A stretch of DNA of 37,563 bases, taken from positions 1 to 37,563 of the IMG/VR virus record IMGVR_UViG_3300011013_000040; one strand, 5' to 3'. The notes beneath the pieces were generated by a model. It was not told where the DNA came from. It worked only from the letters and a program-made list of their open reading frames with translations, and did not search any database. This document shows, piece by piece, positions 1 through 37,563 of the stretch. The DNA is from a virus. The first letter of the stretch is position 1, and the number at the start of each line of letters is the position of its first letter. The translations under genes were made by a program, and so were the position numbers.

Positions 1-612
1 GACTGTGCCGTGTCCAAAATCGAGACACGGGACGCGGGCGATCAAACCGAGAACATCGGGCAATCCCGTGTCCAAAATCCGGACACGGGAGCCGTGTCCA
101 AAAAACCGCAAAAGCCGTGTCCAAAAAACGGCGATTCCCGTGTCCGGATTTTGGACTCTATGAACCTTGTAAAGGAACCAGGAAAAGAACCTTGTGTGGC
201 CGAGGGCCCCACACACACGGATTTGGACTTTTCGCGGTTTGTCGATTGCTTCATCGCCGAACACCCGAGACCGGGGGATCGGGACCTGACCGAGGACGCG
301 CTGAGAAAGGCAATCGAGGCCGGGGTGGACCCGGAGCAGCTGATCCGGGCGGCAAAATCCTATCGCGCCGAGCAGCGAGGCAACAAGCGGCAATACGTGG
401 CCTATGCCGAGAACTGGTTGGCGCGGGAAGGCTGGAAAAAGCACGAGCCCAAGAAACCCGTCGACAGGGCCGCGATCGACGAGGCCACGGCCAAGCTGAT
501 CCGGTCTGGCAAGCGGTATCTGTGCGGATCGATCACAGCGGTTACCGCTGGCGAGCTGGTGGAGCGCCAGTTGGTCACCGTCGAGGAATGCCAGGCGGTG
601 GGGGTGATCTGA
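1..612 (+). CDS. Phage replication initiator (lambda O-like position), C-terminal part
   Basis: This is the C-terminal part of a helix-turn-helix replication protein whose N-terminal part lies at 37278-37563. The reading frame is open from base 1 (D-C-A-V-S-K...), so the ATG-like codon at 10 is not the true start. A low-complexity linker rich in CPK, SRV and VSKK words (about residues 1-60) joins the winged-helix N-terminus to a conserved C-terminal domain. That domain contains PRPGDRDLTEDALRKAIEAG and YVAYAENWLAREGWKKHEP, typical of Rhodobacteraceae phage and plasmid-like initiators. The linker-coding DNA holds the iteron-like repeats at 8-156, so the gene probably encodes the origin-binding protein and contains its own origin, as lambda O does. 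Joining the window ends directly shifts the frame by one, so about two bases are missing or the ends are not exactly adjacent. Confidence 0.8.
   Translation, partial: DCAVSKIETRDAGDQTENIGQSRVQNPDTGAVSKKPQKPCPKNGDSRVRILDSMNLVKEPGKEPCVAEGPTHTDLDFSRFVDCFIAEHPRPGDRDLTEDALRKAIEAGVDPEQLIRAAKSYRAEQRGNKRQYVAYAENWLAREGWKKHEPKKPVDRAAIDEATAKLIRSGKRYLCGSITAVTAGELVERQLVTVEECQAVGVI
8..156 (+). repeat. Iteron-like repeats, candidate replication origin
   Basis: Five direct copies of CCGTGTCC start at 8, 66, 92, 115 and 138; the last four are 26, 23 and 23 bases apart. Four of the copies continue as AAAA. Two sit in inverted repeats: CCGTGTC at 8-14 with GACACGG at 24-30, and a perfect 10-base pair TCCCGTGTCC at 64-73 with GGACACGGGA at 81-90. 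The final copy is followed by GGATTTTGGAC at 146-156, the reverse complement of 70-80. The copies fall in all three reading frames, which points to selection on DNA rather than on the peptide. A less GC-rich stretch follows (about 146-200). Placement inside the initiator gene matches the lambda origin in gene O; origin function is inference. Confidence 0.6.
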
Positions 613-615
613 ACC

Positions 616-849
616 GTGGCAAGCGTGGTGGGACAGGCAATGGCGGACGAGGCGCAAACGGGCCGAATTCTCGGGGAATGGATCAGCCGGGACGATCTGG
701 CGGAGCAGCTGGAGGTGGCGACGATCACGTTGTCGCGCTGGGCCTGCGAAGGGAACGGGCCGGCGCATATTCGGGTTGGCCGCCGCGTGTTCTACCGCCG
801 CGCCGCTGTGGATGCCTGGTTGCGGAGCATGGAAAGGAACGGGAAATGA
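616..849 (+). CDS. Small helix-turn-helix DNA-binding protein (MerR/excisionase fold)
   Basis: This 77-residue protein carries an AlpA/excisionase-type HTH. WISRDDLAEQLEVATITLSR is the helix-turn-helix, and GPAHIRVGRRVFYRRAAVDAWL is the wing and recognition part that family members use to bind DNA. The GTG start at 616 lies three bases after the initiator stop; an ATG at 640 gives a 69-residue form with all conserved residues and is a good alternative. It is in the early right operon just downstream of the replication initiator, so a replication-accessory or regulatory role is more likely than excision. A separate excisionase lies next to the integrase. Confidence 0.6.
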   Translation: MASVVGQAMADEAQTGRILGEWISRDDLAEQLEVATITLSRWACEGNGPAHIRVGRRVFYRRAAVDAWLRSMERNGK

Positions 850-852
850 GCG

Positions 853-1023
853 ATGCAATACGCACAGCGCGGCGCCCAGCGCGCCCGGCGGCGAGGTGAG
901 GACCGGCGATGCCTTGGAGCGCATGCAGAGACTGTGGCCAACGCCGATGTTGCGCGAGACTGTGCCGCAGCGCTGAAGTACGCGCTCCAGATGCTTAATT
1001 CCAAGCAACGCCAAAGGAGGTAG
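853..1023 (+). CDS. Small hypothetical protein, 56 residues
   Basis: An ATG at 853, four bases after the preceding stop, opens a 56-codon frame ending at TAG 1021-1023. The N-terminus is very basic (RGAQRARRRGEDRR); the C-terminus is a helix-like segment (ADVARDCAAALKYALQMLNS). It fills a gap that would otherwise be empty, and its last codons contain the Shine-Dalgarno sequence of the next gene. I do not recognise the family. A competing 17-codon frame starts at 846 with an ATGA overlap and a 29-codon Cys-rich frame at 909; the frame given here has the most protein-like composition. Confidence 0.45.
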   Translation: MQYAQRGAQRARRRGEDRRCLGAHAETVANADVARDCAAALKYALQMLNSKQRQRR

Positions 1024-1025
1024 AA

Positions 1026-1367
1026 TTGACCGGTCGCAAAAACAAATACAGCGCCCAGCGCACCACGCTCGACGGGATCACGTTTGATTCCAAAAAGGAG
1101 GCGAGGCGCTGGGCCGAACTGTGCCTGCTGCAGAAGGCGGGCGAGATCGCTGACCTGATCCGGCAGGTGCCGATCACCCTGGAAGGGCGGCAGGGGCCGC
1201 TGCTGACGCGCACAGGGAGGCGCATGCGGATCACGGTGGACTTTGCCTACACAGACCTCGTGAGCGGCCTCACAGTCTACGAGGACGCCAAGGGCGTGCC
1301 GACGCGAGACTATGAGGTGCGGCGCGCTGTAGCAGCCGCGCAGGGCGTTGAGGTGATCGAGGTATGA
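1026..1367 (+). CDS. DUF1064-family phage nuclease-like protein
   Basis: This 113-residue protein matches the DUF1064 pattern: KYSAQRTTLDGITFDSKKEA near the N-terminus, then ARRWAELCLLQKAGEIADLI, and a core ending TVDFAYTD...VYEDAKGVPTRDYEVRRA. The family has a restriction-endonuclease-like fold; the E/D-x-K element (YEDAKG) and the upstream D of VDFAY are the candidate catalytic residues. Phage members are usually annotated as endonucleases or resolvase-like proteins, and the substrate is unknown. The start is TTG at 1026, set by a strong AAAGGAGGT at 1014-1022 with no better ATG nearby. The 3' end overlaps the next gene by four bases (ATGA). Confidence 0.75.
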   Translation: MTGRKNKYSAQRTTLDGITFDSKKEARRWAELCLLQKAGEIADLIRQVPITLEGRQGPLLTRTGRRMRITVDFAYTDLVSGLTVYEDAKGVPTRDYEVRRAVAAAQGVEVIEV

Positions 1368-1813
1368 GCACCGCGCGCCCGCTCGCCAACATCACGCGCG
1401 AGCTGTTGGAGCCCATTTGGTCGCGCCGCGATATCGCGATAAAGGACATTGCGGCCAGGTTGGGCGTGACGCGGCAAGCAATCTGCTCGAAGGCCAAAAC
1501 GTTTGGTCTGCCGAGCCGCGCCGGCAACCAGATCAAATACGGCAGTGACGACATATTCCGGAGACTGTGGCTGGCAGGTGTTTCCACGAATGAGATCGCC
1601 GCCGCGCTCGGATATTCGCACAAGTCTGCGGTCGGGGTTAGGAGCAAAGCGATGGGTTTGCCTGCCCGCACGAGAATGTCCAGCGATGGCGGACCCGGCG
1701 GTTGGCCTCGTGCGCTTACTATGGCGCAGTATCAGGAGCAGCTGCTGGCGGAACGGATGGCCCGGGAGGCGGCGAGCGCACAGACAAACCGGCGGAGAGG
1801 ACGAGCCCAATGA
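1364..1813 (+). CDS. Double helix-turn-helix protein, likely phage transcription regulator
   Basis: This 149-residue protein contains two HTH units. The first is around residues 20-50 (IAIKDIAARLGVTRQAICSK, then AKTFGLP). The second is around residues 65-95 (DDIFRRLWLAGVSTNEIAAA, followed by LGYS...VRSKAMGLP). Each unit ends in the same 'K-A-x-x-x-G-L-P' phrase, so the gene looks like an internal duplication. Such tandem GcrA-like HTHs are common in alphaproteobacterial phages near the end of the early operon. The C-terminus is a charged tail. It starts with an ATGA overlap on the DUF1064 gene and ends with another on the next gene. A role in switching to late transcription is inferred from position. 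Confidence 0.6.
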   Translation: MSTARPLANITRELLEPIWSRRDIAIKDIAARLGVTRQAICSKAKTFGLPSRAGNQIKYGSDDIFRRLWLAGVSTNEIAAALGYSHKSAVGVRSKAMGLPARTRMSSDGGPGGWPRALTMAQYQEQLLAERMAREAASAQTNRRRGRAQ

Positions 1814-2253
1814 AGCGAGCAGTGACGACGCAGGATGTGGAGGATCGCTTTGAGGAGGCAGCCATGACGCTGCGCCGGGTGCCCAACCCGCCCGGGTCTG
1901 GCCCGAAGGGGTACGGGTGCGGATGGCCCGATTATGTGCAGGAGGCCAAGCACGCCTACGGTTACAACGAGGTGCGCATGCGGGTGGTGCCGTCGGCGGG
2001 TGATATAGCGAGGATGGAGGAGGCGCTGAAATGGCTGGCGCTGGTCGCACCAGATGACGCAAAGATCATCTGGCTGAGAGCTGAAGGCTATCGGTGGCGG
2101 CACGTGTGCATCCAGGCAGGCTGCGTGCGCCAGACGGCATGGCGGCGGTGGGTGGCGGCGCTGAAAACCATTGAGAACCGGCTGAACGGGCGTCGGAGCC
2201 GATCCAGGGCCAAAAAAACGGCCGATCGGCCCGTAAAACCCCGAAAAACCTAA
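1810..2253 (+). CDS. DUF6362-like protein, candidate late-gene regulator
   Basis: A 147-residue protein starts at ATG 1810, overlapping the previous stop by ATGA. It resembles the small phage family annotated as DUF6362: DVEDRFEEAAMTLRRVPNPP, then GYGCGWPDYVQEAKHAYGYN, followed by a sigma-like HTH region (DAKIIWLRAEGYRWRHVCIQ, then AGCVRQTAWRRW). The C-terminal 25 residues are highly basic. It is the last gene of the early right operon and is followed by a long weakly coding stretch with a promoter candidate, the place where lambda carries Q. A late activator or antiterminator role is therefore plausible but rests on position only. Confidence 0.55.
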   Translation: MKRAVTTQDVEDRFEEAAMTLRRVPNPPGSGPKGYGCGWPDYVQEAKHAYGYNEVRMRVVPSAGDIARMEEALKWLALVAPDDAKIIWLRAEGYRWRHVCIQAGCVRQTAWRRWVAALKTIENRLNGRRSRSRAKKTADRPVKPRKT

Positions 2254-2313
2254 GCGTATGATCTGGCACGATAAACGATCGGGAACTTGTCGTTCGGTTA
2301 TCATTCGACGCAC

Positions 2314-2344
2314 TTGACCGCACTGAAACCGCCGAACATATATC
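2314..2344 (+). promoter_or_regulatory. Candidate late promoter
   Basis: TTGACC at 2314-2319 is followed by an AT-rich CATATATC at 2337-2344, giving a spacer of 17 to 19 depending on the -10 hexamer chosen (TATATC fits 4 of 6). It lies 60 bases after the last early gene and points at the late operon. No intrinsic terminator is visible between it and 2926. The rest of 2254-2515 holds no convincing gene; it includes runs of C and G near 2406-2455. Confidence 0.35.
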
Positions 2345-2491
2345 GTGACACTTCGACCGGGTTTGTGGCAGATAATTGGTAAGATTGCAGGGATGCGCCA
2401 GCGACCCCCCCCTGCATCGGGTCCTCCCCCGGCGTGAACGTATACGGGGGGGCTAGGCGCTTAAGTCCTTTAGTGATAGGGAAAATTACCG

Positions 2492-2524
2492 GGTGCGCAC
2501 TGTGCGGGTGCGCAGGTGCGCACC
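2492..2524 (+). repeat. GGTGCGCA triple repeat with inverted symmetry
   Basis: GGTGCGCA occurs at 2492-2499, 2507-2514 and 2515-2522. The outer copies form a 9-base inverted repeat, GGTGCGCAC at 2492-2500 with GTGCGCACC at 2516-2524, spaced by 15 bases. It lies in the main gene-poor stretch of the genome, upstream of the late operon. Candidate roles are a regulator-binding site, an RNA hairpin in the late leader, or part of the packaging site; the sequence alone does not decide. Confidence 0.45.
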
Positions 2525-2668
2525 TTGGCGGAGCTCAGATCATTTGCCGAGACTTGGTGGGGCAGATGTCAGCTCGCTTGGTTCAGAGCCGGTGCAACGC
2601 CGGTCCGCCCAACCAGGCTGAGCCTTGCCCGGCATCACGCCGGAACGAACGCTGCTAGTCGGTTATGA
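2516..2668 (+). CDS. Possible small protein, 50 residues
   Basis: A frame closed upstream by three stops (2471-2479) opens with GTG 2516 and runs 50 codons to TGA 2666-2668. The product starts MRTLAELRSFAETWWGRCQL and is rich in Arg and Ala. No clear Shine-Dalgarno is visible and the start overlaps the GGTGCGCA repeats. The end overlaps the next frame as ATGA, the junction style used by real genes throughout this genome; that is the main argument for it. No family recognised. Confidence 0.25.
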   Translation: MRTLAELRSFAETWWGRCQLAWFRAGATPVRPTRLSLARHHAGTNAASRL

Positions 2669-2850
2669 GGTTTCGCGCTCGGCGGAACGAAGCGCAGCAC
2701 CGGGCAAAAATCCAGGATGCCCATCCCCGCTGCAGCATCTGGCAGGGTCTTTGAGGTCGCGAGAGCGTCCCGGTCGAGCATCGGGCAGGGTTCGATACGG
2801 TCCGCGCTACCATTTTCCCGGCACCAGTAAAAAGGGTTGCCGGTATCTGA
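2665..2850 (+). pseudogene. Possible small gene interrupted by an in-frame TGA
   Basis: ATG 2665 (ATGA overlap with the previous frame) opens a frame that reads 29 codons to TGA 2752-2754. It then continues in the same frame for 31 more codons to TGA 2848. The segment after the first stop (GRESVPVEHRAGFDTVRATI, then FPAPVKRVAGI) looks more protein-like than the alternative frames. Together the two halves would make a basic protein of about 60 residues. The likeliest reading is a small gene broken by a nonsense mutation; a chance open frame is also possible. TGA is a normal stop elsewhere in this genome, so recoding is not supported. Nothing clear is seen in 2851-2925 apart from the Shine-Dalgarno of the next gene. 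Confidence 0.25.
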
Positions 2851-2925
2851 ACGTGCCCGCCACGCCTCTGGCAGCCGGAAGGCCAGCCATGCGCACCCAG
2901 GCGGGCCTCTTAATGAGGGTCACGA

Positions 2926-4287
2926 TTGCAAATTACAATGACCCCGGTTTCGGAGCTGGCACCTTACGCCGGCAATGCGCGCACACATTCGGAGCAGCAG
3001 GTTGCGCAAATCGCGGCGTCGATCACGGAGTTCGGGTTCGTCAATCCGATCTTGGCCGGGCCCGACAACGGGATCATCGCGGGGCATGGCCGCCTTTTGG
3101 CCGCCCAGCTGCTGGGGATCGACAATGTGCCGGTCATCGTGCTGGACCATTTGGGCGAGGCGCAGCGCCGGGCGCTGGTTATTGCTGACAACAAGATTGC
3201 GGAAAATGCCGGCTGGGACGACGAGTTGTTGCGCCAAGAGTTGGCAGCTCTGCAGGATGCGGATTTCGATCTGAGCCTGACCGGGTTTGATGCGCGCGGG
3301 CTGGACGAGGTTTTCGCTGGGTTCGACGGTGCCGACGAGGAATTGCCGGACCTGCCTGGAGATCCGGATTTCGTGCCGGATCCGCCGGCGCGGCCGGTGT
3401 CGGAGCTCGGGATGATATGGGAGCTCGGTCGCCACCGCGTCATCTGCGGCGACGCCACCAAGCGGAAGACTGCGGCGCGGCTCGTGGACGGCCGGAAAAT
3501 GGCTGCCTGCTGGACGGATCCACCTTATAACGTCGATTACGAGGGCACCGCCGGAAAGATCAGAAACGACTCGATGGCGGATGCAGAATTCAGGAAATTC
3601 CTGGTCGGTGCATTCCGCGCAGCCGAGAGCGTGATGAAAGCTGGCGCGGCGATCTATGTCGCGCACGCGGACACCGAGGGGTTTAACTTTCGCGGTGCAT
3701 TCATTGACGCGGGGTTCAAATTGTCCGGGTGCCTGGTATGGGTGAAGCCGAGCTTGGTGCTCGGCCGGTCGGATTATCAATGGCGGCATGAGCCGATCTT
3801 GTACGGGTGGAAACCCGGCGCGCCGCACAGATGGTTCGGCGGGCGGGCAAAGACGACCGTGATGGACGATGCGGGAGAGCCGGTGCGGGTGATGCCGGAC
3901 GGCACGCTGCAGATCGATGTGGACGGGCAGACAATCGTCATCAGTGGCGAAAAGCTGGCGATCGAGAGCGCGACGGGATCGATCCTGCGATTTGCAAAGC
4001 CGGCTCGGAATGCCGAGCATCCGACCATGAAGCCGGTGGCGTTGATCGAGGAAATGCTGGGCAACAGCACGGTGCGCGGCGATGCGGTGTACGATCCTTT
4101 CGGCGGCTCGGGATCCACGCTGGTGGCGTGCGAAAAGACGCAGAGGATCTGCTATGCGATGGAGTTGGACGAGCGGTTTGTCGACGTGATTGTGACCCGA
4201 TGGCAGGCGCTGACGGGCCGTTCCGCAGTCCTGCAGGGCGACGGCCGGACATTCGAGGAGGTGGCCGCGCGCGCGGCTGCAGCGTGA
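2926..4287 (+). CDS. ParB-like domain fused to DNA methyltransferase (beta class, probably N6-adenine)
   Basis: This 453-residue protein has two domains. Residues about 5-95 form a ParB/sulfiredoxin-type domain with GIIAGHGRLLAA (GHGRL at 53-57). From about 165 on it is an S-adenosylmethionine-dependent DNA methyltransferase, with catalytic motif IV TDPPY (DPPY 198-201) before SAM-binding motif I DPFGGSGST (390-398). That order defines the beta class, which includes CcrM. DPPY favours adenine N6 methylation. No partner restriction gene is visible, so it is an orphan methylase, probably protecting phage DNA or marking it for regulation. TTG 2926 is chosen because GAGGG at 2914-2918 is well placed; ATG 2938 is the alternative and costs four residues. 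It is the first clear gene of the late block. Confidence 0.85.
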   Translation: MQITMTPVSELAPYAGNARTHSEQQVAQIAASITEFGFVNPILAGPDNGIIAGHGRLLAAQLLGIDNVPVIVLDHLGEAQRRALVIADNKIAENAGWDDELLRQELAALQDADFDLSLTGFDARGLDEVFAGFDGADEELPDLPGDPDFVPDPPARPVSELGMIWELGRHRVICGDATKRKTAARLVDGRKMAACWTDPPYNVDYEGTAGKIRNDSMADAEFRKFLVGAFRAAESVMKAGAAIYVAHADTEGFNFRGAFIDAGFKLSGCLVWVKPSLVLGRSDYQWRHEPILYGWKPGAPHRWFGGRAKTTVMDDAGEPVRVMPDGTLQIDVDGQTIVISGEKLAIESATGSILRFAKPARNAEHPTMKPVALIEEMLGNSTVRGDAVYDPFGGSGSTLVACEKTQRICYAMELDERFVDVIVTRWQALTGRSAVLQGDGRTFEEVAARAAAA

Positions 4288-4291
4288 CGCC

Positions 4292-4978
4292 ATGGCTGAA
4301 AAGAAGGCCCGGGCGCTGCGGTTCAATCCCAAGAGCACGCGAAAAGTGGTTCACCGGACGGCAACCGCGGCGCGCACGATCGGGCACCTTGAGCCCGGCG
4401 TCCATGTGACCGGGCTGACGGCTGGACAATTCTCGGCGATCGATGCGATGGAGTATCTGGTCGACGAGCTGGGCCCGGCCGAGGTTCGGGTGTCCACCTG
4501 GACGACCGGGCTTTACGACGTAAAACGAGCGGCGGCGATCAAGGTCGCGGGCCGTATCAGCGATATTCGGATGCTGCTGGATCGTGGCACATTCGAGAAA
4601 TCGCCTCAGTTTGCCGGCCCGCTTATCGAGGCTTTGGGTGCTGGATCGTTCCGGTGCCTGTCGGTGCATGCAAAGGTGATCGTGGTGACCGGGGCTCGTG
4701 GTGCGGCGGCGTTCAGGTCATCGATGAATTTGAACAAGAATCTGCGCACCGAGCAATTCGATCTCGACGTGGACGACGAGGTGGCCGGTTTCTATTCGGA
4801 GTGGTTCGACCGGTTGTGGGACGAGGCCGGGCGGTCGCAGGACAATCGGACGATAATTCGGAATGTGTATGACCGATTTCGGCAGGGTGTGACGGATCCT
4901 GAGCCAAAGGCCGCCCGCGGCGGGCGAGGGCTGCGCGACGTGACCTTTTCGGCCGCTGATCTGTCAGATCTATTGTGA
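4292..4978 (+). CDS. Phospholipase D-like domain protein
   Basis: This 228-residue protein has one PLD-type signature near residues 128-160: SVHAKVIVV supplies the H-x-K, followed by the downstream N (SSMNLNKN) and E/Q-F-D elements. The Asp of the canonical HxKxxxxD motif is not evident (HAKVIVVTG). The upstream half (STWTTGLYDVKRA, RISDIRMLLDRGTF) fits a single-motif PLD-nuclease-like fold that would act as a dimer. Family members in phages are usually found beside ParB-methylase genes, as here, four bases downstream. Nuclease activity on DNA and a packaging or defence role are inference; the missing Asp could mean weak or altered activity. Confidence 0.6.
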   Translation: MAEKKARALRFNPKSTRKVVHRTATAARTIGHLEPGVHVTGLTAGQFSAIDAMEYLVDELGPAEVRVSTWTTGLYDVKRAAAIKVAGRISDIRMLLDRGTFEKSPQFAGPLIEALGAGSFRCLSVHAKVIVVTGARGAAAFRSSMNLNKNLRTEQFDLDVDDEVAGFYSEWFDRLWDEAGRSQDNRTIIRNVYDRFRQGVTDPEPKAARGGRGLRDVTFSAADLSDLL

Positions 4979-4981
4979 CGG

Positions 4982-5176
4982 TCAAGCGTCGGAGGTGCCA
5001 ATCGGCGAGAGGTCGTGCGTGATGGCGGCGCAGGCCAGCGCGACCACGCGCGGGATGGGCTGCCGGCCGAGTGCATACGCGGTGCCGCTGTTGGTGGCGA
5101 TGCCGAGGCGGCGGCACAGGGCCGCGCGGGAAATGTGGAGCTCGCGAGACAGGGAGTCAAATTCTTCGGCGGTCAT
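4982..5176 (-). CDS. Small helix-turn-helix protein (Aca-like position)
   Basis: This 64-residue minus-strand protein starts at ATG 5176, with GAAAGG about eight bases upstream. It is a minimal HTH: LSRELHISRAALCRRLGIA is the HTH core, followed by YALGRQPIPRVVALACAAI, the ending shared by many small alphaproteobacterial XRE-like regulators. It is second in a two-gene minus-strand operon whose promoter carries a 14-base palindrome (5643-5656). The protein is therefore the obvious candidate to bind that operator and repress its own operon, as Aca proteins do in anti-CRISPR operons. The gene ends three bases from the stop of the convergent PLD-like gene. Confidence 0.65.
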   Translation of the reverse strand: MTAEEFDSLSRELHISRAALCRRLGIATNSGTAYALGRQPIPRVVALACAAITHDLSPIGTSDA

Positions 5177-5240
5177 GGTAGGGCCTTTCGGATTGCTGGC
5201 GTATTGGATGGGGGCCGGCGTCCAGCCCCGCACCAATGCG

Positions 5241-5603
5241 TCAGGCGGTTGCGATCATGTCTTGGCGGTTCAACCGGGCGGCCTCTTTTTTGGCCTGCGT
5301 TTCGGTTCTTTTGTAACACACGGTTACGCTGTCTGGTTCGCCGTCGTCATAGGCAACAGACAACTCCACCTCCCAAATATCGGGCCGCCGATCCGGGTAA
5401 GCGTCGTCACGGGTATATTCCGCAAGATCCCCGGTGCGCCGGTCCCTGAGAAGAAATATGCCGCGAACCCTGAATGGCCCCGCCGGAGTTATGCGCGGGG
5501 TGGTGCCATCGGTCAGATCCGCGATGGCCTCTGCCGCGTCCAGGTAGTCGTCGCCGGTCATTAAAAAATTGATCCGCTGGGTTTTAGTTTCGTCGCCGTA
5601 CAT
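5241..5603 (-). CDS. Small acidic protein of unknown function, candidate accessory (anti-defence) gene
   Basis: This 120-residue minus-strand protein matches no family I recognise. It is acidic in its first three quarters (GDDYLDAAEAIADLTDG, EYTRDDAYPDRRPDIWEVEL, VAYDDGEPDS) with a Lys/Arg-rich last 25 residues. It has no signal peptide or membrane segment and one Cys. The start ATG 5603 has AGGAG at 5612-5616 eight bases upstream, and a good sigma-70-like promoter lies at 5639-5667. It is the first gene of a two-gene operon antisense to the late operon, followed by an HTH gene. This is the layout of acr-aca pairs; the function is unproven, and other moron functions fit equally well. Confidence 0.6.
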   Translation of the reverse strand: MYGDETKTQRINFLMTGDDYLDAAEAIADLTDGTTPRITPAGPFRVRGIFLLRDRRTGDLAEYTRDDAYPDRRPDIWEVELSVAYDDGEPDSVTVCYKRTETQAKKEAARLNRQDMIATA

Positions 5604-5638
5604 GGTCTGGGCTCCTGGTGTGCGTTTCCTCGAGTACG

Positions 5639-5667
5639 ACTATCGCAAATCTGCGACGGCAATGCAA
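5639..5667 (-). promoter_or_regulatory. Promoter of the minus-strand accessory operon
   Basis: On the minus strand TTGCAT (5667-5662) and GATAGT (5644-5639, 4 of 6 to TATAAT) are separated by exactly 17 bases. The predicted start lies about 30 bases before ATG 5603, leaving room for the AGGAG at 5616-5612. The palindrome at 5643-5656 fills the promoter-proximal part of the spacer and touches the -10. Confidence 0.55.
5643..5656. promoter_or_regulatory. Palindromic operator of the accessory operon
   Basis: TCGCA (5643-5647) and TGCGA (5652-5656) are perfect inverted half-sites around AATC. The position inside the minus-strand promoter suggests that a dimeric repressor blocks RNA polymerase there. 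The HTH protein at 4982-5176 is the natural candidate. I saw no second copy of this palindrome elsewhere in the window. Confidence 0.5.
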
Positions 5668-5713
5668 GGGGAAACGGGCAAAACCCCATAAAAATAAGGT
5701 GATAGAGGTCGCA

Positions 5714-6286
5714 ATGGGTATATCTAGACGAGCATACGCGCGGCATCGAGGCTGCGCGGAGAGCGCTGTCAGGAAGGCCATTGCGTCGGGGCGGATCAGC
5801 GTGGAGCCGGACGGGACTATCGATGCGGAAAAGGCCGACGCGGAGTGGTCGACACAGACGGATCCGGCGCAGCAGCGCGGAAAACACGCGAAGGCGCAGG
5901 GCGCGCAGTCTCGGTCGGCAACGAGGGCGGTGCCGCAAGCGGCGCTGCGTGCCGTCGACGAGACGCTGCAGGACGAGCCCGGTGGGCCGGGCGGCGAGGT
6001 GTCGTTCTTGCGGGCCCGAATGGCGAACGAGGTTTTAAAGGCGCAGACGGCAAAGGTTCGCCTGCAGAAAATGAAGGGCGAGCTGGTCGATCGCGAGCAG
6101 GCCACAGCGATGGTGTTCGACCTCGCCCGCCGCGAGCGCGATGCGTGGCAGAATTGGCCGCCTCGTGTGGCGGCAGATATGGCGGCGGAGCTGAGCGTAG
6201 AGGCGCACGCCATGGAGCAGGCGCTCGATCGGTACCTTAGAGCGTTTTTGGATGGTCTCGCCGAGATCAAGATTGAATTGAGATAA
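5714..6286 (+). CDS. Terminase small subunit (Nu1-like)
   Basis: This 190-residue protein has an N-terminal HTH (ISRRAYARHRGCAESAVRKA then IASGRI) like lambda gpNu1. An alanine-rich linker and a C-terminal helical part (FLRARMANEVLKAQTAKVRL, then QKMKGELVDREQATAMVF) follow. Such subunits bind the packaging site and recruit the large subunit to cut concatemers. The start is ATG 5714 with GAGGT at 5705-5709; a longer GTG-initiated form from 5618 would overlap the minus-strand promoter and lacks a Shine-Dalgarno. It is the first gene of the packaging/head cluster and ends with an ATGG junction into the next gene. Confidence 0.8.
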   Translation: MGISRRAYARHRGCAESAVRKAIASGRISVEPDGTIDAEKADAEWSTQTDPAQQRGKHAKAQGAQSRSATRAVPQAALRAVDETLQDEPGGPGGEVSFLRARMANEVLKAQTAKVRLQKMKGELVDREQATAMVFDLARRERDAWQNWPPRVAADMAAELSVEAHAMEQALDRYLRAFLDGLAEIKIELR

Positions 6287-6513
6287 TGGCGACACAGAGT
6301 CGGACGATGTCGGCGATCGAGGCGGTTGCAAATGTTGTCATCGGGTATTCCGTCGCCGTCGTGGCGCAGATGATCGTGTTCCCATGGTTCGGGATCGTGA
6401 TTGATGCGCCGGCGCAATTGGCCATCGGCGGAGTGTTTACGGTCGTGTCCATCGTGCGGTCCTATTTGATTCGCCGAATGTTCGAGGTGCTGCGGCAGAA
6501 GGAGGGTGGATGA
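6286..6513 (+). CDS. Small membrane protein between terminase subunits (DUF7220-like)
   Basis: This 75-residue protein has two predicted membrane helices (VANVVIGYSVAVVAQMIVF and LAIGGVFTVVSIVRSYLI) and a basic C-terminal end (RRMFEVLRQKEGG). Its opening phrase S-x-I-E-A-V-x-N-V-V-I-G-Y is that of a phage family annotated as DUF7220, as far as I recognise it. It sits between terS and terL with one-base (6286) and four-base (6510-6513) overlaps, so it is co-translated with packaging genes. Function unknown. Confidence 0.6.
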   Translation: MATQSRTMSAIEAVANVVIGYSVAVVAQMIVFPWFGIVIDAPAQLAIGGVFTVVSIVRSYLIRRMFEVLRQKEGG

Positions 6514-8516
6514 TCGACCGGCCGCAGAAACCGGCGGACTTCGACGGCGCGGAGGAAATTAGACGGGCATGGCTGGCGGGGCTGGCACCGGACCCGGCGC
6601 TGACGGTCAGTCAGTGGTCGGATCGGCACCGGATACTGTCCTCGCGGGCGGCCTCGGAGGCCGGACCGTATCGGACCGCGCGCACGCCGTACATGCGCGA
6701 GATCATGGATGCGCTCAGCCCGAGCGATCCGGCGCGGCGCGTGGTGTTCATGAAGTCGGCTCAGGTTGGCGCGACCGAGGCCGGCAATAACTGGATCGGG
6801 TTTTGCGTCCACCGGGCGCCGGGCCCGTTCCTTGCGGTGCAGCCGACGGTCGATCTGGCCAAGCGGCTGAGCCAGCAGCGGATCGATCCGCTGATCGAGG
6901 AAAGCCCGGACCTGCGCGAGCTGGTCATGCCATCACGATCGAGGGACAGCGGCAATACGATTCTGGCCAAGCGTTTCCCGGGCGGGCAGCTGATCCTGAC
7001 CGGGGCCAACAGCGCGGTGGGCCTGCGCTCGATGCCGGCGCGTTGGGTGTTCATGGACGAGGTCGATGCCTATCCGGGCGACGTCGATGGCGAGGGCGAC
7101 CCGATCGCGCTGGCCGAGGCACGCACAAACAGCTTCGGGCATCGCTCCAAGATATTTCTGGCCTCGACGCCCACGATCACCGGGGCCAGCCGGATCGAGC
7201 GGGAGTATGAATTGAGCGACCAGCGGCGCTATCACGTTCCGTGCCCACACTGTGGCGGCCTGCAATGGTTGCAGTTCGAGCGCCTGCGCTGGGAGAATGG
7301 TAAGCCGGAGACGGCACATTATCTGTGCGAACACTGCGAGGAACCGATTGAAGAACGGCACAAGACACAGGTGATGGCCGAGGAATCCGGCGCCTGCTGG
7401 ATGCCGACTGCGGATGATGAAACCCGGGCCCGGGCGGAAGAGGCCGGCACCGTCGGCTATCACATCAACGGCCTCTATTCGCCGCTCGGGTGGTTGAGCT
7501 GGGCCGAGATCGCGCGCAGCTGGGAACAGGCGGTCGGGAACGAGGCCGCGCTGAAGACGCTGAAAAACACGGTTCTGGGCGAGACCTGGCAGGAGAAGGG
7601 CGAGGCCCCGGACTGGCAGCGGCTCTATGACCGCCGCGAGGACTGGCAGCTCGGGCATGTTCCGAAAGGCGGGCTGGTGCTGACCGCCGGCGCGGATGTG
7701 CAGCGCGACCGGCTCGAGATAGACGTCTGGGCATGGGGGCGCAATCTCGAAAGCTGGCTGGTGGAGCATATCGTGTTCGACGGTGATACCGGCGACACCA
7801 GTTCCGAGGTCTGGGCCAACCTGACGGAGCTGCTCGGCACGACGTGGCCGCATGCGGACGGGCAGCGAATGGCGCTGGCGAAGCTGGCGATCGATACCGG
7901 CGACGGTCGGACGACCAGCGTCGTCTACGACTGGGTTCGCTCGGCCGGACATGGGCAGGTGTTGGCGATCAAGGGTGTTGGCGGGTTCGACCGCTCCACG
8001 CCGGTCGACGGGCCGACATTCCCGGACAAGACGGAATCCGGACGCAAGGTGAAGAGCGGAATCCATCTCTGGAAGATCGCGGGCGCGGTGTTCAAGTCTG
8101 AACTTTACCGGCTGTTGCGGCTTAATCCGCCGGTTGGAGAGGACAACCTGTTCGAGAAGGTCGAATGGCCGGCGGGATATGTCCACATCGCGAAGGGCAC
8201 GCCGGCGGAATGGGTCAAGCAGCTGACCGCCGAGCAGCTGGTGGTAATCAAGACCCGGCAGGGGTTTCAGAAGCTGGAATGGCAGAAGCTGCGGGAGCGC
8301 AACGAGGCGCTGGACTGCCGGGTCTATGCCCGCGGGGCGGCATGGCTGATGGGGATTGATCGCTGGGACGACCGGCGCTGGGACGAGATGGAGGCGCAGC
8401 TGGCGCCGGAGCAGGCGGAAACGCTGCCGGCCGGGGTGCCGGGACGTCCGCGACAAGGAAAACTACCACGCCGGGGAACGGACTGGCTTGGATCGCGCAG
8501 AGGGAATTGGTTCTGA
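6510..8516 (+). CDS. Terminase large subunit, GpA family
   Basis: This 668-residue protein is the ATP-driven packaging motor and nuclease. The adenine-binding and Walker A region is at residues about 80-92 (FMKSAQVGATEAGNN), Walker B at 179-186 (WVFMDEVD), and the coupling motif SSTPT-like at LASTPTITG. A CxxC...CxxC zinc-like element (CPHCGG ... CEHCEE) follows. The nuclease half has the acidic residues LTAGADVQRDRLEIDVWAWG and LAIDTGDGRTTSVVYDW. Length and order match lambda gpA-like terminases, which usually cut at cos sites. It starts with an ATGA overlap on the small membrane gene. Confidence 0.92.
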   Translation: MIDRPQKPADFDGAEEIRRAWLAGLAPDPALTVSQWSDRHRILSSRAASEAGPYRTARTPYMREIMDALSPSDPARRVVFMKSAQVGATEAGNNWIGFCVHRAPGPFLAVQPTVDLAKRLSQQRIDPLIEESPDLRELVMPSRSRDSGNTILAKRFPGGQLILTGANSAVGLRSMPARWVFMDEVDAYPGDVDGEGDPIALAEARTNSFGHRSKIFLASTPTITGASRIEREYELSDQRRYHVPCPHCGGLQWLQFERLRWENGKPETAHYLCEHCEEPIEERHKTQVMAEESGACWMPTADDETRARAEEAGTVGYHINGLYSPLGWLSWAEIARSWEQAVGNEAALKTLKNTVLGETWQEKGEAPDWQRLYDRREDWQLGHVPKGGLVLTAGADVQRDRLEIDVWAWGRNLESWLVEHIVFDGDTGDTSSEVWANLTELLGTTWPHADGQRMALAKLAIDTGDGRTTSVVYDWVRSAGHGQVLAIKGVGGFDRSTPVDGPTFPDKTESGRKVKSGIHLWKIAGAVFKSELYRLLRLNPPVGEDNLFEKVEWPAGYVHIAKGTPAEWVKQLTAEQLVVIKTRQGFQKLEWQKLRERNEALDCRVYARGAAWLMGIDRWDDRRWDEMEAQLAPEQAETLPAGVPGRPRQGKLPRRGTDWLGSRRGNWF

Positions 8517-8517
8517 G

Positions 8518-8727
8518 ATGGCATTCACGCAAGCACAGCTGGACGCGGCCGAGGCGGCCTATGCCGCCGGCGTGCGCCGGTTCACCTATGACGGCAAGAC
8601 CACCGAATATGCCTCGATGGCCGAGCTGTGGACTGCAATCCAACGGATGAGCTCCGCAATCGCGACGGCCGGCGGCTCGCCGCTTCCGGTGGCCGGTTAC
8701 AGTTCGTTCCGGAGGACCAGCGGATGA
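8518..8727 (+). CDS. Head-tail joining protein, gpW-like
   Basis: This 69-residue protein opens MAFTQAQLDAAEAAYAAGVR and continues FTYDGKTTEYASMAELWTAI, the typical pattern of small gpW-type proteins found between terminase and portal. In lambda, gpW stabilises packaged DNA and forms a platform below the portal for tail attachment. The start ATG 8518 lies right after the terminase stop (TGAG-ATG), and the 3' end overlaps the portal start by four bases. Confidence 0.7.
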   Translation: MAFTQAQLDAAEAAYAAGVRRFTYDGKTTEYASMAELWTAIQRMSSAIATAGGSPLPVAGYSSFRRTSG

Positions 8728-10298
8728 GCCAATCGACAACCGGCGCAAAACCGGACGTGGCCGCGCGGGCGGTGACGGACGTCAAGTGGGGCCTGATCGA
8801 CGCCGCCGTATCGGCGGTCGCGCCGCGCTGGGGTGCCAAACGCTACGCCGCGCGGGTTGCAATCGCCAACATGCGTCGGGGCTATGACGCCGCCGCGCGC
8901 GACCGGAGCACCGATGGCTGGGTGTCGGGGAACACTTCGGCCGATGCCGAGATTGCCACCGCTGGCGCAATCCTGCGCGACCGGATGCGCGATCTGGTGC
9001 GCAACAACGCAATTGCCGCGCAGGCGGTGCAGGTGCTGGTCAACAACATCGTCGGCACCGGCATCGTGCCGCGCGCAAACACCGGCGATCCTTCGCTGGA
9101 CGCATCGGTTGATGGCCTCTGGGCGCGCTGGGCAGCGGGCGCGGATGCTCATGGGCATACCACGTTTCAGGGGCTGTTGAGTCTCGCTGTGCGGGAGATG
9201 ATCGAGGGTGGCGAGGTTTTCGCCGTCAAGCGTGTGCTGCGAGCGAGCGGCAAAGACCTGCCAGCCGGTGTGCCGCTCAGGATAGAGATGCGCGAGGCCG
9301 ATCATCTGGTCGATACGGTGAGCAGCACCGGGCTGACCAGCAAGGCGCGCATCATCAACGGGATCGAGTACGACCGTTTCGGTCGCCGCACCGCATATTG
9401 GATGTATCGCGATCACCCGGGCAGCATTAATCTGGCTCTGAGCCTCAAGCCGGTTCGGGTGCCGGCCGAGAAAGTGGCGCATCTGTTTGAACGCCAGCGG
9501 GTGCAAAACCGGGGCGTGCCCTGGGGAACGCCGGCGATGCGCGCGATCCGCGACGTGGACGACTGGCAGCGCGCCGAGCTGGTGCGCAAGAAAACCGAGG
9601 CCTGCATGGTTGGCATCGTGTTCGGCGCCGACGAGGACCAGATGTCGATGGCGCCGACAGTGCAGGACGCCGACGGCAATCTGATTGAGCAGTTCGAGCC
9701 GGGCCTGATCGCCTATGCGCGCGGCGGCAAGGACATCAAATTCAACCAGCCGTCCAGCACCGCCGGCGTTTACGAGTGGCACAAGACCCAGCTGCACATC
9801 ATCGCCTCGGGATTCCGGGTGCCCTATGCGCTAATGACTGGCGATCTGAGCCAGACCAGCTTTTCGTCCTCGCGCGTCGGGCTCAATGAATTCCGCAGGA
9901 TGGTCAGCCAGTTGCAGCATCAGACCGTGATCCCGATGTTCTGCGATCCGGTCTGGAGCTGGTTCATCGAGATGGCGCAGGTGGCCGGGCTGCTGCCCAC
10001 CGACGCGCAGATCCCGGTGCAATGGACGCCGCCGCGCTTTGAGAGCGTTAACCCGCTGCAGGATGCGCAGGCGGACATGCTCGAGGTGCGGGCCGGGTTC
10101 TCGAGCCTGCCGCAGCAGATCGCGAGGCGAGGCCAAGACCCGGAGACGCTGATCGCGGATTGGGCGGCCTTCGCCGATCGGACCGACGCGCTGGGCCTCG
10201 TGTTCGACAGCGATCCGCGCCTCGTGAGCAAGGCCGGGCTGGTGCAGGCCAGCGATCCGACCCAGCTGGCCGATCAGGCCGGCCAGGGCGGCATGTAA
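8724..10298 (+). CDS. Portal protein, lambda gpB family
   Basis: This 524-residue protein forms the dodecameric portal ring. Family features are GYDAAARDRSTDGWVSGNTS, ILRDRMRDLVRNNAIAAQAV, then VQVLVNNIVGTGIVPRA near the N-terminus, the central ADHLVDT...GIEYDRFGRRTAYWMY, and YALMTGDLSQTSFSSSRVGL near the C-terminus. The start ATG 8724 has GGAGG at 8711-8715 and an ATGA overlap with the gpW-like gene. It lies in standard order before the protease-capsid gene. Confidence 0.92.
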   Translation: MSQSTTGAKPDVAARAVTDVKWGLIDAAVSAVAPRWGAKRYAARVAIANMRRGYDAAARDRSTDGWVSGNTSADAEIATAGAILRDRMRDLVRNNAIAAQAVQVLVNNIVGTGIVPRANTGDPSLDASVDGLWARWAAGADAHGHTTFQGLLSLAVREMIEGGEVFAVKRVLRASGKDLPAGVPLRIEMREADHLVDTVSSTGLTSKARIINGIEYDRFGRRTAYWMYRDHPGSINLALSLKPVRVPAEKVAHLFERQRVQNRGVPWGTPAMRAIRDVDDWQRAELVRKKTEACMVGIVFGADEDQMSMAPTVQDADGNLIEQFEPGLIAYARGGKDIKFNQPSSTAGVYEWHKTQLHIIASGFRVPYALMTGDLSQTSFSSSRVGLNEFRRMVSQLQHQTVIPMFCDPVWSWFIEMAQVAGLLPTDAQIPVQWTPPRFESVNPLQDAQADMLEVRAGFSSLPQQIARRGQDPETLIADWAAFADRTDALGLVFDSDPRLVSKAGLVQASDPTQLADQAGQGGM

Positions 10299-10311
10299 CA
10301 GGAGAAACCAA

Positions 10312-12396
10312 ATGCCGAGAGATTTTCTGAACCTGCCCATCATCGGGCGGGAGGCCACGGTCATGCCTGCCAGCATCAATGCGCAGGCGCGCACCATCGA
10401 CGTGGTCTGGACCACCGGCGCCATCGTGCGGCGGGCCCGCTGGGAAGGCTGGGATACGCTGGTTGAATACGACGAGGAACTGGTCGTCACGCCCGATGCC
10501 GTGCGCATCGAGCGACTGAACGATTCAGGGCCATTCCTCGATGCGCATAGTTCGTTGGATGCCAGTTCTATGATTGGCAGCGTTGAGCCGGGATCGGTGA
10601 AGATCGATGGCGGCGTGGGGCGCGCCACCATTCGCCTGACCAGTGCGCAGGATGCCGAGCCGGTGATTCATCGCATCTTGGAGGGCACGCTGAACAAGGT
10701 ATCGGTGGGCTATCGCGTCCACCGCTATGAGATCGACAAACGCGACGGCGAGCGAGAGCTCTGGCGCGCTGTCGATTGGGAACCCTACGAGATTTCGGCG
10801 GTACCAATTCCCGCCGATCCAGGGGCCGGTATCCGATCGGAGGAATCCGGGCGCACCGCGCTCCAACCCTGCGCCATCACTCGGCGCGACACCACCACCG
10901 CCGCAAGTGCGGATCAACCGAAAGGACAGAAAATGAATGAGCGCACCAGCTCGGCGGCCGGTAAAACCACCGATGTCGCCACCACCGCCCAGGCCACCGA
11001 GGTCGATGACGAATTCCGGGCCGCCGTCGATGACGCGGTCACGCGTGCCGAAGCCGTCGCTGGTATGACGGACGGCCAGCGCGCCGAGGCGGCGCGCGCC
11101 ACCAGTGATCGCGATGCCATCGCGGCAGAGCGCGAGCGTTCGGCCTCGATCCTGGCCCTGTGCCGTCGCCACGACATGGATGGCATGGCCGCCGACATGA
11201 TTGCGCGCGGCACCACCATCGAGGCCGCGCGTGTGGCGATCCTCGACAAGCTGGCCGATGCCGACCCGTTCGAGGGCCGCACCACCGTTCCGGCACAAGC
11301 GCGGGACACCGGCGAGACCGAGATTGCGTATCGTGACGACGCGACAACCGCGATCCTGCACCGCGACAATCCGGGCGGCCACGAGCTGACCGACGGTGCG
11401 CGGGTGTTCCGGGGGCTGAGCCTGCTGGAAATGGCGCGCCGGGTGCTGGAACGCAACGGTGTCAGCACGCGGGGCATGTCCAAGCTGGAAGTGTCCGCCG
11501 CCGCCTTCCAAAACCGCGCCGGCGCCATGGGCACCAGCGACTTCCCGTCGATCCTCGCCAATGTCGCCAACAAGACTCTGCGGCAGGCCTATGCCTCGAC
11601 GCCGCGCACCTTTACGGCCTGGGCACGGCGCAGCACGATCCCCGATTTCAAGTCGGTCGATCGCACGCAGATCGCTGGCGCGCCGGACCTGCAGAAGGTG
11701 CTGGAGAGCGGTGAGTACACCTACGGCTCGGTGAGCGACGGCAAGGAGAGCTATTCGCTGGTCACCTATGGGCGGATCGTCGCGATCACGCGGCAGGCGA
11801 TCATCAACGACGACCTGAATGCACTGACCCGCATCCCCATGGCATTCGGGGCGGCGGCTGCCGATCTGGAAAGCGATATCGTTTATGCGATCCTGACCGG
11901 CAACCCGAACATGGCGGACGGCACGGCGCTGTTCCATGCCAACCATGGCAACTTGGGCACCGCCTCGGGCGTGACCGAAACGGCGCTGGGCGCGGCCTAT
12001 CGTCTGTTCGGGAAACAGACGGGGCTGGAAGGGCGGCCGATCTCGATCCTGCCGAAGTTCGCCATAACCCCGCCGGGGGCCCGCGCAATCGAGGCGCGCA
12101 AACAGATCACCGCGACCACGCCTCGCGCCACCGCCGACGTCAACACCTTCGCCGGCCGCCTGCAGGTGATCGAGGAGGCGCGGCTGATCCCGGCCTCTGG
12201 TGCTGATCCGTGGTTCCTCGCGGCCGATCCGACGCGGATCGATACCGTGGAATACGCTTATCTCGATGGTCAGGAGGGTGTCTACACCGAGACCCGCACC
12301 GGCTTCGAGGTGGACGGCGTCGAGATCAAGGCGCGCCACGACTTTGCGGCCAAGGCGATCGACTGGCGCGGCGTCTACAAAAACGCCGGCGTGTAA
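10312..12396 (+). CDS. Prohead protease / major capsid protein fusion
   Basis: One 694-residue polypeptide carries three functions usually made by separate genes. Residues about 1-190 are an HK97/U35-type prohead protease, with candidate catalytic His in FLDAHSS (about 79) and Ser in LNKVSVGYRV (about 131). Residues about 200-330 are charged and alanine-rich, like a scaffold (TRAEAVAGMTDGQRAEAARA). Residues about 360-694 are the capsid, with MGTSDFPSILANVANKTLRQ, FTAWARRSTIPDFKSVDRTQ and the end EIKARHDFAAKAIDWRGVYK. The protease presumably cuts itself from scaffold and shell during maturation. Fused forms are known in alphaproteobacterial phages. An AGGAGAAACC Shine-Dalgarno precedes the start. 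Confidence 0.9.
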   Translation: MPRDFLNLPIIGREATVMPASINAQARTIDVVWTTGAIVRRARWEGWDTLVEYDEELVVTPDAVRIERLNDSGPFLDAHSSLDASSMIGSVEPGSVKIDGGVGRATIRLTSAQDAEPVIHRILEGTLNKVSVGYRVHRYEIDKRDGERELWRAVDWEPYEISAVPIPADPGAGIRSEESGRTALQPCAITRRDTTTAASADQPKGQKMNERTSSAAGKTTDVATTAQATEVDDEFRAAVDDAVTRAEAVAGMTDGQRAEAARATSDRDAIAAERERSASILALCRRHDMDGMAADMIARGTTIEAARVAILDKLADADPFEGRTTVPAQARDTGETEIAYRDDATTAILHRDNPGGHELTDGARVFRGLSLLEMARRVLERNGVSTRGMSKLEVSAAAFQNRAGAMGTSDFPSILANVANKTLRQAYASTPRTFTAWARRSTIPDFKSVDRTQIAGAPDLQKVLESGEYTYGSVSDGKESYSLVTYGRIVAITRQAIINDDLNALTRIPMAFGAAAADLESDIVYAILTGNPNMADGTALFHANHGNLGTASGVTETALGAAYRLFGKQTGLEGRPISILPKFAITPPGARAIEARKQITATTPRATADVNTFAGRLQVIEEARLIPASGADPWFLAADPTRIDTVEYAYLDGQEGVYTETRTGFEVDGVEIKARHDFAAKAIDWRGVYKNAGV

Positions 12397-12402
12397 TTGA
12401 CT

Positions 12403-12425
12403 GGCCCGGCGGTGATCGCCGGGCC
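12403..12425 (+). other. Strong RNA hairpin after the capsid gene
   Basis: GGCCCGGCG (12403-12411) and CGCCGGGCC (12417-12425) form a perfect nine-base-pair stem with a five-base loop, seven bases after the capsid stop. No T run follows, so it is not a clear intrinsic terminator. It could stabilise the capsid mRNA 3' end or attenuate transcription into the downstream genes. Confidence 0.55.
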
Positions 12426-12451
12426 GCAACCAATCTGAACGGAGAACGATC

Positions 12452-12787
12452 ATGAATAACTATGTATCGGACGACGAAACCCTCAGCTTCACCGCTGGGG
12501 CCGCCTACAGTTCCGGCGACGGAGTCTTGCTGGGCTCGCTGTTTGGCTTTGCCACCGGCGACATCGCCAATGGTGCGGAGGGCGTCCTGCAGTTGGAGGG
12601 TGTGTTCACGCACGCCAAGGCGGCGTCGCAGGCCTGGTCAGTTGGTGACAAAGTTTATTGGGACAACACCAACAAGGTCCTGACCAAGACAGCCACCGGC
12701 AACACGCTGGTCGGCGCCGCGACGCTCGCGGTCGCTGGCGGTGCTGGCGATACCACCGGCACCGTGCGCCTGAACGGCACCGTCTGA
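12452..12787 (+). CDS. Capsid decoration/head protein, DUF2190-like
   Basis: This 111-residue protein matches the DUF2190 pattern: SAGVxYxSGDGVLLGSLFGF at the start, the central VFTHAKAASQAWSVGDKVYW, and an end in glycine and small residues (GDTTGTVRLNGTV). Proteins of this type sit directly after the capsid gene and decorate the shell. A GGAGAACG Shine-Dalgarno precedes the ATG. The annotation 'RecA/RadA recombinase', sometimes attached to this family, is misleading. Confidence 0.75.
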   Translation: MNNYVSDDETLSFTAGAAYSSGDGVLLGSLFGFATGDIANGAEGVLQLEGVFTHAKAASQAWSVGDKVYWDNTNKVLTKTATGNTLVGAATLAVAGGAGDTTGTVRLNGTV

Positions 12788-12798
12788 GGCGCCTGATC

Positions 12799-13113
12799 AT
12801 GAGCATTGCATCGGCGGCCATCTCGGCGATATTCGCCGACCCCAACATGGCCGCCGATGCTACCTGGTACGCCGGCGGCGCTGGCGCCGGGGCGACTGTC
12901 CGCGTTATCACGCGGGCGCCGGACATGATCAGCGGTTACGGATCCGCACGCTTGGTGGCGGATACCATGATGATTGACGTTCGGGCATCCGAGATTACAG
13001 CGCTTGCGGATGGTGACGAGTTCGACGTTGCGGGCACGAGATACGCGGTCCAGGGCGAGCCGGTGCGAGATCGTGAGCAGCTGGTCTGGACGGCCGAGTT
13101 GGTGCCGGCATGA
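12799..13113 (+). CDS. Head-tail connector protein (gpFII-like)
   Basis: A 104-residue beta-rich protein starts at ATG 12799. It ends FDVAGTRYAVQGEPVRDREQ followed by LVWTAELVPA, a pattern seen in the small head-tail joining proteins of siphophages. It lies between the decoration protein and the minor tail/neck genes and overlaps the next gene by ATGA (13110-13113). The family call rests mostly on size, order and the terminal beta strands. Confidence 0.55.
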   Translation: MSIASAAISAIFADPNMAADATWYAGGAGAGATVRVITRAPDMISGYGSARLVADTMMIDVRASEITALADGDEFDVAGTRYAVQGEPVRDREQLVWTAELVPA

Positions 13114-13745
13114 GGCTGGAAGTCAACACGCCGGACCTGCTCAAGGCGATCAACGGTGAGATCAAGGCAGGCGAACGGGCCGTTACGGGTGCTTTGCAGA
13201 TTGCCGGGCAGGAACTCAAGATTTCATGGCGTGAGCAGATAACGGCGGCGGGGCTTGGTTATAAACTTGCAAAGACCATCAGATCGCGGCGGTATCCCAA
13301 GGACAAGGACAGCTTCAACGCAGCGTCGCTGGTTTGGAGCAAGGCGCCTAAGATCATCGAGACATACGACCGGGGCGTGACGATCCGCGCGAAGAGCGGC
13401 TTATGGCTCGCTATCCCCACAAAGCACGCGGGACGGGGGCTCGGAGGCGTCAAGGTCACGCCGCTAGGGTGGGAGCGAAAAACCGGCCTGAAATTGAGGT
13501 TTGTTCACAGGCCGGGAAAGCCGGGATTGCTGGTGGCCGACGATCTCCGCGCACGGAAAGGAAAGCGTGGCGGTTTCGCTGTTGCGAGTAAGACGGCGCG
13601 CCGAACCCGTCGCGGCCTCGTTACCAAGATCATCTTTGTGCTGGTGCCGCAAGTCAGGTTGCGAAAGCGGCTCGATTTGGCACGAGACGCCAAGAGGGTT
13701 GCGGGCATGGTGCCGGGGCTGATCGTGCGGAATTGGAAAGAGTAG
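13110..13745 (+). CDS. Neck/minor tail protein, DUF6441-like
   Basis: This 211-residue basic protein is like phage neck proteins annotated as DUF6441 (HK97 gp10-like role). It has an N-terminal helix (LLKAINGEIKAGERAVTGAL), the central AIPTKHAGRGLGGVKVTP, and the C-terminal VPQVRLRKRLDLARDAKRVA. The I-P-T...G element and the V-P-Q-V-R-L-x-K-R-L motif are typical. It probably sits at the head-tail interface. Its start overlaps the connector stop (ATGA). Confidence 0.65.
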   Translation: MRLEVNTPDLLKAINGEIKAGERAVTGALQIAGQELKISWREQITAAGLGYKLAKTIRSRRYPKDKDSFNAASLVWSKAPKIIETYDRGVTIRAKSGLWLAIPTKHAGRGLGGVKVTPLGWERKTGLKLRFVHRPGKPGLLVADDLRARKGKRGGFAVASKTARRTRRGLVTKIIFVLVPQVRLRKRLDLARDAKRVAGMVPGLIVRNWKE

Positions 13746-13746
13746 C

Positions 13747-14178
13747 ATGTCAACCACCCGTGAAACGATCCTGCAGGCGCTGCTGACCGCGCTGCAAACC
13801 ATCTCTGGGCCAACTGTCGTTCGGGGCGAGGTTTTAGCCGAGAGGGTGCCCGCAAACGGCCTGGTGATCCTGCGCGACGGCAATCCCGGCGATCCCGAGG
13901 TCACGCTGTCGCCGCTGCAATATCATTTCGAGCATCAGGCCGAGGTCGAGGTGATCGTGCAGGGCAAGACGGCGGTCGTGAGGGCGGCAGCCTTTGACGC
14001 TCTTGTCGCAAATATCGCGGCCGCGCTGGGCGCTGACCGGACGCTTGGCGGCATATGCGATTGGACGGAGGCGCACGCACCGGAACCGGCCGACCTGCCG
14101 ATCGAGGGCGGGCAGGCGATGAAGGCGGCAACGATCCCGGTCACGCTGATTTACACCACCGCCGACCCGCTCGGCTGA
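13747..14178 (+). CDS. Tail terminator / minor tail protein U-like
   Basis: This 143-residue protein has an N-terminal helix (STTRETILQALLTALQTI) and then beta strands, with VILRDGNPGDPEVTLSPLQY and FEHQAEVEVIVQG. The C-terminus has AMKAATIPVTLIYTTADPLG. This matches proteins between the neck gene and the tail tube that cap the tail end (lambda gpU role). Databases sometimes carry the misleading name acyl-CoA transferase for it. The start is one base after the previous stop. Confidence 0.6.
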   Translation: MSTTRETILQALLTALQTISGPTVVRGEVLAERVPANGLVILRDGNPGDPEVTLSPLQYHFEHQAEVEVIVQGKTAVVRAAAFDALVANIAAALGADRTLGGICDWTEAHAPEPADLPIEGGQAMKAATIPVTLIYTTADPLG

Positions 14179-14203
14179 AACCGAAAAACCGAAAGGACAC
14201 ACG

Positions 14204-15142
14204 ATGGCACGCGCACAAGGCGCGCGGTCGCTGATGGCGGCTGCGTTCGAATCGACCTATGGTACCGCACCGGCGAGCGGATATTTCCAGATGCCGTTTG
14301 CAAGCTCGGGATTGGGGGCGGAACAACCGCTGATCGAGTCCGAGCTGCTGGGCTACGGCCGCGATCCTCTGGCGCCGATCAAGGACGCGGTGAGCGCCGA
14401 GGGCGACATCGTGGTGCCGATCGATGCCGAGGCATTCGGGTTCTGGCTGAAGGCGGCCTTCGGGGCTCCGACCACCACCGGGACCTCCGACTACACGCAC
14501 ACCTTCCTGTCCGGGAGTTGGTCTCTGCCATCCATGGCCATCGAGATCGGCATGCCGGAGATTCCGCGCTACGCGATGTATTCCGGCTGCATGCTGGACG
14601 AGATCAGTTGGCAGATGCAGCGCTCCGGCCTGCTGACCTCCACGGCAAAATTGGTGGCCCAAGGCGAGGCGGTTGCGACCAGCAGCAATGCCGGGACGAC
14701 GACGGCGTTCTCGTTGCAACGGTTCGGCCATTTCAACGCTGCGATCAAACGGGCCGGCTCGGCGCTGGGCAACATCGTCTCGGCGGATGTGGCGTACAAA
14801 AACAACCTCGATAAGATCGAGACGATCCGCAGCGACGGTCGGATCGACGGCGCGGACCCGTCGATCGCGGCGCTCACCGGCAAGATCGACGTGCGCTTTG
14901 CCGACACCACGCTGATCGATCAGGCGCTGAACGGGACCTCGGCGGAGCTGGAGTTCTCGTGGACGATTTCGGCCACGGTCAGCCTGACGATGACCGTGCA
15001 TGCGGTCTATCTGCCGCGCCCGAAGATTGAAGTTACCGGGCCGCAGGGCATTCAAGCCAGCTTTGATTGGCAGGCTGCCTATGACGCCACGGCCGGGCAG
15101 ATGTGCACGGTGGTGCTGAAGAACCAGGTGGCGAGCTACTGA
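14204..15142 (+). CDS. Major tail tube protein
   Basis: This 312-residue protein has the family features RSLMAAAFESTYGTAPASGY, the central YTHTFLSGSWSLPSMAIEIG and a C-terminal Ig-like end (IEVTGPQGIQASFDWQAAYD). It would polymerise into the tail tube through which DNA passes. GAAAGGA precedes the start. Order (terminator, tube, G/GT chaperones, tape measure) is the standard siphovirus one. Confidence 0.8.
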   Translation: MARAQGARSLMAAAFESTYGTAPASGYFQMPFASSGLGAEQPLIESELLGYGRDPLAPIKDAVSAEGDIVVPIDAEAFGFWLKAAFGAPTTTGTSDYTHTFLSGSWSLPSMAIEIGMPEIPRYAMYSGCMLDEISWQMQRSGLLTSTAKLVAQGEAVATSSNAGTTTAFSLQRFGHFNAAIKRAGSALGNIVSADVAYKNNLDKIETIRSDGRIDGADPSIAALTGKIDVRFADTTLIDQALNGTSAELEFSWTISATVSLTMTVHAVYLPRPKIEVTGPQGIQASFDWQAAYDATAGQMCTVVLKNQVASY

Positions 15143-15579
15143 TGATCAGCCTCAATCTCTCGAACAAACCGCAATGGCTCGATCTCGGCCATGGTGTGCG
15201 GGTGCATATCCTGCCGATGACCACTGCGTTGATGGCGGCCGCGCGCGACGATCCGGCGCTGACCAAACTTCCAGAGGACGCATCCGATGAAACCTTGGGA
15301 CTCGTCTTTGCGGCCAGCCTCGCCCGAATTGCGATCACCGATTGGGAAGGGGTCGGTGATGCTGACGGGAATCCAATCCCGGTGAGCAGCAAGGGCATCA
15401 CCGCGCTGATGGACGTGTTCCCGATCTTCCAGGCCTTCCAGGAGCAATATGTCGAGAAGGGCATGTTGATGGATGCGGAAAAAAACGCCTCTGCGCTCTC
15501 GCCGACTGGGTCTACGGCGGGGGCGACGGATACTGCGAAGCCTGCGCCGAAACCTGCAAAGACTGCCCGCAAATCCTGA
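15142..15579 (+). CDS. Tail assembly chaperone G-like protein
   Basis: This 145-residue protein lies between the tail tube and the tape measure. It opens MISLNLSNKPQWLDLGHGVR and continues with helical segments (DETLGLVFAASLARIAITDW, GITALMDVFPIFQAFQEQYV). Translated normally it ends in a low-complexity Ala/Pro/Lys tail (TAKPAPKPAKTARKS). The slippery A-AAA-AAC at 15480-15486 lets part of the ribosomes move to the -1 frame and make a longer GT-type product (see 15486-15800). Both forms chaperone tape measure and tube in lambda. The start overlaps the tube stop. Confidence 0.8.
   Translation: MISLNLSNKPQWLDLGHGVRVHILPMTTALMAAARDDPALTKLPEDASDETLGLVFAASLARIAITDWEGVGDADGNPIPVSSKGITALMDVFPIFQAFQEQYVEKGMLMDAEKNASALSPTGSTAGATDTAKPAPKPAKTARKS
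15480..15486 (+). promoter_or_regulatory. -1 programmed ribosomal frameshift site
   Basis: A AAA AAC lies exactly in register (codons gaA-AAA-AAC), a classical X-XXY-YYZ heptamer. After a -1 slip the reading continues AAA-AAA-CGC-CTC. A stem, CTCGCCG (15498-15504) with CGGCGGG (15515-15521), lies about 12 bases downstream and may stimulate slipping. Position between the tube and tape-measure genes is where lambda-type G/GT frameshifts occur. Confidence 0.8.
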
Positions 15580-15800
15580 ATCGCGCCCGCACCCGTGAAG
15601 GACGGCAGGTCTGGGATTTGGTCGGGCGTCTCGGCGGGCAGCTGCGCGTGGCCCCAATGGGCGGCGTCATCGGCTGGGACATGGGCGCGGCGCTGGGTCT
15701 GGCGCAGGCGCTCGGGATCAATACCACGGCGGTCGCGGAATTCCTGCCCGCGATCGAGGCGGTGATGGTGCGCAAAATAAACGAACAAATGGAGCGCTGA
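15486..15800 (+). CDS. T extension of the tail assembly chaperone (GT, read after -1 frameshift)
   Basis: The -1 frame after the slippery site encodes 104 clearly protein-like residues with no start of its own near the beginning. They include LADWVYGGGDGYCEACAETC, then KDCPQILNRARTREGRQVWD, and WDMGAALGLAQALGINTTAV. The Cys cluster C-x2-C-x3-C-x2-C suggests a metal site. The fused product would be 219 residues (115 from G plus 104). The first in-frame ATG (15657) would miss the Cys cluster and has no Shine-Dalgarno, so frameshifting is the better explanation. It ends four bases before the tape-measure ATG. Confidence 0.75.
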   Translation, partial: RLCALADWVYGGGDGYCEACAETCKDCPQILNRARTREGRQVWDLVGRLGGQLRVAPMGGVIGWDMGAALGLAQALGINTTAVAEFLPAIEAVMVRKINEQMER

Positions 15801-15803
15801 GAC

Positions 15804-17927
15804 ATGGCGACCAAGAACGTTTCTATCCGGCTGGCGGCGGTCGGTGGCAAGGTGGTCAAGGCCGAGCTGGACGGCATCGGCAACGCCGGCAAGCGCGGTT
15901 TCGGCAAGGTCTCGCGCGAGGCGGAGATTGCAAACGCCAAGCTCGCAAAATTCGCCCGCCGGGCCCGGATAGCCGCGCGGATCATGGTCACCGCATTTGT
16001 GGCCGGCGGTGTCTCCATGGTGCGCTCGGGGCTGAGGACCATCGACGCACAGGCCAAGCTGGCGGCGAGCCTCAGCACCACCACCGCCAGTATTCAGGTG
16101 CTGGCCCGTGCTGCCGATCTGGCAGGGGTGTCGCAGGGCGAGGTCGAGCAGGCCACGATCATGATGACCAAGAGCCTGAGCCAAGCGGCGCAGGGCACCG
16201 GGCCGGCGGTCAAGGCATTGCAGCAGTTGCACCTGTCCGCCGAAGACCTGTCGAAAATGACCGTCGACAAAAAGATTTCAACAATCAAGGACGCGATTAC
16301 CAAGTTCATCCCGGCATCGCAGCAGGCCGCCGTCGCCGCGCAAATCTTCGGGGCGCGCGCCGGGTTGATCTTTTCGCGGATCGACAGCGCGACGCTGCGC
16401 CAAGCGACGCAGGACGTGCGGGATTTTGGGGTGGCGGTGTCGGAAAAGGATGCCGCCAAGGTGCAGCGCACCAATGATGCACTCTCGCGTATGGGGCTGC
16501 TGTGGCGAGGGATATCCAACCAGCTGGCGGTGGCCGCCGCTCCGGCGCTGGAGGCAGTGGCCAACGCCATGGCGGCATTTGGCAAGACTACTGGCCCGCT
16601 CGGGCGCGCCATCAAGGGCCTGTTCAACCATATCGGCGAGATCGCCACTATCGCCGGAACCTTCGCGGCCGTGCTCGGCGGGCGTTTGGTGGTGTCGCTG
16701 GCCAGTGCCGTCCTTGGCATTCGCGGCGTGTCGCTGTCGCTGGCGGTTCTGCGCGGGGCGCTCATCCGCACCGGGATCGGCGCGCTGATCGTCGGGGCTG
16801 GCGAGTTGATCTACTGGTTCAGTCGGCTGGTCAAAGGCGCTGGCGGGTTTGGCAAGGCAATGGGCCTGCTGAAGGATTTGGCGGCCGAAGTTTGGAGTCG
16901 GATCAAGCGTGGAGCAGCTCTCGTCGGGGAATCGTTTGGCGGCGCGGCGCTGGCCATGAAAGCAGCCTTCGCCGGTGCATTTGCAGCTATCGTCGAGAAA
17001 TTCGCGAAAATGACGCAGGTGCTGGCCGACGGCTGGAATTCCCTGATGGGCACCTTCGGGATCAAATCGAACGCCAGCGGGCTGGGAGGCGAGCTTGCCA
17101 CCTCGATGCAGCAGAATGCGGACTATCTGGCGGGGGCGTCGCACGATTTCAACGCGTCTCTCGCGGGGTCGTTTCGTGATCTGGGCGCGCCTCTCAAATT
17201 GATAAAGGCGCTGGGTGAGGCGATGACCGCCGCTGGCGAGGATGGGGCATCGGCGCTCGACGGGGCTGCGGCGTCGGCTGACGCCGTCACGACCGCATTA
17301 ACCAAAGCTGGAGGTGCGGCTAAGCCACCTGATGACGCCGTAACCGGCTGGGCGGCGGTGGCGAAGTCGATGAAGGACTACGCCACCCAGGCGGCGGATG
17401 TCGCCAAGGGCGTTGGCGGTGCGCTGAGCAATGCGTTCAGCAGCGCGGAGAGCGCGGTCGGCCAGTTCGTCAAGACCGGCAAGCTGAATTTCCGCGACCT
17501 CACGACCTCGATCCTCGCCGACCTGGCCAAGATCGCGGCACGCAAATTCATTCTCGGGCCTATCGCAAAGGCACTGTCCGGTGCCTTCGGTGGTCTTGGC
17601 GGTGGTGGCATCGGCGCGACGGTCAGCCACGCTGGCGGCATGGCCGGGTTGGGGCCGACGCGGCAGGTGCCGGCACTGGCCTTCGCTGGCGCGCGGCGGA
17701 TGCACAGCGGCGGCTTTGCCGGGCTGCGGCCTGATGAGGTGCCCACCATCCTGCAACGCGGCGAGCGGGTGCAGAGCCGGCGCGAGCTGGCTGCAGGGGT
17801 TGGTGGCAGACAGGCGCCGGTGACGATCAATATCCAAACCCGCGACGCCGAGAGTTTCCGCCAGTCGCGCACGCAGGTGTCGGCCGACATCGCCCGCGCG
17901 GTGGCCATGGGCCGGAGGGGCATGTAA
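15804..17927 (+). CDS. Tail tape measure protein
   Basis: This 707-residue protein is rich in Ala, Gly and helix. The N-terminal region MATKNVSIRLAAVGGKVVKA and the coiled segment IANAKLAKFARRARIAARIM are followed by hydrophobic stretches (GEIATIAGTFAAVLGGRLVV, then SLASAVLGIRGVSLSLAVLR). The C-terminus has the lambda gpH/TP901-type phrase NFRDLTTSILADLAKIAARK and a glycine-rich end (LPDEVPTILQRGE-like, here RPDEVPTILQRGERVQSRRE). It sets tail length; by the usual 0.15 nm per residue the tail would be roughly 100 nm. The C-terminal phrases match GTA and Rhodobacter siphophage tape measures. Confidence 0.88.
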   Translation: MATKNVSIRLAAVGGKVVKAELDGIGNAGKRGFGKVSREAEIANAKLAKFARRARIAARIMVTAFVAGGVSMVRSGLRTIDAQAKLAASLSTTTASIQVLARAADLAGVSQGEVEQATIMMTKSLSQAAQGTGPAVKALQQLHLSAEDLSKMTVDKKISTIKDAITKFIPASQQAAVAAQIFGARAGLIFSRIDSATLRQATQDVRDFGVAVSEKDAAKVQRTNDALSRMGLLWRGISNQLAVAAAPALEAVANAMAAFGKTTGPLGRAIKGLFNHIGEIATIAGTFAAVLGGRLVVSLASAVLGIRGVSLSLAVLRGALIRTGIGALIVGAGELIYWFSRLVKGAGGFGKAMGLLKDLAAEVWSRIKRGAALVGESFGGAALAMKAAFAGAFAAIVEKFAKMTQVLADGWNSLMGTFGIKSNASGLGGELATSMQQNADYLAGASHDFNASLAGSFRDLGAPLKLIKALGEAMTAAGEDGASALDGAAASADAVTTALTKAGGAAKPPDDAVTGWAAVAKSMKDYATQAADVAKGVGGALSNAFSSAESAVGQFVKTGKLNFRDLTTSILADLAKIAARKFILGPIAKALSGAFGGLGGGGIGATVSHAGGMAGLGPTRQVPALAFAGARRMHSGGFAGLRPDEVPTILQRGERVQSRRELAAGVGGRQAPVTINIQTRDAESFRQSRTQVSADIARAVAMGRRGM

Positions 17928-18557
17928 ATGGCGTTTGAAGAAATCCGCTTTCCCGACGATATCAGCCGCGGCGCGCGAGGTGGGCCAGAGCGGCGCACGC
18001 AGATCGTGACGCTGGCGGGGGGTATGGAGGAGCGCAACGCAAGTTGGGCCAATTCGCGGCGGCGCTACGACGCCGCCTATGGCGTCCGACGGGCCGACGA
18101 TTTGGCTGCGGTGGTGGCATTCTTCGAGGCGCGCAATGGGCGGCTCACCGGGTTCCGCTGGAAGGACTGGGGCGATTACAAGTCCTGCCTGCCATCGGCC
18201 ACCGTCGCTGCCACCGATCAGTCGATCGGGACTGGCACCGGGGGCACGGTGACATTTCAATTGGTGAAGGCCTATACCTCTGGCGCGGTGACCTGGACCA
18301 GAGACATCACCAAGCCGGTTGCTGGATCCGTTGTCGTGGCGTTCGACGGTGTCCAGACCAGTCTGTTCGGAGTGGATACGACGACCGGGATAGTTAATTT
18401 TACCGGACATCCGGCGCCCGGCTCGGGTGTTGCGGTCACCGCCGGTTTCGAGTTCGATGTGCCGGTGCGGTTTGACACCGATCAGCTCGACGTGACGACG
18501 GACATCGAGACGCTGGGCTCGATCACCTCAATTCCGCTGATCGAGGTGCGCGCATGA
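17928..18557 (+). CDS. Distal tail protein, DUF2460 (GTA gp12-like)
   Basis: This 209-residue protein has the DUF2460 hallmarks: MAFEEIRFPDDISRGARGGP at the start, then ERRTQIVTLAGGMEERNASW, FFEARNGRLTGFRWKDWGDY in the middle, and the end LDVTTDIETLGSITSIPLIE. In the Rhodobacter gene transfer agent the homologue forms the ring between the tail tube and the tip. It directly follows the tape measure stop and overlaps the next gene by ATGA. Confidence 0.9.
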   Translation: MAFEEIRFPDDISRGARGGPERRTQIVTLAGGMEERNASWANSRRRYDAAYGVRRADDLAAVVAFFEARNGRLTGFRWKDWGDYKSCLPSATVAATDQSIGTGTGGTVTFQLVKAYTSGAVTWTRDITKPVAGSVVVAFDGVQTSLFGVDTTTGIVNFTGHPAPGSGVAVTAGFEFDVPVRFDTDQLDVTTDIETLGSITSIPLIEVRA

Positions 18558-19441
18558 AGACGCTCGCGGCTGGCCTGCAACCGCATTTGGACAGTGGCAC
18601 CACGACGCTGGCCTGGTGCTGGCGGGTGACGCGCACCGATGGGGTGGTGTTCGGGTTCACCGATCACGATTTGGCGCTGACCTTCGACGGTGCGACATTC
18701 GAGCCGGACAGCGGTTTCGTCGGCTCGGCAATGCGCTATGACGATAAAATTGGTGTTGACGCTCAGGACGCCCAGGGGGTGCTGTCGTCGGGCCGGATCA
18801 CCGAGAGCGACATTGCTGGTGGCCTGTGGGATGGCGCGGCGGTCGAGGTCTGGCGGGTCAATTGGGCCGACACCAGCCAGCGGGTGCAGATGCGCGCCGG
18901 GCAGATCGGTCAGGTGCGGCGCGGCAAGGTGGCATTTATCGCCGAGATGCGCAGTTTGGCGCATGTCTTGGCTCAGCAGGGCGGGCGGACGTTCCAGGGC
19001 ACCTGCGACGCGGTGCTGGGCGATGCGCGCTGCGGCCTCGATCTGGAGCTTGGCGTCTACAAAGGCGCCGGCACGGTGGCCACGGTGTTGCGTGATCGGG
19101 CGTTTACGGCGACCGGGTTGGGCGGCGCGTATGCAACGGACTGGTTTTCATTTGGCACGCTGGTCTGGGTGACGGGGGCCAACGCGGGCCTGACGGTCGA
19201 GGTGGCGCGGCATGTGCTGGCGGGCGCCACCGTGACGATCACGCTGCTGGGCGCGCCGGGGCAAGCCATTGCCGTCAACGACACATTCACCATCCGCGCG
19301 GGCTGCGACAAGGCGTTTGCGTCGTGCCGCGATAAATTCGTCAACACGGTCAATTTCAGGGGCTTCCCGAACATACCAGGCAACGACGCGGTGCTGCGCA
19401 TCGGTAAATCCTCAAAAGCCAATGATGGGAGTGTGCTGTGA
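18554..19441 (+). CDS. Tail hub protein, DUF2163 (GTA gp13-like)
   Basis: This 295-residue protein is the DUF2163/BR0599 family tail-tip hub: TTLAWCWRVTRTDGVVFGFT, then DHDLALTFDGATFEPDSGFV, and the conserved C-terminal cysteine region QGTCDAVLGDARCGLDLELG and AGCDKAFASCRDKFVNTVNF ending in FRGFPNIPGND. In GTA structures this subunit bridges the distal ring and the megatron-like tip protein and carries an iron-sulfur-like Cys cluster. It overlaps both neighbours by four bases. Confidence 0.9.
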   Translation: MKTLAAGLQPHLDSGTTTLAWCWRVTRTDGVVFGFTDHDLALTFDGATFEPDSGFVGSAMRYDDKIGVDAQDAQGVLSSGRITESDIAGGLWDGAAVEVWRVNWADTSQRVQMRAGQIGQVRRGKVAFIAEMRSLAHVLAQQGGRTFQGTCDAVLGDARCGLDLELGVYKGAGTVATVLRDRAFTATGLGGAYATDWFSFGTLVWVTGANAGLTVEVARHVLAGATVTITLLGAPGQAIAVNDTFTIRAGCDKAFASCRDKFVNTVNFRGFPNIPGNDAVLRIGKSSKANDGSVL

Positions 19442-19851
19442 TCATCACCGCTGCCCGAGCATGGATTGGAACGCCTTATCACGACCAGGCGTCGGTGCGC
19501 GGCGTGGGGTGCGATTGCCTTGGGCTGGCGCGCGGGGTCTGGCGGGACGTGATTGGCGACGAGCCGTTGCCAGTGCCCGCCTATGCCCGCGACTGGGGCG
19601 AGGTCGGCCAGATCGAGATGTTATCCGAGGCTTGCCGCAGGTCGGGGATGACCGAGGCCCACGAGCCGGTTGCCGGGGCGCTGGTGTTGTTCCGGATGCG
19701 CGAAAACGCGATCGCAAAGCACTGCGCGATCTGCGCCGGTCAGACGCTGATCCACGCGCGTGAAAAGCTGGGCGTGATCGAGGAACCGTTCACGTCGGCG
19801 TGGCGCCGACGGTTGGCGTTCGTGTTTCTGTTTCCACTGGGGGCTGACTGA
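19438..19851 (+). CDS. NlpC/P60-family tail peptidase (GTA gp14-like)
   Basis: This 137-residue cell-wall peptidase sits in the tail tip and would cut peptidoglycan during DNA entry. The catalytic Cys is in GVGCDCLGLARGVWRDV (C27 of the D-C-x-G-L motif). The His is in the later TLIHAREKLGVIEEPF segment. W-I-G-T-P-Y near the N-terminus is the usual family opening. Length and order match the GTA homologue between DUF2163 and the TIM-barrel protein. It overlaps both neighbours. Confidence 0.9.
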   Translation: MIITAARAWIGTPYHDQASVRGVGCDCLGLARGVWRDVIGDEPLPVPAYARDWGEVGQIEMLSEACRRSGMTEAHEPVAGALVLFRMRENAIAKHCAICAGQTLIHAREKLGVIEEPFTSAWRRRLAFVFLFPLGAD

Positions 19852-22800
19852 TGGCGACGATTGCATTCGCGTTGGCCGGTCAGGCGATTGGCGGATCATT
19901 GGCTGCCGGGACGTTTCTCGGCGTTGCGGGTCAAGCGACCGTTCTGGGGTTCACCGGCGCTTCCATTGGCGGTGCTATTGGGTCAATTGCCGGATCGGTG
20001 ATCGACGCGGCGCTGGCCCCGACGCAGCACAGCGAGGGCCAGCGGCTCGACGTATTGACGGTCACCAGCGCGACTGAGGGTGGGGTTGTGCCGCGCGTAT
20101 TCGGGCGGATGCGGGTTGGCGGCAATCTGATCTGGGCCACGGATTTTACCGAGACCGTCAGCACGACCGGCGGCGGCAAGGGCGGCGGATCGAAGATCTC
20201 TGTCACCACTTACAGCTACTCCGCCAACTTCGCTGTGGCCATCTGCGAGGGGCCGATTATTGGAATCGGGCGCATCTGGGCGGACGGCGATCTGCTGGAC
20301 ACATCGACCTTAACGATGCGGATCTACAATGGTGACGAGACGCAGGTTGCAGATCCGTTCATTGCGACCACAATGGCGGCGGACGGAGCGCCCGCCTATC
20401 GCGGTACAGCTTATGTCATGTTCGAAGATATGATGCTGAACGGATTCGGCAACCGTATCCCGCAATTGAGTTTCGAGGTATTTGCGCCGTTGGCTGACGC
20501 CGATACCGCCGAAGGCACGGTCAGGGCGGTCAACCTGATTCCTGGTGCTGGAGAATTTGTCTACGCGACCGATCCTGTCACCGCCACGTCAGGCCCGACC
20601 ACGACGGCCGAGAACATCCATGCGGAGGATGGCCGTGCTGATCTGATGGCGTCGCTGGACCGGCTGGAAGCGTTGGCGCCGAATGTCGAATCCGTATCGC
20701 TGGTCGCGGCGTGGTTAGGCAACGATCTGCGCGCCGGCAACTGTCAGATCGAACCGGGGGTTGAGGTCGCAGCCAAAACCACGACGCCGCAAACATGGGT
20801 TGTCGATGGGGTGGCGCGTTCCGCCGCGCATCTGATTTCGACCGACACGGGTGGCGCCCCGCTATTTGGCGGCACGCCGAACGATGCATCAATCGTGCAG
20901 GCAATTCAGAAAATCAAGACGCGTGGGCTGCGGGTGACGTTCAACCCGTTCCTGCTGATGGACGTGCCAGCGGGCAACACCCTGCCAAATCCCTACAGCG
21001 ACAATGCGGCGAGCAATGGCCAGGAGGCGTTGCCGTGGCGCGGGCGGATCACGGTGTCACCAGCCGCCGGGTATGCCGGGAGCGTGGACAAGACGGCCAG
21101 CGCCACGGCGCAGGTGACGGCGTTTTTCGGCGCGGCAGCGGCCAGCGATTTCAGCGTTTCGGGCGAGGCGGTGTCGTGGATCGGGGGCGCTGACTGGGGC
21201 TATCGGCGGATGATCCTGCATTACGCGCATCTCTGCGCGGCGGCGGGCGGCGTGGATACCTTCCTGATCGGCTCGGAGTTGGTCGGCATGACCACGGTGC
21301 GCGACAGTGCGACCAATTATCCGACGGTCGCGGCGCTGCAAACGCTGGCGGCGGACGTGAGCGCCATTCTGGGCGGTGCAACACAGGTCGGATATGCCGC
21401 CGACTGGACCGAGTATTTCGGGCACCAGCCGAGCGATGGCACCGGCGACGTGTTCTTCCACCTCGATCCGTTGTGGTCGGACGCCAATATAGATTTTGTT
21501 GGCATCGACAATTATCTGCCGATCAGCGATTGGCGCGACGGGTTCGATCACCTCGACGCACTCGCCGGTTATCCGAGCATCTACGATCAGACCTATTTGC
21601 AAGCGGGCATCGAGGGCGGCGAGCGGTTTGACTGGTATTACGCCAGCGATGCCGACCGGGACGCGCAGACGCGCACCACCATCACGGACGGCGCGTATTC
21701 CAAGCCGTGGGTGTTCCGCCCCAAGGACATCCGCTCTTGGTGGCTCAACGCGCATTACGACCGCCCCGGCGGTGTCGAGAATGGAACGCCAACCGGCTGG
21801 GTGCCACAATCCAAGCCGGTCCGCTTCACCGAGTTCGGATGTCCGGCGATTGATCGAGGCACCAATCAGCCGAACGCATTTTACGATCCGAAATCATCGG
21901 CAAGCGCCACCCCGCATTACTCGCGGGGCTGGCGTGACGATGCGATCCAGCGCGCCTATCTTGAGGCGACGACGCTCTACTGGGCCGCCAACAATCTGAC
22001 CAGCACGGTCTATGCCGGCGACATGATTGATCTGGCCAATGCGTCGGTTTGGGCGTGGGACGCCCGGCCATATCCGTGGTTCCCGGGTCTGACGGACGTA
22101 TGGTCGGATTTTGCCAATTGGGAGTTCGGACACTGGTTAAACGGGCGGCTTGGGTCGATTGCGCTGGCCGCGCTGGTGCGCAAGTTGTGTGTGGATTCCG
22201 GCCTGTTGACCGCTCAGATCGACGTGTCGGAGCTGCGGGGTTCCGCCGACGGGCTGGTCATCACCAGCATTGAAAGCCCCATCGCAACCATCAACATGCT
22301 GGCCGCGCATTTTGGATTCGACTCGGTGGAGAGCGAAGGCATCATCAAATTCACCATGCGTGGCGGCGCGTCCGCGCTGACCCTGACATCGACTGATCTG
22401 GTGGCAGGCGATGCTGAGGATATCGAGCGGGTGCGCGCTCAGGAGACAGAGCTGCCACAAGTATTGCGATGGACCGTACAGCGCTCGGATCAGGACTATA
22501 ATAACGCGCTGGTAGAAGCGCGTCGGATCACCAGCGGATCGGTGCGGGTGGCGGCGCAGAGCTTTCCGGTAGCGGTGCCGCCCGAGGAAGCCGAGCGGCG
22601 TGCGCGGCGTGCGCTGATCGAGGCGTGGGTGGGACGCGAAACTGCGTCATTCGCTCTGCCACCATCACGATTGGCGCTCGATCCGGGCGATGTGGTCACG
22701 CTGGACGGGGGCGATTTGCGGATCACGCGGCTGGTGGATTCGGACAAACGCGGGGTCGAGTCCGCGCAATCGGATCGCGAGGTCTACGATCTGCCGCCCG

Positions 22801-23834
22801 GCCCGTCGCGCGGTGTGAAAATCGCGGTGCCCGCGTCATTCGGGCAGGCGAGCGTGACGGTGCTGGATGTGCCTCTGATTAACGGCGATCACACCGCGCC
22901 GCGCCCGCTGATTGCCGTTGATGCAGATCCGTGGCCAGGCACCGATATCGTGTTGCGCAGCCCAGAGTTGTCGAATTGGGCCAGCTTTGCCAGTATTACC
23001 GCGCGCGCCTCTGTTGGCACGCTGAGCGCCGATCTGCCCGCCGGGCCGGTCGGTCGCTGGGACAACGCCAACACGCTGGATATCACGCTCGACAGCGGCA
23101 CGCTGGCCAGCGTCACCGATCTGGCGTTGTTCGCGGGTGGCAATGCGTTTGCAATCGAAACGACGAGCCAACTTCCCATTGGCGCGCCAGAAGGGATTCG
23201 GTTGGCGAGAAAGTGGGAGATTGTGCAGGGTCGCGATGCGACGTTGGTGTCGGCGGGCCATTACCAGATTACCGGCCTGCTGCGCGGCCAGCGCGGCACC
23301 GAATGGGCGATGAATACTCTGACGCAGACGGGTGCCAAGGTGGTGGTTCTCAATGCGTCGGTGTTCGAATTGCCTTTCTCGGTGTCGGAGCTCGGCGTGC
23401 CTTGGAATATCACGATGGGGCCAGCCTCGAAACCGGTGGGTGATGGCTCGTGGGTCACGGTTTCGGTAACACCGTCCGGCGCATCGCTGAAACCGTTTGC
23501 GCCGGTTCAGATGGCGGGCGTGGTTGAGTCATCTGGCGACGTCACACTGTCCTGGGTGCGCCGGTCGCGCGACCCGGCAGCGGATGCCTGGGAACCGGTC
23601 GATGTGCCGCTATTGGACACGCCCGAAGCCTACGAAATTGACATAATGAGTGGCGCGACGATCAAGCGGACGCTGGTCGCATCGACGACAACTGCGACCT
23701 ATGCTGTAGCCGACCAGATTGCGGATTTTGGCAGCGCCCTGGCCGTCGGCGGTGCGCTGAATACGATTGCCTATCAGATTTCGCCGACACTGGGCCGGGG
23801 GTTTTCCGGCACCGAAACAATCGTTTTGACGTGA
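19851..23834 (+). CDS. Host-specificity tail tip protein, GTA TIM-barrel-like (megatron)
   Basis: At 1327 residues this is the largest gene. The N-terminus is a glycine-rich hydrophobic segment (AIGGSLAAGTFLGVAGQATV). A TIM-barrel-like domain covers about residues 430-740 (NPFLLMDVPAGNTLPNPYSD, YRRMILHYAHLCAAAGGVDT, FVGIDNYLPISDWRDGFDHL, FTEFGCPAIDRGTNQPNAFY). The phage-tail hub part follows (ETELPQVLRWTVQRSDQDYN, SRLALDPGDVVTLDGGDLRI) and then a C-terminal fibre-like part ending GGALNTIAYQISPTLGRGFS. It closes the tail tip and links to receptor-binding parts. Homologous to GTA gp15. Confidence 0.92.
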   Translation: MATIAFALAGQAIGGSLAAGTFLGVAGQATVLGFTGASIGGAIGSIAGSVIDAALAPTQHSEGQRLDVLTVTSATEGGVVPRVFGRMRVGGNLIWATDFTETVSTTGGGKGGGSKISVTTYSYSANFAVAICEGPIIGIGRIWADGDLLDTSTLTMRIYNGDETQVADPFIATTMAADGAPAYRGTAYVMFEDMMLNGFGNRIPQLSFEVFAPLADADTAEGTVRAVNLIPGAGEFVYATDPVTATSGPTTTAENIHAEDGRADLMASLDRLEALAPNVESVSLVAAWLGNDLRAGNCQIEPGVEVAAKTTTPQTWVVDGVARSAAHLISTDTGGAPLFGGTPNDASIVQAIQKIKTRGLRVTFNPFLLMDVPAGNTLPNPYSDNAASNGQEALPWRGRITVSPAAGYAGSVDKTASATAQVTAFFGAAAASDFSVSGEAVSWIGGADWGYRRMILHYAHLCAAAGGVDTFLIGSELVGMTTVRDSATNYPTVAALQTLAADVSAILGGATQVGYAADWTEYFGHQPSDGTGDVFFHLDPLWSDANIDFVGIDNYLPISDWRDGFDHLDALAGYPSIYDQTYLQAGIEGGERFDWYYASDADRDAQTRTTITDGAYSKPWVFRPKDIRSWWLNAHYDRPGGVENGTPTGWVPQSKPVRFTEFGCPAIDRGTNQPNAFYDPKSSASATPHYSRGWRDDAIQRAYLEATTLYWAANNLTSTVYAGDMIDLANASVWAWDARPYPWFPGLTDVWSDFANWEFGHWLNGRLGSIALAALVRKLCVDSGLLTAQIDVSELRGSADGLVITSIESPIATINMLAAHFGFDSVESEGIIKFTMRGGASALTLTSTDLVAGDAEDIERVRAQETELPQVLRWTVQRSDQDYNNALVEARRITSGSVRVAAQSFPVAVPPEEAERRARRALIEAWVGRETASFALPPSRLALDPGDVVTLDGGDLRITRLVDSDKRGVESAQSDREVYDLPPGPSRGVKIAVPASFGQASVTVLDVPLINGDHTAPRPLIAVDADPWPGTDIVLRSPELSNWASFASITARASVGTLSADLPAGPVGRWDNANTLDITLDSGTLASVTDLALFAGGNAFAIETTSQLPIGAPEGIRLARKWEIVQGRDATLVSAGHYQITGLLRGQRGTEWAMNTLTQTGAKVVVLNASVFELPFSVSELGVPWNITMGPASKPVGDGSWVTVSVTPSGASLKPFAPVQMAGVVESSGDVTLSWVRRSRDPAADAWEPVDVPLLDTPEAYEIDIMSGATIKRTLVASTTTATYAVADQIADFGSALAVGGALNTIAYQISPTLGRGFSGTETIVLT

Positions 23835-23841
23835 GGATACC

Positions 23842-24588
23842 ATGACCACAACCCCCCGACTCGGACTGACCTACATCGACGCCGCGCAAGCGCAGAAACA
23901 CATCACGCACAACAGTGCGCTGGACGATCTGGACGTGCTGGTTCAGGCGTCCGTTCTCAGCGCCACGTTGACCGCCGCGCCGGGCAGCCCAACCGACGGC
24001 GACGCATATATTGTGTCGGCCGGTGCGACCGGAATATGGGCAGCCCATGACAATGCCATCGCGGTTTATCAGGGCGGCGTCTGGGCCTACCACACACCCC
24101 AGCCTGGTTGGCGGGCGTGGAATGTGGCGACCGGAACCGTGGTCATCTGGGGCGGAACGGCATGGGGTGATATTGGTTATTCGCCAAAAAACATTCTCGG
24201 CACGGTCAGTCAATCAGCGGGCACTCCAACAGGCGCAGTAATCGAGCGCGGCAGCAACGCCAATGGCGAATATATCCGGTTCGCGGACGGGACGCAGATT
24301 TGTACCCGTGAATGCGCCATTGACGTGACCAGCACTGTCAAACAGTCATTTTCATTCGCTGCCTCGTTTTCGAACGGTTCAGGCGGTACTTCCAAGGCCG
24401 CTGATGTAAGTTCGTCTTGGAGCCATCAAAATTCGTCGGCGAATGCGGCGCTGCAATACAACAACATCAAATCGCTGGGAAATAACGGCACTATTCTTTT
24501 TATCAAACTCTTTAGTGCGGGAATATCCACTGATCCGGCCTCGACAAACGAGCGGATGACCGCTCTTGCCATTGGCCGGTGGTTCTAA
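23842..24588 (+). CDS. Tail fibre-like protein, DUF2793
   Basis: This 248-residue protein opens with the DUF2793 signature: TPRLGLTYIDAAQAQKHITH, then NSALDDLDVLVQASVLS, and continues PGSPTDGDAYIVSAGATGIW and AHDNAIAVYQGGVWAYHTPQ. The C-terminal half is a beta-rich variable part (GSNANGEYIRFADGTQICTR) that probably contacts the cell surface. It follows the megatron by seven bases. DUF2793 proteins in Rhodobacterales phages and GTAs are tail or head fibres. Confidence 0.85.
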   Translation: MTTTPRLGLTYIDAAQAQKHITHNSALDDLDVLVQASVLSATLTAAPGSPTDGDAYIVSAGATGIWAAHDNAIAVYQGGVWAYHTPQPGWRAWNVATGTVVIWGGTAWGDIGYSPKNILGTVSQSAGTPTGAVIERGSNANGEYIRFADGTQICTRECAIDVTSTVKQSFSFAASFSNGSGGTSKAADVSSSWSHQNSSANAALQYNNIKSLGNNGTILFIKLFSAGISTDPASTNERMTALAIGRWF

Positions 24589-24591
24589 AGG

Positions 24592-24906
24592 ATGGCAAAC
24601 ATGAACATCTCATTTTCGCCAATGCGCCGTGATGATACACTGACCGTCAGCCTCACGGGCGACATTCTGACCCTCAACGGAGAGGCGTTCGATTTCAGCG
24701 CCCTGCCGGATGGCGCCACCCTGCCGCGCGATGCCGTAGCATGTGATTGGCTGGACTCGGACGTGGAGCGGATCGGCGGGGTGATCCACCTGACGCTGAT
24801 CCTGCCGCACGGGGCGGATGCGCCACAATCGACCCTATTCCCCGCACCAATCACGGCCACTGACGGGCCGATCACACTGCCCGTTTATGAGGAGATACCG
24901 GTATGA
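24592..24906 (+). CDS. Hypothetical fibre-associated protein
   Basis: This 104-residue acidic protein is predicted beta-rich (LTVSLTGDILTLNGEAFDFS, GGVIHLTLILPHGADAPQST). The motif DGATLPRDAV...WLDSDVERIGGVIHLTLILP recurs in small genes after the fibre gene in Rhodobacteraceae prophages. It may be a fibre assembly factor; I cannot assign a biochemical role. It starts three bases after the fibre stop and overlaps the next gene by ATGA. Confidence 0.6.
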   Translation: MANMNISFSPMRRDDTLTVSLTGDILTLNGEAFDFSALPDGATLPRDAVACDWLDSDVERIGGVIHLTLILPHGADAPQSTLFPAPITATDGPITLPVYEEIPV

Positions 24907-25223
24907 ACATCGACATGACGCAGATGGTCACTGCTGCTGACAAAGCAGCGCAGACGGAAGCGGCACGGCTGGAGGCGATCAAGGCCGAGTGCAAGCGCCG
25001 GATATTTGCCGTTGCGGGCCAGACAGCACAGACCAATCTTTCCGCGTCAGCCGCCGCAGGGCTGCTGACAACTACACAGATGGCCACTTACAAGGCTGGT
25101 CTTGCATGGGTGGCTGCGATGCGCGCTGCCTGTGCCACGATGCCGGCTGGGATGGATTTTCTGGCCGACGCCTCATGGCCCGCGATCCCGGCTGGCGTGG
25201 TTGATTTGGCCGGGGCGTTCTGA
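24903..25223 (+). CDS. Hypothetical fibre-associated protein, helical
   Basis: This 106-residue mainly helical protein opens MNIDMTQMVTAADKAAQTEA, then ARLEAIKAECKRRIFAVAGQ. It ends MDFLADASWPAIPAGVVDLA, resembling the 'W-P' C-terminal phrases of tail-fibre assembly (Tfa-like) proteins. It pairs with the preceding gene through an ATGA overlap and with the next through a one-base overlap at 25223. Role inferred from position only. Confidence 0.5.
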   Translation: MNIDMTQMVTAADKAAQTEAARLEAIKAECKRRIFAVAGQTAQTNLSASAAAGLLTTTQMATYKAGLAWVAAMRAACATMPAGMDFLADASWPAIPAGVVDLAGAF

Positions 25224-25486
25224 TGCAGAAAATCACGGACGCGCTTAATGACTCGATCATTGGCTGGCTGGTGGCTGGCGCATTCGGCGGACTTGTCTGG
25301 CTAACGCGCAGGGCGATCACCAATCAAAAACAGATCGAATTGATGCGCGTTTCAATGGAATCAATCAGCCACGAGCAAGAGCGCGACCGGAGTGATTTCA
25401 AGGACGGCCTGCACCGGATTGAGGCCGCGCAAACCGCAATGGGGGCGGACATCAAGGGGCTACTGAAAGGATCGGAGACAAAATGA
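25223..25486 (+). CDS. Small membrane-anchored protein of the lysis block (XhlA/holin-like)
   Basis: This 87-residue protein has one N-terminal membrane helix (SIIGWLVAGAFGGLVWLTRR) followed by a charged helical, probably coiled-coil tail (QIELMRVSMESISHEQERDR, then SDFKDGLHRIEAAQTAMGAD). The layout resembles XhlA-like lysis proteins with opposite order of segments. It lies directly before the holin, overlapping it by ATGA, so a lysis-accessory role is likely. Confidence 0.5.
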   Translation: MQKITDALNDSIIGWLVAGAFGGLVWLTRRAITNQKQIELMRVSMESISHEQERDRSDFKDGLHRIEAAQTAMGADIKGLLKGSETK

Positions 25487-25704
25487 TACATCCTGGGTGG
25501 AGACTGATTTTGCGACGTGCATGGTCTGTGCGGCTAATTGCGCTGGCCGGGGTGTTGTCGGTGCTGCCGGTGTTCCTGGCGCTGGTTGACGCGAGCTTGC
25601 TGGGTATCCCGCCGGTGGCGTTCGCGGCATTGTCGGCGCTGGCCAGCCTTGGCGCATTTGTGGCCCGGTTCATTGTGCAATCCGGCGCGGGGCTGAGCGC
25701 ATGA
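25483..25704 (+). CDS. Holin candidate
   Basis: This 73-residue protein has a basic N-terminus (MIHPGWRLILRRAWSVRLIA) and two membrane helices (LAGVLSVLPVFLALVDAS and AFAALSALASLGAFVARFIV). HPxWRxILRRAWSVRL is the opening of a Rhodobacterales phage holin-like family (annotated DUF7940 in some databases, by my recognition). It lies immediately upstream of the endolysin with an ATGA overlap. It would permeabilise or depolarise the inner membrane to start lysis. Confidence 0.7.
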   Translation: MIHPGWRLILRRAWSVRLIALAGVLSVLPVFLALVDASLLGIPPVAFAALSALASLGAFVARFIVQSGAGLSA

Positions 25705-26252
25705 GGTGGCCGTGGCAGCGCCGCTCAGAGCCGATTGTGGTTATCAGGCCACCAAGACCCAAGCCGAGCAAGAAGCGCCGCTTGGTGGGCGCTGCGGCGG
25801 TCTCTGCGGCGGCGCTGGCCGCGACACCTATGGTGCAGCACTGGGAAGGGACGCGATTGCAGGCGTACCGGGACGTTGTGGGCGTCTGGACGATCTGCAC
25901 CGGCGAAACACTGAACGTTGGTCCGGGCGATGTGGCCACGGCGGCCGATTGCAATTCGATGCTGGCCAAGCGGCTGGTGCAATTCGGGACGGAGATCGCC
26001 CCGTGTTTGCCTGCCGATTTGCCGATCGAGATGCGCGCGGCGTTTATCAGCACGGCCTACAATATAGGATCGGGCGGGTTCTGCCGGTCCAGTATGTCAA
26101 AGCGGTCAAAAGCTGGCGATCTGGTGGGGGCGTGTGACGCGCTGAGCCTGTGGAATAAGGGCCCGGTCAACGGGGCGCTGCAAGTGATCGAGGGGTTACG
26201 GCGGCGGCGCGAAGCTGAACGGGAATTGTGCATGAAAGGGGCGAACGGATGA
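25701..26252 (+). CDS. Endolysin, GH24 lysozyme with N-terminal SAR-like segment
   Basis: This 183-residue protein belongs to the phage lysozyme family. The catalytic triad pattern is Glu49 (HWEGTRLQAYRD), Asp58 and Thr64 (VVGVWTICTGET). The end FCRSSMSKRSKAGDLVGACD, then NGALQVIEGLRRRREAEREL is typical GH24. A basic N-terminus and weakly hydrophobic Ala/Val segment (residues about 29-43, VGAAAVSAAALAATP) look like a signal-arrest-release domain. The enzyme may then be exported tethered and activated on membrane depolarisation. It overlaps the holin and the next small gene by four bases each. Confidence 0.88.
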   Translation: MRWPWQRRSEPIVVIRPPRPKPSKKRRLVGAAAVSAAALAATPMVQHWEGTRLQAYRDVVGVWTICTGETLNVGPGDVATAADCNSMLAKRLVQFGTEIAPCLPADLPIEMRAAFISTAYNIGSGGFCRSSMSKRSKAGDLVGACDALSLWNKGPVNGALQVIEGLRRRREAERELCMKGANG

Positions 26253-26383
26253 TCACGCTGGCAATCACGCTGGGGATTATCTTTTTATGTGCGTTGGTCC
26301 GCCTGGCCCTCGAATGCGCGGGCGAAATCAATCCAGCACCCGATCAAGGCCGAATATATTTCGAGGAGGCGACAAGACGATGA
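26249..26383 (+). CDS. Small single-span membrane protein, 44 residues
   Basis: ATG 26249 (ATGA overlap with the endolysin stop) opens a 44-codon frame ending TGA 26381-26383, which again overlaps the next start. The product is MITLAITLGIIFLCALVRLA, a membrane helix, then a short polar tail. It lies between the endolysin and the spanin pair, so it may be an antiholin or pinholin-like accessory. No family recognised. Confidence 0.5.
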   Translation: MITLAITLGIIFLCALVRLALECAGEINPAPDQGRIYFEEATRR

Positions 26384-26622
26384 TCGGGTGGATTATCTCG
26401 AACGCTGCGCCCTATGTGATCGCACTGGGCGCGCTGTTGGCGGCGCTGCTGGGCTACGGCGCCCGGCAGAAAGCCAAGGGGCGGCGGCAAGCGGCGGACG
26501 CGGCCTTGCGGGACAGCATCAAGCGGCAGGAGGACGGACGAAATGCAGTGGCGAATTTACATGGCGCTGGCAGGGCTGATCTTGCTCAGCAGTTGCGCGA
26601 CAACGACGGTCGGTGGAAGTGA
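26380..26622 (+). CDS. Rz-like inner-membrane spanin
   Basis: This 80-residue protein has an N-terminal membrane helix (NAAPYVIALGALLAALLGYG) and a charged helical periplasmic part (RQKAKGRRQAADAALRDSIK). It has the i-spanin layout, shorter than lambda Rz. An out-of-frame lipoprotein gene starts inside it at 26543, the classic Rz/Rz1 overlap. An AGGAGG at 26363-26368 precedes the ATG at 26380. It would pair with Rz1 to fuse or disrupt the outer membrane. Confidence 0.75.
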   Translation: MIGWIISNAAPYVIALGALLAALLGYGARQKAKGRRQAADAALRDSIKRQEDGRNAVANLHGAGRADLAQQLRDNDGRWK

Positions 26623-26746
26623 CGCCGGATGCGCCAGCTACGGCGAGGCGCGCACGACCATGCCAACCGACATCAGCGCGTTGCCTGACGGCTGGCTGAG
26701 GTGGGTGGCCGAGATGGACACCAGAATGACCGGCACCTGCCGGTAA
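26543..26746 (+). CDS. Rz1-like outer-membrane lipoprotein spanin
   Basis: This 67-residue lipoprotein has the signal peptide MQWRIYMALAGLILLSSC, lipobox LLSSC with the lipidated Cys at about residue 18, then a short periplasmic part with two more Cys. The gene starts inside the Rz-like gene in another frame, with AGGAGG at 26528-26533 before ATG 26543. This nested arrangement is diagnostic of spanin pairs. Confidence 0.8.
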   Translation: MQWRIYMALAGLILLSSCATTTVGGSDAGCASYGEARTTMPTDISALPDGWLRWVAEMDTRMTGTCR

Positions 26747-26761
26747 AAGAAAGGAAACAAC

Positions 26762-27028
26762 ATGCCCGCAACGGATTTTTATCGCTCCGGCAGGACCGGA
26801 ATCACGAATCCGGCCGATCACATCGAGGAAGTGACACCTGATGATGCAAACGATCTCAATTTCGTCACGCGGTCTTTGAACGTCACCGGCGGCGGAACAG
26901 TGAAGGTCACGATGGCCGACGGGTCGGTTGGAACTCTCTACATCTCGGATGGTGGGGCCAAACCGGTGCGTGTGGTTAGAGTGTGGTCGACGGGTACGAC
27001 CGCGACCGGGATTGTCGGACTAAGCTGA
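26762..27028 (+). CDS. Spike base protein, RCAP_Rcc01079-like
   Basis: This 88-residue protein matches the small GTA spike-base family: F-Y-x-S at the start, THPDDANDLNFVTRSLNVTG-like segment (here TPDDANDLNFVTRSLNVTGG), and the end PVRVVRVWSTGTTATGIVGL. In the Rhodobacter GTA this protein sits at capsid vertices and anchors head spikes that bind the host capsule. AAAGGAAAC precedes the ATG. The next gene, overlapping by one base, is the likely spike. Confidence 0.75.
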   Translation: MPATDFYRSGRTGITNPADHIEEVTPDDANDLNFVTRSLNVTGGGTVKVTMADGSVGTLYISDGGAKPVRVVRVWSTGTTATGIVGLS

Positions 27029-27801
27029 TGGATATCGGTATCGGCATCAACATCGCGTCGGCAGCGCTGAACCAATGGACCCCGGCTTCGCTATTTTCCA
27101 CTGGCGCTCAGGGCGCGTGGCTCGACCCGTCGGACTTCTCGACCCTGTTTCAGGACGTGGCCGGAACTGTCCCGGTCGTGGCGGACGGCGATCCTGTCGC
27201 GCTGATGCTGGACAAGAGCGGGAACGGCAATCATGCGGCCCAATCCGTGGCCGCCGCGCGCCCTACCTGGCACACGGACGGCGGCGGTCGCCCCTACATC
27301 GACTTCGACGGTGTGGATGACATCCTCGAAGCGCCTTTCGCGGTCAATCACACCTTCTCTACACTCAGCATGGGGTACCAAGGCACTATCAGCGGCCAGA
27401 ACGGTGGGATCATCTTCGGGGTTGGCATCGGGTCAACCGGACGTGATTATATCTATACCTCTTTTGGCAACACACGCGCCTACAGGCAGCCCCAGACGAC
27501 CGGCGTCATTTCAAGCTATCTTGCCAAAATGGAGGTTCTTCAGGTCTCGACCCTGCGCGTCGGTCCCGGCGTGGATTACTTTCTCGCGCGGGCGAACGGG
27601 GTGGACGTGGCATGGAATGGTACCGGTGCGGCGGAAATGGCTTTGACGGGAGCGAAAATACACCTCGGGGCGCGCTATCCCGGCAGCGGCCACACGCCCG
27701 CGCGGTTCTGGGGCGCGTTCTACATAACCCGTGCCCTGACCGATGTAGAGCTTTCGCAGCTCGAAGCCTTCCTTGCAAATAAATCTGGGGTGACGCTATG
27801 A
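27028..27801 (+). CDS. Candidate head-spike or receptor-binding protein, lectin-like fold
   Basis: A 257-residue protein opens with an N-terminal anchor (MDIGIGINIASAALNQWTPA). The body resembles concanavalin/LamG-like carbohydrate-binding modules: AWLDPSDFSTLFQDVAGTVP, then VADGDPVALMLDKSGNGNHA, RPYIDFDGVDDILEAPFAVN, and an end GAFYITRALTDVELSQLEAF. The phrase D-K-S-G-N-G-N-H-A with F-D-G-x-D-D is typical of such modules in bacterial and phage surface proteins. Coupled to the spike base gene it probably binds capsule or polysaccharide. Confidence 0.65.
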   Translation: MDIGIGINIASAALNQWTPASLFSTGAQGAWLDPSDFSTLFQDVAGTVPVVADGDPVALMLDKSGNGNHAAQSVAAARPTWHTDGGGRPYIDFDGVDDILEAPFAVNHTFSTLSMGYQGTISGQNGGIIFGVGIGSTGRDYIYTSFGNTRAYRQPQTTGVISSYLAKMEVLQVSTLRVGPGVDYFLARANGVDVAWNGTGAAEMALTGAKIHLGARYPGSGHTPARFWGAFYITRALTDVELSQLEAFLANKSGVTL

Positions 27802-28190
27802 GACTTACAGCAGCAGTCGATGGGTCGATACTGGACGATGCCAAGCAACTCGCCGCCACGTTGGGGTTAGGCCCGGCGGACCTCGATACCTTCGTCACTG
27901 GTTGGCAGGACGCAAATGGGGTAGCGTTTAATGTGGCGAGTTGGGACGCAGACCCTATGTGGATTACCGCCGCGCAATCAACACTGGCTCGCCCGACATG
28001 GGACACCACGAGTGCGATCAACATGACCGGTGCAGGCCGGGCACAGTTGGCGCTGACCCTCTGGACCGTTGATATGACCCTGCCGATGCCAACAGCCTTG
28101 ATCGGGGCGCTCACGGTCATCGGTGGTATCCCTCCCCTTGACGCCTTGGCAGCAATGGGGCTTACGCAAACGCCGGAGCCAATACCATGA
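27798..28190 (+). CDS. Hypothetical protein following the spike gene
   Basis: This 130-residue protein has no recognised family. It has mixed composition (LDDAKQLAATLGLGPADLDT, VNVASWDADPMWITAAQSTL-like) and a hydrophobic C-terminal third (MPTALIGALTVIGGIPPLDA). Coupled by ATGA to both neighbours, it may assist spike assembly. Confidence 0.5.
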   Translation: MRLTAAVDGSILDDAKQLAATLGLGPADLDTFVTGWQDANGVAFNVASWDADPMWITAAQSTLARPTWDTTSAINMTGAGRAQLALTLWTVDMTLPMPTALIGALTVIGGIPPLDALAAMGLTQTPEPIP

Positions 28191-28504
28191 GACGCCTCAT
28201 CGCAGCATTCGCCCTGACGCTGGTTTTTGCCGGTCCTGTGTCGGCGCAACCGCACTGCACGTTGACGGTTCAGGCAATTTCAACTTTGTTACGCTGGGGC
28301 GAGAATGTCGTGGACGAAGAAACGCGCCCGGCGGCAGGCCATCCCGATATTTTGGTTCACTGGCAGGTTTGGGCAAACCCGATAACCGGCTCGTGGACAT
28401 TCATTGGCACGGTGGGCGTGAAAACGTGCCTATTCGCCGCTACTCGCCGGGGGTACGACGGGAGCCATACAGTCTCTAGCTTTCTGGATGGTAGTCCTGC
28501 ATGA
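28187..28504 (+). CDS. Small exported protein of unknown function
   Basis: This 105-residue protein has a clear signal peptide (MRRLIAAFALTLVFAGPVSA, predicted cleavage before Gln21) and a secreted part with two Cys that could form a disulfide. It is the last gene before the att region. As an exported protein at the edge of the late block it could be an accessory (lysogenic conversion or superinfection exclusion) gene or a late periplasmic factor. Function unknown. Confidence 0.6.
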   Translation: MRRLIAAFALTLVFAGPVSAQPHCTLTVQAISTLLRWGENVVDEETRPAAGHPDILVHWQVWANPITGSWTFIGTVGVKTCLFAATRRGYDGSHTVSSFLDGSPA

Positions 28505-28532
28505 GAGCAGAACGGGCAGTCCCGATTTGGGT

Positions 28533-28558
28533 AGGGTTTTTTGGCAGCGCCAAGAAAC
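28533..28558 (+). repeat. Left arm-type inverted repeat of attP
   Basis: AGGGTTTTTTGGCA (28533-28546) is the exact reverse complement of 28743-28756. Similarity extends inward through GCGCCAAGAAAC. It lies 76 bases left of the tRNA-derived core. No U-run follows a stem on either strand, so a terminator reading is weak; binding of integrase arm domains is the better inference. Confidence 0.5.
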
Positions 28559-28634
28559 ACGGTCGGTTCGCGGGCCGCAAATTGGGGTTAAACCGGAAAA
28601 TATCGCGAACAATGCACGAAAATACCCCTTAGAC

Positions 28635-28684
28635 CTGTCTTCGGGAGGCAGGGGCCGGAGGTTCGAATCCTCTCACTCCGACCA
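28635..28684 (+). other. attP: attP core: 3' part of tRNA-Pro(CGG)
   Basis: These 50 bases fold as positions 27-76 of a tRNA. The anticodon stem is CTGTC/GGCAG around loop TTCGGGA (anticodon CGG), and the variable loop is GGGCC. The T arm is GGAGG-TTCGAAT-CCTCT, the acceptor strand is CACTCCG, then A and CCA. The 5' half (acceptor, D arm) is absent; upstream sequence is unrelated. Phages that integrate into tRNA genes carry the 3' part so that the tRNA is rebuilt. With the integrase starting 74 bases downstream on the minus strand, this is the attachment core. Confidence 0.85.
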
Positions 28685-28729
28685 ATATTTCAAACACTTA
28701 TCGCCTCAAAATCTCGGCCTCTGAGCCGG

Positions 28730-28756
28730 GTTTGTTGGCGGTTGCCAAAAAACCCT
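28730..28756 (-). repeat. Right arm-type inverted repeat of attP
   Basis: TGCCAAAAAACCCT (28743-28756) is the perfect inverted copy of the left arm, with partial identity continuing to 28730. It lies 46 bases right of the core and ends just before the integrase stop codon at 28758. The rest of 28505-28757 holds no gene. Confidence 0.5.
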
Positions 28757-28757
28757 G

Positions 28758-29834
28758 TCATGATCGTCCTTTTGCATGGTCGAGCGCCGCCGCCGTTGCC
28801 GCCTGAAAATCCGGGTGATGATGCAGGTAAACGCTTTCCAGCGTCTGGATGGATGTACCGAAGAAGCCGGCGGCGTCGGCTAGTGGCACGCCGGCCTGCA
28901 TCGCCCAGGTGATGGCCGTGTGCTTGAGCGTGTGCGGTGTGGCGCGGATGTCGGCTTTTTGGCATACCGTTCCCCACGCCGTCTTGATCGATGCCACCCG
29001 GCTGCCTCGGTATTCGACAACCCAGCCGCTATTGCGGCCCGCAGCCATCTTCCAGCGCCGTGCCGCTCTGAGCAGTTTCTGAGGCATCCGGGCCGGTGGC
29101 CTTCGCTTTGCGGTTTCTCGCATTTCCTCTGCTTTTCGGTAGAGCACACCGTGCTCGACATCGATGTACCCACCGCCCGGGTGCGGCTCGAATCGCAGGC
29201 TCAGAATTGCTTCCTTGCGGGAGCCGGTATAGACGGCGACCAGAATAAACCGCGCGATGTGCCTCGTGCGCGGGTTGGACCGTGCCGCGCGAATGAGCGC
29301 GGCCACTTTGCTTCGGGTGAGCCAGCGATCTGTCGGGGCCTTCTTGGCCGGAAGGACGACATTCGGAGCGCGAGTGAGATATCCTTCGGTCGCGCAATAG
29401 TTCACCGCCGCCTGCAGACACCCGAGCTCGCGGCGTGTTGTACCTCGCCCGGCCGGCCTCTCGCGATCCGTGCCGGCGCATACCACCCGCTCGCGGGCAT
29501 ATCGCCGGCAGGCCGCGGCGGTGACGGCACCGACAGGCGTGTCTCCCCACCACGTCACCAGCGCGGAGATTGCGTGACCGATGCGCGCGGGATCAGCGAC
29601 ATGCGGCGCGTGCTGTTCGCCATAAATGGCGAGGGCTTCCGCAACACTCATCCGGTCTGGCTCAGCGGGACCACCTGGGCGCTCGCGCTCGACGAGATAG
29701 GCCGCGAGCATCGCTTCAGCCTGTCGGCGATCCGTTGTGCCTGTCCGACGCTGGGTCTTGCCGTCGATGATGATGTATTTGCCCCCGTCGCTGGGACGTG
29801 GGTAGAGTCTAGCACCCTTGCTGGGACGCGGCAT
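28758..29834 (-). CDS. int: Tyrosine-recombinase integrase
   Basis: This 358-residue protein has an N-terminal arm-binding-like part (KYIIIDGKTQRRTGTTDRRQ), a core-binding domain and a catalytic domain. Catalytic Arg I is in VAVYTGSRKEAILSLRF. The second box is PHTLKHTAITWAMQAGV, where Lys takes the usual Arg place of H-x-x-R, as in a known subfamily. The Tyr is in ESVYLHHHPDF. It catalyses recombination between attP and the host tRNA-Pro gene. It is the last gene of the minus-strand left operon. Its first 187 bases overlap the excisionase gene in another frame. Confidence 0.92.
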   Translation of the reverse strand: MPRPSKGARLYPRPSDGGKYIIIDGKTQRRTGTTDRRQAEAMLAAYLVERERPGGPAEPDRMSVAEALAIYGEQHAPHVADPARIGHAISALVTWWGDTPVGAVTAAACRRYARERVVCAGTDRERPAGRGTTRRELGCLQAAVNYCATEGYLTRAPNVVLPAKKAPTDRWLTRSKVAALIRAARSNPRTRHIARFILVAVYTGSRKEAILSLRFEPHPGGGYIDVEHGVLYRKAEEMRETAKRRPPARMPQKLLRAARRWKMAAGRNSGWVVEYRGSRVASIKTAWGTVCQKADIRATPHTLKHTAITWAMQAGVPLADAAGFFGTSIQTLESVYLHHHPDFQAATAAALDHAKGRS

Positions 29835-29989
29835 AGCTCAATCAACCTCTCCAAGTCGTCCGGGTGAACACGCACCGCCCGCCCCACCCGGATCAACAGA
29901 CCATGTTCTTCGGCGGCATCACGCAGCGACTTGGCGGGCAGGTCAAGCTGTTCTGCAGCGGCTTCGATTCTCAAGAGTCGTTTGCTCAT
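29648..29989 (-). CDS. xis: Excisionase-like DNA-binding protein
   Basis: This 113-residue protein has an N-terminal winged-HTH (MSKRLLRIEAAAEQLDLPAK, then SLRDAAEEHGLLIRVGRAVR and VHPDDLERLIELC). A disordered Ser/Thr-rich tail ends ERLKR-type (here ADRLKRCSRPISSSASAQVV). The same tail pattern is known from Rhodobacteraceae phage excisionases, so the long overlap with the integrase gene (187 bases, different frame) is probably genuine. It would bend attL/attR DNA to direct excision. Start ATGA-overlaps the preceding micro-gene. Confidence 0.75.
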   Translation of the reverse strand: MSKRLLRIEAAAEQLDLPAKSLRDAAEEHGLLIRVGRAVRVHPDDLERLIELCRVPARVLDSTHVPATGANTSSSTARPSVGQAQRIADRLKRCSRPISSSASAQVVPLSQTG

Positions 29990-30084
29990 GCTCCCCCATC
30001 ACGCTTGTCGGCGTCCATCTGATCCGCAAAGTTCGCCCCCAGGCGTCCGAGCTCGGCCATAGTCCAGTAACAGCGATCACTCAT
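29986..30084 (-). CDS. Small hypothetical protein, 32 residues
   Basis: ATG at 30084 on the minus strand opens a 32-codon frame (MSDRCYWTMAELGRLGANFA, then an acidic/basic end) closing at 29986. Both ends are ATGA overlaps, with the upstream gene stop and the excisionase start. Composition is protein-like and includes a helix-forming segment. No family recognised. Confidence 0.45.
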   Translation of the reverse strand: MSDRCYWTMAELGRLGANFADQMDADKRDGGA

Positions 30085-30305
30085 ATCTCCATCTCCATCT
30101 GCGTGATCCCCGGGTCATTCTGCGGATCCCAAGTCCACGGGCCAGAGGCCATGGGCAGCTGCGAGAGAGCGCCACGCATGTGCCGCTGCCAGTGGGTGAA
30201 CTCCGTTGCCGAGCAGGCGCAGAGCGCGTGCCCGATGGGCCAGCCCATCAGCCATCCGACAAAGAGCGGATTGAGGCTAAGACCGTTTCTGGGAGGTAGC
30301 ACCAT
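30081..30305 (-). CDS. Short conserved phage protein, possibly a methylase C-terminal remnant
   Basis: This 74-residue protein has NGLSLNPLFVGWLMGWPIGH and then CSATEFTHWQRHMRGALSQL. The L-N-P-x-F-V-x-W-L-M-G-W-P phrase is the C-terminal signature of phage DNA-methylase-related proteins, but here no catalytic domain precedes it. The ATG 30305 lies one base after the HNH stop and the stop overlaps the next micro-gene. It is either a stand-alone small protein or a truncated remnant that stayed in the operon. Confidence 0.45.
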   Translation of the reverse strand: MVLPPRNGLSLNPLFVGWLMGWPIGHALCACSATEFTHWQRHMRGALSQLPMASGPWTWDPQNDPGITQMEMEI

Positions 30306-30306
30306 G

Positions 30307-30753
30307 TCATGCTGTGTTCTCTGGAAGATTCAATGAAGCCTGCCCGACAGATTCTTCCAGTCGGCGCCGTATACCGGCGCGGCGCATCGGCGCGTCGTAG
30401 GTATTGTGGCAACGCTGGCAGATCGCTACGAGGTTCTCGCGGGCGCAGTTCTCTGGTTGGTGATCGAGATGGGCGACGGTCAGGACCACCCGAACAGGCC
30501 TCGCCCAATCGCAGGTGTCCTCGCTGCTGTCTGGCACCGCCTGGCAGGTTACGGCATCGAAACCATCTTCGTATGCCGATTGGTTGGCGTAGCGATAAAG
30601 CGCGCGGCCATCAGCTGACCTCCCGCGTCTGATAATGCCGCCGTTCCAGACGCCGCACCATTCGCAGCGGTTCCCCGCCTCGGCACGAACGCGGGCGGAT
30701 ATTTCTGGCCAATCGGCGGGATACCGTTTCCGGTTTTCGGGGCGGATCGGCAT
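30307..30753 (-). CDS. HNH endonuclease
   Basis: This 148-residue protein has an HNH nuclease domain. CEWCG supplies the first metal-binding Cys pair, TVAHLDHQPENCARENLVAI holds the H-x-x-H-x...N-L core, and CQRCHNTYD supplies the second Cys pair and final His. It probably nicks or cuts DNA; in this early operon it could act in recombination, homing or exclusion. No terminase-linked position is seen. ATG 30753 overlaps the preceding stop as TGATG. Confidence 0.85.
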   Translation of the reverse strand: MPIRPENRKRYPADWPEISARVRAEAGNRCEWCGVWNGGIIRRGRSADGRALYRYANQSAYEDGFDAVTCQAVPDSSEDTCDWARPVRVVLTVAHLDHQPENCARENLVAICQRCHNTYDAPMRRAGIRRRLEESVGQASLNLPENTA

Positions 30754-31127
30754 CAGCGGCCATCCTTCAAAACGCGCTTCATGGCAGTGATAACTGTCCT
30801 GTTGAAGGTTTCTGATGGTTCATCCTCGATGAACCATTCAAACCGCAGCATCGCACCTCCGGGCCCGATAATGGTGATTGTGGTCTGACCTTCATTGATG
30901 ATCATCGCGTGTGTGATCGCGTCTTGGATGCCCTGTGCCAGCGCCTCGCGGAAATCGGGGCAATCCTGATCGTCCTCGTTCAGCCAAGCCTCGATGCCAT
31001 CAACGACTTCGTCCGCACCTCGGCGCTGCACCGCTTCATCCAGCAGGTTCATGGCGCGGTAGATATCATCATTCTTGTCCTCGTCGTGTATTTTCAGTTT
31101 GACGTTAAGAGTTTGCTCTTCAGCCAT
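30753..31127 (-). CDS. Hypothetical acidic early protein
   Basis: A 124-residue protein starts at ATG 31127, with GAGGAA a few bases upstream. It is strongly acidic (KLKIHDEDKNDDIYRAMNLL, EAWLNEDDQDCPDFREALAQ) with a beta-rich end (GQTTITIIGPGGAMLRFEWF). No known family. Early left-operon position suggests a host-takeover or accessory function; an acidic surface could mimic DNA, but that is speculation. Confidence 0.55.
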   Translation of the reverse strand: MAEEQTLNVKLKIHDEDKNDDIYRAMNLLDEAVQRRGADEVVDGIEAWLNEDDQDCPDFREALAQGIQDAITHAMIINEGQTTITIIGPGGAMLRFEWFIEDEPSETFNRTVITAMKRVLKDGR

Positions 31128-31128
31128 T

Positions 31129-31221
31129 TCAGTTCCTCTGCTTTCCGTCGCTGGCCTCTGTTGCCAGAGGCCAGAAAAAGAAGTCAGCGTTGCGGAGTTC
31201 AATTTGGTCAGTGTTGGTCAT
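31129..31221 (-). CDS. Micro-protein, 30 residues
   Basis: ATG 31221 has GGAAGGA about six bases upstream and encodes MTNTDQIELRNADFFFWPLA plus ten more residues, ending one base before the next gene start. A longer form would start at 31242 inside the direct-repeat junction. Function unknown. Confidence 0.4.
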   Translation of the reverse strand: MTNTDQIELRNADFFFWPLATEASDGKQRN

Positions 31222-31239
31222 GATGTTCCTTCCGTTTTT

Positions 31240-31317
31240 CATCAGCTGTCGTCCCTCATGGCACCGAGGACATTCCCGGCGGCGCGGATCCAGTTTGCTG
31301 CGAGCTCGTCGAGGTTT
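31240..31317. repeat. 78-bp direct repeat, copy 1
   Basis: This is identical, base for base, to 32242-32319, 1002 bases away. The copy holds the last 24 codons of the gene at 32244-32531 plus the TGATG junction and the first base pair of the following start. The two copies flank the PAPS-reductase-like gene. Confidence 0.95.
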
Positions 31318-31328
31318 ATGGCGGTCAT
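31242..31328 (-). CDS. Duplicated tail of the 95-residue gene, 28 residues with its own start
   Basis: ATG 31328 gives M-T-A-I and then NLDELAANWIRAAGNVLGAM-RDDS, the same ending as the gene at 32244-32531. GGAG lies upstream and the ATGA overlap with the preceding frame gives coupling. It is probably a by-product of the duplication that created the repeats; whether the peptide has a role is unknown. Confidence 0.4.
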   Translation of the reverse strand: MTAINLDELAANWIRAAGNVLGAMRDDS

Positions 31329-31411
31329 GTCGGTGTCTCCATTCCATTGCAGGCTTGATGATGTCCGGCCCATTGCACAGCTGCGGGTCTATGGCAGGTC
31401 TTGTCGATCAT
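31325..31411 (-). CDS. Micro-protein, 28 residues
   Basis: ATG 31411 overlaps the PAPS-reductase-like stop (ATGA). The frame runs 28 codons (MIDKTCHRPAAVQWAGHHQA and eight more) to a TGA that overlaps the next start. It has two Cys and four His residues. It could be a leader that keeps translation coupled across the cassette. Confidence 0.3.
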   Translation of the reverse strand: MIDKTCHRPAAVQWAGHHQACNGMETPT

Positions 31412-32244
31412 TGGGTGCATTCCCCACCATTAGCTTGACAAAATCCGTCCTCAATCGAGAACAGCAGTTCACCTTGACGCTCGACGGTATCGCGCAACTG
31501 TGCCCTGGTGAATTGGTCTCTGAACCGGGCACCGTTCGCGCTGGTGGTGAGGCCCGAGGCTTTTGCCTCCATGCGTTCCCACCATGAGTGGCGGTCAGGA
31601 TGATCGCGGCATAGGGCGGCAAGCTGTGCCTCAGACTTCAGGAAACAGCCGTCGCAGTTTCCGTATCCCGGCTCGACGCGCAAATCGAACGGCTGTGCAT
31701 TCCAGAATCGTAGAATTGCCGCTTTGTCGATGTCCTCAAGTGGATACCAACGTTTGACTCGTTTGTCTTTCGATGGGGTTTTGCGATGGGATTCATCGGC
31801 TCGAATGCCGACAGCGTTGGTCCACTCCGTCCAACCCAAAGACATAAGGTAGCGCCTAGTGGGGAGAATTTTTAGGTGTTCGGTGCAGAACCTTTTGCTC
31901 TGATCTGGGCAGGCTTTTTTGCGCTCAATTAGCCGTTCAAATGGTTCCCCATCGAAGCTGGCCGAGTTGTGGCTAACTACGTCAAATAAGGCATCGCCGC
32001 CGCGTTTGGCATCCTCGACCCAAACGACCTGCACCGCCCATCTGTCAGAGCACTCTTGCACGAAATCCAGGGTTTCAGGCATTTCGCGCCCGGTGTTGGC
32101 AAACACCACCCGGACCCGTTCCGGCAAATCACCATTTGCGGCAAGTATCTGATGCAGCATATATGCGCTGGTGCGTCCACCGCTGAAGCTGATCAGCACT
32201 TTGTCGGGTGGCAAGATATATTTGCTTTCCGCGCGTATAAGCAT
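31408..32244 (-). CDS. PAPS-reductase-like PP-loop protein
   Basis: This 278-residue protein belongs to the PAPS reductase/ATP pyrophosphatase superfamily. The PP-loop is VLISFSGGRTSAYMLHQILA (S-G-G-R-T-S at 21-26), followed by RVVFANTGREMPETLDFVQE and the central RFCTEHLKILPTRRYLMSLG. A C-terminal Cys pair is in GYGNCDGCFLKSEAQLAALC. Such proteins activate a substrate by adenylation and often handle sulfur. Stand-alone phage versions have unknown targets; roles in DNA or tRNA thio-modification or counter-defence are conceivable. The start ATG 32244 overlaps the preceding stop as TGATG inside a 78-bp repeat. The gene sits between two such repeats, as if inserted as a cassette. Confidence 0.75.
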   Translation of the reverse strand: MLIRAESKYILPPDKVLISFSGGRTSAYMLHQILAANGDLPERVRVVFANTGREMPETLDFVQECSDRWAVQVVWVEDAKRGGDALFDVVSHNSASFDGEPFERLIERKKACPDQSKRFCTEHLKILPTRRYLMSLGWTEWTNAVGIRADESHRKTPSKDKRVKRWYPLEDIDKAAILRFWNAQPFDLRVEPGYGNCDGCFLKSEAQLAALCRDHPDRHSWWERMEAKASGLTTSANGARFRDQFTRAQLRDTVERQGELLFSIEDGFCQANGGECTQ

Positions 32245-32319
32245 CAGCTGTCGTCCCTCATGGCACCGAGGACATTCCCGGCGGCGCGGATCCAGTTTGC
32301 TGCGAGCTCGTCGAGGTTT
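32242..32319. repeat. 78-bp direct repeat, copy 2
   Basis: This is the identical partner of 31240-31317. Here it is the true 3' end of the 95-residue gene plus the start codon of the PAPS-reductase-like gene. Recombination between copies would delete 1002 bases and leave the 95-residue gene intact, fused by the same TGATG junction to the frame at 31242. Confidence 0.95.
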
Positions 32320-32531
32320 TCGGCCGCAGCAAACACTCCGAACACCTGTATCGTTTTCAATGCCGGATCGTAGACGCCTGGCACGTCCGACGGCAGGTCC
32401 CACCGGCCGCCGTGATCGATCACCGCCTGTTTCAGGATCGGCAGACGCAAGTCCTCGGTCGCAGCCTTTGTTTTGGTAAACAGGGCGGCCAGGCATGCAC
32501 ACTCCGGGCCGGATGTTTGCAGATCATCCAT
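32244..32531 (-). CDS. Hypothetical early protein, 95 residues
   Basis: Starts at ATG 32531 with GGAGGT upstream. The N-terminus CACLAALFTKTKAATEDLRL is helical, the centre YDPALKTIQVFGVFAAAE beta-like, and the end is the helical segment duplicated downstream (NLDELAANWIRAAGNVLGAM). It overlaps the XRE regulator gene by eight bases and its stop overlaps the next start. Family not recognised; small DNA- or protein-binding role possible. Confidence 0.5.
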   Translation of the reverse strand: MDDLQTSGPECACLAALFTKTKAATEDLRLPILKQAVIDHGGRWDLPSDVPGVYDPALKTIQVFGVFAAAENLDELAANWIRAAGNVLGAMRDDS

Positions 32532-32865
32532 TTTCAGACCTCCGAACTTGTCGCGGTGTTGCGGCGCGGTGCCCTGCAGTGCTCTGGCCGTTATATGGGT
32601 CGTCCGGTCGACCATCTGTGGCGCGCAAGGTTGGCGTGACCGAGTGATTGAAAAACCAGTCCACAGAGACGTTGAGGGCGTCGGCTGCACGATAGAGCCG
32701 TGCGGCCGATATGCGGTTGGCGGCAGTTTCATATTTCTGGATCTGCTGAAATCGCACGCCCAGCGCCGTCGCGAGATCGTGCTGGGTCAGTCCGAGCTCC
32801 CGGCGGCGGGCACGAATCCGGTAGCCGACAATGATGTCGATCGGGTCGGGCTGGTGCGCGCTCAT
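32524..32865 (-). CDS. XRE-family transcription regulator
   Basis: This 113-residue protein has a canonical HTH_3 domain (residues about 12-68): GYRIRARRRELGLTQHDLAT, then ALGVRFQQIQKYETAANRIS and ALNVSVDWFF. The C-terminal 40 residues are polar and probably disordered. It is carried in the early left operon, separate from the main repressor, so it may tune left-operon expression or host genes. The start overlaps the previous stop (ATGA at 32862-32865). Confidence 0.75.
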   Translation of the reverse strand: MSAHQPDPIDIIVGYRIRARRRELGLTQHDLATALGVRFQQIQKYETAANRISAARLYRAADALNVSVDWFFNHSVTPTLRATDGRPDDPYNGQSTAGHRAATPRQVRRSENG

Positions 32866-33113
32866 CGCAGCGCCTCCACGGGTCGGCTCAGCGCCAGCGC
32901 ATCTTCGTCCAAGCGCAGTATGGTCAGGCCGCAGATCAATTCGCCGTCGGCTGTCTCGACATCATATACGGCGCGGCCGATCGAGCGCCCGACAACGCGG
33001 GCGGTGAATTCGTGGTCGAGCGGACCGCGCCGGCAGATCACCGGATCTCCCAGCCTGAAGGTGCAGCCAGGGGCACTCAGCGTCTGTGCGCGGATTGTTT
33101 CGGTGGCGGTCAT
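32862..33113 (-). CDS. Hypothetical early protein, 83 residues
   Basis: Starts at ATG 33113 with GCGAGG about eight bases upstream. It is predicted beta-rich: TFRLGDPVICRRGPLDHEFT, then ARVVGRSIGRAVYDVETADG and an end LICGLTILRLDEDALALSRP. A barrel-like small domain is likely. It lies after the hairpin at 33142-33185, so its expression may depend on readthrough. A longer in-frame start at 33234 (ATGA with the previous gene) would read through the hairpin and looks less likely. Confidence 0.5.
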   Translation of the reverse strand: MTATETIRAQTLSAPGCTFRLGDPVICRRGPLDHEFTARVVGRSIGRAVYDVETADGELICGLTILRLDEDALALSRPVEALR

Positions 33114-33141
33114 GTGCGGTCCTCGCGAGGTTTTGGAAAAG

Positions 33142-33185
33142 GACGGGCGGGCATCGGTCCGTGAGCGGTGGCATGCCCGCCCGTC
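33142..33185 (-). terminator. Hairpin with short U tract on the minus strand, possible attenuator
   Basis: GACGGGCGGGCAT (33142-33154) and ATGCCCGCCCGTC (33173-33185) form a perfect 13-base-pair stem with an 18-base loop. On the minus strand the stem is followed by CTTTTCC. It lies between the first left-operon gene and the rest, where lambda has its antitermination-controlled left terminator. The short U run and long loop make strength uncertain. Confidence 0.45.
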
Positions 33186-33229
33186 GAGGTGGGCGAGGGG
33201 CCGGTCGGGCCGCGCCTCGCCTGGGAGGT

Positions 33230-33430
33230 TCATTGCTCCACCGGCATGCCGGCGAGGATGGTCTGGTCGACGATCCGCCCGCGCTGGTTCATCAGGACCG
33301 CCCAGGCGAGGCGGCGCAGCAGGGGGCGGTGGGCGTATTGTTCCGGGTTGGCCACCACCTGGCGCGCGTTGGCGCAAAAGACCGGCGACGGGCGCGCCGT
33401 CGGGATCATGGGTTGGCGGTTGTGTTGCAT
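33230..33430 (-). CDS. First early-left protein, 66 residues
   Basis: Starts at ATG 33430 with a strong GGAGG nearby. The core NPEQYAHRPLLRRLAWAVLM and NQRGRIVDQTILAG looks like a small basic helical early protein known from related phages, though without assigned function. As the first gene after the left promoter and directly before a hairpin it occupies the position of lambda N; an antitermination role is only positional inference. Confidence 0.55.
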   Translation of the reverse strand: MQHNRQPMIPTARPSPVFCANARQVVANPEQYAHRPLLRRLAWAVLMNQRGRIVDQTILAGMPVEQ

Positions 33431-33459
33431 GGCGTCCTCCAGGGGCGGGTTCTGGAGTG

Positions 33460-33488
33460 ACGGTAAGGGGGATATTATCCCCTGTCAA
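33460..33488 (-). promoter_or_regulatory. Early left promoter (PL-like)
   Basis: On the minus strand a consensus TTGACA (33488-33483) is followed 17 bases later by TACCGT (33465-33460). A 15-base operator fills the spacer. It drives the left operon from 33430 to the integrase. Confidence 0.6.
33468..33482. promoter_or_regulatory. Operator OL1-like
   Basis: GGGGATATTATCCCC is a perfect palindrome centred at 33475, lying between the -35 and -10 of the left promoter. It shares the GGGG-N7-CCCC pattern with 33496-33510, 34709-34723 and 34768-34782, so the phage repressor is the probable ligand. Confidence 0.65.
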
Positions 33489-33495
33489 CATCAAA

Positions 33496-33510
33496 GGGGA
33501 ATAAACCCCC
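33496..33510. promoter_or_regulatory. Operator OL2-like
   Basis: GGGGAATAAACCCCC matches the same 15-base pattern, 28 bases from the first left operator and just upstream of the left -35 element. The stretch 33511-33664 beyond it holds no other feature I can support except the Shine-Dalgarno of the next gene. Confidence 0.55.
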
Positions 33511-33664
33511 ATACCTCATATTACGCGCCGGCGGCGGATGGTGCAGAATCAGGGACGTTGCGTCGCGCGCTCACTGTCCTTGGGAACGTCCGGGCCGGGA
33601 ATGTTCTGGACCACGTTCGATTATTGCGGCAACGTTTCGGCGGTGATCCAAGGAAATTTGAAAA

Positions 33665-34060
33665 ATGCGAAAACTCTGGGATGGTGTCATGATGGTTTTG
33701 GGGGCGTCTGTCTGGATATTTGGCGCTTGGTGGCTCTTTTTCAGCGAATCAACGCCTGACGTTAAGCCGCTGACGCCACCGGAAACGCTGGAGGAATCGC
33801 GACAATCGACGGCGCGCGCAATCTGCGACCAGCTGATCAGGAAGAATCTGAACGATCCGTCGGCGGCGCAGACCGGCCCGCTATCCGATGGCTTCTATGG
33901 GCGATGGCCGGCGGCAAACGTCAGCGGCGACAGAGTGCGGGTGACGGCACGGTTTCGGGCGAAGAATGCCTTCGGCGCGACAATTCTCGCGCGGTTCAAA
34001 TGCGTCCTTCGCTTTGATGGTGAGGACGTTGTGGGCGTCGATTCGCTGGTCGAGGAATAG
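33665..34060 (+). CDS. Membrane-anchored protein in the immunity region, candidate lysogenic or exclusion gene
   Basis: This 131-residue protein has an N-terminal signal anchor (MVLGASVWIFGAWWLFF). The periplasmic part (ARAICDQLIRKNLNDPSAAQ, then RVRVTARFRAKNAFGATILA) resembles small exported domains with an N-D-P-S-A motif whose function is unknown to me. AAGGA precedes ATG 33665. It lies on the plus strand between the left promoter and the repressor and converges with the repressor gene. Genes so placed (lambda rex region) are often expressed in the lysogen; superinfection exclusion at the envelope is an attractive but untested idea. Confidence 0.55.
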   Translation: MRKLWDGVMMVLGASVWIFGAWWLFFSESTPDVKPLTPPETLEESRQSTARAICDQLIRKNLNDPSAAQTGPLSDGFYGRWPAANVSGDRVRVTARFRAKNAFGATILARFKCVLRFDGEDVVGVDSLVEE

Positions 34061-34077
34061 TGCAGAGCCGGTCACGA

Positions 34078-34707
34078 TCACATTCGAACAGCCAATTCCC
34101 GGGGCCAATGCAGCAGCACGGGGGCGGCCCATTTCAGGCGCACGTCATGCTGGTTGTCGGCTGACGGGTTGAGGGAAATCAGGTTGAAGAGGCCAGGCTG
34201 CGATCCACGCCGCACCTGTTTGATCCAGCCCAGCCCATCAATCGTTTCGCAGACGCTGCGACGGCCGATTGCTTCGACCGGGACGCCATCGTTGGACATG
34301 CGGGTGTAGAACAGCAGGTCGCCGGATGAATAGACCGGCTCCATGCTGTCGCCCTCGATTTCGACCGCAACCACGCCGGCGCTGGGCAGGCTGGGCGGGC
34401 AGGCCACGCGCGGACCGGCACCGTTCTCGTAGACTTCGAATACCGGGACATGCGCCCCGGCGCCGACTTTGCCGACGATGGGGACGGTTGGATTTGCGGA
34501 CAGAATTCCGACCAGAAACTGCTCGAGCGAGACGCCGAATGTCGCTGCTACTTTTACCGCATCATCGACGTTGGTGGTTTGGCTCTTTCCCTGCCGCAGG
34601 CTCTTGAACTGCTCGTAGGAAACGCCGGCCGCTTCCGCGACCTGCTTCATGGAACGTCCAGAAGACTTGAGTGCGTTTTCGAGTGCGTCTCTGAATAACT
34701 GTGGCAT
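34078..34707 (-). CDS. Phage repressor, LexA/C2-type (HTH plus S24 peptidase)
   Basis: This 209-residue protein has an N-terminal HTH (residues about 8-60: GRSMKQVAEAAGVSYEQFKS) and a C-terminal S24 domain. The catalytic Ser is at 121 in EIEGDSMEPVYSSGDLLFYT and the Lys near 163 in GLGWIKQVRRG; a possible autocleavage Ala-Gly lies at 83-84 (VGKVGAGAHV). It would maintain lysogeny by binding the GGGG-N7-CCCC operators and be inactivated through RecA. An operator begins two bases from its start codon, so autoregulation is likely. No clear Shine-Dalgarno is visible, so translation may be leaderless. Confidence 0.88.
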   Translation of the reverse strand: MPQLFRDALENALKSSGRSMKQVAEAAGVSYEQFKSLRQGKSQTTNVDDAVKVAATFGVSLEQFLVGILSANPTVPIVGKVGAGAHVPVFEVYENGAGPRVACPPSLPSAGVVAVEIEGDSMEPVYSSGDLLFYTRMSNDGVPVEAIGRRSVCETIDGLGWIKQVRRGSQPGLFNLISLNPSADNQHDVRLKWAAPVLLHWPRELAVRM

Positions 34708-34708
34708 G

Positions 34709-34723
34709 GGGGATATCTACCCT
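34709..34723. promoter_or_regulatory. Operator adjacent to the repressor start
   Basis: GGGGATATCTACCCT fits the 15-base pattern with one deviating end base. It directly abuts the repressor ATG (34705-34707, minus strand), so binding would block repressor transcription or translation initiation. Confidence 0.5.
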
Positions 34724-34758
34724 ACCGCTGAATATTGATCATGGCGTAAATTTCCCCT

Positions 34759-34787
34759 TGACGAATGGGGGAAATAACCCCCACAAA
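34759..34787 (+). promoter_or_regulatory. Early right promoter (PR-like)
   Basis: TTGACG (34759-34764) is followed after 17 bases by CACAAA (34782-34787), a weak -10. An operator fills the spacer, as in the left promoter. The predicted transcript would begin close to the Cro-like ATG at 34794, implying a very short or absent leader. Confidence 0.45.
34768..34782. promoter_or_regulatory. Operator in the early right promoter
   Basis: GGGGAAATAACCCCC lies in the spacer of the right promoter and matches the other three operators (GGGG, AT-rich seven, CCCC). Confidence 0.6.
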
Positions 34788-34793
34788 TGGCGC

Positions 34794-35015
34794 ATGGAAA
34801 AACTGATTGCAGAAGTTGCGGCCCACGCGGCTGCCTGCGGGATGACGCCGCAGCGGGTGCTGCGCGCGGCCATCGGGGCCAGTTGGGGGCAATGGGACAG
34901 CTGGCGCGCGGGCCAGTCGAGCCCGACCATGCGCGTCGCCGACCGGCTGCGTCGGTACATGGCGGAGAACCCGCCTGTGACCACGGCCGACGATGCGGCG
35001 GAGGATGCGGCATGA
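34794..35015 (+). CDS. Cro-like small HTH protein
   Basis: This 73-residue protein is the first product of the early right operon. The HTH is in CGMTPQRVLRAAIGASWGQW, followed by DSWRAGQSSPTMRVADRLRR. Divergent from the repressor with operators between, it has the position of Cro. The ATG at 34794 has no evident Shine-Dalgarno. Its stop overlaps the next start (ATGA). Confidence 0.65.
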   Translation: MEKLIAEVAAHAAACGMTPQRVLRAAIGASWGQWDSWRAGQSSPTMRVADRLRRYMAENPPVTTADDAAEDAA

Positions 35016-35086
35016 ATGGCGCTGGCCCATGCACCAACAATGACCCGGCGCCGGTCGCTGGGCAAGGAAACGGGGTTTGCTCGTGA
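35012..35086 (+). CDS. Micro-gene, 24 residues
   Basis: ATG 35012 overlaps the Cro-like stop and reads 24 codons (MNGAGPCTNNDPAPVAGQGN and four more) to TGA 35084-35086, which overlaps the next GTG start. It may serve mainly for translational coupling. Confidence 0.3.
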   Translation: MNGAGPCTNNDPAPVAGQGNGVCS

Positions 35087-35499
35087 TCGGGCGCATGCGG
35101 ATCGAAACGCAGATGCGCGCGCTATTGGGCGGGCACGGATGCCTGGACGCGGCGGCAGAGGCGCTGAACGCGCGGTGGGGCGGCAGCGTCGGCAAGGGCA
35201 CGCTGTCACGGCGAGCATGCGGCGATCTGCCATGGTCCATTTACGACGTGATCGGCCTCGAGGATGCGCTGAACCGATACCCGGTGACCCGCATGATGGC
35301 GCGGCGCATGGAGGACGTGCAGCGGTGTGACATCGTGGACGCGGCGGTCAATGTGGCCCGCGAGTCCGGCGAGGCGGTGGCGGCGCTGACAACGGCGGCG
35401 CTGGGCGCAACGCGTGCCCAGCGCGCACGGGCCATCACCGAGATCGACGAGGCGATCGCAGCGATGCGCGCGGCGCGCGACGAGCTGGAGGCCGGGTAG
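35083..35499 (+). CDS. CII-position regulatory protein
   Basis: This 138-residue protein starts at GTG 35083 (GTGA overlap); ATG 35095 is an alternative and costs four residues. The N-terminal DNA-binding-like part is RIETQMRALLGGHGCLDAAA, then EALNARWGGSVGKGTLSRRA, followed by DVIGLEDALNRYPVTRMMAR and a long helix at the C-terminus (ARAITEIDEAIAAMRAARDE). The pattern resembles phage regulators that sit directly after cro and act like CII or like replication control proteins. The role is inferred from position. Confidence 0.5.
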   Translation: MIGRMRIETQMRALLGGHGCLDAAAEALNARWGGSVGKGTLSRRACGDLPWSIYDVIGLEDALNRYPVTRMMARRMEDVQRCDIVDAAVNVARESGEAVAALTTAALGATRAQRARAITEIDEAIAAMRAARDELEAG

Positions 35500-36029
35500 T
35501 GGGCAAAAGATCATCTGGATTTGCGCGCATGGAGCGCGATTGTTACCGCACGCCGCTCGAGGCGGTGGTGCCGCTGATCCGGCATCTGCCTATCGACCTC
35601 GGTTATATCGAGCCGTTTGCGGGTGACGGCGCGTTGATCGATCATATCGGCTATCTGCACGAAACGGCGATGTGCCACGACGCATCCGACATCGAGCCGC
35701 GCGCGGGATACATTCGCCGGGCATCATTTGAGCAGGTCCGGGTGCAGTCCGGCTGTCTGGTGATTTCCAACCCGCCGTGGGCGCGGGGGATTTTGCATGC
35801 CGCAATTGAGCATTTTGGCCAGCAGGCACCGACGTGGCTGTTGTTCGATGCGGATTGGGTTCACACCAAGCAAGCGATCCCGATGTTGCCGATGCTGCGC
35901 AAGATCGTGTCGATCGGGCGCGTGAGGTGGTTTCCCGAAAGCGGAATGACCGGCAAGGACAATTGCTCTTGGCACCTGTTCGATGCCGCTGCCGGCAGCG
36001 CCTGCGAGTTCGTCGGGAGGCAGCCATGA
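35499..36029 (+). CDS. SAM-dependent DNA adenine methylase-like protein
   Basis: This 176-residue protein has a Rossmann-type SAM motif YIEPFAGDGALIDHI (motif I, residues 37-51) and catalytic motif LVISNPPWARGILHAAI (NPPW at 91-94), the order and residues of gamma/alpha-type N6-adenine methylases. Length is minimal, with little target-recognition sequence, so it could modify DNA with low specificity. The GTG start 35499 shares its G with the previous TAG stop. It is carried in the early right operon while another methylase is late, so phage DNA may be modified during replication. Confidence 0.7.
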   Translation: MGKRSSGFARMERDCYRTPLEAVVPLIRHLPIDLGYIEPFAGDGALIDHIGYLHETAMCHDASDIEPRAGYIRRASFEQVRVQSGCLVISNPPWARGILHAAIEHFGQQAPTWLLFDADWVHTKQAIPMLPMLRKIVSIGRVRWFPESGMTGKDNCSWHLFDAAAGSACEFVGRQP

Positions 36030-37063
36030 GCCTGCGGCGGGTCGACATATCCGACTGCGGGGCATGTGAGCCGCCACCGGCACCGGGAGAGAGGCCGCGG
36101 CTGGAATGGGTCGAGGTATCGAAGCTGCGGATCGACGAGCGGTATCAGCGGGATCTGCGGTTGAAGAATTGGCGCTCAATCCGTCGGATAGCGACGACAT
36201 TCGATTGGGCGATGTTCACGCCGGTCACCGTCGCGCCGGGAGCTGGGGATGATCAGTGGATTCTGATCGACGGCCAGCACCGCGCGCACGCAGCCGCGTT
36301 GGCCGGGATTGAGACGATACCGGCGGCCATCATCGACATATCGACGGAGCGGCAGGCCGCCGTTTTTTCCGGAATAAACACACAACGGACGGCTGTTTCC
36401 GCATTCCATCTCTACCGGGCGGCGCTGACCTCTGGCGAACCATGGGCCATCCGGGCCGCGAGGGCGGTTCAGAACGGCGGCTGCACGCTGATGACCTACA
36501 ACAAGTCCTCGCTAGAAAGAAAACCGCGCGAGATATTCACGGTGGCGCTGATCCGCGATCATGTCAGGGCTCAGCGCGATGCGGCGGTGACCGCCGGGTT
36601 GCGGGCCTTGTCCGGGTCATCCACGGGCGACGATGCGGCTCTCTATCAGCAAGCGGTTCTGAAGCCGTGGTTGGCGGTGGTGGTCAACAATCCGAGCTTG
36701 CTGAAACGCAACCTGGCGGTTTTCGTGTCCGAGACGGACCTGATAGCCACCTGCACATCCGAGGCGGTAGGAATTGTTGAGCCGGGGGTGTCCAAGTATC
36801 AGGCAGCAATGGTCATCATTCGGGAAAAACTCGCCCGGTTTGAATGGAAAGACCAGATGCCGGCGCATCGCCCAGCGCTCGTGCCAAATCTGGCAACGCA
36901 GGCGCTGCCACCCGAGCCGCACGGACAATGGACGGACGATCGTGACGCGCTCTTGCGCAATTGCGGCGGCACATACCGCGAGCTGGCTGCTCTGGCCGAT
37001 GGCTGGGGGCTGCCGACCGCGTCGGTGACCGCCCGGTGGCACAGGGTGAGGGCTGCGGCATGA
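36026..37063 (+). CDS. ParB-fold DNA-binding protein
   Basis: A 345-residue protein starts at ATG 36026 with GGGAGG just upstream. The N-terminus (MSLRRVDISDCGACEPPPAP) is followed by a ParB-like domain: EVSKLRIDERYQRDLRLKNW, then DDQWILIDGQHRAHAAALAG (D-G-Q-H-R replacing G-E-R-R) and FSGINTQRTAVSAFHLYRAA. A C-terminal HTH-like end reads CGGTYRELAALADGWGLPTA. Such proteins occur in early phage operons; they may bind DNA as a nucleotide-dependent clamp or nick it. A link to replication is suggested by the neighbouring initiator. Confidence 0.65.
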   Translation: MSLRRVDISDCGACEPPPAPGERPRLEWVEVSKLRIDERYQRDLRLKNWRSIRRIATTFDWAMFTPVTVAPGAGDDQWILIDGQHRAHAAALAGIETIPAAIIDISTERQAAVFSGINTQRTAVSAFHLYRAALTSGEPWAIRAARAVQNGGCTLMTYNKSSLERKPREIFTVALIRDHVRAQRDAAVTAGLRALSGSSTGDDAALYQQAVLKPWLAVVVNNPSLLKRNLAVFVSETDLIATCTSEAVGIVEPGVSKYQAAMVIIREKLARFEWKDQMPAHRPALVPNLATQALPPEPHGQWTDDRDALLRNCGGTYRELAALADGWGLPTASVTARWHRVRAAA

Positions 37064-37281
37064 TTACTTGCCAAAAGAACAACAGAGGTTCCATCTCGGG
37101 GCTTTCTCTAGCGCCGCCGCCCAGCGGCGCTGCACAGCGCCGGCGCAGCGTGGCGGGTCCGAGTATTGGAACGGACGTTTTGCCCGCCATGCGTCGGAAA
37201 GGGGCGGATGGCCCGGCCGAGAGCGGGGAACACCCGCAGGGCGGATTATCAGGAAGGTTGCATGGGGGTTGTGCGCGATGA
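37060..37281 (+). CDS. Hypothetical basic protein, 73 residues
   Basis: ATG 37060 overlaps the ParB-like stop and TGA 37279-37281 overlaps the initiator start, both as ATGA. The product (MITCQKNNRGSISGLSLAPP, a Gly/Arg/Pro-rich rest) has no predicted fold. The double coupling is the main support. No family recognised. Confidence 0.45.
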   Translation: MITCQKNNRGSISGLSLAPPPSGAAQRRRSVAGPSIGTDVLPAMRRKGADGPAESGEHPQGGLSGRLHGGCAR

Positions 37282-37563
37282 GCCACAGAGCGGTCAATTG
37301 GGCGCTGGAGCAGCGGCACCTGAAGCCGGGGCCGTGGATCGTCCTGATCCAGCTCGCGGATCGGCACAACAAGGATACCGGTCGCGTCAGTCCCTATCAG
37401 GCGACGCTGGCCGCCGATTGCAACATGCCACGATCGAGCATCAACAACCACCTCGATGCGCTCGAGGATCTCGGTCTGCTCCGGCGCGTTCAGCGCGTCA
37501 ATCCGATCACCAAGAGGCAGCTGGGGACGTTTTATGTCCTCGCGCTGGACTTCGAAAATCCGC
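37278..37563 (+). CDS. Phage replication initiator, N-terminal part (truncated by window end)
   Basis: The frame from ATG 37278 runs off the end after 95 codons. It is a winged helix: MSHRAVNWALEQRHLKPGPW, then IVLIQLADRHNKDTGRVSPY and MPRSSINNHLDALEDLGLLR, ending VLALDFENP. Known homologues continue with a CPK/SRV/VSKK-rich linker and the domain found at 1-612, so the gene continues at the window start. It is homologous in layout to lambda O, binding the origin iterons and recruiting host helicase loader or helicase. Confidence 0.8.
   Translation, partial: MSHRAVNWALEQRHLKPGPWIVLIQLADRHNKDTGRVSPYQATLAADCNMPRSSINNHLDALEDLGLLRRVQRVNPITKRQLGTFYVLALDFENP

Follow-up and report, generated by a model that had tools for sequence, protein, structure and literature searches.

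The gap at 4978-5714 of a virus record in IMG/VR (IMGVR_UViG_3300011013_000040), between a PLD-like endonuclease gene and the terminase genes, holds a pair of minus-strand ORFs that encode a 120-aa acidic protein and a helix-turn-helix (HTH) protein. The pair had been predicted from its layout to be an operon of the acr-aca kind, which raises the question of what such an operon does beside the late genes, and whether its first gene acts against CRISPR-Cas. We analysed the entire record of 37,563 bp, referred to here as the window. Very probably the pair is an autorepressed accessory operon of a temperate alphaproteobacterial phage, inserted on the strand opposite to the nuclease and terminase genes that flank it. 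The relevant features are:

2926-4287, plus strand: ParB-methylase fusion gene.
4292-4978, plus strand: PLD-like endonuclease gene (phrog_16945), the left neighbour, convergent with the HTH gene.
4982-5176, minus strand: 64-aa XRE-type HTH protein, gene 2 of the operon and predicted autorepressor (homologue alignment, AlphaFold model, fold matches).
5241-5603, minus strand: 120-aa acidic protein, gene 1 of the operon (ORF and translation, codon log-odds).
5612-5616, minus strand: ribosome-binding site AGGAG of the 120-aa gene (sequence).
5639-5667, minus strand: predicted promoter (-35 TTGCAT at 5667-5662, 17-bp spacer, -10 GATAGT at 5644-5639).
5643-5656: predicted operator TCGCAAATCTGCGA (family consensus TCGCAAATTTGCGA, conserved in promoters of the HTH family).
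5714-6286, plus strand: terminase small subunit gene (phrog_57), the right neighbour, divergent; homologues start at 5714.
6286-6513, plus strand: DUF7220 gene.
6510-8516, plus strand: gpA-type large terminase gene.
28758-29834: integrase gene.
34078-34707: CI-like repressor gene.

Coordinates and strands agree with the expected placement between the PLD-like gene and the terminase, antisense to the late genes, while the order of a short acidic gene followed by an HTH gene is borne out by the ORFs, a pI of 4.6 and phage-like codon use. The stop codons of the PLD-like and HTH genes are 3 nt apart, and the PLD-gene flank is conserved in relatives. Codon log-odds for the 120-aa gene are +0.217 per codon with all other frames negative, and its ribosome-binding site is good (AGGAG, 8 nt ahead of the ATG). 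The HTH gene scores +0.23 per codon, with one plus frame also positive (+0.17). Plus-strand genes in 4982-5610 were considered as an alternative and rejected, their coding signal being no better. Since all homologues of the HTH protein (47-64% identity) align from the Met at 5176, the start is placed at that ATG, giving 64 aa, and a TTG at 5236 was discarded. Because the CI-like repressor and the integrase are located elsewhere, the operon is not the immunity repressor; their presence makes lysogeny plausible and the phage probably temperate. A phosphoadenosine phosphosulfate reductase-like moron gene (phrog_424) was also observed on the minus strand of the window at 31408-32502, near an HNH endonuclease gene (30307-30753) and the integrase gene.

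The inverted repeat at 5643-5656 covers the spacer and -10 of the minus-strand promoter, as predicted. It had been described as a perfect 14-base palindrome; in the window it is symmetric at 12 of 14 positions with perfect 5-bp arms, and the perfect form occurs in relatives. As regards the promoter itself, the exact 17-base spacing between TTGCAT and GATAGT held, but its strength did not, as only 7 of 12 bases match the sigma-70 consensus, and a program promoter scan did not list 5639-5667. The promoter is nevertheless supported, because CTTGC and the operator keep the same relative place in relatives. The window contains one match to TCGCAAATTTGCGA at up to two mismatches against 0.23 expected, which taken alone is weak, and the site is single in the phage genome at that threshold.

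The PLD and small-terminase proteins, used as queries, yielded 130 loci, four of which (L002, L004, L014 and L017) carry a minus-strand HTH gene of the same family in the slot between the two flanking genes. A profile search with the HTH protein added L132, L133, L134 and L137, with L132 and L134 less alike than the other HTH loci, and a genome scan added L159 from an alphaproteobacterial MAG. When genomes were scanned for the HTH family by taxonomic group, one of 385 genomes of the class and one of 96 of the family gave a hit, each time the MAG already in the set. With up to one mismatch, the operator is present in the first-gene promoter of 9 of 11 HTH operons, the window included, a count in which L149 was found through its operator and is therefore not independent. 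In those operons a conserved CTTGC precedes it by 5-7 bp. The operator of L138 and L139 is degenerate (3 mismatches). None of 660 simulated sequences carried the operator at up to one mismatch in the 1.4 kb upstream of the HTH gene. Among loci obtained without use of the operator, which are not independent of one another, it was found at up to one mismatch in 8 of 14 with the HTH gene and 0 of 128 without it (Fisher, 9e-10). After loci sharing any 60-mer were merged, the counts were 3 of 4 clusters and 0 of 65 (p = 7.6e-5).

In an unbiased search, TCGCAAATTTGCGA was found in the promoters of six other HTH-bearing contigs. When 2.9 million viral contigs were scanned blind for the pattern TTGC-N5-7-TCGCARATYTGCGA alone, 11 matches came up, comprising six known HTH loci, L149, L155 and three without context. 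L149 was new; its HTH gene belongs to the same family and lies 1.1 kb downstream, behind different cargo. The operator match in L155 is cut by the contig end and lies beside a distantly related terminase (37%). The remaining three (L151, L152 and L154) stand outside any such operon and were attributed to chance. A second upstream repeat with the same 5-bp arms (TCGCA/TGCGA) is found in L133, L135 and L149, and a near copy, one mismatch off, in L136. Some Aca promoters likewise carry a second inverted repeat, IR2 (PMC9410906). Several TCGCA/TGCGA repeats, possibly diverged operators of the same type, were also seen upstream of a distant HTH relative (L143:2409-2500).

The HTH gene is always late or last in its operon, behind differing small genes. 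In L002/L135, L004/L136, L014/L139, L017/L138, L133, L137 and L159, members of the family hold the corresponding position, and the genes upstream of them vary. The commonest cargo of these operons is phrog_8020 (L002, L014, L017, L132 and L159); others are a 72-74-aa family in L002 and L134, an 87-90-aa family in L004 and L133, a further 72-73-aa family, and singletons; four operons carry a 32-40-aa membrane-like peptide ahead of the HTH gene. The cargo of the window is a single orphan gene. In six relatives (L005, L006, L007, L012, L020 and L022) the slot is empty, with the PLD and terminase genes 11-23 bp apart, while in others it spans 0.7 to 3.2 kb. In relatives without the HTH gene, the slot can hold small-gene operons of other types, likewise antisense, and many of these include a DNA-binding-like gene that we presume to be DUF3489 (for example L073:1699-1926, L076:3835-4062 and L144:1465-2061). 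Because these other operon types occupy the slot and share some cargo families with the HTH operons, the slot is a site of exchange that is filled in at least two ways, one of them being the HTH-operator pair.

Two further observations concern the relatives. In L132 (6306-6695) and L134 (6255-6698), a distant PLD-like protein (~33%) comes directly after the HTH gene and is encoded on the same strand as the operon, in place of the convergent PLD gene of the other relatives. A phrog_8020 relative (L146:4001-4357) lies close to the type IV gene csf2 on a plasmid of Pseudomonas aeruginosa.

The AlphaFold model of the HTH protein (pLDDT 86; helices at 3-12, 17-24, 28-35 and 43-53) is an XRE-type helix-turn-helix according to Foldseek/VIA matches, and the nearest solved structures include NE0471, Aca10, HigA2, Aca2 and Aca1. 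The model superposes on Aca10 with a Z of 9.5 (rmsd 1.1 over 54 residues), on Aca2 with a Z of 9.2 and on Aca1 bound to a 14-bp palindrome with a Z of 7.8; Aca7 is also among its fold neighbours. The same fold is, however, common to HigA, SinR, MqsA and many XRE regulators. At the level of sequence, the HTH protein had no NCBIfam match, and its profile retrieved no PDB Aca at E 10, a comparison that covered those Aca families having PDB structures. Comparison with the Aca2 profile by hhalign gave 70% (E 4e-5), but the unrelated CI repressor of phage ZF40, run as a control, scored the same (72%, E 3.5e-5), and membership of Aca2 was therefore dropped. Two further ZF40 control proteins had no hhalign match to the HTH profile.

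The 120-aa protein (pI 4.59) is an orphan. It matched nothing in PHROGs, Pfam, NCBIfam or PADLOC, and no relative was detected in viral contigs, phages or plasmids, nor in the six frames of the fetched loci, for which the window's own record was left out. The homologues beside other HTH genes that the original prediction proposed to look for were thus not found in these searches. Matches to dihydrofolate reductase (E 6 in phages, 0.035 in the PDB) were judged to be chance, and the single-sequence fold model is poor (pLDDT 47). The role assigned to this protein comes from its position alone.

Could the pair be a true acr-aca operon, in which the 120-aa protein and the cargo of the relatives inhibit CRISPR-Cas and the HTH protein founds a new Aca family? 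All the regulatory hallmarks described for Aca promoters (PMC9410906) are present, namely a terminal HTH gene, an inverted repeat in the core promoter and, sometimes, a second inverted repeat. The HTH protein is small, lies at or near the end of a variable operon of small genes, and has a conserved inverted repeat in the operon's core promoter that is degenerate only in L138 and L139, and its fold neighbours include Aca10, Aca2, Aca1 and Aca7. The acrIF8-aca2 operon of ZF40 is also antisense to late genes, with a promoter (CTTGCTTGTTCGCGATTGCGAACATATAAT) that resembles CTTGC-N5-TCGCAAATTTGCGA, and the proximity of a phrog_8020 relative to csf2 points the same way. Assignment to the Aca class, however, depends on whether the cargo is an Acr; AcaFinder takes a neighbouring Acr homologue as its criterion (PMC9765179). 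Among PDB sequences, neither the 120-aa protein nor phrog_8020 had an Acr match, and the cargo scanned matched nothing in Pfam, NCBIfam, PADLOC or the PHROGs of known function. Nor is the HTH protein linked by sequence to the PDB Acas at E 10, its hhalign score for Aca2 being no better than that of the ZF40 control. A weak point on the same side is that cas1 is absent from the sole host genome found with the HTH family, a possibly incomplete MAG. The regulatory half of the acr-aca-like prediction was thus upheld by the terminal HTH gene behind interchangeable small genes, the core-promoter repeat, the single operator of the genome, the fold and the absence of the insertion from several relatives, while its anti-CRISPR half found no Acr match. 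An anti-CRISPR cargo is therefore a rather doubtful reading, although it and an autorepressed accessory operon are not mutually exclusive.

That the pair might instead be a HigBA-type toxin-antitoxin module, with the 120-aa protein as toxin and the HTH protein as autorepressing antitoxin, is suggested by the antitoxins HigA2 and GraA among the fold neighbours, and by the order of toxin then HTH gene with an operator over the promoter. An antitoxin must fit its toxin, yet the same HTH family lies beside unrelated cargo in other phages, with several genes each, rather than staying with a matching toxin gene, and the cargo matches no toxin family, which leaves this explanation very improbable. 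Equally improbable is a late or packaging regulator, in which the HTH protein would control terminase expression and the 120-aa protein would be a packaging or structural factor, because, even though the operator lies 57 bp ahead of the terminase start between divergent genes and the clearly placed members of the HTH family all adjoin methylase, PLD or terminase genes, the operon is missing altogether from several relatives and is therefore dispensable for packaging, the cargo is unconserved, and the genome has only one operator.

The best reading of the locus is that of a swappable accessory cassette, probably for counter-defence, under an HTH protein whose predicted role as an Aca-like autorepressor is well supported. 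How it would work, from HTH binding and repression to timing and cargo function, we infer as follows. Upon phage entry, transcription from the unrepressed promoter at 5667-5639 would run first through the 120-aa gene and next through the HTH gene, whose product would dimerise and bind 5643-5656 in the spacer and -10. The bound dimer would shut its own promoter, resulting in an early burst of cargo protein followed by low expression. The original prediction likewise had the operon expressed early and in the lysogen, where late read-through would not yet oppose it. The switch would be a local one, since the genome has only one such site and the integrase and CI-like repressor genes lie elsewhere, and relatives keep it while exchanging the cargo. 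Most likely the cargo gives the phage an advantage over host defences or rival phages, through counter-defence or another moron function, with anti-CRISPR activity as one possibility. We propose only tentatively, and at somewhat less than even chances, that the HTH proteins form a previously undescribed Aca-type repressor family, with its own operator TCGCAAATTTGCGA, marking a pre-terminase hot spot of interchangeable counter-defence genes to which the 120-aa orphan would belong.

The HTH-operator switch can be recognised from DNA alone, as a scan without proteins led to L149. If the cargo is counter-defence, the switch offers a way to search alphaproteobacterial phages for such genes; if the family is indeed a new one of the Aca type, its operator could lead to further anti-CRISPR proteins or to proteins against other defences. 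With so small a cargo set, every protein can be tested directly. Within the library covered, a full-text literature search returned no paper joining anti-CRISPR, Rhodobacteraceae, prophage and Aca.

Three known or neighbouring systems invite comparison. Closest in position are the DUF3489-type operons (L073-L094, AcaML1), which share the slot, the strand, small-protein cargo and some cargo families; their DNA-binding-like gene, in contrast, belongs to another family, and they lack the TCGCAAATTTGCGA operator. Aca10, from the acrIC7-acrIC6-aca10 operon of Pseudomonas citronellolis (PMC9410881), is a single-domain HTH protein of ~65 aa encoded by the last gene, with an operator that overlaps the promoter, and superposes on our HTH model at 1.1 Å over 54 residues. 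The two proteins share only 9% identity, and the Aca10 operator (AATACGCTCA-T-TGAGCGTATT) is unrelated to the present one. In the acrIF8-aca2 operon of Pectobacterium phage ZF40, as in the window, a small gene is followed by an HTH gene antisense to the late genes. The Aca2 probe printed in PMC9410881 (TTCGCAATTGCGAA) is absent from the ZF40 sequence, where the promoter reads TTCGCGATTGCGAA, and the ZF40 sequence was used for the comparison instead. The 64-aa protein lacks the C-terminal dimerisation domain of Aca2, its half-sites are 6 bp apart rather than 4, and no Acr has been identified in its operon. The HTH domain fold is nevertheless alike (Z 9.2), and in both promoters CTTGC is followed by TCGC/GCGA inverted-repeat half-sites in the core promoter and then by the -10, a likeness that is suggestive and no more. 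Operons under Aca-like regulation are a kind already known, to which the present operon adds.

Follow-up and report, generated by a model that had tools for sequence, protein, structure and literature searches.

A PAPS-reductase-like gene between perfect 78-bp direct repeats of a gene junction in the early operon of a likely Rhodobacteraceae phage

The phage and the locus

The window, i.e., the whole stretch of DNA analyzed here, is a complete IMG/VR virus record of 37,563 bases. It encodes an integrase (phrog_1, 1.7e-40) and a CI-like repressor (phrog_4, 4.2e-17); a ParB-like gene is also present. Among 50,697 phage records, the best DNA match of bases 1-25000 is to Rhodobacter phage portal genes (423 bases, 75.7%). 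Given that relatives of the early genes are found in genomes from the family of a Tabrizicola MAG, the window likely represents a temperate phage of Rhodobacteraceae. The first 90 bases of the record contain a 25-bp direct repeat (8-32 and 66-90, 92% alike, 58 bp apart), both copies of which also hold the inverted pair CCGTGTC / GACACGG.

Table 1. Features of the early operon around gene P (window coordinates)
Feature	Coordinates	Strand	Description
HTH regulator gene	32524..32865	-	upstream of A
A	32244..32531	-	intact early gene, 95 aa; 3' end duplicated
Repeat copy 1	32242..32319	-	last 24 codons and stop of A, then the ATG starting P (TGATG)
P	31408..32244	-	278 aa, PAPS-reductase family (NinC-like); start is the ATG of the repeat
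Unique cassette between the copies	31318..32241	-	924 bp: P without its ATG, plus 90 nt
Stub ORF	31242..31328	-	28 codons: MTAI (cassette side) in frame with the last 24 codons of A
Repeat copy 2	31240..31317	-	tail of the 28-codon stub, stop, ATG of the next ORF (TGATG)
ORF B	31129..31242	-	37 aa, after the second TGATG
C	30753..31127	-	124-aa gene, next in the operon

Gene P lies between two direct copies of a 78-bp sequence (Table 1). An earlier, sequence-only reading had described perfect repeats around a PAPS-reductase-like gene that duplicate a TGATG gene junction, and both the positions and the identity are confirmed: the copies agree at 78 of 78 bp and are 1002 bp apart from start to start. 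Read on the minus strand, each copy begins with AAACCTCGACGAG and finishes with AGCTGATG, both ending in TGATG. The G+C content of the 924-bp cassette is 0.55, compared to 0.63 for the window. As the same reading held, the cassette leaves the upstream gene unbroken, A being intact, and loss of exactly 1002 bases would restore the operon; when the flanks are joined in silico without these bases, A, the TGATG and the 37-aa ORF are recovered.

The stub ORF is preceded by GGAG 8 nt upstream of its ATG and ends at TGATG. ORF B contains a further in-frame ATG seven codons in, which is preceded by GGAAGG, so that the second TGATG need not be the true start of B and the inner ATG may be the real one. 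Farther along, at 30307-30753, there is an HNH-family gene (phrog_1571, 1.2e-25), about 500 bp from the cassette; its involvement in bringing in DNA is possible, if speculative.

The 78-bp repeat is not due to chance. At a spacing of 200-3000 bp, the window contains no further exact direct repeat of 18 bp or longer; 101 related loci (785,892 bases) contain 22 such repeats, of which two exceed 40 bp, both in a single locus (L089). The perfect identity had been taken to imply either a recent event or gene conversion. With 0 differences over 78 sites, the upper 95% bound on divergence is about 3.8% (rule of three); because this bounds divergence only to less than about 4%, both options are allowed and recency is a soft conclusion.

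Gene P and its start

The product of P matches the Pfam family PAPS_reduct with an E-value of 1.6e-10 and a score of 41.7 bits, above the curated cut-off of 22.5, and matches phrog_424 with an E-value of 1.6e-55. By domain match, P is thus a predicted phage PAPS-reductase-like (NinC-like) gene. Less strong matches are to SspD (6.4e-17), BrxP and DndC; PDB yielded no sequence match to P. Viral contigs contain 434 relatives of P (the best 80 of the 434 were kept), and tblastn identifies 401 matching phage records, several of which carry a NinC annotation. According to extracts of one report, lambda ninC is annotated as a member of the PAPS-reductase family and is non-essential in a pQ-plasmid assay (PMC10695390).

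Comparison within the family points to a borrowed start of P. When 113 dereplicated P loci are compared, 89 have their nearest in-frame ATG 12-18 codons ahead of the SGG motif (modes 15 and 16), 9 have it at 19 codons or more, and 15 lack an ATG. In the window, the nearest upstream ATG is 20 codons before SGG and is the ATG of the repeat, the usual family start being about 5 codons further inside P. Codon 15 has GAA here, and the sole start-like codons closer to the motif are a TTG at 10 and a GTG at 5. Given the ATG at 20 and the GAA at the usual start, P appears to have been joined to the junction of A, with its own start codon gone. The suggestion that the cassette borrows a start is therefore borne out in so far as P begins on the repeat's ATG. 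The sole other locus with an ATG at 20 codons is L003, in which P is flanked by an 18-bp stop/start junction repeat, AGGGGGCAGTGATATGGG, that contains this ATG. In L067, which has a 17-bp junction repeat, the ATG is 32 codons before SGG.

Codon use, which had been proposed as a check on the cassette, weakly fits a newcomer. The relative codon adaptation of P (0.548) and its third-position G+C (0.597) are the lowest among the genes compared, a set that excludes the ParB-like gene; the signal is weak in that gene C is below P in overall G+C.

Distribution of A and P

Gene A was not detected in any of the 223 P-bearing loci. In the genomes of the host family, relatives of A are present in 16 of 394 at an E-value of 0.01, 10 of these 16 matches being weak (E >1e-4); in the genus of genome G176, they are found in 3 of 10 genomes, at 7 places. 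None of the eight A-bearing loci with flanking DNA, all from host-family relatives, has P beside A (L280 and L282 are short contigs), and P is absent also from a further set of 14 A loci, some of which overlap the eight. One of them, L281, retains genes matching the window genes 35077, 34701, 34078, 33230 and 32862, the HTH regulator and A. There, the ORF directly behind A, about 400 aa long, is DNA methyltransferase-like, and its far end matches window positions 30081-30305 at 69%. L136 has a similar gene order, which then gives way to different small genes.

The 74-aa ORF at 30081-30305 in the window resembles what is left of a methyltransferase that formerly stood in the place of P, B, C and the HNH gene. 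Judging from these gene orders, the stretch from A to 30081 is a slot of changing content.

Searches with A and C as proteins found no match among viral contigs, and A had none among the 50,697 phage records; C gave four matches in the 394 family genomes (E 0.002-0.009), which we regard as chance. None of the relatives searched has the exact A|B joint in its empty form, lacking the 1002 bp, given that the downstream genes have no clear relatives there, as judged from C, B being too short for such searches. No donor of the P cassette was found in the searches, and a scan using P of L091 yielded nothing. As regards the proposed check for related phages lacking the 1002 bases, A without P is seen in eight loci, whereas the exact empty joint is not, the next gene after A in these loci being different from that in the window. 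The occurrence of A without P in relatives, together with that of P without A in 223 loci, indicates that P is most likely a newcomer at this place, and we infer from this distribution that the polarity is insertion rather than deletion.

Relation to known systems

The mode of insertion is not new, inasmuch as the same anatomy has already been described in mycobacteriophages. Extracts of Pope et al. 2011 (PMC3029335) report gene 68 of Island3, with a repeat of about 50 bp and a shared C-terminal stretch of 18 residues, and a 1.35-kb insert in LRRHood with 29-bp repeats that are single copy in Cali; these authors weighed recombination at the repeat against loss. As in those phages, the window has an extra gene behind a gene whose 3' end is directly repeated at the far side. 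The cases differ in that Island3 and LRRHood have relatives with one copy and no insert, the exact counterpart of which was not found in our search, and in that the repeat in the window is perfect, 78 bp long, spans stop and start and supplies the newcomer's ATG.

The locus also shares features with other modular phage genes. PHROGs places P in the moron and auxiliary category and, as with morons, P is additional to a set of genes that relatives maintain without it; unlike morons, it appears to be coupled into an operon. In the lambdoid nin region, as reportedly described by Clark et al. in 2001, single-gene modules in an early operon are exchanged at short shared junctions. The resemblance to the window extends to the single-gene module, the exchange at a junction and the gene family, lambda ninC being likewise annotated as PAPS-reductase family. 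The lambdoid boundary sequences, however, are common to several phages, whereas a 30-base piece of the 78-bp repeat had no match among viral contigs and the longest match of the repeat in the 223 P-bearing loci was 14 bases. Because the 78 bp are common to no phage searched, we do not assign the repeat to the lambdoid boundary sequences.

Origin of the duplicated junction

The best reading, which we consider probable, is that a foreign piece carrying P entered via two staggered crossovers at the A|B junction, with the overlap kept as the repeat. The recipient would have been a temperate phage of the Rhodobacteraceae type, with the insertion into its early operon made by two crossovers at different places. 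In the left crossover, the 5' end of P, deprived of its own start codon, would have been linked in frame to the ATG in A's TGATG junction. The right crossover would have connected the DNA just behind P to a second copy of the recipient, at a point 78 bp short of the junction's end, the donor point lying four codons into the apparent start of the donor's next gene. Crossovers separated by a gap would cost the end of A or the start of B, and overlapping ones would spare both; as only the latter keep A and B whole, the overlap would survive as a direct repeat. Such staggered crossovers would yield a repeat of variable length that covers the junction and is unlike known end sequences, so that the duplication would be the mark of surviving crossover pairs and not of a transposon. 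P would be translated by coupling to A, and the stub would again end at TGATG before B. In this scheme, the repeat, the intact A, the lack of the family start in P and the absence of P beside A in relatives are observed, and we infer the polarity, the two crossovers, the translational coupling and the selection. The insertion joints at other P loci, described below, speak for this reading; against it, neither an exact empty site nor a donor was found, and no general recombinase gene was identified among the ten window ORFs scanned. If so, the locus is a clean snapshot of a gene added to an operon, with its neighbors whole and the joint still legible.

Homologous exchange could produce the same arrangement if a related phage already had P beside an A-like tail and recombination in the shared sequence, ordinary or phage-encoded, moved P, the repeat being the homology used. 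Phage recombinases act on diverged stretches, according to extracts of two reports (PMC2327257, PMC3945230), and such an exchange is what Pope et al. 2011 propose for Island3 gene 68 and LRRHood in the extracts cited above (PMC3029335). In the present case this appears rather unlikely, given that A and its tail occur in none of the 223 P-bearing loci and that the 30-base piece of the repeat is found in no other viral contig. A duplication of A around P, followed by loss of the 5' part of the second copy, would explain why the stub is in frame with the tail of A; it is improbable in that two events with no drift over 78 bp would be needed, and no locus was seen with P and A together or with two copies of A around P.

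Distinctly improbable, too, is an assembly or population effect whereby the contig fuses, via the common 78 bp, an empty phage with either a filled form or a 1002-bp circle. The sequence comes from an IMG/VR virus record, a k of about 77 is often chosen in assembly and, by reasoning, the short-word graph is the same whether the cassette is integrated or an empty phage coexists with a circle. Yet each joint would still reflect a true adjacency, usual paired reads exceed 78 bp in length, and the loss of P's own start is in keeping with a real fusion to the junction of A. The anatomy looks like the restored 3' end left by elements that repair the gene they target, which brings to mind a small site-specific element with the 78 bp as its attachment site. 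This seems very far-fetched because the 924-bp cassette encodes no recombinase (P is its only sizeable recognized gene), the repeat matches at most 14 bases in the 223 P loci, and the repeats seen at other loci are unrelated to it and differ in length. Neither of the hallmarks of a transposon or site-specific cassette, an own recombinase or terminal inverted repeats of at least 24 bp, is seen here: the cassette has no recombinase, and no inverted repeats of this length were found in the window.

Joints around P in other phages

The preferred reading, staggered crossovers filtered by selection, invites a generalization that we advance only tentatively, namely an overlap filter by which packed phage operons would gain accessory genes through two independent crossovers, the survivors carrying junction duplications, from a few bases to 78 bp, that supply the start codon. 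If this were true, junction repeats would reveal recent gene gains in phage genomes and would allow measuring how new genes get start codons.

In a survey of all 223 P loci, 33 distinct insertion differences of at least 200 bp were scored. A same-strand stop/start joint is no more than 12 bp away in 22 of these, compared to 131 of 1650 random places (7.9%), a ratio to be taken as rough, given that the loci are partly of common origin and duplicates were removed heuristically. Selection against broken genes would by itself lead to such placement. Overlaps at the insertion joints include ATGA, TGATGT, ATGGCT and TGAATGAAGC; the exact-overlap values of the survey were not used because the region scanned was too wide for short values.

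Long flanking repeats are uncommon, and that of 78 bp is an extreme case. Repeats of at least 17 bp flank P in 5 of 91 cases in the first 101 loci, against 1 of 382 for control genes; after dereplication, the numbers are 3/114 and 1/425, respectively (Fisher P = 0.03). For this test, a usable P ORF was available in 193 of the 223 loci, giving 122 clusters, 114 of which had enough flank. In a separate comparison, the entries for L098, L100 and L101, which concern matches at contig edges, were left out. In 54 freshly fetched loci, no flanking repeats of at least 14 bp were found at P. With 3 of 114 after dereplication and none of the 54 fresh loci, the idea that junction repeats are a habit of P was rejected.

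Several individual loci contain repeated joints. In L029, VVVGEW(V/I)NW(E/D)EV-stop, the last 12 codons of the upstream gene, is found on both sides of P, with diverged codons. In the phage represented by L067 and L068, ATGACCAATGGACGTGC is repeated where P and the gene after it begin, and in L012 a 19-bp repeat is located close to two gene starts. L037 and L049 form an empty/filled pair for another gene directly before P, with 510 bp extra, flanks that are 89% and 99% alike, and NPIRI-stop-GAAG repeated.

Three further arrangements were noticed in these loci. An insert of about 1.2 kb right behind P in L029 (3006-4241), absent in L017 and L032, begins with a copy of the tail of the upstream gene. 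In L067/L068, near-identical sequence is found at or near three successive gene starts (4697, 4954 and 5810), as if a gene start had been copied repeatedly within the operon. Finally, L089, a Mesobacterium contig with a relative of P, contains exact direct repeats of 714 and 77 bp at 8066-10211.
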